The notes under the pieces: model-generated | Told to the model about the DNA's origin: nothing | Database searches by the model: none | The model's input: only the letters and a program-made list of their open reading frames with translations | Translations under genes and position numbers: made by a program | Source: Actinotalea subterranea | Lineage (GTDB): Bacteria > Actinomycetota > Actinomycetes > Actinomycetales > Cellulomonadaceae | DNA length: 64,000 bases | Direction: 5' to 3' | NCBI RefSeq assembly: GCF_008364845.1 | Contig: NZ_VTTP01000009.1 | Coordinates: 1 to 64,000 of the forward strand | Shown: positions 1 through 64,000 of the stretch, piece after piece | How positions within the stretch are numbered: position 1 is the first letter of the stretch | How the letters are laid out: every line of letters begins with the position of its first letter

Positions 1-267
1 ACTTTTGGCACGCTGTTGAGTTCTCAAGGAACAGACGCTCATCCATCCAGGCCATCACAACCCGTCCGGAGGCAACCACTCAATGCTACCCCCTCCGCGA
101 GGCGCTCCGTACCGCTGCTTCCAGCGGCACGTGCTGACCTCGTCGAGGAGTCCCGGCACACCCGATGAAGCGCCAGAAGCGCTCATCGTCTCTTGCCGGG
201 GTTTCGCCCTGCGGGACCGGCCTGCGAGGTGTTCCTCGCTGTCCGTTCCTCCCGCACCGGGGCGACG
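1..267 (-). other. 5' leader of an rRNA operon (16S gene lies beyond the left edge)
   Basis: Read on the minus strand, positions 35-1 contain TGTTCCTTGAGAACTCAACA followed by GCGTGCCAAAAGT. This resembles the boxA-bearing antitermination leader found before 16S genes and in 16S-23S spacers of many actinobacteria. Together with the promoter at 274-303 it implies an rRNA operon running left out of the window. No 16S sequence is visible, so the call is an inference. Nothing else coding was seen in 1-401. Confidence 0.6.
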
Positions 268-273
268 TCGAGA

Positions 274-303
274 ACAGTACGCAGGCCGGGCCGAGAGCGT
301 CAA
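274..303 (-). promoter_or_regulatory. Probable rRNA operon promoter
   Basis: The minus strand has TTGACG (303-298), an 18-base spacer and TACTGT (279-274). It is one of the best -35/-10 pairs in the window and sits between the tyrS end and the rRNA-type leader. The transcript would start near 267. Confidence 0.6.
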
Positions 304-327
304 CTTGGGCCGCCGTGACGGGCGTCA

Positions 328-360
328 CCCCAGGCGCGAGCCGTCGCTCCGGGCCTGGGG
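328..360 (-). terminator. Stem-loop after tyrS
   Basis: CCCCAGGC (328-335) pairs perfectly with GCCTGGGG (353-360), and GAGC/GCTC can pair inside the loop. It lies downstream of the tyrS stop and upstream of the rRNA promoter, where a terminator would insulate the two. There is no U-tract, which is common in high-GC actinobacteria. Confidence 0.5.
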
Positions 361-404
361 CGACGCCGGCGAGAGCGTCAGGGGCGACGCCGGCGAGAGC
401 GTCA
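357..404. repeat. 24-bp tandem duplication carrying the tyrS stop codon
   Basis: Two identical 24-base units lie head to tail at 357-380 and 381-404. The last three bases of the second unit are the tyrS TGA on the minus strand, so the duplication also copied the stop. The first unit overlaps the right arm of the stem-loop at 328-360. Confidence 0.9.
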
Positions 405-1664
405 GGGGCGCCACTCGGCGACGGCCAGCGTGCGCTTGCCCCGCCGCAGGAGCGCCCAGCGACCGTGAAGCAGCTGGCCCGGGGACACGACGGCGTCCTC
501 CGACTCGACGCGCACGTTGTTGATCGAGATGCCGCCCTCGCCGATCGCTCGTCGGGCGGCCGACCGCCCACCGACCAGCCCCGTCGCCACGAGCAGGTCC
601 ACGAGCTCGGGAGCGTCGAGGTCGAGGGTCGTCCGGGGCAGCTCGGCGAACGCCGCCTCCAGGGTGTCGACGTCGAGCGACGCCAGGTCCCCGCGGCCGA
701 AGAGCGCCTGGCTCGCGGCGACGACGGCGTCCGTGGCCTCGGCACCGTGCACGAGCGTCGTGACGTCCCTCGCCAGAGCTCGCTGCCCCTCCCTGGCGGC
801 AGGCCTCGCACGCACGCTCTCCTCGAGCTCGGCGATCTCCTCGCGCGTGCGGAACGTGAAGATCTTGAGGTAGCGCACGACGTCGGCGTCGTCGGTGTTC
901 AGCCAGAACTGGTAGAAGGCGTAGGGCGTCATCATGTCCGGGGCGAGCCAGATGGCGCCGCCCTCGGACTTGCCGAACTTCGTCCCGTCCGCCTTCGTGA
1001 TCAGCGGGGTCGTCAGGGCGTGGACGCTGCCCTGGTCGGACTTGCGCACGAGCTCGACCCCCGAGAGCAGGTTGCCCCACTGGTCGTTGCCGCCCGTCTG
1101 GAGCGTGCAGCCATGACGGCGGTAGAGCTCCAGGAAGTCCATGCCCTGCAGGATCTGGTAGCTGAACTCCGTGAAGCTCAGGCCCTCGTCGCTCGCCAGC
1201 CGGCGCGCGACCGTGTCCTTGGCGAGCATCGTCCCGAGGCGGTAGTGCTTCCCGACCTCGCGCAGGAAGTCGATCGCCGTCAGGTCCCCCGTCCACTCGA
1301 GGTTGTTCACCATGCGCGCCGCGTTCTCGCCCTCGAAGTCGAGGAAGCGGGACACCTGGGTCTGCAGGCGTGTGACCCACTCGGCAACGGTGTCCTTCGT
1401 GTTGAGCACCCGTTCGCCCGACATCCGCGGGTCGCCGATGAGGCCTGTGGCGCCCCCGACCAGCGCGAGCACGCGGTGCCCGGCGAGCTGGAGGTGGCGC
1501 AGGACCACGAGCTGCACGAGGTGCCCGTGGTGCAGGCTCGGCGCCGTCGGGTCGAAACCGCAGTACAGCGTCACGGGCCCGGCGTCGAGGGCCTCCCGCA
1601 GGGCCCGCTCGTCAGTGGTCTGGGCCAGCAGCCCGCGCCACGCCAGCTCGTCGAGGATGTGCAC
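402..1664 (-). CDS. tyrS: Tyrosyl-tRNA synthetase
   Basis: This class I synthetase attaches tyrosine to tRNA-Tyr in the cytoplasm. The 420-residue product has the HIGH-type motif HHGH at about residues 45-48, the KMSKS-type loop KFGKS near 230, the tyrosine-site stretch GGNDQWGN, and a C-terminal S4 RNA-binding domain (GRSAARRAIGEGG). Two GTG codons follow GAGAAGGAG. The second, at 1664, has 6-base spacing and gives the usual VHILDEL start, so I chose it. The gene stands alone, 66 bases after the glycosylase gene and before an rRNA operon leader. Its stop is inside a 24-bp tandem duplication. Confidence 0.95.
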   Translation of the reverse strand: MHILDELAWRGLLAQTTDERALREALDAGPVTLYCGFDPTAPSLHHGHLVQLVVLRHLQLAGHRVLALVGGATGLIGDPRMSGERVLNTKDTVAEWVTRLQTQVSRFLDFEGENAARMVNNLEWTGDLTAIDFLREVGKHYRLGTMLAKDTVARRLASDEGLSFTEFSYQILQGMDFLELYRRHGCTLQTGGNDQWGNLLSGVELVRKSDQGSVHALTTPLITKADGTKFGKSEGGAIWLAPDMMTPYAFYQFWLNTDDADVVRYLKIFTFRTREEIAELEESVRARPAAREGQRALARDVTTLVHGAEATDAVVAASQALFGRGDLASLDVDTLEAAFAELPRTTLDLDAPELVDLLVATGLVGGRSAARRAIGEGGISINNVRVESEDAVVSPGQLLHGRWALLRRGKRTLAVAEWRP

Positions 1665-1730
1665 CACATGCTCCTTCTCGTTCGGTCCGGCCCTAGTCTG
1701 CCCGCCCGCCCAGCCGGCCGGGGCCACGGC

Positions 1731-2396
1731 TCACCGGCGACGCCGGCTGCCAGGGGGCGGGGCCGCACGGTAGGCGGACACGTGGGTGTCGCCGGAGATC
1801 CAGAACCGCCACGGGAACCGGGTCGCGTCGCCGCCCTCGCCGCCCACCCCGACGCGAGGGCCGGTGCTCCAGGCGCCGGGCGACCGCCCAGGGGCGAGGC
1901 GGACCGGCGACGCCGGGTCGAGAAGGTCGAGCCCGTAGGACGCGAGGTCGAGGCCCAGCGCGTCGGCGAGGCGAGCCGGCCCGCGCGCGAGGTCGACGTC
2001 CGACCGGACGACACCGCGCCGCACGCGTCGGGCCAGGGCGAGGTCCCGACCCGCGACGACCTCGCCGGCACGCAGCAGCACGGCCGACGCGCGGCCAGGC
2101 ACCCCCGTGACGACGTTCGCGCAGTGGTGCAGGCCCATGTGCCGGTACACGTACAGGTGACCCGCGGGACCGAACATCACCGCGTTCCGGGCCGAACGCC
2201 CCCGGAACGCGTGCGAGCCCGGGTCGGACTCCCCCGCGTAGGCCTCGACCTCCGTGACCCGGACCGTCACCTCGCCCCCACCGAGACGTGACGTCACGAG
2301 CGCACCCAGCAGCGTCGGCGCGACGCCGAGGACGTCACCCGCGAGCCACTCCCGGCGCGTGGCATCCTCGGACGGCTGCGCGGTGCGGTCACTCAT
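1731..2396 (-). CDS. 3-methyladenine DNA glycosylase (Mpg/AAG family)
   Basis: This base-excision enzyme removes alkylated purines such as 3-methyladenine. The 221-residue product matches the family in length and shows the core segments EVEAYAG, DPGSHAFRG, RNAVMFGPAGHLYVYR and GLHHCANVV, which form the DNA-binding and catalytic pocket around the conserved glutamate in EAY. The RGPARLADALG and GPRVGV segments are also typical. The ATG at 2396 overlaps the end of the upstream kinase gene by 8 bases, so the two are translationally coupled. Confidence 0.9.
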   Translation of the reverse strand: MSDRTAQPSEDATRREWLAGDVLGVAPTLLGALVTSRLGGGEVTVRVTEVEAYAGESDPGSHAFRGRSARNAVMFGPAGHLYVYRHMGLHHCANVVTGVPGRASAVLLRAGEVVAGRDLALARRVRRGVVRSDVDLARGPARLADALGLDLASYGLDLLDPASPVRLAPGRSPGAWSTGPRVGVGGEGGDATRFPWRFWISGDTHVSAYRAAPPPGSRRRR

Positions 2397-2970
2397 CGAG
2401 GGGCAGCGATCCGTCGACGTGCACGTCCGCACGGTCCCGGGTCGCCTCCCGCTCGAAGTGCGCCGCCTCGAGCCCCCGCCACCGCAGCCACTCCTCGCGC
2501 AACGACTCGCCGTCCCGAGCCAGCCCCCGCTCGAGGCGCAGGTCGGGCGGGGCCTCCACCCACACGACGAGCGCAGCCCGCCCGTCGACGTCACGGCGTG
2601 CGCTCCCGCACCCCTCGAGCACCAGGACGTCCGGCGGCGGGACGTCGACCCACTCCGCGAACCCGGAGGCCACCCAGTCGTAGCGCTGGTAGCGCGCCGC
2701 ACCACCTGAGGCCAGCGGGCGCAGCACCTGGTCCTCGACACGGCCCCAGACGCCCTCGAGCCCCGTCCAGCCCTCGTACAGGTCGTCCATCCGCACGACC
2801 GTCACGCGTGTGCCTGACCGCTCGAGATGCGCGGCAAGGGCCGAGGCGAGCGTCGTCTTGCCGGAGCCGGCCGGGCCGTCGACGCACACCAGGCGCACCG
2901 GGCCCAGTCGCGGCACGGACGACCGCACCCGCACGGCCAGCTCGCGGACGCGAGGACCGGGTGAGCTCAT
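2389..2970 (-). CDS. P-loop kinase of the uridine kinase/phosphoribulokinase class
   Basis: The 193-residue cytoplasmic protein opens with a short leader, then a Walker A motif GPAGSGKTT near residue 32-40. A Walker B-like VVRMDDLYEGW and an LVLEGCGSARR segment follow. The fold resembles small nucleoside or ATP-binding kinases that phosphorylate a hydroxyl, but the substrate cannot be read from the sequence. A CAGAAT hexamer ends 8 bases before the ATG, so the transcript may be nearly leaderless. It overlaps the glycosylase gene by 8 bases and follows argH by 61 bases. Confidence 0.75.
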   Translation of the reverse strand: MSSPGPRVRELAVRVRSSVPRLGPVRLVCVDGPAGSGKTTLASALAAHLERSGTRVTVVRMDDLYEGWTGLEGVWGRVEDQVLRPLASGGAARYQRYDWVASGFAEWVDVPPPDVLVLEGCGSARRDVDGRAALVVWVEAPPDLRLERGLARDGESLREEWLRWRGLEAAHFEREATRDRADVHVDGSLPLDE

Positions 2971-3031
2971 GGCGTCGGATTCTGGCAGGTGCAGGCCCGT
3001 CCCGCCGTCCAGGCCGGCACCGCACCCACGG

Positions 3032-5744
<2,713 letters not shown>

Positions 5745-5821
5745 CTCAGGTCTTCTTTCTCGAACGATGCGGAGCAAGGGGTGTACGAGGGCGGGAACGG
5801 TCGCGGCTGCTCCCGCGGGGT

Positions 5822-6475
5822 CTAGGCGCCGTCGGTGGCGAGGTCGAGGAAGCGGCGTGCGACGGCCTCGCCGCCGTCGACCTCCTTGGCGATCACGAGC
5901 ACGGTGTCGTCCCCGGCGATCGTGCCGAGCACCATGGGCAGGATCGAGTGGTCGATCGCCGAGGCGAGGAACTGCGCGGCGCCCGGCGGCGTGCGCAGGA
6001 CGACCAGGTTGCCCGAGGACTCCGCGGTCACCAGGAGCTCGGCGCACAGCCGCGCCAGGCGCGCGGCGAGCTGCTCCTGGGCGTCCAGGCCAGCGCTGTG
6101 CGGGGTCCGGTCGCCACCCTCGGACGGCACGGCGTACGTCAGGCTGCCGTCCGCGGCGCGGATACGCACCGCCCGGAGCTCGACGAGGTCACGGGACAAC
6201 GTCGCCTGCGTCACGTTGAGCCCCTCGGCCGCGAGCGCCGCCGCGAGGTCGCCCTGGGAGCGCACCGGCTGGCGGGCGAGCAGGCGCGCGATCATCGCGT
6301 GCCGCGCCGCCTTCGTGGCGGGGACCCCGCCGGTCGTCGTGGGCACTCCCACGTCGGCCTGCGCGTCGCGCACGCCCGGAGCGGCGCCGCCCGCGCGAGC
6401 CGCGCCCTCCGCAGCATCGGCCGGCGCGCCGAGCTGGGCGTCGACAGTGCGCGAGCTCTCCCGTGCGGGGCTCAT
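5822..6475 (-). CDS. argR: Arginine repressor
   Basis: ArgR is a hexameric regulator that binds operators when arginine is abundant. The 217-residue protein is longer than the usual roughly 160 because of an Ala-rich N-terminal extension of about 55 residues. The winged-helix DNA-binding part ([31 protein letters not shown]) and the C-terminal arginine-binding and oligomerisation part ([26 protein letters not shown]) are intact. The start is the ATG in the 4-base ATGA overlap with argF, preceded by TGGAG. It lies inside the operon it presumably represses. Confidence 0.95.
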
Positions 6476-7404
6476 GACTGCTCCAGGAGCCATGCGAGGA
6501 GCGCCTTCTGCGCGTGCAGGCGGTTCTCAGCCTCGTCGAACACGACCGACCGGGGGCCGTCGATGACCTCGGCCGTGATCTCCTTGCCGCGGTACGCGGG
6601 CAGGCAGTGGAGCACGACGGCGTCCGGTGCCGCGTGCGCGAGCAGCCGCTCGTCGAGCCGGAAGGGCCCGAAGAGCGCCTCCGCCTCCTCCGCGCTGCGG
6701 TCGTCGCCCATGGAGACCCACGTGTCGGTCGCCACGGCACCGGCGCCGCTCACGGCAGCGGTCGCGTCGGCGGTCACCGTGACCGAGCCACCCGATGCGC
6801 GGGCGAGTCCCTCGGCACGCGCGAGCACGTCGGGGTCGGGCTGCCGCTCGGCGGGCGTGGCCACCCGCACGTGCAGTCCCGCGAGCGCCCCGCCGAGGAG
6901 GTACGAGTGGGCCATGTTGTTGCGCCCGTCCCCGAGGTACGTGAGCACCGTGCCCGGGAGCGCGTCGACGCCGCCGCGGTGCTGGGCGATCGTCAGCAGG
7001 TCCGCGAGCACCTGGCACGGGTGGAACTGGTCGGTCAGCGCGTTCACGACCGGCACTCCCACGTGCTCGGCCATCTCCTCGAGGCGGCTCTGCTCGTACG
7101 TGCGCCAGACGACGGCCGCGACCTGTCGGCCGAGCACACGGGCGGTGTCGGCGATCGACTCACGCACCCCGATCTGCGCGAGCTTGCCGTCGACGACCAT
7201 GGGGTAGCCGCCGAGCTCGACGATGCCCGTCGTGAACGAGACCTGCGTGCGCAGGGTCGGCTTGTCGAAGAGGACCGCGACGGTCCGCGGCCCGGCGAGC
7301 GGGCGCAGCGCGAACCGGTCGCCCGCGATCTGCGCTGCGAGCGTCAGCACGTGCCGCTGCTCCTCGGCCGTCAGGTCGTCGTCGCGCAAGAAGTGCCGGG
7401 TCAT
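6472..7404 (-). CDS. argF: Ornithine carbamoyltransferase
   Basis: This enzyme joins ornithine and carbamoyl phosphate to make citrulline. The 310-residue product has the carbamoyl-phosphate motif as [18 protein letters not shown], the [11 protein letters not shown] segment and the ornithine-loop sequence [10 protein letters not shown]. The usual S-T-R-T phosphate motif is varied here to PTLRT, as in other actinobacterial enzymes. The start ATG shares one base with the argD stop (TGATG), and the end overlaps argR by 4 bases. Confidence 0.96.
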
Positions 7405-8717
7405 CAGGAGGTCTCCGTCGTCTCGTCGGCGGCCGCACCCTGCGGTCCGGGCGCCGCGGGCCGCGCCGTCGCCTCGCCGCGCAGGAAGTCGACGAAGCCC
7501 GCGAGCTGGCCGGCGGTGACGACCAGCGGCGGTGCCAGGCGCAGTGCCGTCGGGGTGACCGGGTTCACGATGAAGCCCGCGTCCAGAGCGCGGGCCGCGA
7601 CCTGCGCCGCGACGGGCGCGTCCAGCTCGACCGCGACCAGCAGGCCCGCGGCGCGGACCTCCCGGACCGGCGACCCGACGTCGCGCAGGGCGTCGACCAG
7701 GCGATCGCTCACGGTGCGGACGTGGTCGAGGAGCCGGTCCCGGTCGATCACCCCGAGCGTCGCGAGCGCCGCCGCGGCCGCCACCGGGTTGCCCCCGAAC
7801 GTCGTCCCGTGCTGCCCGGCGCCGAGCAGCGACGCCGCCCGCTCGCCGTAGGCGACGACGGCACCGATCGGGAAGCCGCCCCCGAGGCCCTTGGCGAGCG
7901 TCATGACGTCCGGGCGCACGCCACCGCCGAGCGTCGGGTGCTGGTGCGCGAACCACGCGCCCGTACGGCCGACGCCCGTCTGCACCTCGTCGAGCACCAG
8001 CAGCGCACCGTGCTCGTCGCACAGACGCCGCGCGTGCGCGAGGTAGCCCGGGGGCAACGGACGCACGCCCGCCTCACCCTGCACGACCTCCAGGACGACC
8101 GCCGCGACGTCGTCGGCCATCGCCTCCGCGAGCGCCTGCGCGTCACCGAACGGCACGAACTCGACGCCACCGGGCAGCGGCTCGAACGGGGCCCGGTACG
8201 CCTCCTTGTGGGTCAGCGCGAGCGCGCCCATGGTCCGGCCGTGGAAGGCACCCTCGAGCGCGAGGACGCGCGGGCGTCCCGTGCGTCGGGCCATCTTGAA
8301 CGCGGCCTCGTTCGCCTCCGTCCCCGAGCTCGTGAAGAACACGCGGGAGCCGGGGACGTCGCCCGCGCCGGCCAGCTCCAGGAGCCGCTCGGCGAGCACG
8401 ATCTGGGTGGGGCTCGCGAAGAAGTTCGAGATGTGGCCCAGCGTCCCGAGCTGCGCGCTGATCGCTGCGGTCAGCGTCGGGTGGGCATGACCGAGCGCGT
8501 TGACCGCGATCCCGCCGAGCAGGTCCAGGTAGCGGCGGCCGTCGGCGTCCCAGACGTACGGGCCCTCACCGCGCACCAGGACGCGTCGGGGGGTGCCGAA
8601 CGTGCCCATGAGCGCGTGCTCGTACCGCTGCGTCCACTCGTGAACCGAACCGGTCCACTCGGGCGAGGACGAGGACGAGGTCGCCGTCGACGCGACGGAC
8701 GTGCCCTCGTGCGTCAC
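7404..8717 (-). CDS. argD: Acetylornithine aminotransferase
   Basis: This PLP enzyme converts N-acetylglutamate semialdehyde to N-acetylornithine. The 437 residues show class III aminotransferase features: YLDLLGGIAVNALGH, SSGTEANEAAFKMAR, LVLDEVQTGVGRTG and the PLP lysine in MTLAKGLGGG. Two GTG starts are possible. The one at 8753 overlaps the argB stop (GTGA), but the GTG at 8717 has a strong GAGGAGGT 7-8 bases upstream, so I chose it. The N-terminus is Ser/Thr-rich for about 18 residues. Confidence 0.95.
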   Translation of the reverse strand: MTHEGTSVASTATSSSSSPEWTGSVHEWTQRYEHALMGTFGTPRRVLVRGEGPYVWDADGRRYLDLLGGIAVNALGHAHPTLTAAISAQLGTLGHISNFFASPTQIVLAERLLELAGAGDVPGSRVFFTSSGTEANEAAFKMARRTGRPRVLALEGAFHGRTMGALALTHKEAYRAPFEPLPGGVEFVPFGDAQALAEAMADDVAAVVLEVVQGEAGVRPLPPGYLAHARRLCDEHGALLVLDEVQTGVGRTGAWFAHQHPTLGGGVRPDVMTLAKGLGGGFPIGAVVAYGERAASLLGAGQHGTTFGGNPVAAAAALATLGVIDRDRLLDHVRTVSDRLVDALRDVGSPVREVRAAGLLVAVELDAPVAAQVAARALDAGFIVNPVTPTALRLAPPLVVTAGQLAGFVDFLRGEATARPAAPGPQGAAADETTETS

Positions 8718-8749
8718 GGCCGCGACCTCCTCGCGCGCCTGCGGCCCCG

Positions 8750-9744
8750 TCACCGTGCACCGCCGGCGGCCGGCGCGCCCGTGGCCGGGCCCACCACGGG
8801 CAGCGCACCCGTGCGCAGGTCGTCCGGAAGGACCATCGTGCCCACCCCTCGTTCCGTGAAGACCTCCATGAGCACCGAGTGCGCGGCGCGTCCGTCGACC
8901 ACGTGGGCCTGGGGCACACCGCCGCGCACCGCCCGCAGGCATGCCTCCATCTTCGGCACCATGCCGGACTCCAGCCGGGGCAGGAGCTCCGCGAGCGCCG
9001 ACGTGCGGATCTGCCGCGCGAGCGACGACCGGTCGGGCCAGTCCGTGTACAGCCCCTCGACGTCGGTCAGGATGATGAGCTTGCTCGCCCCCAGGGCGAC
9101 CGCGAGCGCCGCCGCGGCCGTGTCCGCGTTGACGTTGAGCACCTGGGTCGCGTCCTCGATGTCCGGTGCGACCGTCGAGACCACCGGGATGCGGCCCGCG
9201 TCGAGCAGGTCCTGGACCGCGCGCGGGTCGACCTCGACGACGTCGCCGACATGCCCGACGTCGACCTGCCGGCCGTCGACGGTCGCGGTGCGCCGCCGCG
9301 CGCGGAGCAGCCCGCCGTCCTCACCCGAGAGCCCGACGGCGTAGGGCCCGTGGGCGTTCAGGAGGCCGACCAGCTCACGCGAGACCTGGCCGGTCAGGAC
9401 CATGCGGACGACGTCCATGCTCTCGGGCGTCGTGACCCGCAGCCCGCCACGGAACTCGCTCTCGATGCCGAGGCGGGCGAGCATCGAGGAGATCTGCGGC
9501 CCACCGCCGTGCACGACGACGGGGCGCAGCCCCACCTGCCGCAGGAAGACCATGTCCTGCGCGAACGCACGCTTGAGGTCGTCGTCGATCATGGCGTTGC
9601 CGCCGTACTTGACGACGAACAGCGCGCCGTCGAAGCGCTGGAGCCAGGGCAGCGCCTCGATGAGGACCTCGGCCTTCTGGTCGGGACGCAGGTCGGTCCG
9701 GGTGTCGAAGGCGTCGTCGTCGGGGCTGGGCAGGGTCGACTCGC

Positions 9745-9748
<4 letters not shown>
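8750..9748 (-). CDS. argB: Acetylglutamate kinase
   Basis: This enzyme phosphorylates N-acetylglutamate and is often the arginine feedback point. The 332-residue protein has the amino acid kinase motifs VVKYGGNAM (phosphate lysine), [30 protein letters not shown], and ILTDVEGLY followed by the [10 protein letters not shown] segment. The N-terminal extension before the core is about 40 residues, a feature often seen in arginine-sensitive hexameric forms. Its ATG overlaps the argJ stop by 4 bases. Confidence 0.96.
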
Positions 9749-12113
<2,365 letters not shown>

Positions 12114-12115
12114 TC

Positions 12116-13102
12116 ATGCGCGCCATCCAGGCCACCGCCGCCGGTGGACCCGACGTCCTGTCCGTCGTCGAGCTGCCGGACCCCAGTCCCGGGCCTGACG
12201 AGGTCGCCGTCCGGCTCACGGCCGCCGGCGTGAACTTCATCGACACCTACCGGCGGGCGGGTGTCTACCCCATGCCCTTCCCCCACGTCGTCGGCTCCGA
12301 GGGCGCCGGGACCGTCGTCGCCGTCGGCGCCGAGGTCACCGACCTCGCCGAGGGCGACCGGGTCGCGTGGGTCACGAGCCGGACCGGCTCCTACGCCGAG
12401 ACTGTCCTCGTCGCCGCCGACCAGGCCGTGCCCGTGCCCGACTCCGTCGACCTCGCCGTCGCCGCAGCGCTCCTGCTCCAGGGGATCACCGCGCACTACC
12501 TCGCCTCGTCGACCTTCCCGGTCGAGCCCGGGCAGGACGTGCTCGTCCACGCAGGGGCAGGAGGCGTCGGCCTGCTGCTCACCCAGCTCGCGGTCGCGCG
12601 CGGCGCACGCGTCCTGACGACCGTGTCCACCGTCGCGAAGGCCGACCTGTCGCGGCAGGCCGGCGCGAGCCACGTGATCCGGTACGACCAGCTCGACGAC
12701 CTCGCACGCGACCTCCCCGCCGAGGTGCGGCGCCTCACCGACGGCCAGGGCGTCCACACCGTCTTCGACGGCGTCGGCCGCGCGACGTTCGACGCCTCCC
12801 TCGCGTCGCTGCGCCCCCGTGGCGGTCTCGCGCTCTTCGGCGGCGCGTCCGGCCAGGTGCCGCCGTTCGACCCCCAGCGCCTCAACGCCGCAGGCTCGGT
12901 CTACCTCACGCGGCCGAGCATCGGCGCGTACACGGCGACCCGCGCCGAGCTGCTCGGCCGCGCCCACGACCTCATGTCCGCCGTCGAGGCCGGCACGCTC
13001 GAGGTGCGCATCGGCGCGCGCCACCCGCTGGCCCACGCCGCCGAGGCCCACCGTGAGCTCGAGGCGAGGGCCACCACCGGCAAGGTCGTCCTGCTCCCCT
13101 GA
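12116..13102 (+). CDS. Zinc-free quinone oxidoreductase, medium-chain dehydrogenase/reductase family
   Basis: The 328-residue protein matches NADPH:quinone reductases of the QOR type. It has an N-terminal GroES-like domain (GVNFIDTYRRAGVYP, HVVGSEGAGTVVAVG) and a Rossmann domain with the motif HAGAGGVGLLLTQLA near residue 143. The zinc-ligand cysteines of alcohol dehydrogenases are absent. The ATG at 12116 follows GACGCT by 7 bases, suggesting a leaderless transcript. It is divergent from argC with 158 bases between starts, and convergent with pheT. A role in arginine metabolism is not implied. Confidence 0.85.
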   Translation: MRAIQATAAGGPDVLSVVELPDPSPGPDEVAVRLTAAGVNFIDTYRRAGVYPMPFPHVVGSEGAGTVVAVGAEVTDLAEGDRVAWVTSRTGSYAETVLVAADQAVPVPDSVDLAVAAALLLQGITAHYLASSTFPVEPGQDVLVHAGAGGVGLLLTQLAVARGARVLTTVSTVAKADLSRQAGASHVIRYDQLDDLARDLPAEVRRLTDGQGVHTVFDGVGRATFDASLASLRPRGGLALFGGASGQVPPFDPQRLNAAGSVYLTRPSIGAYTATRAELLGRAHDLMSAVEAGTLEVRIGARHPLAHAAEAHRELEARATTGKVVLLP

Positions 13103-13115
13103 CGTCCGGCCGGCG

Positions 13116-15715
13116 TCACGCGGTGGGCAGGCCCGAGTCCTGCGAGCCGCGGAGCACCGCACCGACGCGACGACCAGCCTCGGCCACGGCCGACTCCCGG
13201 ACCGCCGCGGTCTCCTGCGCCGTGAGGGTGCGGTCCGCGGCGCGCAGGCGCAGCGAGAAGGCGAGCGACCGCTGCCCCGACCCGAGCTCCTCGCTCGTGT
13301 AGTCGTCGAAGAGCCGCAGCTCCTCGAGGACGTCACCCGCGGGCGAGCTCGACGCACCGACCCGGACGGCCTCGAACACCTCCGCTGCGGGCACGGTCCG
13401 GGCGACCACGAGGGCGAGGTCCTCCTTGGCGACCGGGAACGCCGAGACCGGTACGGCCTGCACCGGTGCGTCCGGGTGGGCCCCGAGCAGCACGTCGAGG
13501 TCGACCTCGAAGGCCGCGGCGCGTGCCGGCAGCCGCAGGGCGGACACGACCTTCGGGTGCAGCTCACCGGCGTGCCCGACGAGGGTCCCGTCGGCGAGCT
13601 CGATCCGAGCGGTCCTGCCCGGGTGCCACGGAGCCCGGTCCCGGTCGGCCACGACGCGCACCTCGACGCCGAGCACGCTCGCGACCCGGAGCGCGGCGCC
13701 GACGGCGTCGGTGTGGTCCGCGCGTCGACCCGGGCCCCACCACCCCGCGCGCTCACGCATCCCCGCGACGACGCCCGCCACGCGACGCGGCTGCGGCGGT
13801 ACCGCGGCCTCGAGACGCGCCAGGTCCTCGTCGGAGGGGCGGCGCGCACCCGGCAGCATCGGCGCGACCAGCGGGCCGGTCGGCAGCGTCACCGCACCGA
13901 CCTCGAACAGGGCGAGATCGGTCGCGCCCCGGGCGACGTTGCGGCGCGCCGTGTCCAGGAGCGTCACCAGGAGGTGGGTGCGCATCTCCGGCTGCTCGTC
14001 CGAGATCGGGTTGAGGAGCACGACCGCGCGGCGTCGCTCGTCGTCCGCGGGCAGCGCGAGCTCGTCGTGCTGGTGCGTGCCGACGAACGGGTAGCTCAAC
14101 GTCTCCACGAATCCGTCGTCCGCGAGAGCGCGCGCGACCGCGCGCCGTCCGCGCTGGGCGACCGTGAGTCCCCGGCCCGCGGGAGCCGACGGCACGACCG
14201 ACGGGATCGCGTCGTACCCCCGCAGCCGCGCGACCTCCTCGACGAGGTCCACGTCGACGCGCAGGTCCGGCCGCCATGTCGGGACCGTCACCTCGACCAC
14301 GTCGGCACCGGAGTCGCTCGCGACCGTGCAGCCGATCTCCTCGAGCGTCGCCCGCACCTCGTCGTGCGTGTACGGGACCCCGACCAGACGCGCCGGCAGG
14401 TCGAGGGACAGGCGCACCACCGGGACGGGCTCGGTCCGGTCGACGTCCGTGAGCGAGGGGTCCGCGGTGCCGCCGCCGTGCTCGAGGAGCAGCTCCACGA
14501 CGCGCCGGACGGCCACGCGCGGCAGGGCCGGGTCGACACCCCGCTCGAAGCGCTTGGCCGCCTCGCTCGGAAGCTTGTGGCGCCGAGCCGTCCGGGCGAC
14601 CGACACCGGGTCGAAGTGCGCGGCCTCGACGAGCAGGTCACTCGTGCCGGACCCGACCTCGCTGTCAGCGCCACCCATGACACCGGCGAGGCCCAGGACC
14701 CTGGTGCCGTGACCCGCTGCGGGAGAGTCCGTGATCAGGAGGTCCTCGGGATGGAGCGCGCGGTCCACGCCGTCGAGGGTCGTGAGCCGGTCGGCGGGAA
14801 CGGCGCGGCGCACGACGATCGGCTCGGACACGCCCGCGAGGTCGTAGGCGTGCAACGGCTGGCCGAGGTCCAGCATCACGTAGTTCGTGACGTCGACCGC
14901 GAGCGAGATCGGTCGCATCCCTGCCTGCGTCAGGCGGGTCTGCATCCAGGTGGGCGACGGACGGGACGCGTCGACCCCGCGCACCACCTGAGCGACGAAC
15001 CGGTCGCAGCCCGCGCGACCACTGATCGGCGCGTCGTCGGCGATCTCGACCCTGAAGCCGCCCGTCGCCGGGGCCGTGTCGGCCGGCGTGGCGACGCCGT
15101 GGTCGGCGAACGCCGCACCCGTGGCGTGCCCGTACTCGCGGGCGACCCCGCGCATCGCGAAGCAGTACCCACGGTCGGGCGTCACGTTGATCTCGAGGAC
15201 CTCGTCGCCCAGTCCCAGGAGCTCGCGCGCATCGGCCCCCGGCTCGGCGTCCAGGCCGAGCCGGGAGATCACGATGATGCCGTCGTGGTCGTCACCGAGG
15301 CCGAGCTCGCGGGCCGAGCAGATCATCCCGTCGGACACGTGCCCGTACGTCTTGCGCGACGCGATGGGGAACGGTCCGGGCAGGACGGCGCCCGGCAGCG
15401 CCACGACGACCCGGTCGCCGACGCCGAAGTTGTGCGCGCCGCACACGATGCCGCGCGGAGTCAGCGTCCCGTCGTCGGCCTGCTCGTTGTGGGCGCCGAC
15501 GTCCACCCGGCACCAGTTGATCGTCTTGCCGTTCTTCTGCGGCTCCGGGGTCAGCTCGACGACCTGGCCGACGACGAGCGGACCGGACACGGCGGCCGGG
15601 TGCACCGCCTCCTCCTCGAGGCCCACACGGACGAGGTCGGCGGCGAGCTGCGCCGCCGTCGTCCCCGCGGGGAGCTCGACGTGCTCGGCGAGCCAGCTGA
15701 GCGGGATGCGCGGCA

Positions 15716-15716
<1 letters not shown>
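13116..15716 (-). CDS. pheT: Phenylalanyl-tRNA synthetase beta subunit
   Basis: This is the large subunit of the alpha2-beta2 enzyme that charges tRNA-Phe. The 866 residues carry in order an N-terminal tRNA-binding domain (INWCRVDVG, CGAHNFGVGD), the B3/B4 editing region, the B5 domain, a degenerate synthetase core, and the C-terminal anticodon-binding ferredoxin-like domain (SAFPVAKEDLALVV ... EELGSGQRSLAFSLRLR). The ATG shares one base with the pheS stop (TGATG), so the subunits are coupled and made in equal amounts. The gene ends 14 bases from the convergent reductase gene. Confidence 0.97.
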
Positions 15717-16888
<1,172 letters not shown>

Positions 16889-16959
16889 TCAGCCGCGCGG
16901 CCCACCTGCGGGCCTGGTAAATCGGTGATCCCTCACCCCGGGGCTGCGCGGCATGGCGT

Positions 16960-17652
16960 TCATCCTGCCACAGCACCGAGATCGAACCGGGCGACGGTCC
17001 GGTGCCGCGGCGCCCCTCCCGGGCCGGCTCCGAGCTCGGACGCGACGAGCGCGAACGACTCCACGGCCCAGTCCGGCCCGCGGTACACGGCGAGCGCGTG
17101 CGCGAGCGCCGCGACGTCCGTGGCGGGACCCGTCGTGCCGGCACGGACCGACGGGAGCCGCCGCCCGCCGTCGACCCTGCCCCCGTCACGCCGCCCGCCT
17201 CCGCCAGGCCCGGGGCGCCCCCGGGCCGAGCCGCGCACCCGCGCGACGGTCAGGTGGCCACGGGACCTCTCCCGCGGGTCGCGACGGCCGAGGACGTCTC
17301 CGCCGGCGTCCGACGCGGCGTCGGACAGCTCGGCGAGCGCGGCCGTGTCCCCGCCGCACCCGATCCACAGGGTCCGCCGATCGAACACCCCAGCACCGTG
17401 CAGCCACAGCCGGAACGGCGCACGGTCCCTCGCCACGAGCGCGAGGATCTCCGCCAGGTCGTCCGCGGACCCCTCGGGCACCTCCCCGTAGAACGCCACG
17501 GTCAGGTGCCGGTCCTCGGCCGGCGTCCAGCGCACGGCCGCCGGGCCGCGGTCGTCAGCCCATGACCCGGACGCCGAGCGCGCGAGGTCGAGCGCACCCT
17601 CGAGGTGGGCCAGGACGGGCTGCGGCGGGACGATCGCGGCGAAGAGGCGCAC
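16960..17652 (-). CDS. 2'-5' RNA ligase / cyclic phosphodiesterase family protein
   Basis: The 230-residue protein belongs to the 2H phosphoesterase (LigT/ThpR) family. It has the two His-x-Thr-x catalytic motifs, HLTV near residue 50 in DRHLTVAF and HLTV in RGHLTVARV. ThpR-type enzymes hydrolyse RNA 2',3'-cyclic phosphates; the true cell substrate is unclear. The GTG at 17652 gives the usual RLFAAI beginning, and CATGCT lies exactly 6 bases upstream, consistent with a leaderless start. A Gly/Arg-rich linker interrupts the middle. It sits between the methyltransferase gene and pheS. Confidence 0.8.
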   Translation of the reverse strand: MRLFAAIVPPQPVLAHLEGALDLARSASGSWADDRGPAAVRWTPAEDRHLTVAFYGEVPEGSADDLAEILALVARDRAPFRLWLHGAGVFDRRTLWIGCGGDTAALAELSDAASDAGGDVLGRRDPRERSRGHLTVARVRGSARGRPGPGGGGRRDGGRVDGGRRLPSVRAGTTGPATDVAALAHALAVYRGPDWAVESFALVASELGAGPGGAPRHRTVARFDLGAVAG

Positions 17653-17737
17653 CGGACCAGCATGACGGACGGCGCACGTCGCGGCACGGGACGGCACCGG
17701 GGTGGGCGACGCCGTCACCCACCCGAGCTGTGAAGCC

Positions 17738-18637
17738 TCAGCGCTGCGCGCGCGCGGACGCGTAGAGGCACACCGCGGCGGCCGTCGCGAGGTTCAACGA
17801 CTCGGCACGCCCGTGGATCGGCACGCGGACGACGGCGTCCGCGCCATCGCGATCAGCCTGCGAGAGGCCCCACGCCTCGTTGCCGAACAGCCAGGCGGTC
17901 GGCGCGCACAGGTCGGGCGTCGCGCGGTCGTGCGCACGCGCGCCGCTGGAGGTGGCGGCGTCGGAGTGCTCGCCTCCGCACTGCGGCGAGGTGCGCCGCG
18001 CGTCGGCCGCCTCGTCCTGCAGGTCGTCGAGGTCGTGCGCACCGGCGGCGTCCGTCGCCAGGACGGTGAGGCCTGCGGCGCGCAACGAGCTCAGGACCTC
18101 TGACAGGGGCACGCCCGTGACGACCGGGACGTGGAAGAGGGACCCGGCCGTGGAGCGCACCACCTTGGGGCCGTGCACGTCGACGCTCTCCGACGTGACG
18201 ACCACGGCCGCCGCGCCGGCGGAGTCCGCGGCGCGGATCACGGCACCCGCGTTGCCCGGGTCGCGCACGTGGGCGAGCACCGCGACGAGCTGCGGGCCGC
18301 CGGCGAGGACGTCAGCGAGCGACCTCGCGGAGCCGGCGACCACGGCGAGGACGCCCTGCGCGTCGCCGCTCATGGCCTCGAGGACCTCGGGCGATGCCGT
18401 GTGCACCCGGATCCCGGCGGCCGTCGCCTCGGCGGGGATCTCAGGATGGCGCTGCGCCGCTGCGTCCGTGACGTACAGGTCCCGCACGCTGAACCCGCTG
18501 CCGTGCGACCGCACGGCTTCACGGGCGGCCTGGGGGCCCTCGGCAAGGAACTGGCCGTGGCGTGCACGCGCCGAACGCCCGGCCAGTGCCCTGACCGCCT
18601 TCACCCGCTCAGCGCGGGGGTTGGTCAGCTCGGGCAC
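17738..18637 (-). CDS. SpoU/TrmH-family RNA 2'-O-methyltransferase
   Basis: This SPOUT enzyme transfers methyl from S-adenosylmethionine to a ribose in rRNA or tRNA. Of 299 residues, the first 100 form the substrate-binding domain (RVKAVRALAGR, FLAEGPQAARE). The knotted catalytic domain shows motif 1 HVRDPGNAGAVIRAAD, motif 2 LFGNEAWGLS and motif 3 AESLNLATAAAVCLY. An insert of about 40 polar residues with two cysteines sits just before motif 2. The GTG at 18637, 46 bases after rplT, is the best in-frame start. The exact target nucleotide is unknown. Confidence 0.88.
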   Translation of the reverse strand: MPELTNPRAERVKAVRALAGRSARARHGQFLAEGPQAAREAVRSHGSGFSVRDLYVTDAAAQRHPEIPAEATAAGIRVHTASPEVLEAMSGDAQGVLAVVAGSARSLADVLAGGPQLVAVLAHVRDPGNAGAVIRAADSAGAAAVVVTSESVDVHGPKVVRSTAGSLFHVPVVTGVPLSEVLSSLRAAGLTVLATDAAGAHDLDDLQDEAADARRTSPQCGGEHSDAATSSGARAHDRATPDLCAPTAWLFGNEAWGLSQADRDGADAVVRVPIHGRAESLNLATAAAVCLYASARAQR

Positions 18638-18683
18638 TGCCGGGCGTCCGGGGGTGGTGCTCAGTGGGTCGCCTGCGTCGCTG

Positions 18684-19067
18684 TCACGCCGCCGAGGGCG
18701 CGTTGACGTCTGCCGGGAGAGCGTCCTTCGCGACCTTGACGAGGGCGTTGAACGCGGGCGCGTCGTTGACGGCCATGTCCGCGAGGACACGGCGGTCGAC
18801 CTCGACGCCGGCGAGCTTGAGGCCCTGGATCAGACGGTTGTACGTCAGCCCCTGGGCGCGCGACGCCGCGTTGATGCGCTGGATCCACAGCTTACGGAAG
18901 TCACCCTTGCGGGCCTTGCGGTCGCGGTACGCGTAGACGAGGGAGTGGGTGACCTGCTCCTTCGCCTTGCGGTACAGGCGAGAACGCTGCCCGCGGTAAC
19001 CGCTGGCGCGCTCGAGAGTCGTACGACGCTTCTTCTGGGCATTGACTGCCCGCTTCACGCGTGCCAC
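18684..19067 (-). CDS. rplT: 50S ribosomal protein L20
   Basis: L20 is an early assembly protein of the 50S subunit. The 127-residue product starts [15 protein letters not shown] and has the family stretches [19 protein letters not shown] and [16 protein letters not shown]. The C-terminus is slightly longer than in E. coli. It follows rpmI by 64 bases in the infC-rpmI-rplT order conserved across bacteria. In several groups L20 represses this operon by binding its leader; nothing here proves that. Confidence 0.98.
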
Positions 19068-19131
19068 GTGATGCTCCTTGCGTTTCGGGGCTCACAGGTG
19101 AGGCCGAGGCGTGCTGAGCACGCCGCGGGGC

Positions 19132-19326
19132 TCACTTGCCGAGCAGCTTCTTGATCTTGGGGGTGTCGACGGCCGAGACGACCTGGTCGGAGGCGAGACG
19201 ACGGGTCCGACGGCTCGACTTGTGCTCGAACAGGTGCCGGGCGCCTGCCTGCTCACGCATGAGCTTGCCGGTCCCGGTGATCCGGAAACGCTTCTTCGCA
19301 CCACTGTGCGTCTTGTTCTTCGGCAC
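19132..19326 (-). CDS. rpmI: 50S ribosomal protein L35
   Basis: L35 is a small basic 50S protein. The 64 residues from the GTG at 19326 read [14 protein letters not shown] and end IKKLLGK, matching family length exactly. An ATG six codons earlier would add MEESTP, which is not a family feature, and the purine-rich GGAAGAGAG is placed for the GTG. It lies between infC and rplT. Confidence 0.97.
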
Positions 19327-19409
19327 TGGTGTGCTCTCTTCCATCAGGTCGTCCCGGGGAGGACGACACGTTCATGTCCGGGCCGGTGGGCCCGCACGGG
19401 ACAGGTGGT

Positions 19410-20420
19410 CTACGCCTGCTCGGAACCAGACGCCTTGGCGCGGGCCGCGGGCTTGGGGGCCCCCGGCTTCGCTGCCGGCTTGGCCGGTGTCGGTGCAGCC
19501 GCCGCCTTCGCCGGGGTGGGCTTGGGCGTGCTCGCGGCCGGCGCCTTGGCCGCGGCGGGTGCCGCGGTCGTGGGCGCCGGTTCTGCGGCCTCGGCTGCCG
19601 CGGGCGCTGCAGCCTTCGGGGCAGCAGGAGCGGCGGCCTTGGCTGCCGCGGGCGCAGCGGCCTTGGGTGCCGGAGCGGCCTTGGGTGCCGGAGCAGCCTT
19701 AGGCGCCGGAGCGGCCTTCGACTCCGCGACGGCGGGCGTCGATGCGACCTCGGCCACCTCGACCTCAGCGGGCTGCTGCGCGGCCGCGGCCGGCTGAGCG
19801 CTCACAGGCTGGGCGACGGGCGCTGCGGGAGCCGCCTCGGCGCCGGGAACCTCGTTGGCCTCGGCCTCCTGGGCGCGTCGACGCTGCTGCTGCTCGACCT
19901 TGGCGTCGGCCTTCTTCTTCGTCGGGCCGAGCACCATGATCATGTTTCGCCCGTCCTGCTTGGGCATGCTCTCGATGAAGCCGAGCTCGACGACGTCGTC
20001 GGCGAGGCGCTGCAGGAGGCGAACGCCCATCTCCGGACGCGACTGCTCACGACCGCGGAACATGATCATGACCTTGACCTTGTCCCCCGCCTTGAGGAAC
20101 CGCTCGACGTGGCCCTTCTTGGTGCCGTAGTCGTGCGGGTCGATCTTGAGGCGGAAGCGGATCTCCTTGAGCACCGTGTTGGCCTGGTTGCGCCGGGCCT
20201 CACGGGCCTTCATGTCGGCCTCGTACTTGAACTTCCCGTAGTCCATGAGCTTGCAGACCGGGGGGCGGGCGTCAGGTGCGACCTCGACCAGGTCGAGGTC
20301 CGCCTCCTGCGCGAGACGCAGGGCGTCCTCCACGCGGACGATGCCGACCTGCTCGCCGTTCGGGCCGACCAGGCGGACCTCGGCGACGCGGATCCGATCG
20401 TTGATGCGGGGCTCGCTGAT
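19410..20420 (-). CDS. infC: Translation initiation factor IF-3, ATC start, long Ala/Pro tail
   Basis: IF-3 keeps 30S subunits free and checks start codons. The core is complete: N-domain [12 protein letters not shown] to MDYGKFKYE (residues 1-70) and C-domain KEIRFRLKI to [11 protein letters not shown] (85-170). No ATG or GTG lies at the right place. The ATC at 20420 is 6 bases after AGGAG and begins the conserved sequence, so IF-3 probably uses a rare start that it discriminates against itself. Residues 171-336 are an Ala/Pro/Lys-rich tail with AAPAPK repeats, well beyond the usual roughly 180-200 residues. Confidence 0.93.
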
Positions 20421-20464
20421 GTGCTGCTCCTCGTGCTCGTCGTGGGACCACCAGCAACGAAGAA

Positions 20465-20494
20465 GGCCTCCGCTGCTGAGCACGAGCGGAGGCC
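20465..20494 (-). terminator. Attenuator-like hairpin in the infC leader
   Basis: GGCCTCCGCT (20465-20474) pairs perfectly with AGCGGAGGCC (20485-20494). On the minus strand the second arm is followed by TTCTTCGTT. A 10-bp GC stem plus U-rich tail about 45 bases before the infC start fits an intrinsic terminator used as an attenuator. The rest of 20495-20700 holds no gene; a weak TACGCT -10 at 20699-20694 could start the leader. Confidence 0.65.
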
Positions 20495-20780
20495 TGCGTC
20501 CGGTGGTGACGGCACGCACGGGGCATGCACAGCACCGGGCCGTGAACGCTGACGCGCACCACAACCCTCGGACCGGACCCGGCACCTGTCGCCCCGGAGG
20601 GTCGGTCGGCACGCGGGTGGGATCAGCTCCACTTGTGCATCGGCGCGTCACGTGAGCACGAGTGCAGACGCAACTCACCGATGGGTCGCAGCAAGCGTAG
20701 CACCCTCCCCTCGGGGGTCGGAGGTCGGGGGTGGGCGCTGCGTGCCGCAGACCCGGGGCCCGACGCCCATACGCCATCCC

Positions 20781-20815
20781 GATTCTTGAACGATTCCAGA
20801 TTGGTGTGCGACGAT
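20781..20815 (+). promoter_or_regulatory. furA promoter with a Fur/CatR-type operator
   Basis: TTGAAC (20786-20791), an 18-base spacer and GACGAT (20810-20815) precede the ATG by 6 bases, so the transcript is probably leaderless. The -35 is inside GATTCTTGAACGATTCCAGA, which resembles the AT-rich operator before furA-katG in mycobacteria and catalase regulators in Streptomyces. Confidence 0.6.
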
Positions 20816-20821
20816 GCGATC

Positions 20822-21280
20822 ATGACCGACACGAACGCGCTGCGCGAGCGGGGGCTGCGGGTCACCGCCCCACGCCTGGCGGTGCTCGAGGCGGTGGGTC
20901 GCGTGCCCCACGCGACCGCGGACCGGGTGCTGACCGAGGTCCGGCGCGCCCTGCCCACGGTCTCCGTGCAGGCGGTCTACGACGTGCTGCACGCGCTCAC
21001 CGACGTCGGGATGCTGCGCCGCATCGAGCCGGCGGGCCATGCGGCGCGCTACGAGCGTCGGGTGGCCGACAACCACCACCACGTCGTGTGCCGTGGCTGC
21101 GGGGCGCTCGACGACGTGGACTGCGCGGTCGGCCCGTCGCCCTGCCTCACCCCGAGCTCGACCAGCGGGTTCACGATCGACACCGCCGAGGTCACCTACT
21201 GGGGCCTCTGCCCTGCCTGCCAGTCCGCCCCCGACACGCACACGACACGCGACCAGCCGGTCGCACCCGACGCGGCCTGA
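20822..21280 (+). CDS. furA: Fur-family peroxide-type regulator (FurA/CatR)
   Basis: This small DNA-binding repressor of 152 residues sits 58 bases before a catalase gene. The winged helix covers about residues 1-80 ([26 protein letters not shown]). The metal-binding part has NHHHVVC followed by CRGC and a later CPAC, giving two CxxC pairs for a structural zinc. Related FurA and CatR proteins repress catalase until oxidised by peroxide. Context supports that role here rather than iron control. The symbol follows the closest functional parallel. Confidence 0.85.
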
Positions 21281-21338
21281 CCTGGCCCGCCGGGCGACGC
21301 CGACCCGCACGGGACGGCACGCACACGAGAGGAACACC

Positions 21339-22844
21339 GTGACGCAGACGCCGTACACGACCACCAACGCAGGGGCACCCGTCGCCTCCGACGCCCACGC
21401 CCAGACCGTCGGCGCGGACGGCCCGATCGTCCTGCACGACCACTACCTCGTGGAGAAGCTCGCCCAGTTCAACCGCGAGCGCGTGCCCGAGCGTGTCGTC
21501 CACGCGAAGGGCGGCGGCGCGTTCGGCACGTTCACCACGACCGAGGACGTGTCATCCTTCACGCGCGCCGCGCTCTTCCAGCCCGGGACCCGGACGGAGA
21601 TGCTCGCGCGCTTCTCGACCGTCGCCGGCGAGCAGGGCTCGCCCGACACGTGGCGGGACCCGCGCGGCTTCGCGCTGAAGTTCTACACGACCGAGGGCAA
21701 CTACGACCTGGTCGGCAACAACACCCCCGTCTTCTTCATCCGCGACGGGATCAAGTTCCCCGACTTCATCCACTCGCAGAAGCGTCTGCCGGGTTCTCAC
21801 CTGCGCGACAACGACATGCAGTGGGACTTCTGGTCGCTGTCGCCCGAGTCCGCGCACCAGGTCACCTGGCTCATGGGCGACCGCGGCATCCCCGCGTCCT
21901 GGCGGCACATGGACGGGTTCGGCTCGCACACCTACCAGTGGATCAACGCCGCAGGCGAGCGCTTCTGGGTCAAGTACCACTTCAAGACCGACCAGGGCAT
22001 CCAGAACTTCAGCCCCGACGAGGCCTCGCAGCTCGCGGGCTCCGACGCCGACGTCCACATCCGGGACCTGCACGACGCCATCGAGGGGGGCGACCACCCG
22101 TCGTGGACGCTCTACGTCCAGGTCATGCCGTACGACGACGCCGCGGGCTACCGCTTCAACCCGTTCGACCTGACGAAGGTCTGGCCCCACGCGGACTACC
22201 CGCTGATCAAGGTCGGGACCATGCGGCTCGACCGCAACCCCGACAACTACTTCGCGCAGATCGAGCAGGCCACCTTCGCCCCCTCGAACTTCGTCCCCGG
22301 CATCGCGGCGAGCCCGGACAAGATGCTGCTCGCGCGGATCTTCTCCTACGCGGACGCCCACCGCTACCGCGTCGGCACCAACCACGCGCAGCTCCCGGTG
22401 AACGCACCCCACGCGGCGCCCGTGCACGCCTACTCGCAGGACGGCGCCGCGCGGTACACGTTCAGCGGGCCCGACGTCCCGGTGTACGCACCCAACTCAC
22501 GCGGCGGGGCGCACGCCGAGCCGGGTCGCGCGGCCGAGTCTCCCGGGTGGGAGTCCGACGGCGCGCTCGTCCGGGCGGCAGCGACCCTCCACGAGCAGGA
22601 CAGCGACTGGGGCCAGGCCGGCACGCTGTACCGCGAGGTGTTCGACGACGCGGCACGCGCACGGTTCCTCGACACCATCACGGGCCACGTCGGCGGCGTG
22701 AAGAGCGAGGACATCCGTGAACGGGCGATCGCCTACTGGACCAACGTCGACGCCGGGCTCGGGTCTGCTCTCCGCGCGAACCTCCAGGGCACGGCCCCCG
22801 TCGAGACGGGCCAGCCGGCGACGTCGGCGCTGCCGGTCGCCTGA
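21339..22844 (+). CDS. katA: Heme catalase, small-subunit type
   Basis: Catalase converts hydrogen peroxide to water and oxygen. The 501-residue product has the distal histidine in [13 protein letters not shown] (near residue 54), the distal asparagine in [11 protein letters not shown], and the proximal heme tyrosine in [14 protein letters not shown]. Length fits clade 3 small-subunit enzymes. The GTG at 21339 is preceded by GAGAGGA at proper spacing. It follows furA by 58 bases, presumably in one transcript, and is followed by a very long hairpin. Confidence 0.96.
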
Positions 22845-22865
22845 GCGTCGGCGGCGGCTGACCGG

Positions 22866-22923
22866 GCCGCCGTGGACGTGCCGCGGGCCGACCATGACGG
22901 CCCGCCGGCACGTCCACGGCGGC
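22866..22923 (+). terminator. Very long hairpin after katA
   Basis: GCCGCCGTGGACGTGCCG (22866-22883) pairs perfectly with 22906-22923, an 18-bp stem. Inside, CGGGCCG (22884-22890) pairs with CGGCCCG (22898-22904), leaving a 7-base loop and one bulged base. It begins 22 bases after the katA stop and has no U-tract. It probably ends the furA-katA transcript. Confidence 0.75.
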
Positions 22924-22964
22924 ACCACCGCTAAGCCACCCCGCGGCGGTGAGAGGATCAGCGG

Positions 22965-23369
22965 ATGAACGACGACACGCACCCTCGGTCGGACGGTCCG
23001 GCGGCCGACACGCACACCGCCACGAGCCAGATGCGCGACATCGCGGACGTCGCGGCGGTCGAGGTGATCACGACCGCGGCCGTCCACCTCATGAGCGCCG
23101 CGGCCGTGAAGTGCGGCCTCGGGCCCGACGCCGACGGCGTGCGTGGCGTCGACCTCATGGACCTCGACGAGGCTCGCAAGCTCATCACCGCCCTCGCTGG
23201 CCTGGTGACGGCCTCGGCACCCGACATCGGCAACCAGCACGCCCGCTCTCTGCGTGACGGGCTGCGCTCGCTCCAGCTCGCGTTCCGGGAGGCGTCGCCG
23301 TTCCCCGACGCCCCCGGCGAGGGTCCCGGCGAGAAGCTCACCGGGGCCGTGGCGCCGTCCGCGACCTGA
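22965..23369 (+). CDS. DUF1844 family protein
   Basis: The 134-residue protein matches the DUF1844 pattern: MRDIADVAAVEVITTAAVHLMSAAAVKCGL followed by DLDEARKLITALAGLV and LRDGLRSLQLAFREA. Homologues occur widely in actinobacteria, often near infC and related translation genes, but their function is unknown. The core is helical, with polar tails. GAGGAT lies 6 bases before the ATG at 22965, so the message may be leaderless. It stands between the katA terminator and a membrane protein gene. Confidence 0.75.
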   Translation: MNDDTHPRSDGPAADTHTATSQMRDIADVAAVEVITTAAVHLMSAAAVKCGLGPDADGVRGVDLMDLDEARKLITALAGLVTASAPDIGNQHARSLRDGLRSLQLAFREASPFPDAPGEGPGEKLTGAVAPSAT

Positions 23370-23431
23370 CCCGGCGTCCCGATCGGCGGCCGGGCGCGTC
23401 ATCGACGGCCTGACTCTCCTATCCTGGCTGC

Positions 23432-24337
23432 GTGACCGACCCGTCGACGGCTGAGCGTCTGCAGGCGCCCGTCCCGCGGCCGGCGCCGGACCACGCCGAT
23501 CCCGCGAACGGCAGCACCGGCCTGGCCGCGCCCGCCAGCGCGACGTCCTCGGACGCCCCCAGCACGACGCCGTCGGAGGCCCGCAGCGCGACCTCGTCGG
23601 ATGCCCCCAGCACGACGTCGTCGGACGCTCCCAGCACGACGTCGTCGGACGTGGGTGGCGAGACACCCGCGGACGTCGGCAGCACCGCGTCCGAGGACGC
23701 CCCCAGCACGGCACCCGAGGTGGCAGCAGGCACGGCGGCCACCGTCCGCGCCGAGGTGCACAGCGACGCGCCGACGGTCCTGGGTGCGGACGACACCGCG
23801 GGGCAGACCGCGCCCGTGAGCCACCGGCACCGCCCCCGTCGGCGCCGCGCCGTCCCGGTCCTCGCCGGGGCACTGGTCCTGGCGACCGCGGCGGCCGTGT
23901 ACCTGTTCGTCGTCGCGAAGGCGCTCGAGCAGAGGTCGGCGGACTACCTCGACTCCGCACGTGACCTCGGGTCGCAGGTCGCGACGACCGAGGCCGAGCT
24001 CGAGGGCGCCCAGTCCGAGCTCGACGCCGTACGCGCGCAGCTCGCGACGGCGCAGGAGCGGATCGTCGAGCTGGCGGACGAGAAGGCCCAGCTCGGCGAC
24101 GACCGCGAGGTCCAGCGCCAGCTCGCGGACTACCAGGCGCGCGTGACGGACGCCGCGGGGGACGTCGCACTCGCGCTGGACCAGTGCGTCCAGGGCCAGA
24201 ACCAGCTCATCGGCTACATGGAGAACGCCGCACAGTACGACCCGACCGAGCTGGAGCAGTTCGGCAACGACGTGCAGGCCCTGTGCCAGGCCGCGACCGA
24301 GGCCAACACGGCCCTGCAGCGGGAGCTCGCGCCATGA
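23432..24337 (+). CDS. Membrane-anchored coiled-coil protein with a Ser/Thr/Asp repeat tail
   Basis: I do not recognise this 301-residue protein. Residues 35-95 are low-complexity repeats of the SSDAPSTT type, encoded by 24-bp tandem repeats. A basic stretch (RHRPRRRR) leads into one membrane helix at about 140-162. A strong heptad-like coiled coil runs from about 165 to 245. The outer end has two cysteines, at 252 and 285, that could form a disulfide. The basic side suggests the repeat tail is cytoplasmic. The GTG follows TATCCT by 6 bases. It overlaps a lipoprotein protease gene by 4 bases, implying a joint role in the envelope. Confidence 0.7.
   Translation: MTDPSTAERLQAPVPRPAPDHADPANGSTGLAAPASATSSDAPSTTPSEARSATSSDAPSTTSSDAPSTTSSDVGGETPADVGSTASEDAPSTAPEVAAGTAATVRAEVHSDAPTVLGADDTAGQTAPVSHRHRPRRRRAVPVLAGALVLATAAAVYLFVVAKALEQRSADYLDSARDLGSQVATTEAELEGAQSELDAVRAQLATAQERIVELADEKAQLGDDREVQRQLADYQARVTDAAGDVALALDQCVQGQNQLIGYMENAAQYDPTELEQFGNDVQALCQAATEANTALQRELAP
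23546..23650 (+). repeat. 24-bp tandem repeats within a coding region
   Basis: Units start at 23546, 23570, 23594 and 23618, with a partial unit at 23642. The third and fourth differ at two bases; the second is more diverged. In frame they encode eight-residue Ser/Asp/Ala/Pro/Thr repeats in the cytoplasmic tail of the coiled-coil membrane protein. Confidence 0.85.
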
Positions 24338-25116
24338 CGCGCGCACGGGTGCGCCGACCTCGCCCGCGCCCGGCCCCGGTGCGCACGGCGACAGCCGCGG
24401 CAGGTCTCGCCGCCATGCTCGCCCTCGCCGGCTGCGCCGTCGTCGAGGAGATCCCCCGCATGCCCGGCCCCCCGGTGACGGACTTCGTCCCGACCGACGT
24501 GCCCGAGGTGGCACCCACCGGGACCGGCAACCTCTCGCCGGACGGGTTCGACGCCGTCCAGCGCATGGCGGTGCGCATCCGTAACGTCGGGTGCAGCTCG
24601 CTCTCGACCGGCTCCGGTTTCGCGATCGACGCGACCACCCTCATCACCAACCGGCACGTCGTCGCGGACTCTGCCGACCTCCAGGTCTCCACGTACGACG
24701 GTCGCGACGTCGCCGTGACCGCGTCGAGCACCGCAGCGCTCGCGGACCTCGCCGTCGTGCGGACCGCGCAGGCGCTGCCGACGTCACCCGAGCTCGCGAC
24801 GAGCGACCCCGTGCGCGGGGACGCCGTCACGGTCGTCGGCTACCCGCAAGGTGGTGCGCTCACGCTCACCACGGGCCAGGTGATCGGCACCACGACGGAC
24901 CCGCTCAACGAGAACCTCGGCGAGGTCCTCGTGACCGACGCGCCGGTCGAACCGGGCAGCTCGGGGTCCGCGGTCCTGGACGCCGACGGCCGCGTGGTGG
25001 GCGTGGTCTACGCGAAGAACGCCGCCGGTCAGAGCTTCATCGTCCCCGTCAGCACGCTCCGCAACCTGCTGGCCGACGAGTCCGCGTTCACACCGGCCCC
25101 GGGCTGCGGGTCCTGA
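24334..25116 (+). CDS. Lipoprotein trypsin-like serine protease
   Basis: The 260-residue precursor has a basic start, a hydrophobic stretch and the lipobox LALAGC, with Cys near residue 34 as the likely lipidated residue. The protease domain shows the triad: His in ITNRHVV, Asp in ALADLAVV and Ser in EPGSSGSAV. It resembles HtrA-type proteases but has no PDZ domain. The protein should act on the outer face of the membrane. Its ATG overlaps the coiled-coil membrane protein stop (ATGA), so that protein may recruit or regulate it. Substrates are unknown. Confidence 0.85.
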   Translation: MTRARVRRPRPRPAPVRTATAAAGLAAMLALAGCAVVEEIPRMPGPPVTDFVPTDVPEVAPTGTGNLSPDGFDAVQRMAVRIRNVGCSSLSTGSGFAIDATTLITNRHVVADSADLQVSTYDGRDVAVTASSTAALADLAVVRTAQALPTSPELATSDPVRGDAVTVVGYPQGGALTLTTGQVIGTTTDPLNENLGEVLVTDAPVEPGSSGSAVLDADGRVVGVVYAKNAAGQSFIVPVSTLRNLLADESAFTPAPGCGS

Positions 25117-25227
25117 CCCTCGCGGTCGTCGCAGGATCCGCCCGCGTCGGCGCCCGACGCGTCCCACGCCGCTGGGGAGACGCGTGGCGCGGATCTGCTG
25201 TGCCGCGCGGCGCGCCGGGGGCACGAT

Positions 25228-25755
25228 GTGACCATGACTGCATCGAGCCGAGACGACCACAGCGCCCCCGAGTCGAGCCCGAGCGAGGCACGGGGGGCCG
25301 GGCAGCCCACCGAGGACGTCCCCGAGGGACCTGACGGGACCGGGCGCTGGCACGGCCGTGACCGAGGGGCGCGCACCCTGGTCACACGCGTGGCGGGGGA
25401 CGCGCTGAGCGTGCGCCGAGCCTTCGGCGAGCCCATCCGCCAGGGCGAGACCATGCTCGTCCCCGTCGCGAGGGTCACCGGCGGCTCGGGCTCGGGGCAC
25501 GGCTCCGGCGGCGTCGGAGGTGGCGGAAGCGACGCCGAGAGGGCCTCGGCCCGCGGGGAGGCGTCGGGCTCGGGTGCCGGCGGTGCGTTCGCCGTCCGGG
25601 TCAAGCCCATCGGCGTCTACGTCGTGCGTGGCGCGGACGTCCAGTGGCAACCGGCCCTCGACCTCGGCCGCGTCATCCTCGGCGGTCAGCTCGTCGGGCT
25701 CGTCGCCGTCGTCGCGGTCAGCTGGGCCGTGCGTCGCCGCGGACGCCGCCGCTGA
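25228..25755 (+). CDS. GerW (YtfJ) family protein
   Basis: The 175-residue protein has the GerW core: DALSVRRAFGEPIRQGETMLVPVARV, a Gly/Ser-rich stretch of about 35 residues, then GGAFAVRVKPIGVYVVRGADVQWQPALD and a C-terminal hydrophobic helix ending in Arg residues. The family is named after a Bacillus spore germination protein but is common in non-sporulating actinobacteria, where its role is unknown. The GTG at 25228 lies 6 bases after GGGGG; an ATG two codons later is the alternative. The 111 bases before it hold nothing clear. Confidence 0.75.
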   Translation: MTMTASSRDDHSAPESSPSEARGAGQPTEDVPEGPDGTGRWHGRDRGARTLVTRVAGDALSVRRAFGEPIRQGETMLVPVARVTGGSGSGHGSGGVGGGGSDAERASARGEASGSGAGGAFAVRVKPIGVYVVRGADVQWQPALDLGRVILGGQLVGLVAVVAVSWAVRRRGRRR

Positions 25756-25788
25756 CCGTCGGTCCCCGCGCGCCGGCCTCGCCGCTGT

Positions 25789-26541
25789 TCAGGGTGCGCG
25801 CTCGACGCGGACCTCGAGCGCGTCGACCGCGTCCACGACGAGCGCCTGCGCGGCGAGGGCCGCCCCGACCCGCGTGAGCACCTCGTCGAGCCCGGAACGG
25901 TCCAGCCCGTCACGCAGCCCGAGCACGACAGCCACCGCCGTCCCCGTCCCCGGGCGGACGTCGACCGACGTGACGTGCTCCATGCCCGCGACGGCCCCCA
26001 CGACAGCCGCGCGGACGTCGGGACGGACCTTCCCGCCCTCGACCGCGGGCCGCCAGGGCCGGCCCGTCGCGAGGGCACGGACAGCGGTGCGGGGAAGGAC
26101 CACGGCGACCGGGCCGGCCGGGTCGACAAGGAGCGCCTCCCAGCCCTCGGCGAGCGCAGCCACCGCAGCACGCGGCGCCGACGACGGGACAGGGCGGGCC
26201 TCCGGACGCCACGCCTGCATGGACGCGACGCTCGTGAACACCGGGAGGGCGGCGCGCCCGTCCGGGACGCGCACGGCGACGACGCCCGCCGAGGCCTCCT
26301 TGTCGACCTCGAGGCCGTCCGCGGTGACACCCGCCGCCTCCAGCCGGGCGAGCACGGGCACGAGGACGCGGGCCGACGTGAGGGCTGCGACGACGTCGCC
26401 CAGGCCGGCCGCCCCGCCCAGGTGGGCCGACAGCGCGGCCATGAGCGCCGGATCGGCCGTCCCGTCGTCCCCCGCGAACGGCGACGGGCCCGGCAGGGCG
26501 CGCCCGGGCCCCGCCTGCCCCGCAGGAGCGCCGATCGTCAC
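25789..26541 (-). CDS. SseB family protein
   Basis: The 250-residue protein has an SseB-type N-terminal domain of about 130 residues ([33 protein letters not shown]), followed by a C-terminal domain like that often fused to SseB ([16 protein letters not shown]). The biochemical role of the family in actinobacteria is not established. The ATG overlaps the hisA stop by 4 bases, so it is co-translated with the histidine genes; this neighbourhood is common in Micrococcales. It converges with the GerW-family gene. Confidence 0.78.
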
Positions 26542-27269
26542 ACCGGGCGTCCGGCGACGTCGAGCGCCTCGGGGAGCGTGAACGCGCCGGCGTAGAGCGC
26601 CTTGCCCACGATCGCTCCCTCGACGCCGTCAGGAACGAGCTCGCGCAGTGCCGCGAGGTCGGCGAGGCTCGAGATGCCACCGGATGCGACCACCGGCGAC
26701 CCGGTACGCGCGCAGACGTCGCGGAGCAGCTCGACGTTCGGGCCGCGCAGGGTCCCGTCCTTCGTCACGTCCGTCACCACGTACCGCGGGCAGCCCGCGG
26801 CCTCGAGGCGCTCGAGCACCTCCCAGAGGTCACCGCCCTCCTGGGTCCAGCCGCGCGCAGCGAGCGTCGTGCCGCGCACGTCGAGGCCGACCGCCACGGC
26901 CTCGCCGTGCTCGGCGATGACCCTGGCCGTCCAGTCCGGGTCCTCGAGCGCGGCGGTACCGAGGTTCACTCGCGCACACCCCGTCGCGAGGGCACGCTCG
27001 AGCGACGCGTCGTCACGGATCCCGCCCGACATCTCGACCTTCACGTCGAGCGTCCCCACGACGGACGCGAGGAGGTCGGCGTTCGAGCCGCGGCCGAACG
27101 CCGCGTCGAGGTCGACCAGGTGGATCCACTCCGCGCCGCCCGCCTGCCAGTCCAGCGCGGCCTGCAGGGGGCTCCCGTAGGACGTCTCGGAGCCCGCGGC
27201 GCCCTGGACCAGGCGCACCGCCTGACCGTCGGCGACGTCGACGGCGGGGAGGAGCTGGAGTCGAGTCAT
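26538..27269 (-). CDS. hisA: Phosphoribosyl isomerase (HisA; possibly bifunctional PriA)
   Basis: This beta/alpha-barrel isomerase converts ProFAR to PRFAR in histidine synthesis. The 243 residues have [18 protein letters not shown] with the first catalytic Asp, [36 protein letters not shown] and a final VASGGISS phosphate site. In many actinobacteria the enzyme (PriA) also does the TrpF step; no trpF is seen here, but the window is too short to tell. The gene starts 8 bases after hisH and overlaps sseB by 4. Confidence 0.95.
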
Positions 27270-27277
27270 GCGGAGCC

Positions 27278-27919
27278 TCAGTGTCCCTTCAGGGTGGTGA
27301 CCCAGTTCTCGAGCAGCTGGGCGCCGGCGTCGCCGGACTTCTCGGGGTGGAACTGCGTGGCCGCGAGCGGCCCGTTCTCGACGGCCGCGACGAAGCGCTC
27401 GCCGTGCTCGGCCCACGTGACCTTGGGCGGCGTGAACCGCGCGTCGCCCAGCGGGCCGAACGAGCGGGCCGCGTACGAGTGCACGAAGTAGAAGTACTCC
27501 TGCTCGATGCCGCGGAACAGCGTCGAGCCCTCGGGCGCGTCGATCGTGGACCACCCCATGTGAGGGACGACCGGCGCGTCCAGCCTGTCGACGACCCCCG
27601 GCCACTCGCCCAGCCCGTCCGTGCGCACACCGTGCTCGTCCCCCGCGTCGAACATGACCTGCATGCCGACGCAGATGCCGAGCACCGGACGCCCCCCGGC
27701 GAGGCGACGGTCGACGATCTGGTCGCCGCGGACCGCACGGAGCCCGTGCATCACGGCCGCGAAGGCGCCGACGCCGGGGACCACGAGGCCGTCCGCGCGT
27801 GCGGCGGCATCGGCGTCGGACGTGAGCTCGACCTGCGCCCCGACACGTTCGAGCGCGCGCACCGCGGAGCGCACGTTGCCGAAGCCGTAGTCGAGGACGA
27901 CGACGCTGGGAGAGGTCAC
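27278..27919 (-). CDS. hisH: Imidazole glycerol phosphate synthase, glutaminase subunit
   Basis: HisH releases ammonia from glutamine and channels it to HisF. The 213 residues form a class I amidotransferase domain with the nucleophile Cys in GICVGMQ (near residue 85) and the His-Glu pair in QFHPEKSG. HisF is not in the window. The GTG at 27919 is preceded by TAAAAT at 6 bases, so hisH-hisA-sseB appear to have their own leaderless promoter in addition to read-through from hisC-hisB across the 124-base gap. Confidence 0.95.
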
Positions 27920-27925
27920 CCCAGG

Positions 27926-27931
27926 ATTTTA
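27926..27931 (-). promoter_or_regulatory. -10 element of a leaderless hisH transcript
   Basis: TAAAAT on the minus strand ends 6 bases before the hisH GTG. It is among the most AT-rich hexamers in the region. No convincing -35 was found. Confidence 0.5.
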
Positions 27932-28043
27932 CGGGGCCGGGGCGCCGCCGCCCGCCCATGTCCAGATCCACCCCGACCCGCCGTGCGGCGCGCAGCGCGG
28001 GACGGGCGGGTCCCGTACGCGCGGCAGGTCGACGCGCGAGCGG

Positions 28044-28547
28044 TCAGCGCCGGCGGGCGGCGCGCGCAGCGGCGGCCAGCAACCGCGTCGCACGCCACCG
28101 GGACATCCCGACCGAGGACACCACTCCCGTCAGGTCGGCGACGGTCAGGACGCCGAGCAGGACCTGCTCGATCTCCGGCGGGGCGCCGTCGAGCATGAGC
28201 ACCGCGGGTACCTCGCCGTCGGGCGCTCCGCGCGACCAGCGCGTCGCGGTCATGTGACCCGCGCGCTGCTCGACCAGGACCACGGGGGTGTTCGCCAGGA
28301 GCTGGGAGATGACCTGGGCAGCACGCTGCGGCTCCCCCGGTTCCGTCGACCGGCAGACCGCGACCGCACCGATCTCCGTCGGCGCCGCGTCGACCGGGAC
28401 CTTGCTCAGCGCGCACGCGGCCGCCAGGCCCTGCGCGACCGCGACCTTCGTCAGCACGACGGCGACCGTCGGCGGTGCCGGATCGCCCGTCCCTGCACCG
28501 GACCGGGGCGTGCCGGGGTCCTCTTCGGGCACCTGCCCCTCGGTCAC
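28044..28547 (-). CDS. Unknown protein translationally coupled to hisB
   Basis: I do not recognise this 167-residue protein. It starts with about 25 polar residues, then alternates hydrophobic strands and helices ([42 protein letters not shown]) and ends in a basic tail. There is no signal peptide or clear membrane helix. The GTG overlaps the hisB stop by 4 bases (GTGA), so it is made with hisB. The strand-helix pattern suggests an alpha/beta fold with a possible regulatory or chaperone role in the pathway, but that is only context. Confidence 0.6.
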
Positions 28548-29176
28548 AGGGTGCCCTTGGTGGAGGGCACCCCGTCCACGCGCGGGTCCGGCGCCACGGC
28601 CGCTCGCAGCGCGCGGGCGAGGGCCTTGAACTGCGCCTCGACGACGTGGTGCGGGTCGCGCCCGGCCAGGACGCGCATGTGGATGCAGATGCCCGCGTGG
28701 TGGGCGATCGACTCGAGGACGTGCCGCGTGAGCGACCCGGTGAAGTGCCCTCCGATGAGGTGGTACTCCTGGCCGGCGGGCTCCCCGGAGTGGACGAGGT
28801 ACGGGCGTCCCGAGACGTCGACGACCGCCTGCGCCAGGGCCTCGTCGAGCGGCACCAGGGCGTCGCCGAAGCGGCCGATGCCCGCCTTGGCGCCGAGCGC
28901 GAGCCGCAGCGCCTCGCCGATCGCGATAGCGACGTCCTCGACCGTGTGGTGCGCGTCGATGTGCGTGTCGCCGGTCGCCCGTACGGTCAGGTCGATGAGC
29001 GAGTGCTTGCCCAGGGCGGTGAGCATGTGGTCGTAGAACGGCACGCTCGTGGAGATCTCGGTGCGCCCGGTGCCGTCGAGGTCGAGCTCGACGAGCACGC
29101 TCGACTCGGACGTCGTGCGCTCGACGCGCCCGACGCGGGCACCCGCCGGGGTGCTGCCCGTGCTGCCTGTGGTCAC
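28544..29176 (-). CDS. hisB: Imidazoleglycerol-phosphate dehydratase
   Basis: This Mn-dependent dehydratase makes imidazole acetol phosphate. The 210-residue monofunctional form has [14 protein letters not shown], the metal-binding [24 protein letters not shown], and the second metal site HHAGICIHM followed by [14 protein letters not shown]. The GTG at 29176 overlaps the hisC stop by 4 bases. An N-terminal extension of about 20 residues precedes the core. Confidence 0.96.
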
Positions 29177-30276
29177 AGTCCCGCCACCTCCACGAGGGCG
29201 GCACGGAAGGCCGCCATCTCCGCCGGAGTGCCGATCGACACCCGGAGCCACCCGTCCGGACCCGTCTCGCGGATCAGCACGCCACGGTCGAGCAGACCCT
29301 GCCAGACGGCGTGCCGGTCCGCGAACCGGCCGAAGAGCACGAAGTTCGCGTCGCTCTCGGCCGCCGTGAGCCCTCGCGCGCGCAGCCACGCGACCGTCGC
29401 GTCGCGCTCCTCGCGCAGCGCACCGACCTGAGCCATGAGCTCGGTCGCATGCCCCAGCGCCGCACGTGCCACCGCCTGCGTGACCGCCGACAGGTGGTAC
29501 GGCAGGCGCACGACGCGCAGCGCGTCCACGAGCGCGGGCGAGGCCGCGAGATAGCCGACCCGGGCCCCCGCGAGGCCGAACGCCTTCGACATCGTCCGTG
29601 CCACGGCCAGGTTCGGGTGCGCCCCGAGCAGCTCGAGCGCCGACGGGGTGCCTGTGCGCCTGAACTCGCCGTAGGCCTCGTCCACGACGACGACGCAGCC
29701 ACCCGGCACCGCGTCCGCTGCCGCGAGGACGGCCTCGACGGTGCCCCGCGGCAGTGCGGTTCCCGTCGGGTTGTTCGGGCTCGCGAGCAGGATGACCGAC
29801 GGCCGGTGCTCGGTCGTCATGCGCTCGACCTCGTCGAGGTCGAGCGAGAAGTCCTCCGCACGGCGCCCCGCGACCCAGACGGTGGCGGTGTCCCGGGCGT
29901 ACTCCGGGTACATCGAGTACGTGGGCGCGAAGGAGAGCGCTGTCCGGCCGGGTCCACCGAACGCCTGGAGCAGGTGCAGCATGACCTCGTTCGACCCGTT
30001 GGCCGCCCAGACCTGCGCGGCGTCGAGCTCGACGCCCGACTCCCGGAGCAGGTACGCGGCCAGGTCCGTGCGCAGGGCACCGAAGTCCCGGTCCGGGTAG
30101 CGGTTGAGCCCGCGCGCCGCGGCCTCGACCGCACGTGCCACGTCCGCGACGACGGCGTCGGACGGCGGGTAGGGGTTCTCGTTGACGTTGAGGAGCACCG
30201 GGACGTCCAGCTGCGGGGCGCCGTACGGCTCCAGACCACGGAGCTCGGGACGCAGCGGGAGGTCGGGGGCGGTCAC
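29173..30276 (-). CDS. hisC: Histidinol-phosphate aminotransferase
   Basis: This class I/II PLP aminotransferase acts late in histidine synthesis. The 367 residues show [55 protein letters not shown] and the PLP lysine in [16 protein letters not shown] place the start at the GTG at 30276: TACGAT ends 7 bases upstream, giving a leaderless message. A TTG nine codons upstream is in frame but lacks support. It heads hisC-hisB-orphan; hisD is apart at 34405. Confidence 0.95.
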
Positions 30277-30283
30277 GGGCTCG

Positions 30284-30289
30284 ATCGTA
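30284..30289 (-). promoter_or_regulatory. -10 element of a leaderless hisC transcript
   Basis: TACGAT on the minus strand ends 7 bases before the hisC GTG. The -35 region is GC-rich and unrecognisable. Confidence 0.5.
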
Positions 30290-30401
30290 GCCAGGCGCGC
30301 CAACCGGCGACGTCCCGTCCACCGCCCGTCAGCCGTCGGCCCCGACCGTGCGCCCGACGCCGACGCGTGCTCGGGTGCCCGCCGTGGCGCTGGGTCCGGC
30401 G

Positions 30402-31034
30402 TCAGGCGGCGCCGAGCTCCAGGACCCGCCGGCCATCGCGCTCGACGAACCCGACGGCGCGCAGGTACTTCTCGGACGCGGCCATGCCGTCGGACGCCAC
30501 GACCCGGCGCGTGCCCAGGGCCGCGAAGGGTCCGTCCGGGCGGAACACGAACTCGCCGGGCGTGAAGTCCCGGAACGCCGGGAGGACGTAGTCGAGCACC
30601 ACCTGCTGCTCGTCGGGCCGCTCACCGGCGCGTGACAGCACGACGCCGACGACCTGGTCCTCGGTGCTGACGAGGAACGCGTGGTCGGCGGCCTCGGTCA
30701 CGTCCGCGGGAAGGCCCGGGTTGAAGGCCGCGACGTCGTCCTTGTGCCGTGTGAGCAGGTGGCGCAGGTACGGCTCGTCCAGGCCGATCGGCACCGCGTC
30801 GTACACGCGCGCGTCGTGGCGCTGACGCAGGAGCCGTGCGATCACCCAGATGTTGATCCCGACGAGCACCACGTTCATGGCCGCCATGGGCCACACGCCG
30901 ACGATCGCGTTGTACGCGATGAGCACGGCGCACGAGATGGTGTTCAGGACCCGGAACCGCATGACGCGGGTCTGCAGCAGGGACAGCACGAGGACGGCCG
31001 AGCCCAGCCAGCCGACGATCTCAAGGACAGGCAC
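30402..31034 (-). CDS. YgjV-like membrane protein with a soluble C-terminal domain
   Basis: The first 80 of 210 residues hold about three membrane helices ([51 protein letters not shown]), the pattern of YgjV-family inner membrane proteins. The remaining 130 form a soluble domain whose strand-rich middle and the end motif [13 protein letters not shown] look faintly like a GNAT acetyltransferase, though no acetyl-CoA signature is clear. The GTG at 31034 has GGAG 8 bases upstream. Function is unknown. It lies alone between hisC and a lipoprotein hydrolase. Confidence 0.65.
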
Positions 31035-31149
31035 GTCACACGCTCCACGACACGTCACCGGCACCTGTGGGCGCCGTCCGGCTACCGATCCTAGGCCCAG
31101 CCGGGTCGCCGCCCCCGGGTCCCGGTCCGGGACCCCACGCGCAGCCCGG

Positions 31150-32001
31150 TCACCCCTGGCCGACGGCCGACCCGACCCACTCCAGGATCAGGGGCCCGAC
31201 GACGTCCGGCAGGTAGACGTCCGCGTGGTCGACCCCCGCGAGCCGCTCCACGGTGACGTCGTGCCCGCCGGCGACGAGCTCGTCGGCGAACGCGTCGGTG
31301 AACGACATCGGGACGACCGTGTCCGCGTCACCGTGCACGAGGAGGAACGGCAGCCCGGGGCGTTCGGCGGCCTGCGCGAGGGGGTTCCCCTCGCGCCAGC
31401 GCTCGGCGTCCTGCGCCTGGGCGGTGCCGAAGAGGTCCTGCGCGAGACCTCCCGTCGCCGCGACGTCGTAGGGACCCGCCAGCCCGACGACGCCGTCCGC
31501 CTGCGCCTCCGGGACCTCGCACGTCTCACGACCCTGCGCCGACGCCTGCGGGACGAGGCCGGCGAGCGACGCCAGGTGAGCGCCGGCGGAGTGCCCCACG
31601 ACCACGACGGGCACTCCGGGCACCTGGTCGGCGGCCACGCGGACGGCGCACCGCACGTCGTCGACCGGGACAGGGAACCGGTCACCCGTGCCGGCCGTGC
31701 CGTAGGTGATGGTCACGACGGCGAGCCCGCCGTCGACGAGGTCCTGGGACAACGGTACGAGGCCGGACGGGTCGGCGCTGGACCAGCCGCCACCCGGGAC
31801 GAGCACGACGACGCCCTGCGGCGCGCCGTCGGGCAGGCTCGTCGACGCGGTCATCCCCGGTCGGTACTCCACCGTCCCCGCGGGTGCCGGTCCCCCGCCG
31901 CCCGCGTCGCCCGCGCCGCCCGCGTCGTCGCTCGTCGAGCACCCGGCGAGCAGCCCGACGGCGGCACCGAGCGCGACCGCACGACGCACGGGCCACCTCA
32001 T
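31150..32001 (-). CDS. Lipoprotein alpha/beta-hydrolase (esterase/lipase-like)
   Basis: The 283-residue precursor has a twin-arginine-like basic start, a hydrophobic stretch and the lipobox GLLAGC, so it is probably anchored on the outer face of the membrane. The hydrolase domain has the oxyanion segment VPGGGW, the nucleophile elbow GHSAGAH, the acid in HGDADTVVP, and the likely catalytic His in GVDHADVYL. A Gly/Ala/Asp linker follows the lipobox. The substrate is unknown. CAGACT lies 6 bases before the ATG. It is divergent from recQ with only 60 bases between start codons. Confidence 0.82.
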   Translation of the reverse strand: MRWPVRRAVALGAAVGLLAGCSTSDDAGGAGDAGGGGPAPAGTVEYRPGMTASTSLPDGAPQGVVVLVPGGGWSSADPSGLVPLSQDLVDGGLAVVTITYGTAGTGDRFPVPVDDVRCAVRVAADQVPGVPVVVVGHSAGAHLASLAGLVPQASAQGRETCEVPEAQADGVVGLAGPYDVAATGGLAQDLFGTAQAQDAERWREGNPLAQAAERPGLPFLLVHGDADTVVPMSFTDAFADELVAGGHDVTVERLAGVDHADVYLPDVVGPLILEWVGSAVGQG

Positions 32002-32007
32002 GCCGTC

Positions 32008-32055
32008 AGTCTGGCACCCGCGGCACGCGCTCGTGTGGGAGCCGGCTGCGACACT
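32008..32055. promoter_or_regulatory. Overlapping divergent promoters for the hydrolase and recQ
   Basis: The minus strand has CAGACT (32013-32008) 6 bases before the hydrolase ATG. The plus strand has GACACT (32050-32055) 6 bases before the recQ GTG. With 36 bases between the hexamers, the two -35 regions must overlap, so polymerase should not occupy both at once. Confidence 0.45.
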
Positions 32056-32061
32056 TCCAGG

Positions 32062-34332
32062 GTGCCGCCGACCTCGCCTGAGCCCACCGACCGACCCAGC
32101 GCCGCCGTCGACCAGCGACCGCAGACCCGCCTCGCCGGGGCTCCCGGGCCGGGACCTGAGCGCTCCCTCGGCGCGACGCCGGACCGTGCTGCACTCGAGC
32201 GCCGCGCCCAGGAGGTGCTCCGCGACCTCGTCGGGCACCCCGACGCACGCCTGCGAGCCGATCAGTGGACGGCCATCGAGGCGCTCGTCGTCGACCGTCG
32301 CCGTGCACTCGTCGTCCAGCGCACCGGATGGGGCAAGTCGGCGGTCTACTTCGTCGCGACCGCGCTCCTGCGCGAGCTCGGCGCCGGTCCGACCGTCATC
32401 GTGTCCCCCCTTCTCGCGCTCATGCGCAACCAGGTCGAGGCGGCGCGGCGAGCGGGCATCCAGGCGGAGACCATCCACTCGGCGAACACCGACGAGTGGG
32501 AGACCGTCCACGCGCGGGTCGCGTCAGGGACGACCGACGTCCTGCTCGTGTCCCCCGAGCGGCTCAACAACCCCGCCTTCCGCGACGAGGTGCTCCCCCG
32601 TCTCGCGCGCGACGCGGGGCTGCTCGTCGTCGACGAGGCCCACTGCATCTCGGACTGGGGGCACGACTTCCGCCCCGACTACCGCCGGATCCGCACGATG
32701 CTCGAGGAGCTGCCCACCGGGACGCCCGTGCTGGCGACGACCGCGACCGCGAACGCACGGGTCACTGCGGACGTCGCGGAGCAGCTCGCCGCCGGGGCGA
32801 CCGTGGACGCCGCGGCCCCCGCTGCCGACGTGCTCGTGCTCCGGGGAACGCTCGAGCGCGAGAGCCTGCGGCTCGCGGTCCGCGAGCTGCCCGACCACGC
32901 CGCGCAGCTCGCGTGGCTGACTCAGGAGCTCCCGCGCATGGCCGGGTCCGGCATCGTCTACTGCCTCACGGTGGCGGCGGCCGAGCAGGTCGCCGATCAC
33001 CTGCGCAGCACCGGGATGGAGGTACGTGCGTACACCGGTCATACGGACCCGGCCGAGCGGCTCGAGCAGGAGCAGGACCTCCTCGCCAACCGCATCAAGG
33101 CCCTCGTCGCGACCTCCGCGCTCGGCATGGGCTTCGACAAGCCCGACCTCGGGTTCGTGGTCCACGTGGGCGCCCCGAGCTCGCCGATCTCGTACTACCA
33201 GCAGGTGGGGCGTGCCGGACGCGCGACCGAGCGCGCCGACGTCGTGCTGCTCCCCGGGCGTGACGACCGCGCGATCTGGGACTGGTACGCCTCGATGGCG
33301 TTCCCGCCCGAGGCGGAGGTCCGGGCGACGATCGACGCGCTGACGACGGCGGGCGGCCCGCTCTCGACCGCCGCGCTCGAGCCCTACGTCGGCCTGCGCC
33401 GGAACCGCCTCGAGCTCATGCTCAAGGTCCTCGACGTGGACGGCGCGGTCCGGCGCGTCAAGGGCGGCTGGGAGGCGACCGGGCGCGCCTGGGCCTACGA
33501 CGCGGAGCGCTACGCCCGCGTCGCCGAGACACGGCGCGCCGAGCAGCAGCTGATGCTCGACTACGTCCGCTCGACGACGTGCCGGATGTCGTTCCTGCGT
33601 GCCGCCCTCGACGACCCCGAGCTCGCCGAGCAGCCGGGCTGGCGGTGCGGTCGCTGCGACCGGTGCGGCGGCGTGACGGCCGCTGCCGCCCCCGATGCGG
33701 TGGCGGTCGCGGCCGCCCGTGAGCAGCTCGCCGTCCCGGGCACACCGCTCGAGCCGAGGCGGCAGTGGCCGAGCGGCCTCGGGACCCTCGGGCTCGAGCT
33801 GCGCGGCAAGATCGGGGAGACCGAGCGCGCCGAGCCAGGGCGAGCCGTGGGGCGGCTGGACGGGCTGGGTCTCGGTGCCGTCCTGCGCGCCCTCCTGACG
33901 CCGGTCGGCGGCGCGGTCGAGGACGGTCCCGTGCCCGCGGCCCTGCGGGGCGCGGTGCTCGAGGTCCTCGACGCCTGGCACCCTGAGGTCGACGGTGTCG
34001 TCGTCGTCGCGTCGGCATCCAGGCCGGCTCTCGTGGAGCACCTCGCGACGGCTGCCGCCCGGCACCTGGGCGTCCCCCTCGTCGGGCACGTCCGTCCCGA
34101 CCCGTCAGCCGGCCCTGGACGCCACGACGTCAACTCGGCGCAACGCCTCGCCTCGGTCGCACGGCGGCTGCACCTCGACCTCTCGGACGCCGCGCGCGGC
34201 GGGCTTCCCGGGCGCGCCGTCCTGCTCGTGGACGACCGCTACGACACCGGGTGGACGGTCACCGTCGCCGCACGCCTGCTCCGGGACGCCGGTGCGGCGC
34301 ACGTCCTGCCGTTCACCCTCGCCGCGGGCTGA
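32062..34332 (+). CDS. RecQ-type helicase fused to a phosphoribosyltransferase-like domain
   Basis: This 3'-5' DNA helicase acts in recombination and fork repair. Of 756 residues, the helicase core spans about 45-420: Q-motif RADQWTAIEAL, Walker A GWGKS (89-93), DEAH (191-194) with the aromatic loop CISDWGHDFRPDYR, TATAN, and GRAGRA. A winged-helix and zinc region follows with CGRCDRC plus an upstream Cys. There is no HRDC domain. Instead about 160 C-terminal residues end in VLLVDDRYDTGWT, the PRPP-loop pattern of ComF-like phosphoribosyltransferases. The GTG follows GACACT by 6 bases. Confidence 0.9.
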   Translation: MPPTSPEPTDRPSAAVDQRPQTRLAGAPGPGPERSLGATPDRAALERRAQEVLRDLVGHPDARLRADQWTAIEALVVDRRRALVVQRTGWGKSAVYFVATALLRELGAGPTVIVSPLLALMRNQVEAARRAGIQAETIHSANTDEWETVHARVASGTTDVLLVSPERLNNPAFRDEVLPRLARDAGLLVVDEAHCISDWGHDFRPDYRRIRTMLEELPTGTPVLATTATANARVTADVAEQLAAGATVDAAAPAADVLVLRGTLERESLRLAVRELPDHAAQLAWLTQELPRMAGSGIVYCLTVAAAEQVADHLRSTGMEVRAYTGHTDPAERLEQEQDLLANRIKALVATSALGMGFDKPDLGFVVHVGAPSSPISYYQQVGRAGRATERADVVLLPGRDDRAIWDWYASMAFPPEAEVRATIDALTTAGGPLSTAALEPYVGLRRNRLELMLKVLDVDGAVRRVKGGWEATGRAWAYDAERYARVAETRRAEQQLMLDYVRSTTCRMSFLRAALDDPELAEQPGWRCGRCDRCGGVTAAAAPDAVAVAAAREQLAVPGTPLEPRRQWPSGLGTLGLELRGKIGETERAEPGRAVGRLDGLGLGAVLRALLTPVGGAVEDGPVPAALRGAVLEVLDAWHPEVDGVVVVASASRPALVEHLATAAARHLGVPLVGHVRPDPSAGPGRHDVNSAQRLASVARRLHLDLSDAARGGLPGRAVLLVDDRYDTGWTVTVAARLLRDAGAAHVLPFTLAAG

Positions 34333-34397
34333 GCAACCCGCAGGCTGAGCGGCCCGCGGGCCGAGGGACCCGCGGGCTGAGGGACCCGCGGGCTGAG
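34329..34397. repeat. 16-bp tandem repeats between convergent recQ and hisD
   Basis: Four 16-base units of the form CTGAGSRRCCCGCRGG start at 34329, 34345, 34361 and 34377, with a partial fifth unit. The first contains the recQ stop codon. Units 2-4 each carry the palindrome CCCGCGGG, so the array can fold into several small hairpins and may serve both converging genes as a terminator. Confidence 0.85.
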
Positions 34398-34404
34398 CGA
34401 GGGC

Positions 34405-35733
34405 TCAGGCGTCGAACCGCGCCTGGACCGCCTCGCCGTGGGCGGGGAGGTCCTCGTCCTGCGCGAGCGCCACGATCCGGTCCGCGAGCACGGCGAGCGC
34501 AGGCTGGTCGTACTCGATGACCTGCACCGCGCGGACAAAGCTGTGCACGCCGAGGCCGCTCGCGTAGTGCGCGCAGCCGCCCGTGGGCAGCACGTGGTTC
34601 GAGCCCGCCATGTAGTCGCCGAGCGAGACCGGCGCCCACGGGCCGACGAAGATGGCTCCCGCGCTCGTGACGCGATCTGCGACCGCGCCCGCGTCTGCCG
34701 TCTGGATCTCCAGGTGCTCGGCCCCGTACGCGTTCACCACGGCCAGGCCGTGGTCGATGTCGTCGACCAGGACGACGGCCGACTGCGGCCCGGCGAGCGC
34801 CGTCGCGACACGTTCGCTGTGCTTCGTTGCGGACACGACGCCGGGCAGGAGCGCCTCGACGGCATCCGCGAGCCCGATCGCATCGGTGACGAGGACGGAT
34901 GCCGACGTCGGCCCGTGCTCCGCCTGCGAGACGAGGTCGGCAGCGACGTGGCGTGGGTCCGCGGTCGCGTCGGCGAGGACCGCGATCTCGGTGGGCCCAG
35001 CCTCCGAGTCGATGCCCACGACGCCCCGGACGAGCCGCTTGGCGGCCGTGACGTACTGGTTGCCAGGACCGGTGACGACGTCGACCGGCTCGCACAGCAT
35101 CTCGCCGTCGTCCGCCGTCTCTCCCCTCGCCCCGTACGCGAGCATCGCGACGGCCTGCGCGCCACCGACCGCGTAGACCTCCTCGACGCCCAGCAGGGCG
35201 CACGCGGCGAGGATCGTGGGGTGCGGCAGGCCGCCGCTCGCCTTCTGCGGAGGGCTCGCCACGACGAGGGAACGGACTCCCGCCTCCTGCGCAGGGACCA
35301 CGTTCATCACGACCGACGACGGGTACACGGCGAGCCCACCCGGGACGTACAGGCCCACGCGGTTCACGGGGAGCCACCGCTGGCGCACCCGTGCGCCAGG
35401 CGCGAGGTCCACGGCGAGGTCCGTGGGACGCTGCGCGGCGTGCACGGCGCGCACCCGCACGATCGACTCCTCGAGCGCAGCCCGCACCTGGGGCGCCAGG
35501 GCCTCGAGGGCCGACACCATCGCGTCCGCCGGGACGCGCAGGTGGACCGGCCGGACACCGTCGAACCGCTCGGCGAGGTCGCGCAGCGCCGCAGCACCGC
35601 GATGGCGCACGTCGTCCAGGAGGGGCGCCACGTGCTCGGCCGCGCCCTCGACGTCGAGGTCGGGCCGCGGCAGGACGGCGGTGAGCTCACGGGGGGTCAG
35701 GCGACGACCACGCAGGTCGATACGGGTGATCAC
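34405..35733 (-). CDS. hisD: Histidinol dehydrogenase
   Basis: This zinc enzyme oxidises histidinol to histidine in two NAD-dependent steps. The 442 residues contain [33 protein letters not shown], the signature region [29 protein letters not shown], and [15 protein letters not shown], with metal-binding His and Gln/Asp residues in the expected places. The GTG at 35733 lies 7 bases after TAGACT, hence leaderless. It is separated from the hisC-hisB group by four unrelated genes. Confidence 0.96.
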
Positions 35734-35740
35734 AGCACGC

Positions 35741-35746
35741 AGTCTA
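35741..35746 (-). promoter_or_regulatory. -10 element of a leaderless hisD transcript
   Basis: TAGACT on the minus strand ends 7 bases before the hisD GTG. The same hexamer sits 6 bases before the PPOX gene. Confidence 0.55.
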
Positions 35747-35860
35747 GGTCGCCCGCCCCGAGCGGCACCGGCGCGTCCGCTCGACGGGTCACGGCTCGCA
35801 GCCGGCCGGCGCCCCGGCGTCGGGCAGGCCGACGGACGGGCGCGAGATGGCGACCGGCGG

Positions 35861-35942
35861 GACGACACGTCGACAGCCCGGCGGGGCGGCAGGCCAGCGG
35901 GGCCGCAGAGGCCAGCGGGCCTGCGGACGACACGTCGGCAGC
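35861..35942. repeat. Direct repeats between hisD and the S4 gene
   Basis: A 17-base sequence starting GACGACACGTCG occurs at 35861-35877 and 35926-35942 with one mismatch, and GGCCAGCGGG occurs at 35892 and 35910. The copies suggest an old 65-base duplication in the divergent promoter region. Confidence 0.7.
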
Positions 35943-35960
35943 GGCTGCCAGACTGGTGGG

Positions 35961-36185
35961 GTGGACGCACAGACGATCGACGTGGGCGACGGCGTCATCC
36001 GCCTCGGCCAGCTCCTCAAGCTCTCGGGCCTCGCCGAGTCGGGCGCCCACGCGCGCGCCCTGCTCGCCGACGGTGAGGTCACGGTGAACGGGGAGCCCGA
36101 GCAGCGGCGCGGCCGACAGCTCGTCGCCGGCGACCAGGTCGTCGTCAGTCTGCCCGGCGGCGAGGAGCGGCTCCGCGTCGGCTAG
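35961..36185 (+). CDS. Small S4-domain RNA-binding protein
   Basis: The 74-residue protein is essentially one S4 domain: [28 protein letters not shown] then [14 protein letters not shown] and DQVVV. YbcJ-like proteins of this kind bind structured RNA, perhaps on the ribosome, but no exact role is known. The GTG at 35961 follows CAGACT by 6 bases, so it may be leaderless; a GGTGGG also lies just upstream. It is divergent from hisD and convergent with the PPOX gene. Confidence 0.82.
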
Positions 36186-36242
36186 CGCGAGTCCGCCGGT
36201 CCGCGTGAGGCGTCCCACTCCTGACCCGTCCGGCTGACGCGC

Positions 36243-36650
36243 TCAGCGCGTCATGTAGTCCGACCCCATGACCCGGGTCACAGCGAGCCGGAGCACGATG
36301 CGTCGCGGGTCGTGCTCGAGCTGCCGGTACCGCAGCGCGTAGCGGCGCATCGCGTCCGTGACCTCCTCGGGGTCCCGGGACACCGTCAGCGTGCCCTCGA
36401 GCGTGAGCCACCGCCCGCCGTCGACCTGGCAGACGGCACCGTGCGCGACGCCGAGGCGCTCCCGCGCGGCCTCGATGTTGCGGACCTTGGCGGACGCGTC
36501 GCGCGTCGTGATCCGCAGGAGACCCGCGTCGGGGTCCCAGGTGAACCCGACCGGGACCACGTGGGGCGTGCCGTCAGGTCGCGACGTCGCGAGCGTCGCG
36601 AGGTGCCGCTCGGTCACGAAGACGTGCTGCTCGGGCGTCAGGTGGATCAC
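36243..36650 (-). CDS. PPOX-class (pyridoxamine oxidase-like) flavin or F420 protein
   Basis: The 135-residue protein has a split-barrel fold pattern: LATLATSRPDGTPHVVPVGFTWD, LLRITTRDASAKVRNI and RWLTLEGTLTVSRDPEEV. This matches small actinobacterial PPOX proteins, many of which use F420. The cofactor cannot be settled from sequence alone. The GTG at 36650 follows TAGACT by 6 bases. It lies downstream of dnaE but has its own promoter. Confidence 0.8.
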   Translation of the reverse strand: MIHLTPEQHVFVTERHLATLATSRPDGTPHVVPVGFTWDPDAGLLRITTRDASAKVRNIEAARERLGVAHGAVCQVDGGRWLTLEGTLTVSRDPEEVTDAMRRYALRYRQLEHDPRRIVLRLAVTRVMGSDYMTR

Positions 36651-36656
36651 CGGCAG

Positions 36657-36662
36657 AGTCTA
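36657..36662 (-). promoter_or_regulatory. -10 element of a leaderless PPOX-gene transcript
   Basis: TAGACT on the minus strand, 6 bases before the GTG at 36650; it matches the hisD hexamer exactly. Confidence 0.5.
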
Positions 36663-36780
36663 GGCGCCGCCCGCCGCCGCTCGCCGCCACGCGGCGACGG
36701 GCGGGCGGTCCGCACGCCGGCTGCCTGCGCCGCTCGCGCGCATCGAGGGGGCATCGAGGTCGGTGTGACCGAGCTTGGCG

Positions 36781-40326
<3,546 letters not shown>

Positions 40327-40333
40327 GCGAGCG

Positions 40334-40339
40334 ATTCTA
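40334..40339 (-). promoter_or_regulatory. -10 element of a leaderless dnaE transcript
   Basis: TAGAAT on the minus strand is close to consensus and ends 7 bases before the dnaE ATG. Confidence 0.6.
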
Positions 40340-40433
40340 GGTGGCCGGACCGACATGCCCGGTGCCGCTCGGGCCCGCGTCGCGCGATCGGCGCGAGACG
40401 CGCGTCACGCCGCCACGCGGGCCGTCCCCGAGG

Positions 40434-41378
40434 TCAGCGGTAGGTGTCGCGGAGCGTCGCGAGCGCGCCCGCGAGGTCCGCCGGGTACTCGCTGGAGACC
40501 TCGAACCACTGGCCCGTGGCGGGGTGGTCGAACCCGAGGCGGACGGCGTGCAGCCACTGCCGCTCGAGACCGAGCCGGGCGGCGAGCGCAGGGTCGGCGC
40601 CGTACGTCACGTCACCGACGCAGGGGTGCCGCAGCGCGGACATGTGCACGCGGATCTGGTGCGTCCGCCCGGTCTCGAGGTGCACCTCGACGAGCGACGC
40701 GGCGGGGAACATCTCGAGCACCTCGTAGTGCGTGACCGACGGCTTGCCCGACTCCGTGACGGCGAACTTCCAGTCCGACGTGGGGTGCCGCCCGATGGGC
40801 GCGTCGATCGTCCCCGTCGTCGGCTCCGGGTGCCCCTGGACCACGGCGTGGTACGTCTTGTCGACGGTGCGCTCCTTGAACGCCCGCTTGAGCACCGAGT
40901 AGGCGTGCTCGCTCTTGGCCACGACCATGAGACCGGAGGTCCCCACGTCGAGGCGGTGCACGACGCCCTGACGCTCGGCCGCACCGGACGTCGCCACCCG
41001 GTAGCCGGCAGCCGCGAGCGCACCGACGACTGTCGCGCCCGTCCAGCCCGGTGAGGCGTGCGCGGCGACGCCGACGGGCTTGTCGACCACCACGATGTCG
41101 TCGTCCTCGTGCACGATGCGCATGCCGGGCACCGGCTGCGCCGCCGCTGTCGCAGCCTCCGCCACGGGCCCGTCGAGCGCCTCCAGGTCGACCTCGAGCC
41201 ACCCGCCGGGCACGAGGCGGTCGGACTTGCCGACGGCGCGACCGTCGAGCACGACCGCCCCGGCACCCGCCAGGTCGGCCGCCCTGGTGCGCGAGACGCC
41301 GAGCAGTCGCGAGAGCCCCGCGTCGACACGCTCGCCGCCCAGGCCGTCAGGCACCGGCAGCGAGCGGACGCCGCTCAC
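40434..41378 (-). CDS. RluD-type pseudouridine synthase
   Basis: The enzyme isomerises uridine to pseudouridine in RNA, probably in 23S rRNA. The 314 residues have an N-terminal S4 domain ([22 protein letters not shown]), the catalytic-Asp motif [15 protein letters not shown], and the family segments [23 protein letters not shown] and GDVTYGADP. The GTG overlaps the lspA stop (GTGA). The lspA-rluD pair is common in bacteria. Confidence 0.93.
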
Positions 41379-42091
41379 GCGTCCTCGGTCGCGCGTGCGC
41401 CGCGCCCGGCGGCCCCGGGGGCGGCCGTCGCGTCTGCGTCGAGCCCGGTGCCGGCGGGCACCACCTCGTCAGGTGAGCGGTCGTCTGGTGCGGCGTCGTC
41501 TGGTGCGGCGTCGTCCGGTGCGGCGTCGGGCGCGCGGTCGTCAGGTGCGGTGCTGCCGGGTGTGGCCGCCTCCCCCGACGCCTCCTCGGCGTCCCCGTCG
41601 ACGGCCCGCGTCCCGTCCACGCCGATGCCGCGCAGGCTCAGCAGGACGATGAGCACGGCAGCAGCGACGATCGCGATGTCGGCCACGTTGCCGACGAACA
41701 CCGACCCGTAGGCGATGAAGTCGACGACGTGGCCGCGGCCCACACCGGGCTCGCGGAAGATCCGGTCGCACAGGTTGCCGAGGGCGCCGCCGAGCAGAAG
41801 CCCGAGGGCGACCGCCCAGCCGCGCGAGCCCAGCCGGTTGGCGATGCGCAGGATGACGACCGAGACGGCGCCCGCAGCGAGAGTGAGGACCCACGTCATG
41901 CCGGTGGCGATGCTCAGCGCGGCGCCGGGGTTGTACAGCAGGGTCAGGCCGAGGAGGTCACCGAGAAGCGGCGTGCGTTCGCCCTCGGTGAGGGAGGCGA
42001 CAGCCCACAGCTTGCTGAGCTGGTCGACGACCAGGACGGCCGCCGCGAGGGCGAGGAGTGCGAGGACGAGCGGTCGGCGGGCAGGGCGCAC
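41375..42091 (-). CDS. lspA: Lipoprotein signal peptidase with a long acidic tail
   Basis: LspA cuts prolipoprotein signal peptides after lipidation. The first 155 of 238 residues form the four-helix membrane enzyme with [17 protein letters not shown], the catalytic-Asp segments [12 protein letters not shown] ... VVDFI and GNVADIAIV. Residues 160-238 are an acidic tail with APDDAAPDD repeats not found in typical LspA. The GTG starts 3 bases after the DksA-like gene and the end overlaps rluD. Likely substrates include the two lipoproteins seen in this window. Confidence 0.93.
41481..41525. repeat. 15-bp tandem repeats in the lspA tail
   Basis: Three 15-base units (TCGTCTGGTGCGGCG, with one substitution in the third) start at 41481, 41496 and 41511 and encode the DDAAP-type pentapeptide repeat. 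Two further diverged copies flank them. Confidence 0.85.
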
Positions 42092-42094
42092 GGG

Positions 42095-42565
42095 TCAGCG
42101 ACGCTCCTGGCGGGCCTTGCACGCGACGCACAGGGTCGCGCGGGGGAACGCCTGCAGGCGCGCCTTGCCGACGGCCTCGCCGCACGACTCGCACGTGCCG
42201 AAGCCCGGCGCACCGACGCGCTCGAGCGCGTGGCCGTTCTGCTCGAGGAGGTCGCGGGTGTTGTTCACGAGGGTGAGCTCCTGCTCACGCTCGAGCGCGC
42301 TCGAGCCCGAGTCGGCCTGGTCGTCACCGGCGCCGTCGCCGGAGTTGCGCAGCAGCGCCGACAGCTCGGCGTCGGCCTCGAGGAGCTCGACGCGCAGGCG
42401 GGCGATCTCCGCGGTCAGCTCGTCCGCGATCGCGCGGACCTCCTTGACGGTCCACGGCTTCTCGCCCTCACGCACGAGGAACGTGCGCACGAGCTTCGCG
42501 AGGTCGGGCATGTCGTGGAGCGGTTCGGTCTCGATCGTCGAGCTGACCGTGTCGTCGAGGGCCAT
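42095..42565 (-). CDS. DksA/TraR-type zinc finger protein
   Basis: The 156-residue protein has a coiled-coil helix pair (TAEIARLRVELLEADAEL, ALEREQELTLVNNTRDLLEQ) and a C-terminal zinc finger CESCGEAVGKARLQAFP ... CVAC. DksA proteins reach into the RNA polymerase secondary channel. Actinobacterial relatives often lack the acidic coiled-coil tip residues, so an effect on transcription is likely but unproven. The ATG follows GGGAG. Its own promoter (42594-42622) and the hairpin after divIVA suggest it is transcribed apart from divIVA, with lspA and rluD downstream. Confidence 0.83.
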   Translation of the reverse strand: MALDDTVSSTIETEPLHDMPDLAKLVRTFLVREGEKPWTVKEVRAIADELTAEIARLRVELLEADAELSALLRNSGDGAGDDQADSGSSALEREQELTLVNNTRDLLEQNGHALERVGAPGFGTCESCGEAVGKARLQAFPRATLCVACKARQERR

Positions 42566-42593
42566 GGCTCTCCCTGTTGCAGAAGGTCACGCG

Positions 42594-42622
42594 AGAGTAG
42601 ACCTCCCACGGGCGACGCACAA
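42594..42622 (-). promoter_or_regulatory. Candidate promoter of the dksA-like/lspA/rluD operon
   Basis: TTGTGC (42622-42617), a 17-base spacer and TACTCT (42599-42594) on the minus strand. The -35 is only half consensus. The transcript would have a leader of about 20 bases with a GGGAG ribosome site. Confidence 0.4.
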
Positions 42623-42652
42623 CGCACCACACCGGAGGCCGGTGCGGTGCGT
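42622..42652. terminator. Hairpin after divIVA
   Basis: Positions 42622-42635 pair with 42639-42652 over 14 bp with one mismatch and a 3-base loop. It lies 65 bases after the divIVA stop and probably ends the dcw/divIVA transcript. Its right edge touches the candidate -35 of the next operon. Confidence 0.6.
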
Positions 42653-42717
42653 CATGCGTCGTTCGAACGGTGTGCGAGCCCTGCGAGGGGCTCGGCCGGC
42701 GGAGCGGAGGAGCAGGC

Positions 42718-43425
42718 TCAGCCGTTGAACTGAAGACCCTGGTCCCCGCCCTGGCGGGGAGCGACGGTCGAGCCGCGCGCGTCCAGGTCGCCGAGGAGGT
42801 TCTCCAGGTAGCTCTTGAGCCGCGTGCGGTAGTCGCGCTCGAAGACGCGCAGCTCGTCAATCTTGCGCTCCAGGAGGCCACGCTCCTGCTCGAGCTGCGA
42901 CAGCGTGCGGGCCGACGTCTCCTCGGCCTCGCGGACGATGCGCTGCGCCTGGGACTTGGCGTCGGAGATGATCCGGTCGCCCTCCTCCTGGCCGGAGCGC
43001 ACGTAGTCGTCGTGGAGCTTCTGCGCGAGCTGCAGCATGCCGGTCGCGGACTCCGGCTCGCTGATCCGCTGGGGTGCGGCGGCTGCGGAGACGCGCTCCT
43101 GCACGTTGACCGGCGCGGGCGCGGGGACCGGCGCGACGACCGGGGCCGGGGCCGGCTCCGGCTCGGGCGCGACGACAGGCTCCGGCGCGGCGAACGGCGC
43201 GGGCTGCGCGGGACCGGAGGCGCCCTCGGAGCGGCTGAGCTCGGCGATCCGACGCTCCGCGGCGGCGAGCTTGCCCTTGAGGTCGTCGTTCTCCGCGGAC
43301 ACTGCACGCAGCGTGTTGACGACCTCGTCCAGGAAGTCGTCGACCTCGTCCTGGTCGTAGCCCTCCCGGAACTTGGTCGCCTGGAACTTCTTGTTCAGGA
43401 CGTCGTCTGCCGTGAGCAGCGCCAT
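42718..43425 (-). CDS. divIVA: DivIVA/Wag31 cell pole and growth protein
   Basis: DivIVA marks poles and septa by binding curved membrane and steers apical growth in actinobacteria. The 235 residues have the N-terminal membrane-binding domain MALLTADDVLNKKFQATKF ... YDQDEVDDFLDEVV, a first coiled coil, a Pro/Ala/Val linker (about residues 75-115) and a second coiled coil to the end. The ATG at 43425 follows GAGGTGAG. It is downstream of yggT and close to ftsZ, as in most actinobacteria. Confidence 0.95.
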   Translation of the reverse strand: MALLTADDVLNKKFQATKFREGYDQDEVDDFLDEVVNTLRAVSAENDDLKGKLAAAERRIAELSRSEGASGPAQPAPFAAPEPVVAPEPEPAPAPVVAPVPAPAPVNVQERVSAAAAPQRISEPESATGMLQLAQKLHDDYVRSGQEEGDRIISDAKSQAQRIVREAEETSARTLSQLEQERGLLERKIDELRVFERDYRTRLKSYLENLLGDLDARGSTVAPRQGGDQGLQFNG

Positions 43426-43544
43426 GGTCTCACCTCGGTTGATCGCGTTGGTCGGGCCCTGGCAGTCCGCCGACCGCCTGGGCTCACGGTAGCGGAGATT
43501 GCGCGTGGCGCACGGCTGGAGAGCGCTTTGCGGCGGCGTGTCGG

Positions 43545-43832
43545 TCAGAGCACGGCGAGCACGCTGAGCAAGATCGAGCACACGACCATGACGACGAAGA
43601 ACGCCAGGTCGATCTGCAGGCCACCGATGCGCAGGGGCGGCAGGACGCGGCGGACGGCCTTGATGGGCGGGTCCGTCACGGTGTACGTCACCTCGGCCAC
43701 GACCAGGGCGACGCCGCGTGGGCGCCAGTCCCGCGCGAACACCTGGACCCAGTCGATGACCAGGCGGACGAACATCAGGACGAAGAAGGCGAGGACGACG
43801 TAGTACAGGACCGCCCAGACGAGGTCGAGCAC
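43545..43832 (-). CDS. YggT family membrane protein
   Basis: The 95-residue protein has two membrane helices, one near the start (LVWAVLYYVVLAFFVLMFVRL) and one at the end (LAFFVVMVVCSILLSVLAVL), joined by a loop with VTDPPIKAVRRVLPP, the family signature. YggT proteins are linked by position to division genes; their role is unclear. The GTG at 43832 lies 1 base after the sepF stop. Confidence 0.88.
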   Translation of the reverse strand: MLDLVWAVLYYVVLAFFVLMFVRLVIDWVQVFARDWRPRGVALVVAEVTYTVTDPPIKAVRRVLPPLRIGGLQIDLAFFVVMVVCSILLSVLAVL

Positions 43833-43833
43833 G

Positions 43834-44307
43834 TCAGCTCTGGTTGTAGAAGCCGGCGCGCTGCTCGCCCGCGACGACCTGCTCCTCGCCCGTGACCTCG
43901 ACGTGCTCGGGCGACAGGAGGAAGACCTTGCTCGTCACGCGCTCGATCGCGCCGTGCAGGCCGAAGATGAGGCCCGCGGAGAAGTCGACGAGGCGCTTCG
44001 CGTCGGCGTCCGTCATCTCCGACAGGTTCATGATCACCGGGGTGCCCGACCGGAAGGCCTCGCCGATGACGCGCGCGTCGTTGTAGGAGCGCGGGTGGAC
44101 GGTCGTGATCCGCCGCAGCTCGGCTGCGGGCGCGTGCGTCGTGTGGGCGCGGGTGGGCGTCCGGTGCAGGGGGGTGACCTCGGCCTCGTACTCGTCGGGC
44201 ACGGCGTACTCCTGGTCGTACTCCTCGACGTACTCGTCGACCTGGCCGTGGCGCTCGTCCTCGGCCAGCCCCAGGTACAGCATCGTCTTGCGCAGCGCTC
44301 CGGCCAT
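43834..44307 (-). CDS. sepF: Cell division protein SepF
   Basis: SepF tethers FtsZ to the membrane; in actinobacteria, which lack FtsA and ZipA, it is the main anchor. The 157 residues have an N-terminal amphipathic helix (MAGALRKTMLYLGLAE), an acidic linker, and the alpha/beta core with HPRSYNDARVIGEAFRSGTPVIMNL and KRLVDFSAGLIFGLHGAIERV. The ATG at 44307 has GGAGG 5 bases upstream; an ATG four codons earlier is the alternative. A 117-base gap separates it from pgeF. Confidence 0.95.
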   Translation of the reverse strand: MAGALRKTMLYLGLAEDERHGQVDEYVEEYDQEYAVPDEYEAEVTPLHRTPTRAHTTHAPAAELRRITTVHPRSYNDARVIGEAFRSGTPVIMNLSEMTDADAKRLVDFSAGLIFGLHGAIERVTSKVFLLSPEHVEVTGEEQVVAGEQRAGFYNQS

Positions 44308-44424
44308 CGCGGCCTCCATCCCCAGAAACGGTCCCGGTGGACCGCTGCCCGAGGGCCGCGATCCGGTCGTTGACCACGCTAACCCAGCGCTCCTGGCAGG
44401 CTGCGGCGACACGCCCGGGCTTGA

Positions 44425-45207
44425 TCAGCCCGTCGGGAGCAGGCGCACGACGCCGGCGAACCGGCCCGGGGGCCGCTGGGCGGGCGCCGCGACCGAACCC
44501 CGGTGCGAGAACCACCCGTCGTCGGACAGGGTGCACGCACCGACGTCCACGACGCCGGTGACGCCGCACGTCATGAGCTGGTGCCGCACACCCGCCGGCA
44601 GGTCGAGGGCCGGTGTCCCCCACGACGTCGTCGTCGCCGTCCCGGGCACCGCGGCGTCGACCTCGGCGCGCAGCGCGTCCGGGACCTCGTAGCAGGCGCC
44701 GCACACGGACGGTCCGATGACGGCGCGCACGCGTCGTGGGTCGGCACCGCGCACCTGCATCGCGCGGACCGCCGCCGGGACGACTCCAGCGACGAGGCCG
44801 CGGCGGCCCGCATGGACCGCCGCCACGACGCCCGCGAGCGGGTCCGCCAGGAGCACGGGCACGCAGTCCGCGACGAGCACGGCGACGGCGACGGTGCGCT
44901 CGGTCGTCAGCAGCGCGTCAGCCCTGCCGACGTGCGCACCCGGCTCCGGCGCCACCGCGCACTCGAGGATGTCGGCGCCGTGCACCTGCTCCACGTAGGC
45001 GACGGGCACGCCCATGCGCGCGTCGAGCGAGCGCCTCGCCGCCCGGCCCGCGTCGGGCACGCCCGGCCCCACCACGACGCTCAGGTTCGCACCCGCACGC
45101 GTGAAGCCGGCCAGGACGCCGGGGCCCAGGTCGACCTCGAGCAGGTCGACGGCCGGTGCCGGGCCGGTCACCCCGGGCTCACGCACGCCGGCACCGCGGC
45201 GAGCCAC
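44425..45207 (-). CDS. pgeF: PgeF (YfiH/laccase-domain) peptidoglycan editing protein
   Basis: PgeF-type enzymes remove wrongly built UDP-MurNAc-L-Ser, an editing step; older annotations call them polyphenol oxidases. The 260 residues have VEQVHGADI, VLVADCVPVLLADP with the metal Cys, AAVHAGRRGL with the metal His, and IGPSVCGACYEV. The GTG at 45207 is 18 bases after ftsZ; a GTG at 45171 (VTGPAP) is also possible. It is followed directly by sepF with no yggS. Confidence 0.85.
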   Translation of the reverse strand: MARRGAGVREPGVTGPAPAVDLLEVDLGPGVLAGFTRAGANLSVVVGPGVPDAGRAARRSLDARMGVPVAYVEQVHGADILECAVAPEPGAHVGRADALLTTERTVAVAVLVADCVPVLLADPLAGVVAAVHAGRRGLVAGVVPAAVRAMQVRGADPRRVRAVIGPSVCGACYEVPDALRAEVDAAVPGTATTTSWGTPALDLPAGVRHQLMTCGVTGVVDVGACTLSDDGWFSHRGSVAAPAQRPPGRFAGVVRLLPTG

Positions 45208-45225
45208 GTCCCCGCACGGAAGGCC

Positions 45226-46518
45226 TCAGGAGTGCTTGAGGAAGTCCGGGAGGTCGAGGTCGTCGGTCCCGCGGCGGCTCGGCCGGTCCTCGAACACCCG
45301 CGGCACCTCGACGTCGGACGGCACCTCGTGCTGCCCGCCCCCCTCGCGCTCGTCGGCGAGGAACGACGGCACGGCCTCGTCGGCCCGCTCGGCGGCCTCG
45401 GGCTGCACGACGGGCTCCGGGGTCCCGAACGCACGCCAGGGCTCGGGCGCGGCGGCGGGGACGACGGGCGGGAGGTCGGCCGCGGGACGCATCGCGGGCT
45501 GCTCGACCGCCGGGACCCGAGGGGTGCCGCTGACCTGGCCGAGCGCACGGCTGTCACGCCTGATCGTCGGGGAGCCGCTGTCGAAGCCCGCCGCGATGAC
45601 GGTCACCCGGACCTCGTCGCCCAGCGCGTCGTCGATGACCGCGCCGAAGATGATGTTCGCCTCGGGGTGCGCGGCCTCCTGCACGAGGCGCGCGGCCTCG
45701 TTGATCTCGAAGAGGCCGAGGTCGGAGCCGCCCTGGATCGAGAGCAGCACGCCGTGCGCGCCGTCGATGCTCGCCTCGAGCAGCGGCGAGGAGATCGCGA
45801 GCTCTGCGGCCTGGACGGCGCGGTCGTCGCCGCGGGCCGACCCGATGCCCATGAGCGCGCTGCCGGCACCCTGCATGACGCTCTTGACGTCGGCGAAGTC
45901 GAGGTTGATCAGACCCGGGGTCGTGATGAGGTCCGTGATGCCCTGCACGCCGGACAGGAGCACCTGGTCCGCCGAGTGGAACGCGTCGAGGACGGAGACC
46001 GACCGGTCCGAGATGGACAGCAGGCGGTCGTTCGGGATGACGATCAGCGTGTCGACCTCGGAGCGCAGGTTGTCGATGCCCGTCTCGGCCTGCACCGAGC
46101 GGCGTCGCCCCTCGAACGTGAAGGGACGCGTGACGACCCCGATCGTCAGGGCGCCGAGCGAACGCGCGATCCGGGCGACCACGGGGGCGCCGCCCGTCCC
46201 GGTGCCACCGCCCTCGCCGGCCGTGACGAACACCATGTCCGCACCGCGCAGGACGTCCTCGATCTCCTCCGAGTGGTCCTCTGCGGCCTTCTTGCCGACC
46301 TCGGGGTCCGCGCCTGCACCGAGGCCCCGGGTCAGCTCGCGGCCGACGTCGAGCTTGACGTCGGCGTCCGACATGAGCAGCGCCTGGGCGTCGGTGTTGA
46401 TCGCGATGAACTCGACCCCCTTGAGGCCGACCTCGATCATGCGGTTGACGGCGTTGACGCCACCGCCACCGATGCCGACCACCTTGATGACCGCCAGGTA
46501 GTTCTGCGGAGCTGCCAC
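45226..46518 (-). CDS. ftsZ: Cell division GTPase FtsZ
   Basis: FtsZ is a tubulin homologue that builds the division ring. The 430 residues have the GTP motif GGGTGTG (103-109), [14 protein letters not shown] at the start, the T7 loop [11 protein letters not shown], a disordered linker of about 100 residues and a C-terminal [12 protein letters not shown] for binding SepF. The GTG at 46518 follows GAGAGG; an earlier ATG 11 codons upstream is ignored because the family starts at [14 protein letters not shown]. Its own promoter lies at 46571-46598. Confidence 0.97.
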
Positions 46519-46550
46519 GTCGGTGCCTCTCGTCCTGCAAACGGGGTCCA

Positions 46551-46598
46551 AACCTTCACGTTCAGGTTGAAGGTTAGAGTTATGTCAGATGCTGTCGA
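46551..46598 (-). promoter_or_regulatory. ftsZ promoter overlapped by an 8-bp inverted repeat
   Basis: On the minus strand TCGACA (46598-46593), a 16-base spacer and TAACCT (46576-46571) form a promoter. AACCTTCA (46551-46558) and TGAAGGTT (46568-46575) are perfect inverted arms with a 9-base centre, and the right arm covers the -10. This could be an operator or a 5' hairpin. Confidence 0.55.
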
Positions 46599-46675
46599 GA
46601 GCGACGCTAGGTGCCGGATGGCGGACCGGCAACGACCACGGGCGCGTGTCGCTGATCTGACGTGCCCGCGACGGC

Positions 46676-47659
46676 TCAGGACCGGGTGATGGGCAGCGTC
46701 GGGGCCGACACGTCGAAGACCGCGGCCCCGCGGCTCGCCTCCGCGGACCGAAGCGTCTGCAGGACGCGCACCTTGAGCGCGTTCCGGTCCGCGCTCCCCC
46801 ACTCGACGACGGCGCCGTCACGCAGGCCGAACCTGACCGCGTCCTGGCTGTCGGCCGATGCCGTCGCGATCTGGGCCGCCAGCTCCGGGGGGAGCTGCTG
46901 AAGGACCGTCAGCACGGCCGTGAGCGCACGTGCGCCCGGGTCGTCGGCGGGCACCGAGATCACCGGGAGCCCCTCGGGCGGGGCGTCGACCCGGCCGACC
47001 TGGACGCCCTCCACGTCGAGCAGCGCGAACCCGCCCTCGACCTGCGGCACCGCCGCGACGGGCTCCCGCGAGACGACCGTGATGCGCAACCCGTGGGGCC
47101 ACACGCGTGCGACCTCCGCCGCCCGGACCCCCGGCACGTCGAGGACCTCGCGCCGCAGCGCCACCGTGTCCAGCCGCGGCAGCGGGACGTCCGCGTAGGG
47201 CGCGACGACGGCCGCGACGGCCGCGCCGTCCACGACCGTGCCCTCCCCCGTGAGCTCGACCTCGGCGAGGTCGAGCGCGAGCACGGGTGAGACGAGCAGG
47301 AGCCACGAGAGCGCGACGAGGACGACACCCGTCACCGAGCCGATGATCACCCGTCGCCGCAGCAGGCTCCGGCGCATCGCGGCACGTTCCGCGAAGCGAG
47401 CCGCCGACCCGCTCGAGACCACCGGCGGGCGGACCGGCTGCCAGCTCCGTGGCATCACGACCCCGCCCGCAGCGCGTGCCTCGCGCGCCTCGCGGGAGGC
47501 GTCGGGAGCAGGGTCGTGGGGCAGGTCGGACGTCGCGCCGGCCGACTCGTCGTCCGCCGGACCGGCCGGCGGGCCCGCCGTCGGCGGTGGGACGGGCCGT
47601 GCACGGGTCCGGTCGGGCTGCACCGGCGCGACCCGACGCGGGCGTGCCGGTGGCCTCAT
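46676..47659 (-). CDS. ftsQ: Cell division protein FtsQ
   Basis: FtsQ is a bitopic divisome protein. The 327 residues have a Pro/Arg-rich cytoplasmic part of about 100, a membrane helix (VIIGSVTGVVLVALSWLLLVSPVL), a POTRA domain (VELTGEGTVVDGAAV ... VPLPRLDTVALRREVL) and the beta domain (RVWPHGLRITVVSREPVAAV). The ATG overlaps the murC stop by 4 bases. The gap to ftsZ holds the ftsZ promoter. Confidence 0.93.
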   Translation of the reverse strand: MRPPARPRRVAPVQPDRTRARPVPPPTAGPPAGPADDESAGATSDLPHDPAPDASREAREARAAGGVVMPRSWQPVRPPVVSSGSAARFAERAAMRRSLLRRRVIIGSVTGVVLVALSWLLLVSPVLALDLAEVELTGEGTVVDGAAVAAVVAPYADVPLPRLDTVALRREVLDVPGVRAAEVARVWPHGLRITVVSREPVAAVPQVEGGFALLDVEGVQVGRVDAPPEGLPVISVPADDPGARALTAVLTVLQQLPPELAAQIATASADSQDAVRFGLRDGAVVEWGSADRNALKVRVLQTLRSAEASRGAAVFDVSAPTLPITRS

Positions 47660-49197
47660 CTGTCGCGGACCTGTGCCGCGGCCTCGAGCACGACCGGTGC
47701 GAGCTCCGTCACGTCCCCCGCGCCCACGGTCAGGACCAGGTCGCCGGGACGGGCGGCCCGACCGACGGCGCGTGCGGCGTCGACGCGGTCGGGGATGAAC
47801 GTGGCGTCAGCGCCGGCCGGCATGCGGTCCACGATCGACGCGCCGGTCACCGTCGGGTCCGGGTCCTCGCGTGCGGCGTACACGTCCGTCACGACGACGA
47901 CGTCCGCGAGGGCCAGCGCCTGCGCGAACTCGTCGGCGAAGGCGGCCGTCCGGGAGAACAGGTGGGGCTGGAAGAGCACGAGCACCCGCCCGCCGACGGC
48001 CACCGGTCGGGCCCCGCGCAGGAGGGCCGCCACCTCGGTCGGGTGGTGGGCGTAGTCGTCGACCACGCGCACGCCGCCCGCCGTGCCCCGCTCCTCGAAG
48101 CGCCGACCGGTCCCGCGGAAGCCCGAGACGCCCCGGGCGGCCGTCTCGGCGTCGACACCGAGCAGCCTCGCGACCGTCCAGGCCGCCGCCGCATTGAGGG
48201 CGTTGTGCGCGCCCGGCACGGCGAGCTCGAGCCGCACCGGCTCGGAACCAGGCTCACGGACCGTCACGGCTCCGCCCGGGTGGCCGACGCCCGCCTCCGA
48301 CGGGGACCAGTCGCCCAGCAGGACGTCGGAGCCTGCGGTCGTGCCGTAGGTCCGTACCCGCCGACCCGCGGCGCGGGCCCGGTCGGCGAGAGCGCGCGCA
48401 CCGGGGTCGTCGGCGCACGCCACGAGCCACCCGTCCGGCTCGACACGCTCGGCGAAACGCACGAACGCGTCCTCGAAGGCCGCGCGCGACCCGTAGTGGT
48501 CGAGGTGGTCGGGCTCGATGTTCGTCACGACGGCCGCCCATGGCCGGTACGCCAGGAACGAGCCGTCCGACTCGTCCGCCTCGGCCACGAAGACGTCGCC
48601 CGCGCCGTGGTGCGCGCCGCCGACCTCGAGCGTCGCCGGCCCGTCGGGAGCGCGCTGCCCGCCCGTCGGCAGCACGGTGCCCCCGACCGCCCACGAGGGG
48701 TCGAGGCCCGCGTGCGCGAGGGTCACAGCCACCATCGCCGACGTCGTCGTCTTGCCGTGCGCGCCCGCGACGGCCACGGCACGCCGGCCCGCCATGAGCG
48801 CCGCGAGGGCCTGCGACCGGTGGATGACCGGGGTGCCGAGCTCCCTGGCGCGCACGAGCTCGGGGTTCGTGGCGCGGATCGCCGTCGAGACCACGACGGT
48901 GCCGACGCCGTCGACGAGCGCCGCGTCGTGCCCGACGTGCACGCGCACGCCCGCGGCCCGCAGTGCCGCGAGGCCCGCACCCTCACGCGCATCCGACCCC
49001 TGCACGCTCAGACCCCGCGCAGCCAGCAGCCCTGCGACGACCGACATGCCCGCCCCACCCACGCCGATGAGGTGCACCGGCCCGCGCGCCGCGAGGTCGT
49101 CGAGGCTCGTCGCCCCAGGTCCCGCCCCAGGTCGGGTCGTCCCGTCGGCCCCGGGCCCCGTGCCGGCGTCCCCGGCCCCGGCCTCGGTGCGCGTCAT
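47656..49197 (-). CDS. murC: UDP-N-acetylmuramate--L-alanine ligase
   Basis: MurC adds the first amino acid, L-alanine, to UDP-MurNAc. The 513 residues carry the N-domain VHLIGVGGAGMSVVA, the ATP site VAGAHGKTTTSAM, AEADESDGSF, NIEPDHLDHYG and the C-domain VVDDYAHHPTEV. About 38 Gly/Thr/Pro-rich residues precede the core. It overlaps murG and ftsQ by 4 bases at each end. Confidence 0.96.
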   Translation of the reverse strand: MTRTEAGAGDAGTGPGADGTTRPGAGPGATSLDDLAARGPVHLIGVGGAGMSVVAGLLAARGLSVQGSDAREGAGLAALRAAGVRVHVGHDAALVDGVGTVVVSTAIRATNPELVRARELGTPVIHRSQALAALMAGRRAVAVAGAHGKTTTSAMVAVTLAHAGLDPSWAVGGTVLPTGGQRAPDGPATLEVGGAHHGAGDVFVAEADESDGSFLAYRPWAAVVTNIEPDHLDHYGSRAAFEDAFVRFAERVEPDGWLVACADDPGARALADRARAAGRRVRTYGTTAGSDVLLGDWSPSEAGVGHPGGAVTVREPGSEPVRLELAVPGAHNALNAAAAWTVARLLGVDAETAARGVSGFRGTGRRFEERGTAGGVRVVDDYAHHPTEVAALLRGARPVAVGGRVLVLFQPHLFSRTAAFADEFAQALALADVVVVTDVYAAREDPDPTVTGASIVDRMPAGADATFIPDRVDAARAVGRAARPGDLVLTVGAGDVTELAPVVLEAAAQVRDR

Positions 49198-50375
49198 GAC
49201 GCCGCCTCGACGAGCTCGGCCACACGGCGCGCGGCGTCGACGACGCCCACCGTCCGCGCCGCCTGAGCCATCGTCGCGAGCCGCGCAGGGTCGCCGAGCA
49301 GCGGCACGAGCCGGGCACGCAGCCAGGCGGGGTCGAGGTCCGCGTCCTTGACGAGGATCCCACCGCCGGCCGCGACGACGGGGGCCGCGTTGAGCCGCTG
49401 CTCACCGTTGCCCACGGGCAGGGGGACGTAGATCGCGGGGAGCCCGAGCGCAGCGAGCTCGCTCACCGTGCCCGCCCCGGCCCGGCACACGACGACGTCG
49501 GCGACCGCGAGCGCATGGTGCATGTCCGCGAGGTACTCCCGCACCTGGTAGCGGTCGGCCCGCGCGCGCTGCTCGCCCGGCTCGTGGCCCTCGCGCGAGC
49601 CGGCCGTCTGCGTCCCGAGCACCTCTGCGAGGCGGTCCCGGACGGCGTCGGCCTTGCCCGCCCCCGTCAGGTGCAGCACCTGGGCCCCGGCGGCCAGCAG
49701 GTCGGACGCGCACGCGCTCACCGCCGTGTTCAGGCTCAGGGCGCCCAGCGAACCGCCGGTCACGAGCACCGTCGGCAGCGCGGCGTCGAGGGCGAGCGCC
49801 GCGGCGGCATCCGTGCGCGCGCCGGCGGCGTCCGTCTCGCGGCGCGCCGCGAGGTCAGCGACCTCAGGACGCAGCGGCAGGCCCGTGACCTGCGCGCCGC
49901 GCAAGGGCGTCCCGGGGAACGTGACGGCGACGGCGTGCGCCCACCGTGCCCCGAGGCGGTTGGCGAGGCCCGGGCGCGCGTTCTGCTCGTGCACCACCAC
50001 GGGGACGCGCCGTCGTCGCGCGGCGAGGTACGCGGGCGTCGAGACGTAGCCGCCGAACCCGACGACGACCTGGGCGCCGCTCTCGTCGATCGCTCGGCCG
50101 GCCGCCCGCACGGCAGCGCGGAGCCTGCCCGGCAGCCGCAGCCAGTCCAGGGTCGGCCGACGCGGCAGCGGCACGCGGGGCACGGGCGCGAGCGGGTAGC
50201 CCCGCGCAGGGACCAGCTCGGCCTCGAGGCCGCTCGACGTGCCCAGCACCGTGATCCGCACGTCGGGGTGGCGCCGCCGCAGCTCGTCGGCGACGGCGAG
50301 CAGGGGGTTCACGTGACCCGCGGTGCCGCCGCCCGCGAGGAGCACGGACGTCAGGCGGGCGGGGTTCTCACTCAC
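49194..50375 (-). CDS. murG: Lipid II synthase (GlcNAc transferase) MurG
   Basis: MurG adds GlcNAc to lipid I on the inner face of the membrane. The 393 residues have LLAGGGTAGHVNPLLAVAD, VVGFGGYVSTPAYLAA, HEQNARPGLANRLGA, VTGGSLGALSLN and the UDP-GlcNAc site CRAGAGTVSELAALGLP. The GTG at 50375 has GGAGG 5 bases upstream; an earlier GTG at 50387 would place that site inside the gene, so I reject it. An 8-base overlap with the ftsW stop couples them. Confidence 0.96.
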   Translation of the reverse strand: MSENPARLTSVLLAGGGTAGHVNPLLAVADELRRRHPDVRITVLGTSSGLEAELVPARGYPLAPVPRVPLPRRPTLDWLRLPGRLRAAVRAAGRAIDESGAQVVVGFGGYVSTPAYLAARRRRVPVVVHEQNARPGLANRLGARWAHAVAVTFPGTPLRGAQVTGLPLRPEVADLAARRETDAAGARTDAAAALALDAALPTVLVTGGSLGALSLNTAVSACASDLLAAGAQVLHLTGAGKADAVRDRLAEVLGTQTAGSREGHEPGEQRARADRYQVREYLADMHHALAVADVVVCRAGAGTVSELAALGLPAIYVPLPVGNGEQRLNAAPVVAAGGGILVKDADLDPAWLRARLVPLLGDPARLATMAQAARTVGVVDAARRVAELVEAAS

Positions 50376-51633
50376 GGGTACCTCCACGGGCGGGGCGGGC
50401 GGCCCGCGCGGAGCGTCCCACCACGGCGAGCGAGCGCCGGACGACGCTCGGCCGCGCGGTGAGCGCCTCGGCGGCGCCGGGCTCGTTCCGCGCGAACGAG
50501 AGCACGACGCCGAGGGCGAGCATCGTCGTGATGAGCGCCGAGCCGCCGGCCGAGACGAGGGGCAGGGGCACGCCGATGACGGGCAGGAAGCCGACCACGA
50601 CGGCGATGTTGACGAGGGCCTGGCCGAGGATCCACGTGGCGATGCCCGCCGTCGCGATCTGCACGAACGGGTCGGTGTGCCGCCGGATCACGCGCGACAT
50701 CGCGACCGCGAGGACCCCGAACAGGGCCAGGACGAGCACGGTGCCGAGGACGCCGAGCTCCTCGCCGAGCACCGCGAAGATGAAGTCGTTGTGCGCCTCG
50801 GGCAGGTAGGACCACTTCTCGCGGCTCTCGCCCAGGCCGACGCCGGTCCAGCCGCCCGACGCGAGCGCGAACATCCCGCGGCTCGTCTGGTAGCACTCGT
50901 CGAACCTGTCGCAGCTGTCGCTGAAGAAGGCCTCGATGCGCGCGACGCGGCTGTTGCTCATCTGGCTCAGCTGGATCACCGCGAAGACGGCGAGGACGCC
51001 GGCGGCCGCGAACATCCGCAGCGGGACGCCCGCGACGAACAGCGCACCCGCGACCAGCGTGACGAGGACGATCGCCGTCCCCAGGTCACCGCCCGCGAGC
51101 ACGAGGCCGATCGCGGCGAGCGCGACGAGGACGCCGGGCACCAGGACGTGGAGCCACCTGTTGAGCAGGGGGCCCTTGCGGGCGAGGACGACGCCGAGCC
51201 AGAGGGCGAGCGTGAGCTTCGCGAGCTCCGACGGCTGGAACGACTGGCCGCCGATGATGATCCAGTTCGTGTTGCCGTTCACCTCCTTGCCGATGAACGG
51301 GACGAGGGCGAGGACGGCCATCGACGCGAGCAGGGCGGGCCACGCGAAACGCTTGTAGAACGCCGGTGGGAACCGGCTCGCGAGCCACGCCAAGGGCAGC
51401 CCCACGAGTGCGAACTTCGCCTGGTTGAGGAAGGTGCTGTACGCCGAGCGATCGGCGGACAGCGCGTCGACGCTCGAGCTCGAGAGCACCATGATGAGCC
51501 CGATCGCGACGAGGAGGAGGCTCGCGCCGGCGATGAGGTAGTAGCTCGTCACGGCGCTGTTCCACTGCCCCACCTGGGCCGTGCCGTCGGGTGACGTCGT
51601 CGGCAGAGCACGCTCCGCGGTCCGGTGAGCCAT
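50368..51633 (-). CDS. ftsW: Septal peptidoglycan glycosyltransferase FtsW
   Basis: FtsW is a SEDS polymerase that links lipid II into glycan strands with FtsI as partner. The 421 residues have about ten membrane helices and the signatures NTNWIIIGGQSFQPSELAKL, AGGDLGTAIVL (catalytic Asp), and PEAHNDFIFAVLGEELG. The large outer loop with FFSDSCDRFDECYQTSRG contains two cysteines that may form a disulfide. The ATG is 6 bases after murD. Confidence 0.95.
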   Translation of the reverse strand: MAHRTAERALPTTSPDGTAQVGQWNSAVTSYYLIAGASLLLVAIGLIMVLSSSSVDALSADRSAYSTFLNQAKFALVGLPLAWLASRFPPAFYKRFAWPALLASMAVLALVPFIGKEVNGNTNWIIIGGQSFQPSELAKLTLALWLGVVLARKGPLLNRWLHVLVPGVLVALAAIGLVLAGGDLGTAIVLVTLVAGALFVAGVPLRMFAAAGVLAVFAVIQLSQMSNSRVARIEAFFSDSCDRFDECYQTSRGMFALASGGWTGVGLGESREKWSYLPEAHNDFIFAVLGEELGVLGTVLVLALFGVLAVAMSRVIRRHTDPFVQIATAGIATWILGQALVNIAVVVGFLPVIGVPLPLVSAGGSALITTMLALGVVLSFARNEPGAAEALTARPSVVRRSLAVVGRSARAARPARGGTRE

Positions 51634-51639
51634 CGGGCG

Positions 51640-53109
51640 TCAGCCGTCCGTGAGGGGCTGGGGTGCGCCGTCGAGCGCACGCACGGCGTCGACGAACGCC
51701 GCGCCGCGGTCGGCGTACGAGGCGAACTGGTCCATGGACGCGCACGCGGGGGCGAGCAGCACCGTGTCGCCCGGCCGGGCGAGCCGGCGGGCCTCGTGCA
51801 CTGCACGGCTCATCACGGTCCCAGTGTCGGCGGGATCGATGCCGACGGCGGGGATTCCCGGCGCGTGTCGGCCCAGGGCCTCGCGCCACGGTCCCTGGTC
51901 GACGCCGATGAGCACGACGGCCCGCAGCCGCTCCGCCCGGTCCCGGACCAGGTCCTCGAAGCGCGCGCCCTTCGCGAGCCCGCCCGCGACCCAGACGACC
52001 GAGCCCGCAGGGAAGGACCCGAGGGACGCCGCCGCGGCGTGGGCGTTGGTCGCCTTGGAGTCGTCGACGTACGCGACCCCGTCGACGTCCGCGACGTGCT
52101 CGATGCGGTGCGCTCCCGGCCGGTACGCGCGCAGCCCGTCGCGCACCGCCGCGGCGGGCACCCCGTGGGCCCGCGCGAGCGCGGCGGCCGTGAGCGCGTC
52201 GGCGACCACGTGGCCCGCGAGGTGCGCGCCGGCACCGGCGAGGTGCGCGAGGTCGTCGACGGTGCCGAGCTCGGCCGCGGTCGTGTGCCGGGCCCGGTCC
52301 TCCCACGCCGTGTGGAACGCGCGGTCCACGAGGATCCCGTCGACCAGACCGAGCTGGCCCGGTCCGGGCGCACCGAGCGTCACGCCGACCGCGCGCGCAC
52401 CCTCCGCGACGTCGGCGTCACGCACGAGCGCCTCGAGCCGCGGGTCGTCCGTGCCGTAGACGCACGCGACCTGCGTGCCCGTGAAGATGCGGCCCTTGGC
52501 GGCCGCGTAGGCCTCGAACGAGCCGTGCCAGTCCAGGTGGTCCGGCGCGATGTTGAGGACCGCGGCCGCCTCGGGCGCCATCGTGCGGGTGAAGTGGAGC
52601 TGGAAGCTCGAGAGCTCGACGGCCAGCACGTCGTTCGACGGGTCCGTCGCCGCGGCGACCGCGGGCTCGCCCACGTTGCCGACCGCGGGTGCGCGCTCCC
52701 CCGCCGCCGACAGGATCGCCGAGAGCATCCCCACGGTCGTCGTCTTGCCGTTGGTCCCGGTCAGCACGAGCCACGGGGCCGGGCCCGGGCGACCGGCGCG
52801 CTCCACCCGCAGGCGCCACGCGAGCTCGATCTCGCTCCACACGGGCAGTCCGCGTGCGACGGCCGCGGCCAGGAGGGGCGACGTCGGCCGCCAGCCCGGG
52901 GACGCGACGACGAGGTCCACGTCGGCGAGGTCCACCTGCCCGGCGTCGCGCACGTCGGCGTCGGGCGCGTGCTCGTCGACCGTGACCACGCGGGGTGCGG
53001 CCGGGCCGAGGTCGCGCAGCGCCGCCGCCGCTGCGCGCCCGGACAGCCCGAGCCCCGCGACGAGGACCCGCCGACCGGCGAGGCCCTCGAAGGGGTCGTC
53101 ACGTGCCAC
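51640..53109 (-). CDS. murD: UDP-N-acetylmuramoylalanine--D-glutamate ligase
   Basis: MurD adds D-glutamate to the growing stem peptide. The 489 residues have RRVLVAGLGLSGRAAA, the ATP site [36 protein letters not shown], and the C-domain VAYVDDSKATN. The GTG at 53109 shares one base with the mraY TAG stop. Length and order are normal for the family. Confidence 0.96.
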   Translation of the reverse strand: MARDDPFEGLAGRRVLVAGLGLSGRAAAAALRDLGPAAPRVVTVDEHAPDADVRDAGQVDLADVDLVVASPGWRPTSPLLAAAVARGLPVWSEIELAWRLRVERAGRPGPAPWLVLTGTNGKTTTVGMLSAILSAAGERAPAVGNVGEPAVAAATDPSNDVLAVELSSFQLHFTRTMAPEAAAVLNIAPDHLDWHGSFEAYAAAKGRIFTGTQVACVYGTDDPRLEALVRDADVAEGARAVGVTLGAPGPGQLGLVDGILVDRAFHTAWEDRARHTTAAELGTVDDLAHLAGAGAHLAGHVVADALTAAALARAHGVPAAAVRDGLRAYRPGAHRIEHVADVDGVAYVDDSKATNAHAAAASLGSFPAGSVVWVAGGLAKGARFEDLVRDRAERLRAVVLIGVDQGPWREALGRHAPGIPAVGIDPADTGTVMSRAVHEARRLARPGDTVLLAPACASMDQFASYADRGAAFVDAVRALDGAPQPLTDG

Positions 53110-54191
53110 TACCCGGCCACCCACTCGGCGTAGAAGATCCCGACGCCGCCGGCGACGAAGAGGCCCGCGATGATCCAGAAGCGGATGACGATCGTGACCT
53201 CGCCCCAGCCGGACAGCTCGAAGTGGTGGTGCAGGGGCGCCATCTTGAACACGCGCCTGCCCGTCATCTTGAAGAACCCGATCTGGATGACGTCGGAGAG
53301 CACCACGAGCACGAACATCCCGCCGATGATGGCCGCGAGGATCTCGGTGCGGGACAGGATCGACAGGCCCGCGAGCGCCCCGCCCAGGGCGAGCGAACCC
53401 GTGTCGCCCATGAAGATCTTCGCCGGTGACGCGTTCCACCACAGGAACCCGAAGCACGCCCCGGTCACGGCGGCGGCGACGACCGCGAGGTCGAGCGGGT
53501 CCCGGGTCTCGTAGCAGCTCGGACCCGCCGTGAAGAGGCTCTGGCAGGTCTGGTTCGACTGCCACACGCCCACGAGCACGTACGCGCCGAACACGATCAG
53601 CGAGACGCCCGCAGCGAGCCCGTCGAGGCCGTCGGTGAGGTTCACGGCGTTGGACCACGCCGTGATGAGGAAGTTGGCCCACAGCACGAAGAGGATGAGC
53701 CCGATCGTCGCGCCCTGGAACGCGAGGTCGAGGTTCGTGTCGCGGATGAACGAGATGTGGGTCGACGCGGGCGTGCGGAAGCTCTCGTTCGGGAACTGCA
53801 GCGCGAGGACCGCGAAGGTCACGCCGACGAGGCCCTGGCCCACGATCTTCCACCGTGCAGACAGGCCGAGGCTGCGCTGCCGCGAGATCTTGATGAAGTC
53901 GTCGAGGAAGCCGACGACCCCGAGCCCCGTCATGAGGAAGAGCACGAGGAGCGCCGAGGCGCTCGGCATGTTGCCCGTGACGAGCCCCGCCCCGCCCCAT
54001 CCGAGGAGCGTCGCGACGATGATGACGACGCCACCCATGGTCGGTGTCCCACGCTTGGTGAAGTGCGCGGTGGGGCCGTCCTGGCGGATGAACTGGCCGT
54101 ACTGCCGCCGCACGAGGAACCGGATGAACAGCGGGGTGCCGAGGAGCGCGATGAGCATCGACAGCCCACCGGAGATGAGGACCGCCCTCAT
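53109..54191 (-). CDS. mraY: Phospho-N-acetylmuramoyl-pentapeptide transferase
   Basis: MraY moves phospho-MurNAc-pentapeptide onto undecaprenyl phosphate, making lipid I. The 360 residues have ten predicted helices with [23 protein letters not shown], the catalytic-region [12 protein letters not shown] and the [13 protein letters not shown] loop. The substrate is the pentapeptide, so MurF activity is needed for it to work, yet no intact murF precedes it here. The ATG overlaps the murE-fusion stop by 4 bases. Confidence 0.97.
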
Positions 54192-56260
54192 CGGGTGACC
54201 ACCGGGCGCCCGACGAGCGCGTCCACCACGCGGCTCAGCCCGGCCTCGGCAGAGCCCTGCACGAGCACGACGTCACCGGGCTCGATGCCGTCGGCGACCC
54301 AGGCGAGCGCTGCGTCGACGTCGGGCACCAGACGCGTCTCCTCGCCCCACGAGCCCTCCTGGAGGGCGCCCGTGTGGATCGCGCGGAACCGCTCGCCCAC
54401 GACCACCAGGCGGCCGACGTCGAGCCGGACCGCGAGGCGACCGACCTCGTCGAGACGAGCGACGGCGTCGGGCCCGAGCCCGCTCACGCCACCGACGACC
54501 GCGACGGTGCGCCGGCCCTTCGCGCGGACCGCGAGGTCCCGCAGCCCGGCCCGGAGCGCCTCGACCGTGCTCACGGCCTGCTCGTCGCCCGCGTCGTCGG
54601 GTGCACCCGTGGCGTCGACGACGACCACGGCGTCGGGGCGCTCGGTCACGCGCGGACACCCCTCGGCGTGCTGCGCCGCGGCGACGGCGGCGAGGAACAC
54701 GTCGCGGTCGTTGTACCGGTGGAACACGCCGGCGATCTCCTGGGTCGGTTCGTGGCCCTTGCCCGTGACGATGACCGTGTCCTGCTCCCCCGCGAGCTGC
54801 AGCGCGAGCCGGATGGCCCCGGCCCGGGAGTCGGCCTCGTGGACGTCGAAGCCGTCCGGCCGCACGCCGTGCACGCCCTCGAGGATGGCGCGCCGGATCG
54901 TGGCCGGGTCCTCGGAGCGCGGGTTCTCGTCCGTGACCACGACGACGTCCGCGAGGCGCGCCGCGACCTCGCCCATGATCGGGCGCTTGCCCTGGTCCCG
55001 GTCGCCGTCCGAGCCGAGCACGATGACGAGGCGGCCGGGGGTGATGGGCCGGACCGCCTCGAGGGCGAGCACGAGCGCGTCGGGCGTGTGCGCGTAGTCC
55101 ACGAGGCACAGGGGCCGCCCGGCACCCCGCTCGACGACGCGCTCCATGCGCCCGGGGATCGCGTGCGCCCGCCCGACGGCCTCGGCGGCCTGCTCGAGAG
55201 GGACGCCGGCACGGTGGGCGAGCACGACGGCGAGGGCGGCGTTCGAGACGTTGACGAGCCCGGGCAGCGGGCTCACCGCGGCCACGCGCTGCCCCGACGG
55301 TCCCACGAGCGTGAAGGTCGAGCCCACGCCGTCGAGCCCGATCGTCGCCTCGGTCACGCGCCAGTCGGCGTCGGCCAGCCCCGCCGAGTCGTCCCTCGTC
55401 GCGACCGTCTCGACGGGGATCGCCGACTCGTGGGCGAGCCTGACGCCCCACGCGTCGTCGACGCACACCACGCCCCGGCGGGCGTGGCCGGGCGCGAACA
55501 GGCGCGCCTTGTCGCGGAAGTAGCCCTCCATGTCGCCGTGGAAGTCCAGGTGGTCGCGCTGGAGGTTCGTGAACCCGGCGACGTCGACCTCGAGCCCGCC
55601 GACCCGTTCGAGCGCGAGCGCGTGGGACGAGACCTCCATCGCGCACGCGGTCGCGCCGCGCTCGCGCATGAGCGCGAACAGGCCGTGCAGGACGGGCGCC
55701 TCGACGGTCGTGCGCGGGCTCTCGATGGCCTCCTCGCCGACCCGCAGCTCGACCGTGCCGATGACCGCCGTCGCGGCGTGCACCGACCGGAGCGCGGCGT
55801 CGACGAAGTAGCACGTGGTCGTCTTGCCGTTGGTGCCCGTGATGCCGACGACCGTGAGCCCGCGGGCGGGGTGGTCGTAGAACCATGCGGACAGCTCCCC
55901 CAGGAGCGTGCGGGGCGAGGCGTCCTCGGACCACGTCAGGACGGGCACGCGCAGGTCCGCGCCCAGGCGTGCCGCACCGGCCAGGTCGGTGAGCACGGCG
56001 ACCGCGCCGGCCGCGACCGCCTGAGCGGCGTAGTCCGCGCCGTGCGCCCGCAGACCGGGCAGGGCGACGAACAGGTCGCCCGGGAGGACGTCGGCGGAGC
56101 CGACGGCGACACCTGTCACGAGCACGTCCGGGCCACCCTGCTCCGCGGTCCCGACGCCCGACGGGCTCGGGGCAGGGCGAAGTGCGAAGGTTCCGGCGAG
56201 GTCGCTGAGGTGACGGGAGGCTCGATGCTCGGGCCGCATCCGGCCCTGGGGGGACGTCAC
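54188..56260 (-). CDS. murE: MurE ligase fused to a MurF C-terminal-domain remnant
   Basis: MurE adds the third stem amino acid. Of 690 residues, 1-530 are a full MurE: N-domain, ATP site [11 protein letters not shown] (139-149), carbamylated-Lys region [19 protein letters not shown], and the specificity loop [10 protein letters not shown] (443-452). Residues about 545-690 instead match MurF domain 3: [71 protein letters not shown]. MurF domains 1 and 2 with their own ATP site are missing. The GTG at 56260 follows TAGATT by 6 bases. The third amino acid (DAP, Lys or Orn) is not certain. Confidence 0.92.
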
Positions 56261-56266
56261 GGCTCG

Positions 56267-56272
56267 AATCTA
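56267..56272 (-). promoter_or_regulatory. -10 element of a leaderless murE transcript
   Basis: TAGATT on the minus strand ends 6 bases before the murE-fusion GTG, giving an internal dcw promoter in the 71-base gap after ftsI. Confidence 0.55.
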
Positions 56273-56331
56273 CCGTCCGGCCGGGTGGCCGGCCGCCCGC
56301 GGCGTCCGTCCGGCGAGCGGGAGGCGCCCGG

Positions 56332-58641
56332 TCACTGCCACGTCGTGGGCAGCAGCTGGGCCTGGGTGCCGCTCGGCGGGATGCCGAGGTGACGCAGCGC
56401 GTGCGCGGTGACCTCGCTGAACACCGGCGCTGCGACGTCGCCGCCGTAGATCGACGTCTTGGGGTCGTACAGGGCGACGTTGACGACGAGGCGGGGGTCG
56501 TCCGCGGGCGCGATGCCGATGAAGGACGCGACGTTCTTGACGACGCCGTTGCCCTCGAACGCCTGAGCCGTACCCGTCTTGCCGGCGATGCGGTAGCCCG
56601 GGACGGCCGCCTTGGTGCCCGTGCCGTCCGCGACCGCCGTCTCGAGCATCTGGAGGATCGTGTCAGCGGTCTGCTCGCTCACGACCTGGGTCTGGGGCAC
56701 CTCGACCGCGTGGAAGACGCCGTCGGCGTCGGTGGTGCCCTTGACGAGGTGGGGCTGCACACGCACGCCGCCGTTGGCCAGCGTCGCGAACACCTGGGTC
56801 GCCTGGAGGGTCGTGACGGAGACGGCCTGACCGAAGAGCACCGCGTACTCGGAGCGCCCGTCCCAGTCCTCGGCCGCAGCCAGGAGCCCCGACTGCTCGC
56901 CGGGGAGCCCGACGCCCGTCGTCGAGCCGAAGCCGAACTTGCTCAGGTAGTCGTGGCGCACCTGCTTGGGCACCTGCTGCCCCACCATGACCGTCCCCGT
57001 GTTCGAGGACTCCGCGAGGATCCCCGTGAGCGTGAGGTTCAGGTCTGCGTGCTCGTGCGAGTCCTTGAACGTCTGCCCGTTGCCGACGGTGTACTGGTAC
57101 GGCACGACGAACTGGGACGCGGGCGTCGCGACACCCGTCTCGAGGATCGCCGCCATCGCGATGACCTTCGCGGTCGAGCCGGGCTCGTACATGACCGCCG
57201 CGGCCCGGCTCGGAGCCGCGTTCGTGGGGCTGTTGGGGTCGATCGTCCCGGAGTCGGCGAGCGCGAGGATCTCGCCCGTCGCGACGTCGAGCACCTCGAC
57301 CGTGCCCCACTCCGCGCCGGTCGCGAGCACCTGCGCGTCGAGCGCCTGCTGCGCCATGTACTGGAGGTCGAGGTCGAACGTCAGCTGCAGGTCGTCGCCG
57401 GGTACCGCGGGGGTCACGTCGTCCGCGCCCGTCGGGATGCGCTGGCCCAGCCCGCCCTGCTCGAACGTCTCCGAGCCGGCCTTCCCGGTGAGCTGGTCGT
57501 CGTAGATCTGCTCGAGGCCCGCCTGCCCGTAGCCCTCGGCGCCGGTGAAGCCCACGATGTTCCCCCCGGTGGTGCCCGCCGGGTACACGCGCTCCGTCGT
57601 CCGCTCCGCCGTCACGCCGACGACGCCGAGGTCCATCACCTGGCGGTGCACCTCGGGCGTCACACCCTTCTTCAGGTACACGAACTGACGCTCGCCCATG
57701 AGCTTGGGGGCAAGCTCCGCCGCCGGGATGCCGAGGAACGGCTCGAGCTCGCCGGCAGCCTCGAGCGCCGCGTCCTGCGACGAGTCCGCGCGCTGGAACA
57801 GCAGCTGGTTGATCACGATGTCGTAGCGCTCGACGGTGGTCGCCAGGACCTTGCCCTGGGCGTCGACGATGTCGCCCCGGTCACCCGGGATGGCGACGGT
57901 CTCGAGCCTCTCCTCGAGCGCGACCTGGGCGATGGCGGGGCCCTCGACGCCCTGGACGATCACCAGGCGACCCGTGAAGACCACCAGGAGCACGACGACG
58001 GCCACGAGCAGGATCGACTGCCTGCGGTGCGGCGTGCCGACCGTCAGGCGGCGCGGCCCGGGCGCCTGCACCCTCGTGCCCGCGACCGCCGCGGTCCGCG
58101 CGGACGTCGCCGGTGCGGCCGACGTGGCCGACGCCGGGCGCGCGCGGCGCGGGTCCGGTACGCCGCGCGTGACCGACCGCTGGGTGGGGACGCGGTCGGC
58201 AGGGCGCGGGACCTGGGGATGGGCCGGCGAGGTGCGGGGTGCCGAGGTGCGGGGGGTGGACGGGCCGCTGTCGGTGCGGGCCGAGGTCGGCCGCCCGGCG
58301 CCCGGGAGCGCCGCGGGCCCGGTGTCGCGACGCCGCGCACCGCCGGTCGCGCGGCTGCCCGTGCGCTCGGCGCCCCGGCCGGCGGCGGGGGTCGCAGACG
58401 CCCTGGGCGAGGCCTGCGCACGGGGCGAGTCGAGGCGGGACGCGCGCACGCGGTCGGGTCCGGGCCGGGGTGCCGTGCCGCGCGCCGTCCGGACGTCGGA
58501 GGAGTCGGCACGGCCTCCGCCGCCCGGGCGCGCCGCACCGGCACGCTCGGGGCGCGCAGTGCTCGCGGGCGCTGGGGTGGCGGGCGCGGCGGTGGGCGTG
58601 CGCCGGCCAGCCGCGCGGTCCGGCTCGCGACGCACGCTCAT
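56332..58641 (-). CDS. ftsI: Septal transpeptidase FtsI (class B PBP) with a long N-terminal tail
   Basis: FtsI crosslinks septal peptidoglycan with FtsW. The 769 residues start with about 208 of Pro/Ala/Arg/Ser-rich disordered sequence, then one membrane helix (210-228), a pedestal domain and the transpeptidase domain. Catalytic motifs are STAK (489-492), SSN (545-547) and KTG (688-690). The tail is cytoplasmic and far longer than the usual 20-50 residues. The ATG overlaps the ftsL stop by 4 bases. Confidence 0.95.
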   Translation of the reverse strand: MSVRREPDRAAGRRTPTAAPATPAPASTARPERAGAARPGGGGRADSSDVRTARGTAPRPGPDRVRASRLDSPRAQASPRASATPAAGRGAERTGSRATGGARRRDTGPAALPGAGRPTSARTDSGPSTPRTSAPRTSPAHPQVPRPADRVPTQRSVTRGVPDPRRARPASATSAAPATSARTAAVAGTRVQAPGPRRLTVGTPHRRQSILLVAVVVLLVVFTGRLVIVQGVEGPAIAQVALEERLETVAIPGDRGDIVDAQGKVLATTVERYDIVINQLLFQRADSSQDAALEAAGELEPFLGIPAAELAPKLMGERQFVYLKKGVTPEVHRQVMDLGVVGVTAERTTERVYPAGTTGGNIVGFTGAEGYGQAGLEQIYDDQLTGKAGSETFEQGGLGQRIPTGADDVTPAVPGDDLQLTFDLDLQYMAQQALDAQVLATGAEWGTVEVLDVATGEILALADSGTIDPNSPTNAAPSRAAAVMYEPGSTAKVIAMAAILETGVATPASQFVVPYQYTVGNGQTFKDSHEHADLNLTLTGILAESSNTGTVMVGQQVPKQVRHDYLSKFGFGSTTGVGLPGEQSGLLAAAEDWDGRSEYAVLFGQAVSVTTLQATQVFATLANGGVRVQPHLVKGTTDADGVFHAVEVPQTQVVSEQTADTILQMLETAVADGTGTKAAVPGYRIAGKTGTAQAFEGNGVVKNVASFIGIAPADDPRLVVNVALYDPKTSIYGGDVAAPVFSEVTAHALRHLGIPPSGTQAQLLPTTWQ

Positions 58642-59084
58642 CCCTGCGGCCCCGCTGGGACGGGGTCGCCGAGGATCGCTCCGTCGGAGAGTCGCAGGTA
58701 GGCGCCGTGGGCCGTCGGGATCATCCCGAGGGCCTGGGCGGCGGCGGCGAGCTGGGCCGAGCTGGACCGGGTCTGGAGCTCGGCAGTCTTCTGCTCCTGC
58801 ACCTGGCTGGACTCCGAGAGCCGGTTCTGCAGGGCGATGCGCTCGTACTCGCCCTGTGCCATGGCCGTGTTGAGCAGGAGCGCGCCGAGCAGGGAGGACG
58901 CCAGCAGCGCCATGCACAGGAGCACGAAGGGCACGCGGGTGCGTGCCTGGGCAGGTGCGCGGACGACGTGGAGCCGGGGCCGGGCCGGCGTCGCCGGGAC
59001 CGGTGCACGCCGGGGCGACGTGGGGGCGACGTCGGGCGCACCACGACGGGGGGCGCGGACGGCACTGGCCTGGGCCGCGCTCAT
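58638..59084 (-). CDS. ftsL: FtsL-like divisome protein
   Basis: FtsL links FtsQ, FtsB and FtsI-FtsW and helps activate septal synthesis. The 148 residues have a basic Pro/Ala cytoplasmic part, a membrane helix ([22 protein letters not shown]) and a short leucine-zipper-like coiled coil ([24 protein letters not shown]). Sequence is weakly conserved in this family, so the call rests on topology and its place between rsmH and ftsI. The ATG at 59084 overlaps the rsmH stop (ATGA). Confidence 0.85.
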
Positions 59085-60088
59085 GCCGCCCACCGGGCCG
59101 TGACGACGCGCAGGTGCTCGGGGGTGGGCCGTACCCGGGTCGCGGCACGCAGCCGCACCGAGGCGGACCGGGGGTTGGCCGCGAGCTCCGAGGCCGACGC
59201 CTGCTCGGCGCCGCGAGTCAGGAGCGTCAGGTACGGCCGGTGGGTCTCGGGCTCGACGGGCAGGCCCGCGGGTGCGCTCGAGACGGCGCCGCGAGCCAGG
59301 GCGCGCTTGACGATCCGGTCCTCGAGGGACTGGTAGGACATGACGACGACGCGCCCGCCGACGTCCACGCTCTCGAGCGCGGCGGGCAGGGTGCGCTCAA
59401 GGACCTCGAGCTCGCTGTTGACCTCGATCCGCAGCGCCTGGAACGTGCGCTTGGCCGGGTTGCCTCCCGTCGTACGGGCCGCCGCGGGGATCGCCGCGCG
59501 CACGATCTGCACGAGCTCGGCCGTGCGGGTCAGCGGCACCGCTGCACGCTGGGTCACGACTCGGCGTGCGATGCGTGCGGCGAACTTCTCCTCGCCGTAC
59601 TCGCGCAGGATCCGCACGAGCTCGTCCTCCGGGTAGGTGTTGAGCACCTCTGCTGCCGTCCGGCCCGTCGAGGGGTCCATCCGCATGTCGAGGGGTGCGT
59701 CCTGCGCGTACGAGAAGCCTCGCTCGGGCTCGTCGAGCTGGAGCGAGGAGACGCCGAGGTCCGCCAGGAGGCCCTGGACCGGCCTGCCCACCACGTCCTG
59801 CACCACGTCGAGCACCTCGTCGTAGACCGCGTGCACCGCGGTGAACCGGTCCCCGAACCGGCGCAGGCGGGCACCTGCGAGCGCGATCGCCTCCTGGTCC
59901 CGGTCGAGCGCGACGACGCGGAGGGTCGGGAACCGCTCGAGCAGCGCCTCGGTGTGGCCGCCCATGCCCAGGGTCACGTCGACCACCACGGGGCGGGGGA
60001 CGTCGAGCGCGGGCGCGAGCAGCTCGATGCAGCGCTCCAGCAGGACGGGGATGTGGCGGTCCTGCGCGGGGCGGTCCTGCTGGGTCAT
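59081..60088 (-). CDS. rsmH: 16S rRNA (cytosine-N4)-methyltransferase
   Basis: RsmH (MraW) methylates C1402 of 16S rRNA. The 335 residues show the SAM site [70 protein letters not shown] and [12 protein letters not shown]. The ATG at 60088 follows GGAGGTGAG. A 257-base leader after mraZ carries a hairpin like the actinobacterial mraW RNA motif. It overlaps ftsL by 4 bases. Confidence 0.97.
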
Positions 60089-60140
60089 CTCACCTCCAGG
60101 TGGTGACGGGCTCGGCATGCTCGGGCGTCGTGCGTGGTCC

Positions 60141-60176
60141 TGCGGGTGGTGCGGGTCGTGCGGGTGGTGCGGGTGA
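60141..60176. repeat. 9-bp tandem repeats in the rsmH leader
   Basis: Four 9-base units of TGCGGGTNG type start at 60141, 60150, 60159 and 60168. They lie in the 257-base untranslated stretch between mraZ and rsmH. No gene is seen in that stretch. Confidence 0.85.
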
Positions 60177-60240
60177 CTGCCGGCGTGGACGGTGCTGGTC
60201 GGGGGCCCTCCGCCGCCCGACCAGGTCTCCCACCGCAGCC

Positions 60241-60267
60241 CTCTGACGCCGGGGAAGTGCGTCAGAG
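60241..60267 (-). ncRNA. Candidate mraW RNA motif hairpin
   Basis: CTCTGACGC (60241-60249) pairs perfectly with GCGTCAGAG (60259-60267). On the minus strand the loop reads ACTTCCCCG. A single conserved hairpin, the mraW RNA motif, has been described upstream of rsmH/mraW genes in actinobacteria. Position and shape fit; the match to its consensus was not computed. Confidence 0.55.
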
Positions 60268-60345
60268 CGGGCGGGGAGAGACCTCACCGGGCGGCCGTGC
60301 CACGTGAGCGGGGCACCGTCCGCGGCCAGGTCGGCCACGCATCAG

Positions 60346-60810
60346 TCAGAAGGCACCGGGGAACACCTCCTCGGCCGTGTCGGCGTAGGCGTTGACCTGC
60401 TCCTCGAGGTACGTCTCCCATGCCGTCGCGTCCCAGATCTCGACGCGCGTGCCGGCGCCGATCACGGCGACGTCCCGGTCGAGACCCGCGTAGGAGCGCA
60501 GGGCCGCGGGGATGGAGAGGCGTCCCTGCTTGTCCGGGACCTCGTCGTGCGCGCCCGAGAGGAAGACGCGCAGGTAGTCGCGCGCCTGCTTGCTCGTGAC
60601 GGGCGCCTGGCGGATCTGGTCGTGCATGCGGCGGAACTCCTCGACGGGGAACACGAAGAGGCACCGCTCCTGCCCCCGCGTCACGACGAGGCCGGAGGCG
60701 AGCTGGCCGCGGAACTTCGCCGGGAGGATCAGGCGGCCCTTGTCGTCGAGGCGCGGCGTGTAGGTGCCCAGGAACGGGGAGTAGGAGCCGTAGCTCGCCG
60801 AGTCGCTCAC
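60346..60810 (-). CDS. mraZ: MraZ transcriptional regulator of the dcw cluster
   Basis: MraZ is a ring-forming DNA-binding protein with two AbrB-like domains that represses its own dcw operon. The 154 residues have the domain pair [21 protein letters not shown] and [21 protein letters not shown], each with the DxxGR signature. Two adjacent GTG codons at 60813 and 60810 follow GGGGAGGG; I use 60810. It is first in the dcw transcript, and five repeats in its promoter fit its binding pattern. Confidence 0.94.
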
Positions 60811-60850
60811 CACACCGCCCTCCCCTCCACCGCCAGACGGACCGGGCGAA

Positions 60851-60895
60851 CCCACCTCGCCCCAGGTGGCCCCACAGTACTCCACTTCCCTCCAC
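60851..60895 (-). promoter_or_regulatory. MraZ-box array in the mraZ promoter
   Basis: On the minus strand five GTGG-type blocks recur every 10 bases: GTGGA (60895), GTGGA (60885), GTGGG (60875), CTGGG (60865) and GTGGG (60855). A TACTGT -10 (60879-60874) lies within. This matches the direct-repeat layout of known MraZ operators. The rest of 60811-61207 is non-coding apart from the array at 61094. Confidence 0.75.
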
Positions 60896-61093
60896 CGACG
60901 AGGGGAACCACCCCTTCTTCACCCGCGTGGCGGCACGTCGTCGCAGGTCACGGGCCGTGGAGCGGAGTGGAGGGCATGTGGCGCCGCGTGTCGGCCGCAC
61001 GGGACCGGACCGAGCCCGCCGAGGCGGCCCCGCGCGACCGTACGCACGGGACGACGACCCGTGGCGGCCTCACCCGGGGCGCGAGCCGTGCAC

Positions 61094-61123
61094 GTGGAGG
61101 GAAGTGGGGGGCGCCTGGAGGAA
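61094..61123 (+). promoter_or_regulatory. Second GTGG repeat array facing moxR
   Basis: On the plus strand GTGGAGGGAA, GTGGGGGGCG and CCTGGAGGAA follow each other with the same 10-base period as the mraZ array, and the first block is identical to one there. It is 85 bases before the moxR start. A weak TACGCT -10 lies at 61175-61180. Confidence 0.45.
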
Positions 61124-61207
61124 CCGAGCTCAGGGTCGCCCGGACGCCCGTCGCCGCGGCACCGCCCTGTCACCTACGCTCGGTGCCAGCCAGACGAAGG
61201 GGTGGGC

Positions 61208-62212
61208 ATGGTTCACGCGCTTCCAACACCCGCAGAGCTCGACGACCTCGCCGAGACCGCGGGACGCATCCGCACGGCGATGGAGACCGTGATCTCCGGC
61301 CGGCCCGACCTCGTGCGCCTCACCGTGGGCGTGCTGCTGGCCGAGGGGCACCTGCTGCTCGAGGACGTACCAGGCGTCGGCAAGACGACGCTCGCGAAGG
61401 CGCTCGGGCGCTCGATCGACTGCACGGTCGGCCGGATCCAGTTCACACCCGACCTCCTGCCCAGCGACCTCACGGGCGTCACGATCTACCGCCAGCAGGA
61501 GCACACGTTCGAGTTCAGGCCCGGGCCCGTGTTCGCCAACATCGTGATCGGCGACGAGATCAACCGTGCGTCGCCCAAGACGCAGTCCGCGCTGCTGGAG
61601 TGCATGCAGGAGGGCCAGACGACGATCGACGGAACGACGTACCAGCTCCCCCGGCCCTTCCTCGTGCTGGCGACCCAGAACCCCATCGAGATGGAGGGCA
61701 CCTACGCGCTGCCCGAGGCGCAGCGCGACCGCTTCATGGCGCGCCTGAGCGTCGGGTACCCGGCACGCAGCGCCGAGGTCGAGATGCTGGACCGGCAGGA
61801 GGCCGTCGACCCCCTGGAGCACCTCCACCACGTGACCGACGTGCAGCACGTGGCACGCATGATCGACGTCGCGCGCCGCCTCTACGCCGCACCCGGGATC
61901 AAGCAGTACGTCGTGGACCTGGCGGGCGAGACCCGCGACGACCCGATGCTCCGCCTCGGGGCGTCCCCCCGCGCCGCGATCCAGCTGCTGCGCGCCGCCA
62001 AGGCGACGGCCGCGATGGCCGGCCGCGACCACGTCCTGCCCGACGACGTGCAGGACGTTGCGCTGCCCGTGCTCGCGCACCGCCTCCTGGCGAGCACGGA
62101 CGCACGGCTCGCCGGGCGGACCGTCGAGGAGACCCTGGACGCGATCCTCACCAGGACGCGGCTGCCCGCGTCGGGCCGCGCCGCCGCACCGGACCGGCGC
62201 GCCATCAGCTGA
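61208..62212 (+). CDS. MoxR-family AAA+ ATPase
   Basis: MoxR ATPases act as chaperones, often with DUF58 and VWA proteins. The 334 residues have Walker A DVPGVGKTTLAKAL (near 54-67), Walker B IVIGDEINRASPKTQSALLE, sensor 1 VLATQNPIEMEG and sensor 2 GASPRAAIQLL. The ATG at 61208 has AAGGGG upstream; a GTG two codons earlier is possible. Its stop shares one base with the DUF58 ATG. The operon continues with a transglutaminase-type gene, a layout common in actinobacteria near dcw. Confidence 0.92.
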   Translation: MVHALPTPAELDDLAETAGRIRTAMETVISGRPDLVRLTVGVLLAEGHLLLEDVPGVGKTTLAKALGRSIDCTVGRIQFTPDLLPSDLTGVTIYRQQEHTFEFRPGPVFANIVIGDEINRASPKTQSALLECMQEGQTTIDGTTYQLPRPFLVLATQNPIEMEGTYALPEAQRDRFMARLSVGYPARSAEVEMLDRQEAVDPLEHLHHVTDVQHVARMIDVARRLYAAPGIKQYVVDLAGETRDDPMLRLGASPRAAIQLLRAAKATAAMAGRDHVLPDDVQDVALPVLAHRLLASTDARLAGRTVEETLDAILTRTRLPASGRAAAPDRRAIS

Positions 62213-63483
62213 TGGGCGTCCTGCGGGGGGTGCGCACCACGCGCCGCGGCGCCGCCCTCACGGCCCTCGGCGCACTGACCCTCGTCGTGGGCTTCGTCCT
62301 CGGTGTCCGGATCCTGACGCAGATCGGCGCGCTCCTCCTCCTCACCGTCGCCGCGGGCGTCGCCTGGCTCGTGCACGAGGCCCGGAGCCAGGAACGCGGT
62401 CGGCTCCGCCTCGACCGACGCGTCACTCCGCACCCGGTCGCCGTGGGCCACGACGCGGTCGTCCGTGTCGAGGTCAGCTCACGCAGCGGGCACCGCATCG
62501 ACGGTCTCCAGATCGCCGAGCGGGCGGCGCGCGAGCTCTCGGGACCCGCAGCACTCCGCGCCCGCGTCCAGCGGACGCCCGGCCGGCTCGCCCTGACGTA
62601 CCCGATCTCGCCCAGGCACCGAGGACGGTGGCCCGTCGGGCCCCTCGAGGTCCAGCGGCGCGACCCGTTCGGCGTCGCGTCCTGGGTCGGCCCGCTGGGC
62701 GGTCCGATGCGCGTGGCCGTCCGGCCCGCCGTCGTGAGCCTCGGCACGTCGAACCGCGCCGCGTCCACCGACGTGGACCGTGCCTCGGCGGGCGCTCGGA
62801 CACCTGCGGCCGACGACGCCTCGCTGCGCGACTACCGGCCCGGCGACGACCTGCGACGCGTCCACTGGGGGTCGAGCGCGCGCCGGGGGCAGCTCATGGT
62901 CCGCCAGGACGAGCGCGCGGGCCGCCGACCCGTCAGCGTCGTCATCGACCTCCCGCCCGAGGACGCCGCAGCGGAGTGGACCATCTCCGCAGGCGCGTCG
63001 ATCGCCCTCGCCCTCGCCGGCGCCGGGCACCACGTGCGCATCCTCGGTGGCGACGTGCTGTCGGTCGGCACGGAGCACCACAGGCCCGACACGGACGGCA
63101 CCGCCGTCGACGCCCTGCTCGACCAGACCGTCGACCTGAGACTCCCCTCCACCCCGGGGGACCGCGCCGCGTGGCTCTCGGCCGCGGTCGACACGCTCAC
63201 CGCGGAGGCCGGTGGCGCCGAGCTCGTCTTCGCGGTCGTCGGCGCGCTGTGGCCGACGGCGCTCGGAGATCTCGCCCGTGTCGGCGCCGCGAGCCACGGG
63301 TGGGCGATGGTCCGGTCCGGGCAGGCGGGGCGCGACACGCTGCCGACACCCGACGAGACCAGGACGCTCGAGTCGCTGCGTCGAGCGGGGTGGACGGCGT
63401 GCGCCGTGCATCCCGGCGAGGACATCGCGGTGAGCTGGCAGAGGCTGCTCGACTCCGACGAGCGTGTGGCAGGGCGCGCATGA
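62212..63483 (+). CDS. DUF58 membrane protein
   Basis: The 423 residues have two N-terminal membrane helices (LTALGALTLVVGFVLGVRIL, IGALLLLTVAAGVAWLV), an Ig-like stretch and the DUF58 signature RDYRPGDDLRRVHWGSSARRGQLMVRQ near residue 205-230. A VWA-like region follows. DUF58 proteins pair with MoxR ATPases, and roles in stress and envelope function are proposed. Both ends overlap neighbours (TGATG and ATGA), so the three genes are coupled. Confidence 0.9.
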   Translation: MGVLRGVRTTRRGAALTALGALTLVVGFVLGVRILTQIGALLLLTVAAGVAWLVHEARSQERGRLRLDRRVTPHPVAVGHDAVVRVEVSSRSGHRIDGLQIAERAARELSGPAALRARVQRTPGRLALTYPISPRHRGRWPVGPLEVQRRDPFGVASWVGPLGGPMRVAVRPAVVSLGTSNRAASTDVDRASAGARTPAADDASLRDYRPGDDLRRVHWGSSARRGQLMVRQDERAGRRPVSVVIDLPPEDAAAEWTISAGASIALALAGAGHHVRILGGDVLSVGTEHHRPDTDGTAVDALLDQTVDLRLPSTPGDRAAWLSAAVDTLTAEAGGAELVFAVVGALWPTALGDLARVGAASHGWAMVRSGQAGRDTLPTPDETRTLESLRRAGWTACAVHPGEDIAVSWQRLLDSDERVAGRA

Positions 63484-64000
63484 ACGCCCAGGGAGCGGCA
63501 GTGACCGGACCGGCCGCGTGGGGCGGGTCGGGGCTCGTCGTGCTCGGCACGCTCGTCGGGGCCTCCACACTGCGACCCGTGCTGGAGACCGGGCCCTGGG
63601 TGGGCGTGACAGCGGTGCTCGTGCTGGTCCTCGCCCTCGTGACGGCGCAGGTGCGCCAGGTGACCCGGTCGCGGACCGCCCCCACGTTCTGGGGCCTCGC
63701 CGTCGGCCTCCTGAGCCTCGTCTCCGTCTACTCGGGGACCGGGACCGCCCCGGGCCTGCCCGTGCCCACGCCCGAGGCGCTCGACCGCCTCGTCCGCCTC
63801 GCCCGCAGCGGGGTCGAGGCCATCGCGGACGGACGCGTCCCCGTCGAGCCGGTCCGCGGGATCGAGCTCTTCGTGGTCGCGGGCGTCGTCCTGGTCTACC
63901 TGGTCGCTGACCTGCTCGCGCTCGGCCTGGGACGCGCCGGCCTCGCCGGCCTCGCGCTCCTGGGCCTGTGGCTCCCGGTGATCCTGTTCGAGCGCGAGCC
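63480..64000 (+). CDS. TgpA-like transglutaminase membrane protein, N-terminal part (cut by the window)
   Basis: An open frame runs from the ATG at 63480 through the right edge with no stop. The 173 visible residues have membrane helices such as LVVLGTLVGAS, GVTAVLVLVLALVTAQV, FWGLAVGLLSLVSVY, FVVAGVVLVYLVADLLALGL and LALLGLWLPVILF. This matches the N-terminal DUF3488-type region of TgpA proteins, which end in an outer transglutaminase-like domain. Its place after moxR and DUF58 (ATGA overlap) supports this. The catalytic part is not in the window. Confidence 0.7.
   Translation, partial: MNAQGAAVTGPAAWGGSGLVVLGTLVGASTLRPVLETGPWVGVTAVLVLVLALVTAQVRQVTRSRTAPTFWGLAVGLLSLVSVYSGTGTAPGLPVPTPEALDRLVRLARSGVEAIADGRVPVEPVRGIELFVVAGVVLVYLVADLLALGLGRAGLAGLALLGLWLPVILFERE

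Follow-up and report, generated by a model that had tools for sequence, protein, structure and literature searches.

A lone MurF domain 3 fused to MurE in Actinotalea subterranea and the apparent displacement of MurF by a second ligase in part of the genus

In a stretch of 64,000 nucleotides from the Actinotalea subterranea genome (hereafter the window), a complete MurE continues in frame into a tail that is the third domain of MurF and nothing else of that enzyme. By gene content, in about half of the Actinotalea-group genomes the final building-block step seems to have passed to a membrane-embedded MurF-like ligase, here called MurF2. The explanation that we favour, with moderate confidence, is that MurF2 displaced the catalysis of MurF, while domain 3 was retained in a non-catalytic role, as a docking module that serves MurE and the membrane steps. 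It is based on the fusion itself, the displacement pattern among relatives, the loss of motifs together with the retention of a patch of residues, and dN/dS ratios below 1.

The fusion ORF runs from 56260 down to 54188 on the minus strand, begins with GTG and encodes 690 amino acids. Residues 1-530 (54671..56260, minus) form the MurE portion, recognized by NF001124 and the Pfam domains Mur_ligase, Mur_ligase_M and Mur_ligase_C. NF001124 scored 515.5 bits over residues 40-531 (cut-off 476), and TIGR01085 matched at full length with 439.8 bits (cut-off 257.3); its putative substrate amino acid, DAP, is taken from the name of the model. A linker defined by alignment (54629..54670, minus) leads to the orphan MurF domain 3, approximately residues 545-690 (54191..54628, minus), which was assigned by PF02875, TIGR01143 and alignment to canonical MurF. 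Two matches to Mur_ligase_C were found within the fusion protein by Pfam, and the whole-genome search placed the second copy at 54251-54568 (41.9 bits, cut-off 28.4, profile positions 21-126). The murF model TIGR01143 matched at 54215-54568 with 45.1 bits (whole-protein cut-off 288.6), and because the match is limited to profile positions 307-418, the tail represents the end of MurF only. Neither PF01225 (N-terminal) nor PF08245 (ATP-binding) was detected in the tail by the Pfam scan, and the fusion ORF scored below the cut-off of the bifunctional MurE-MurF model NF008896 (479.5 vs 1023 bits). The tail is thus confirmed as MurF domain 3, in frame after a complete MurE.

An initial annotation, made from the sequence alone, had proposed a MurE fused to a lone MurF C-terminal domain and the absence of the N-terminal and ATP-binding domains of MurF. 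The NF001124, PF02875 and end-of-profile TIGR01143 matches bear out the former, and the latter holds for the tail and for the whole genome, in which no spare copy was found. The gene order that it described also agrees with the ORF coordinates: ftsI, encoding a penicillin-binding protein (56332..59148, minus; ORF start not fixed), lies upstream, in the same order as in relatives wherever the stretch extends that far, and mraY, a 360-aa ORF (53109..54191, minus) whose orthologues adjoin the tail in relatives, starts within the stop of the fusion with a 4-bp overlap (54188..54191, minus), like normal murF-mraY.

The source genome (28 contigs, completeness 100, with the window on contig C28) contains five copies of Mur_ligase_M, belonging to MurE, MurC, MurD, FolC and one MurF-like protein on contig C21, where the MurC and MurD labels were assigned from position. 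The N-domain PF01225 occurs twice, in MurC and in MurE. Since all these copies are accounted for, the genome is without canonical MurF and without a MurF N-domain. Profile searches had been expected to reveal a lone Mur C-domain in the window and a full murF elsewhere; the first part proved correct, and in place of the second an N-domain-less MurF-like ligase was found. This protein, MurF2, reached 177.5 bits against TIGR01143 (cut-off 288.6), which was still its best NCBIfam match.

Comparison of 19 Actinotalea genomes revealed the fusion ORF in 10 (A. subterranea included) and a normal murF with the ATP domain in nine, of which two (G004 and G012) have murF cut by a contig end and one (G012) yielded no murE. 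The linkers of the nine other fusions span 6-42 aa by the same alignment method. The MurF N-domain PF01225 was present in eight of the nine normal genomes (G012 excepted) and in none of the fused ones. One extra weak PF01225 match (18.7 bits), containing a stop, was noticed in G006. Copies of MurF2, 67-80% identical, were found in exactly the 10 fused genomes (split over two contigs in G013), and the MurF2 query matched only the normal MurF of the nine others, at 37-40% identity. Several absences rest on draft genomes and the relatives include many MAGs; nonetheless, the complementarity within the genus is consistent in 19/19 (10 with fusion and MurF2, nine with murF and without MurF2). Canonical ddl (221-233 bits, a label set by score plus two loci read, G002 and G018) was distributed likewise, in eight of nine normal genomes (G012 excepted) and 0/10 fused. 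In the wider sample of relatives, tail matches occurred in 37/39 genomes, and in the 18 relatives outside the genus, all of which were read, the tail lies within a full murF in 17 and is cut by a contig end in G019. The earlier proposal of an in-frame joining of murE to domain 3, with MurF catalysis apparently moved elsewhere, therefore corresponds to a pattern seen in relatives.

MurF2 keeps TGSYGKTSTK, the His and Lys invariant at MurF positions, and DDTYN(A/S)NP; the P-loop and the latter motif are invariant, apart from A/S, in 12 aligned MurF2, and (Y/F)N(A/S)NP is present in all 33 MurF2 rows, among which one gene figures twice. The MurF2 alignment comprised 21 of 80 named loci, chosen by hand (L199 was dropped), and the split MurF2 of G013 was left out of the alignments and of the MurF2 tree, in which the nine rows of the genus form one clade. 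No match to PF01225 was obtained in MurF2 by the Pfam scan, which at E up to 10 returned Mur_ligase_M, Mur_ligase_C and one chance hit. At least two hydropathy peaks above 1.6 were found within the first 155 residues in 32 of 33 rows, one gene being entered twice, and a single peak in L134; as these segments come from simple hydropathy and not from a membrane predictor, it is by sequence character that hydrophobic, membrane-like segments appear to stand in for the UDP-binding domain in MurF2.

MurF2 is part of a cassette with the order alpha/beta hydrolase, MurF2 and Ddl-like ligase (DdlA). Among the 80 named MurF2 loci listed (571 confirmed), a Ddl-like gene lies at most 400 bp from MurF2 in 70, with more than 1,200 bp downstream available in 77, and the hydrolase lies within the same distance in 66, with more than 900 bp upstream in 70. 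The cassette of each of the 10 fused genomes has the setting murA-plsC-gpsA-(PLP enzyme)-...-ddlB-DUF3515-thiL (over two contigs in G013), and the two normal genomes read at this site (G002 and G018 of nine) have a canonical ddl there instead.

A TIGR01143 search of 21 MurF2 carriers (A. subterranea included; L138 was left out here and in the profile search for domain 3) gave no match over the cut-off in 20; outside the genus, canonical MurF is missing from 19/20 carriers searched. Genetically, with 20 of the 21 lacking a canonical MurF, MurF2 is the only candidate for the essential MurF step in nearly all carriers. The exception is Nocardioides sp. YR527 (L250), whose canonical MurF (421 bits) is encoded some 290 kb away from the dcw cluster. 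It adjoins vanX and a D-Ala-D-Lac ligase, both over their cut-offs, and the cluster has VanH, VanR-O and VanS-O as best hits below their own cut-offs; in this van-type cluster a Ddl-family ligase lies near MurF, as in the cassette, but the MurF there is canonical. In the phylum sample, MurF over the TIGR01143 cut-off was found in 141/159 genomes. In 8/20 MurF2 carriers, no more than one Ddl match reached E<=1e-10, and in six of these it adjoins MurF2. In G424 and G430 (L156 and L153), the sole Ddl match is on another contig and no Ddl was seen within 8 kb of MurF2, an observation that speaks against the favoured explanation.

The remnant is not confined to the fusion: other lineages have retained domain 3 as a gene of its own. 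For the 37 MurF2 carriers outside the genus, 19 dcw loci were read and 18 were covered by profile search (seven strong matches were then read); the dcw locus of G430 was not among the loci read, and the stretch of L248 lacks mraY. A small ORF between murE and mraY proved to be MurF domain 3 in 12 of the 37. The assignment was made with a MurF profile built from relatives (58-167 bits), whereas Pfam Mur_ligase_C alone gave a weak match below the cut-off in L235, no hit in L238 and a match just above it in L275. Of the 12, 11 bear the label Microbacteriaceae or that of a genus within it and one bears the label Frankiales, and all 11 Microbacteriaceae-labelled MurF2 carriers among the named loci listed have domain 3. 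The stand-alone ORFs contain either just domain 3 or, in addition, the terminal part of domain 2. Their best profile matches start at 216, 254, 271 and 273, then at 331-356 (for example, 216-466, 254-467, 271-468 and 332-466), and judged by these matches they form a graded trimming series that ends at domain 3. In 25 of the 37 carriers (14 of the 19 loci read and 11 of the 18 profile-searched), no domain 3 was seen, ten of the 11 profile-searched negatives giving weak 20-40-bit matches in long frames, taken as MurF2, and one giving none; a docking module is thus not generally needed.

The 22 orphans were compared by motif and column counts with canonical MurFs of relatives, 23 of which remained after four of the 27 had been left out as too short (L044, L050, L069 and L076). 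Three motifs, which we take to be the catalytic motifs of MurF, are absent from all 22 orphans: (Y/F)N(A/S)NP (22/23 canonical), GE(M/L/I)xELG (19/23) and K(S/A/G)S (23/23). The motifs lost from the orphan domain 3 are presumably its nucleotide-contact motifs. At positions 345-348 only 9-11 orphans could be aligned, for which reason these motifs are given as pattern counts. On the other hand, EGS(W/F) is present in 22/22 orphans vs 19/23 canonical MurFs, and the longer EGS(W/F)..E(S/T) in 22/22 orphans, 13/23 canonical MurFs and 0/33 MurF2 rows; in the window tail it is kept as an EGSW..ET patch. Invariant columns in all 22 orphans are G390, V394, R395, G405, E418, G419, S420 and E424. The loss of catalytic residues combined with the retention of a polar patch argues for a non-catalytic protein role of the orphan domain 3.

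Selection on the tail, which the initial annotation had suggested as a check, was estimated by the method of Nei-Gojobori, and the answer is a graded one. All ratios in fused pairs are below 1, with a dN/dS of 0.14-0.29 in seven nearer pairs and 0.44-0.52 in four pairs with the window's own copy; these values are rough because dS is 0.5-1.1 even in the nearer pairs. Five stand-alone pairs gave 0.05, 0.09, 0.13, 0.26 and 0.60, and the references were 0.03-0.29 for six canonical domain-3 pairs and 0.14-0.31 for MurE. Purifying constraint on domain 3 is therefore present but relaxed in some. With regard to history, a single clade of all orphans was disfavoured (AU p 0.023, 126 columns), and in the MurE tree the fused genomes form a supported group apart from that of the 11 Microbacteriaceae rows, so that domain 3 was probably orphaned independently at least twice. 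The domain-3 tree grouped the ten fused sequences together with one long-branched stand-alone row. The four-gene tree of the genus, in which the rows of G004 and G012 are under half filled, needs two changes, and one fused clade was not rejected (AU p 0.19).

A plausible course of events would be as follows. In part of Actinotalea, the cassette of alpha/beta hydrolase, MurF2 and DdlA would have displaced the native ddl from its place between gpsA and thiL, and MurF2 and the cassette Ddl-like ligase, if they have the activities that their families imply, would have taken on making and adding the terminal dipeptide. The native murF may then have been free to decay, and an in-frame deletion would have taken out its domains 1 and 2, joining murE to domain 3. 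The latter would be no longer catalytic, nor nucleotide-binding in the manner of MurF, and selection would keep it as a protein-protein docking module, keeping MurE close to the proteins that act next, of which MraY, MurG or MurF2 are the most plausible. Precedents exist in one study, which reports that MurE-MurF interacts with MurG in Bordetella and cites a two-hybrid interaction of MurF with MraY in Caulobacter (PMC6420597). By analogy with these interactions, domain 3 may be the part of MurF that docks to membrane-side partners.

The most serious alternative, possible although rather improbable, is that the tail is a passenger, in which the 3' end of murF was spared for the coupled start of mraY and folds harmlessly while slowly eroding. 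The 4-bp stop/start overlap with mraY, present in the window copy, 21 other orphan domain-3 ORFs and 26/27 canonical murF loci, is consistent with it, as are the faster change of fused domain 3 relative to MurE, with dN/dS up to 0.52 and the catalytic motifs gone, and the graded trimming of the stand-alone relics, from 216-466 to 332-466. However, coupling needs just an upstream stop, and in three MurF2 carriers that have no remnant (L243, L247 and L249) it is the murE stop that shares 4 bp with mraY. Moreover, retention of EGS(W/F)..E(S/T) in every orphan vs 13/23 canonical MurFs, as well as dN/dS well below 1 in the nearer pairs, points away from mere erosion and towards the docking module.

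A more far-reaching version, which we regard as unlikely, is that MraY takes the UDP-MurNAc-tripeptide produced by MurE, MurF2 adds the terminal dipeptide to a lipid-linked intermediate, and domain 3, fused or free, is an adaptor for the hand-over from MurE to the membrane. MurT, which is likewise a Mur ligase lacking the N-domain, is reported to act by amidation on lipid I and II and not on soluble UDP precursors (PMC6085368), and the authors of a second study consider that a UDP-binding domain would be unnecessary and would clash with the membrane (PMC6113224). On these precedents, MurF2 may work at the membrane, perhaps on a lipid-linked substrate. Columns with disjoint residues between 10 fused and nine normal genomes (seven normal for FtsI and MurE) numbered 0/361 in MraY, which gives no support for a changed MraY specificity and is mildly against the lipid-linked reading; they numbered 7 in MurD, 6 in FtsI and 10 in MurE, often where the alignment is gappy or variable. 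If MurF2 does use a lipid-linked substrate, the cytoplasmic steps would not everywhere follow the order given in textbooks.

It is distinctly unlikely that domain 3, rather than docking to MraY or MurG, acts in trans on MurF2 as its regulator or partner subunit, or serves MurE as an allosteric domain. In favour of this, every genome in which domain 3 was seen on its own also has MurF2 (10/10 fused and 12 other carriers), among them all 11 Microbacteriaceae-labelled carriers, but MurF2 has a Mur_ligase_C domain of its own, 25/37 other carriers showed no domain 3, and in 22/22 cases domain 3 adjoins mraY and not the MurF2 cassette. A split MurF, completed by N- and ATP-domains encoded elsewhere, has as its sole support that the remnant is a domain-sized piece, and was rejected as highly improbable: the five Mur_ligase_M copies all belong to other whole enzymes, PF01225 occurs at MurC and MurE only, and the nucleotide-contact motifs are lost in 22/22 orphans. 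That the fusion is an error of assembly or sequencing, or a pseudogene of very recent origin, can practically be dismissed, because a normal murF, which the initial annotation had named as a sign of an assembly gap, was found in 9/19 genomes but the fusion in 10/19, from different species, two of them single contigs (G006 and G017), with linkers of varying length and the same mraY overlap.

Several known systems resemble parts of this arrangement. The Bordetella pertussis MurE-MurF fusion (PRK11929.1/NF008896) likewise has MurF sequence at the C-terminus of MurE; it keeps a whole active MurF (PMC6420597), whereas the window fusion has domain 3 only. With canonical MurF (TIGR01143), the tail shares the third domain and the place of the gene, which murF occupies in nine relatives of the genus, but unlike it the tail lacks the N- and ATP-domains, YNANP, GEMxELG and KSS. 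By sequence, 4cvk and 1gg4 are the closest MurFs of known structure. MurT of MurT/GatD is similar to MurF2 in being a Mur ligase without a UDP-binding N-domain. MurF2 differs from it in having hydrophobic N-terminal segments, DDTYNxNP and usually a Ddl-like neighbour. MurT has a MurT-type C-terminal domain in place of Mur_ligase_C; MurF2 carries Mur_ligase_C, and no MurT-type C-terminal domain was found in the Pfam scan. Literature searches found, among the papers listed, no title or abstract opening on a membrane MurF (most subscription papers lay outside the search), nothing on a Cellulomonas MurE-MurF fusion or on murF together with peptidoglycan in Acidimicrobiia, and only titles on other topics for the loss of murF or other genes from the dcw cluster.

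In general, MurF and Ddl are regarded as invariable and essential enzymes and as possible drug targets, and two groups within one genus that differ by an apparent replacement of both constitute a natural experiment. The retained domain 3 is a lead on a poorly defined question, namely through which surfaces the Mur ligases associate with MraY and MurG. That this non-catalytic part of MurF outlasted MurF activity, probably in two or more lineages, draws attention to one particular patch. Beyond the carriers described above, N-domain-less MurF-like proteins may be common in family f23. Among the matches listed, nine genomes of this family gave MurF matches of 206-247 bits, beginning at profile positions 26-65, and one genome (G508) gave no MurF match at E 1e-44.

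Regarding the pathway served by MurF2, the MurF-like ligase that lacks the UDP-binding N-domain, a gene arrangement of interest was found in Nocardioides sp. YR527, which carries MurF2 and has a dcw cluster devoid of murF. A canonical murF is clustered in this genome with vanX, a D-Ala-D-Lac ligase gene and vanH-, vanR- and vanS-like genes (L250:1310-9115). This hints that the D-Lac pathway may not be the one in which MurF2 acts. Among the matches listed for the phylum sample, family f23 contributed MurF-like hits of 206-247 bits, below the murF cut-off, whose alignments start at profile positions 26-65 (genomes G452, G467, G482, G496, G519, G530, G562, G583 and G604). Judged from these sequence matches, an N-domain-less MurF is possibly family-wide in f23.

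The least trimmed stand-alone MurF relic was detected in Microbacteriaceae RYN_62 (L273:4005-5042); it spans MurF profile positions 216-466 and has thus retained the last part of domain 2. A second Ddl-family gene (129 bits; L078:8261-9217, minus strand) was identified, and in each of the 10 fused genomes such a gene faces the cassette; a related second Ddl sits elsewhere in both normal relatives read at the cassette site (n = 2).

The window MurE was named a diaminopimelate ligase by NCBIfam. Its C-domain (window 54755-55153, reading [10 protein letters not shown]) contains a DNPR motif. Published Actinotalea peptidoglycans, however, contain L-Orn (PMC8878594), and the diaminopimelate-ligase name may be wrong. 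In a table of the same paper, D-Ser, whose occurrence might conceivably track the cassette with its additional Ddl-like genes, is present in the peptidoglycan of some Actinotalea and absent from others.
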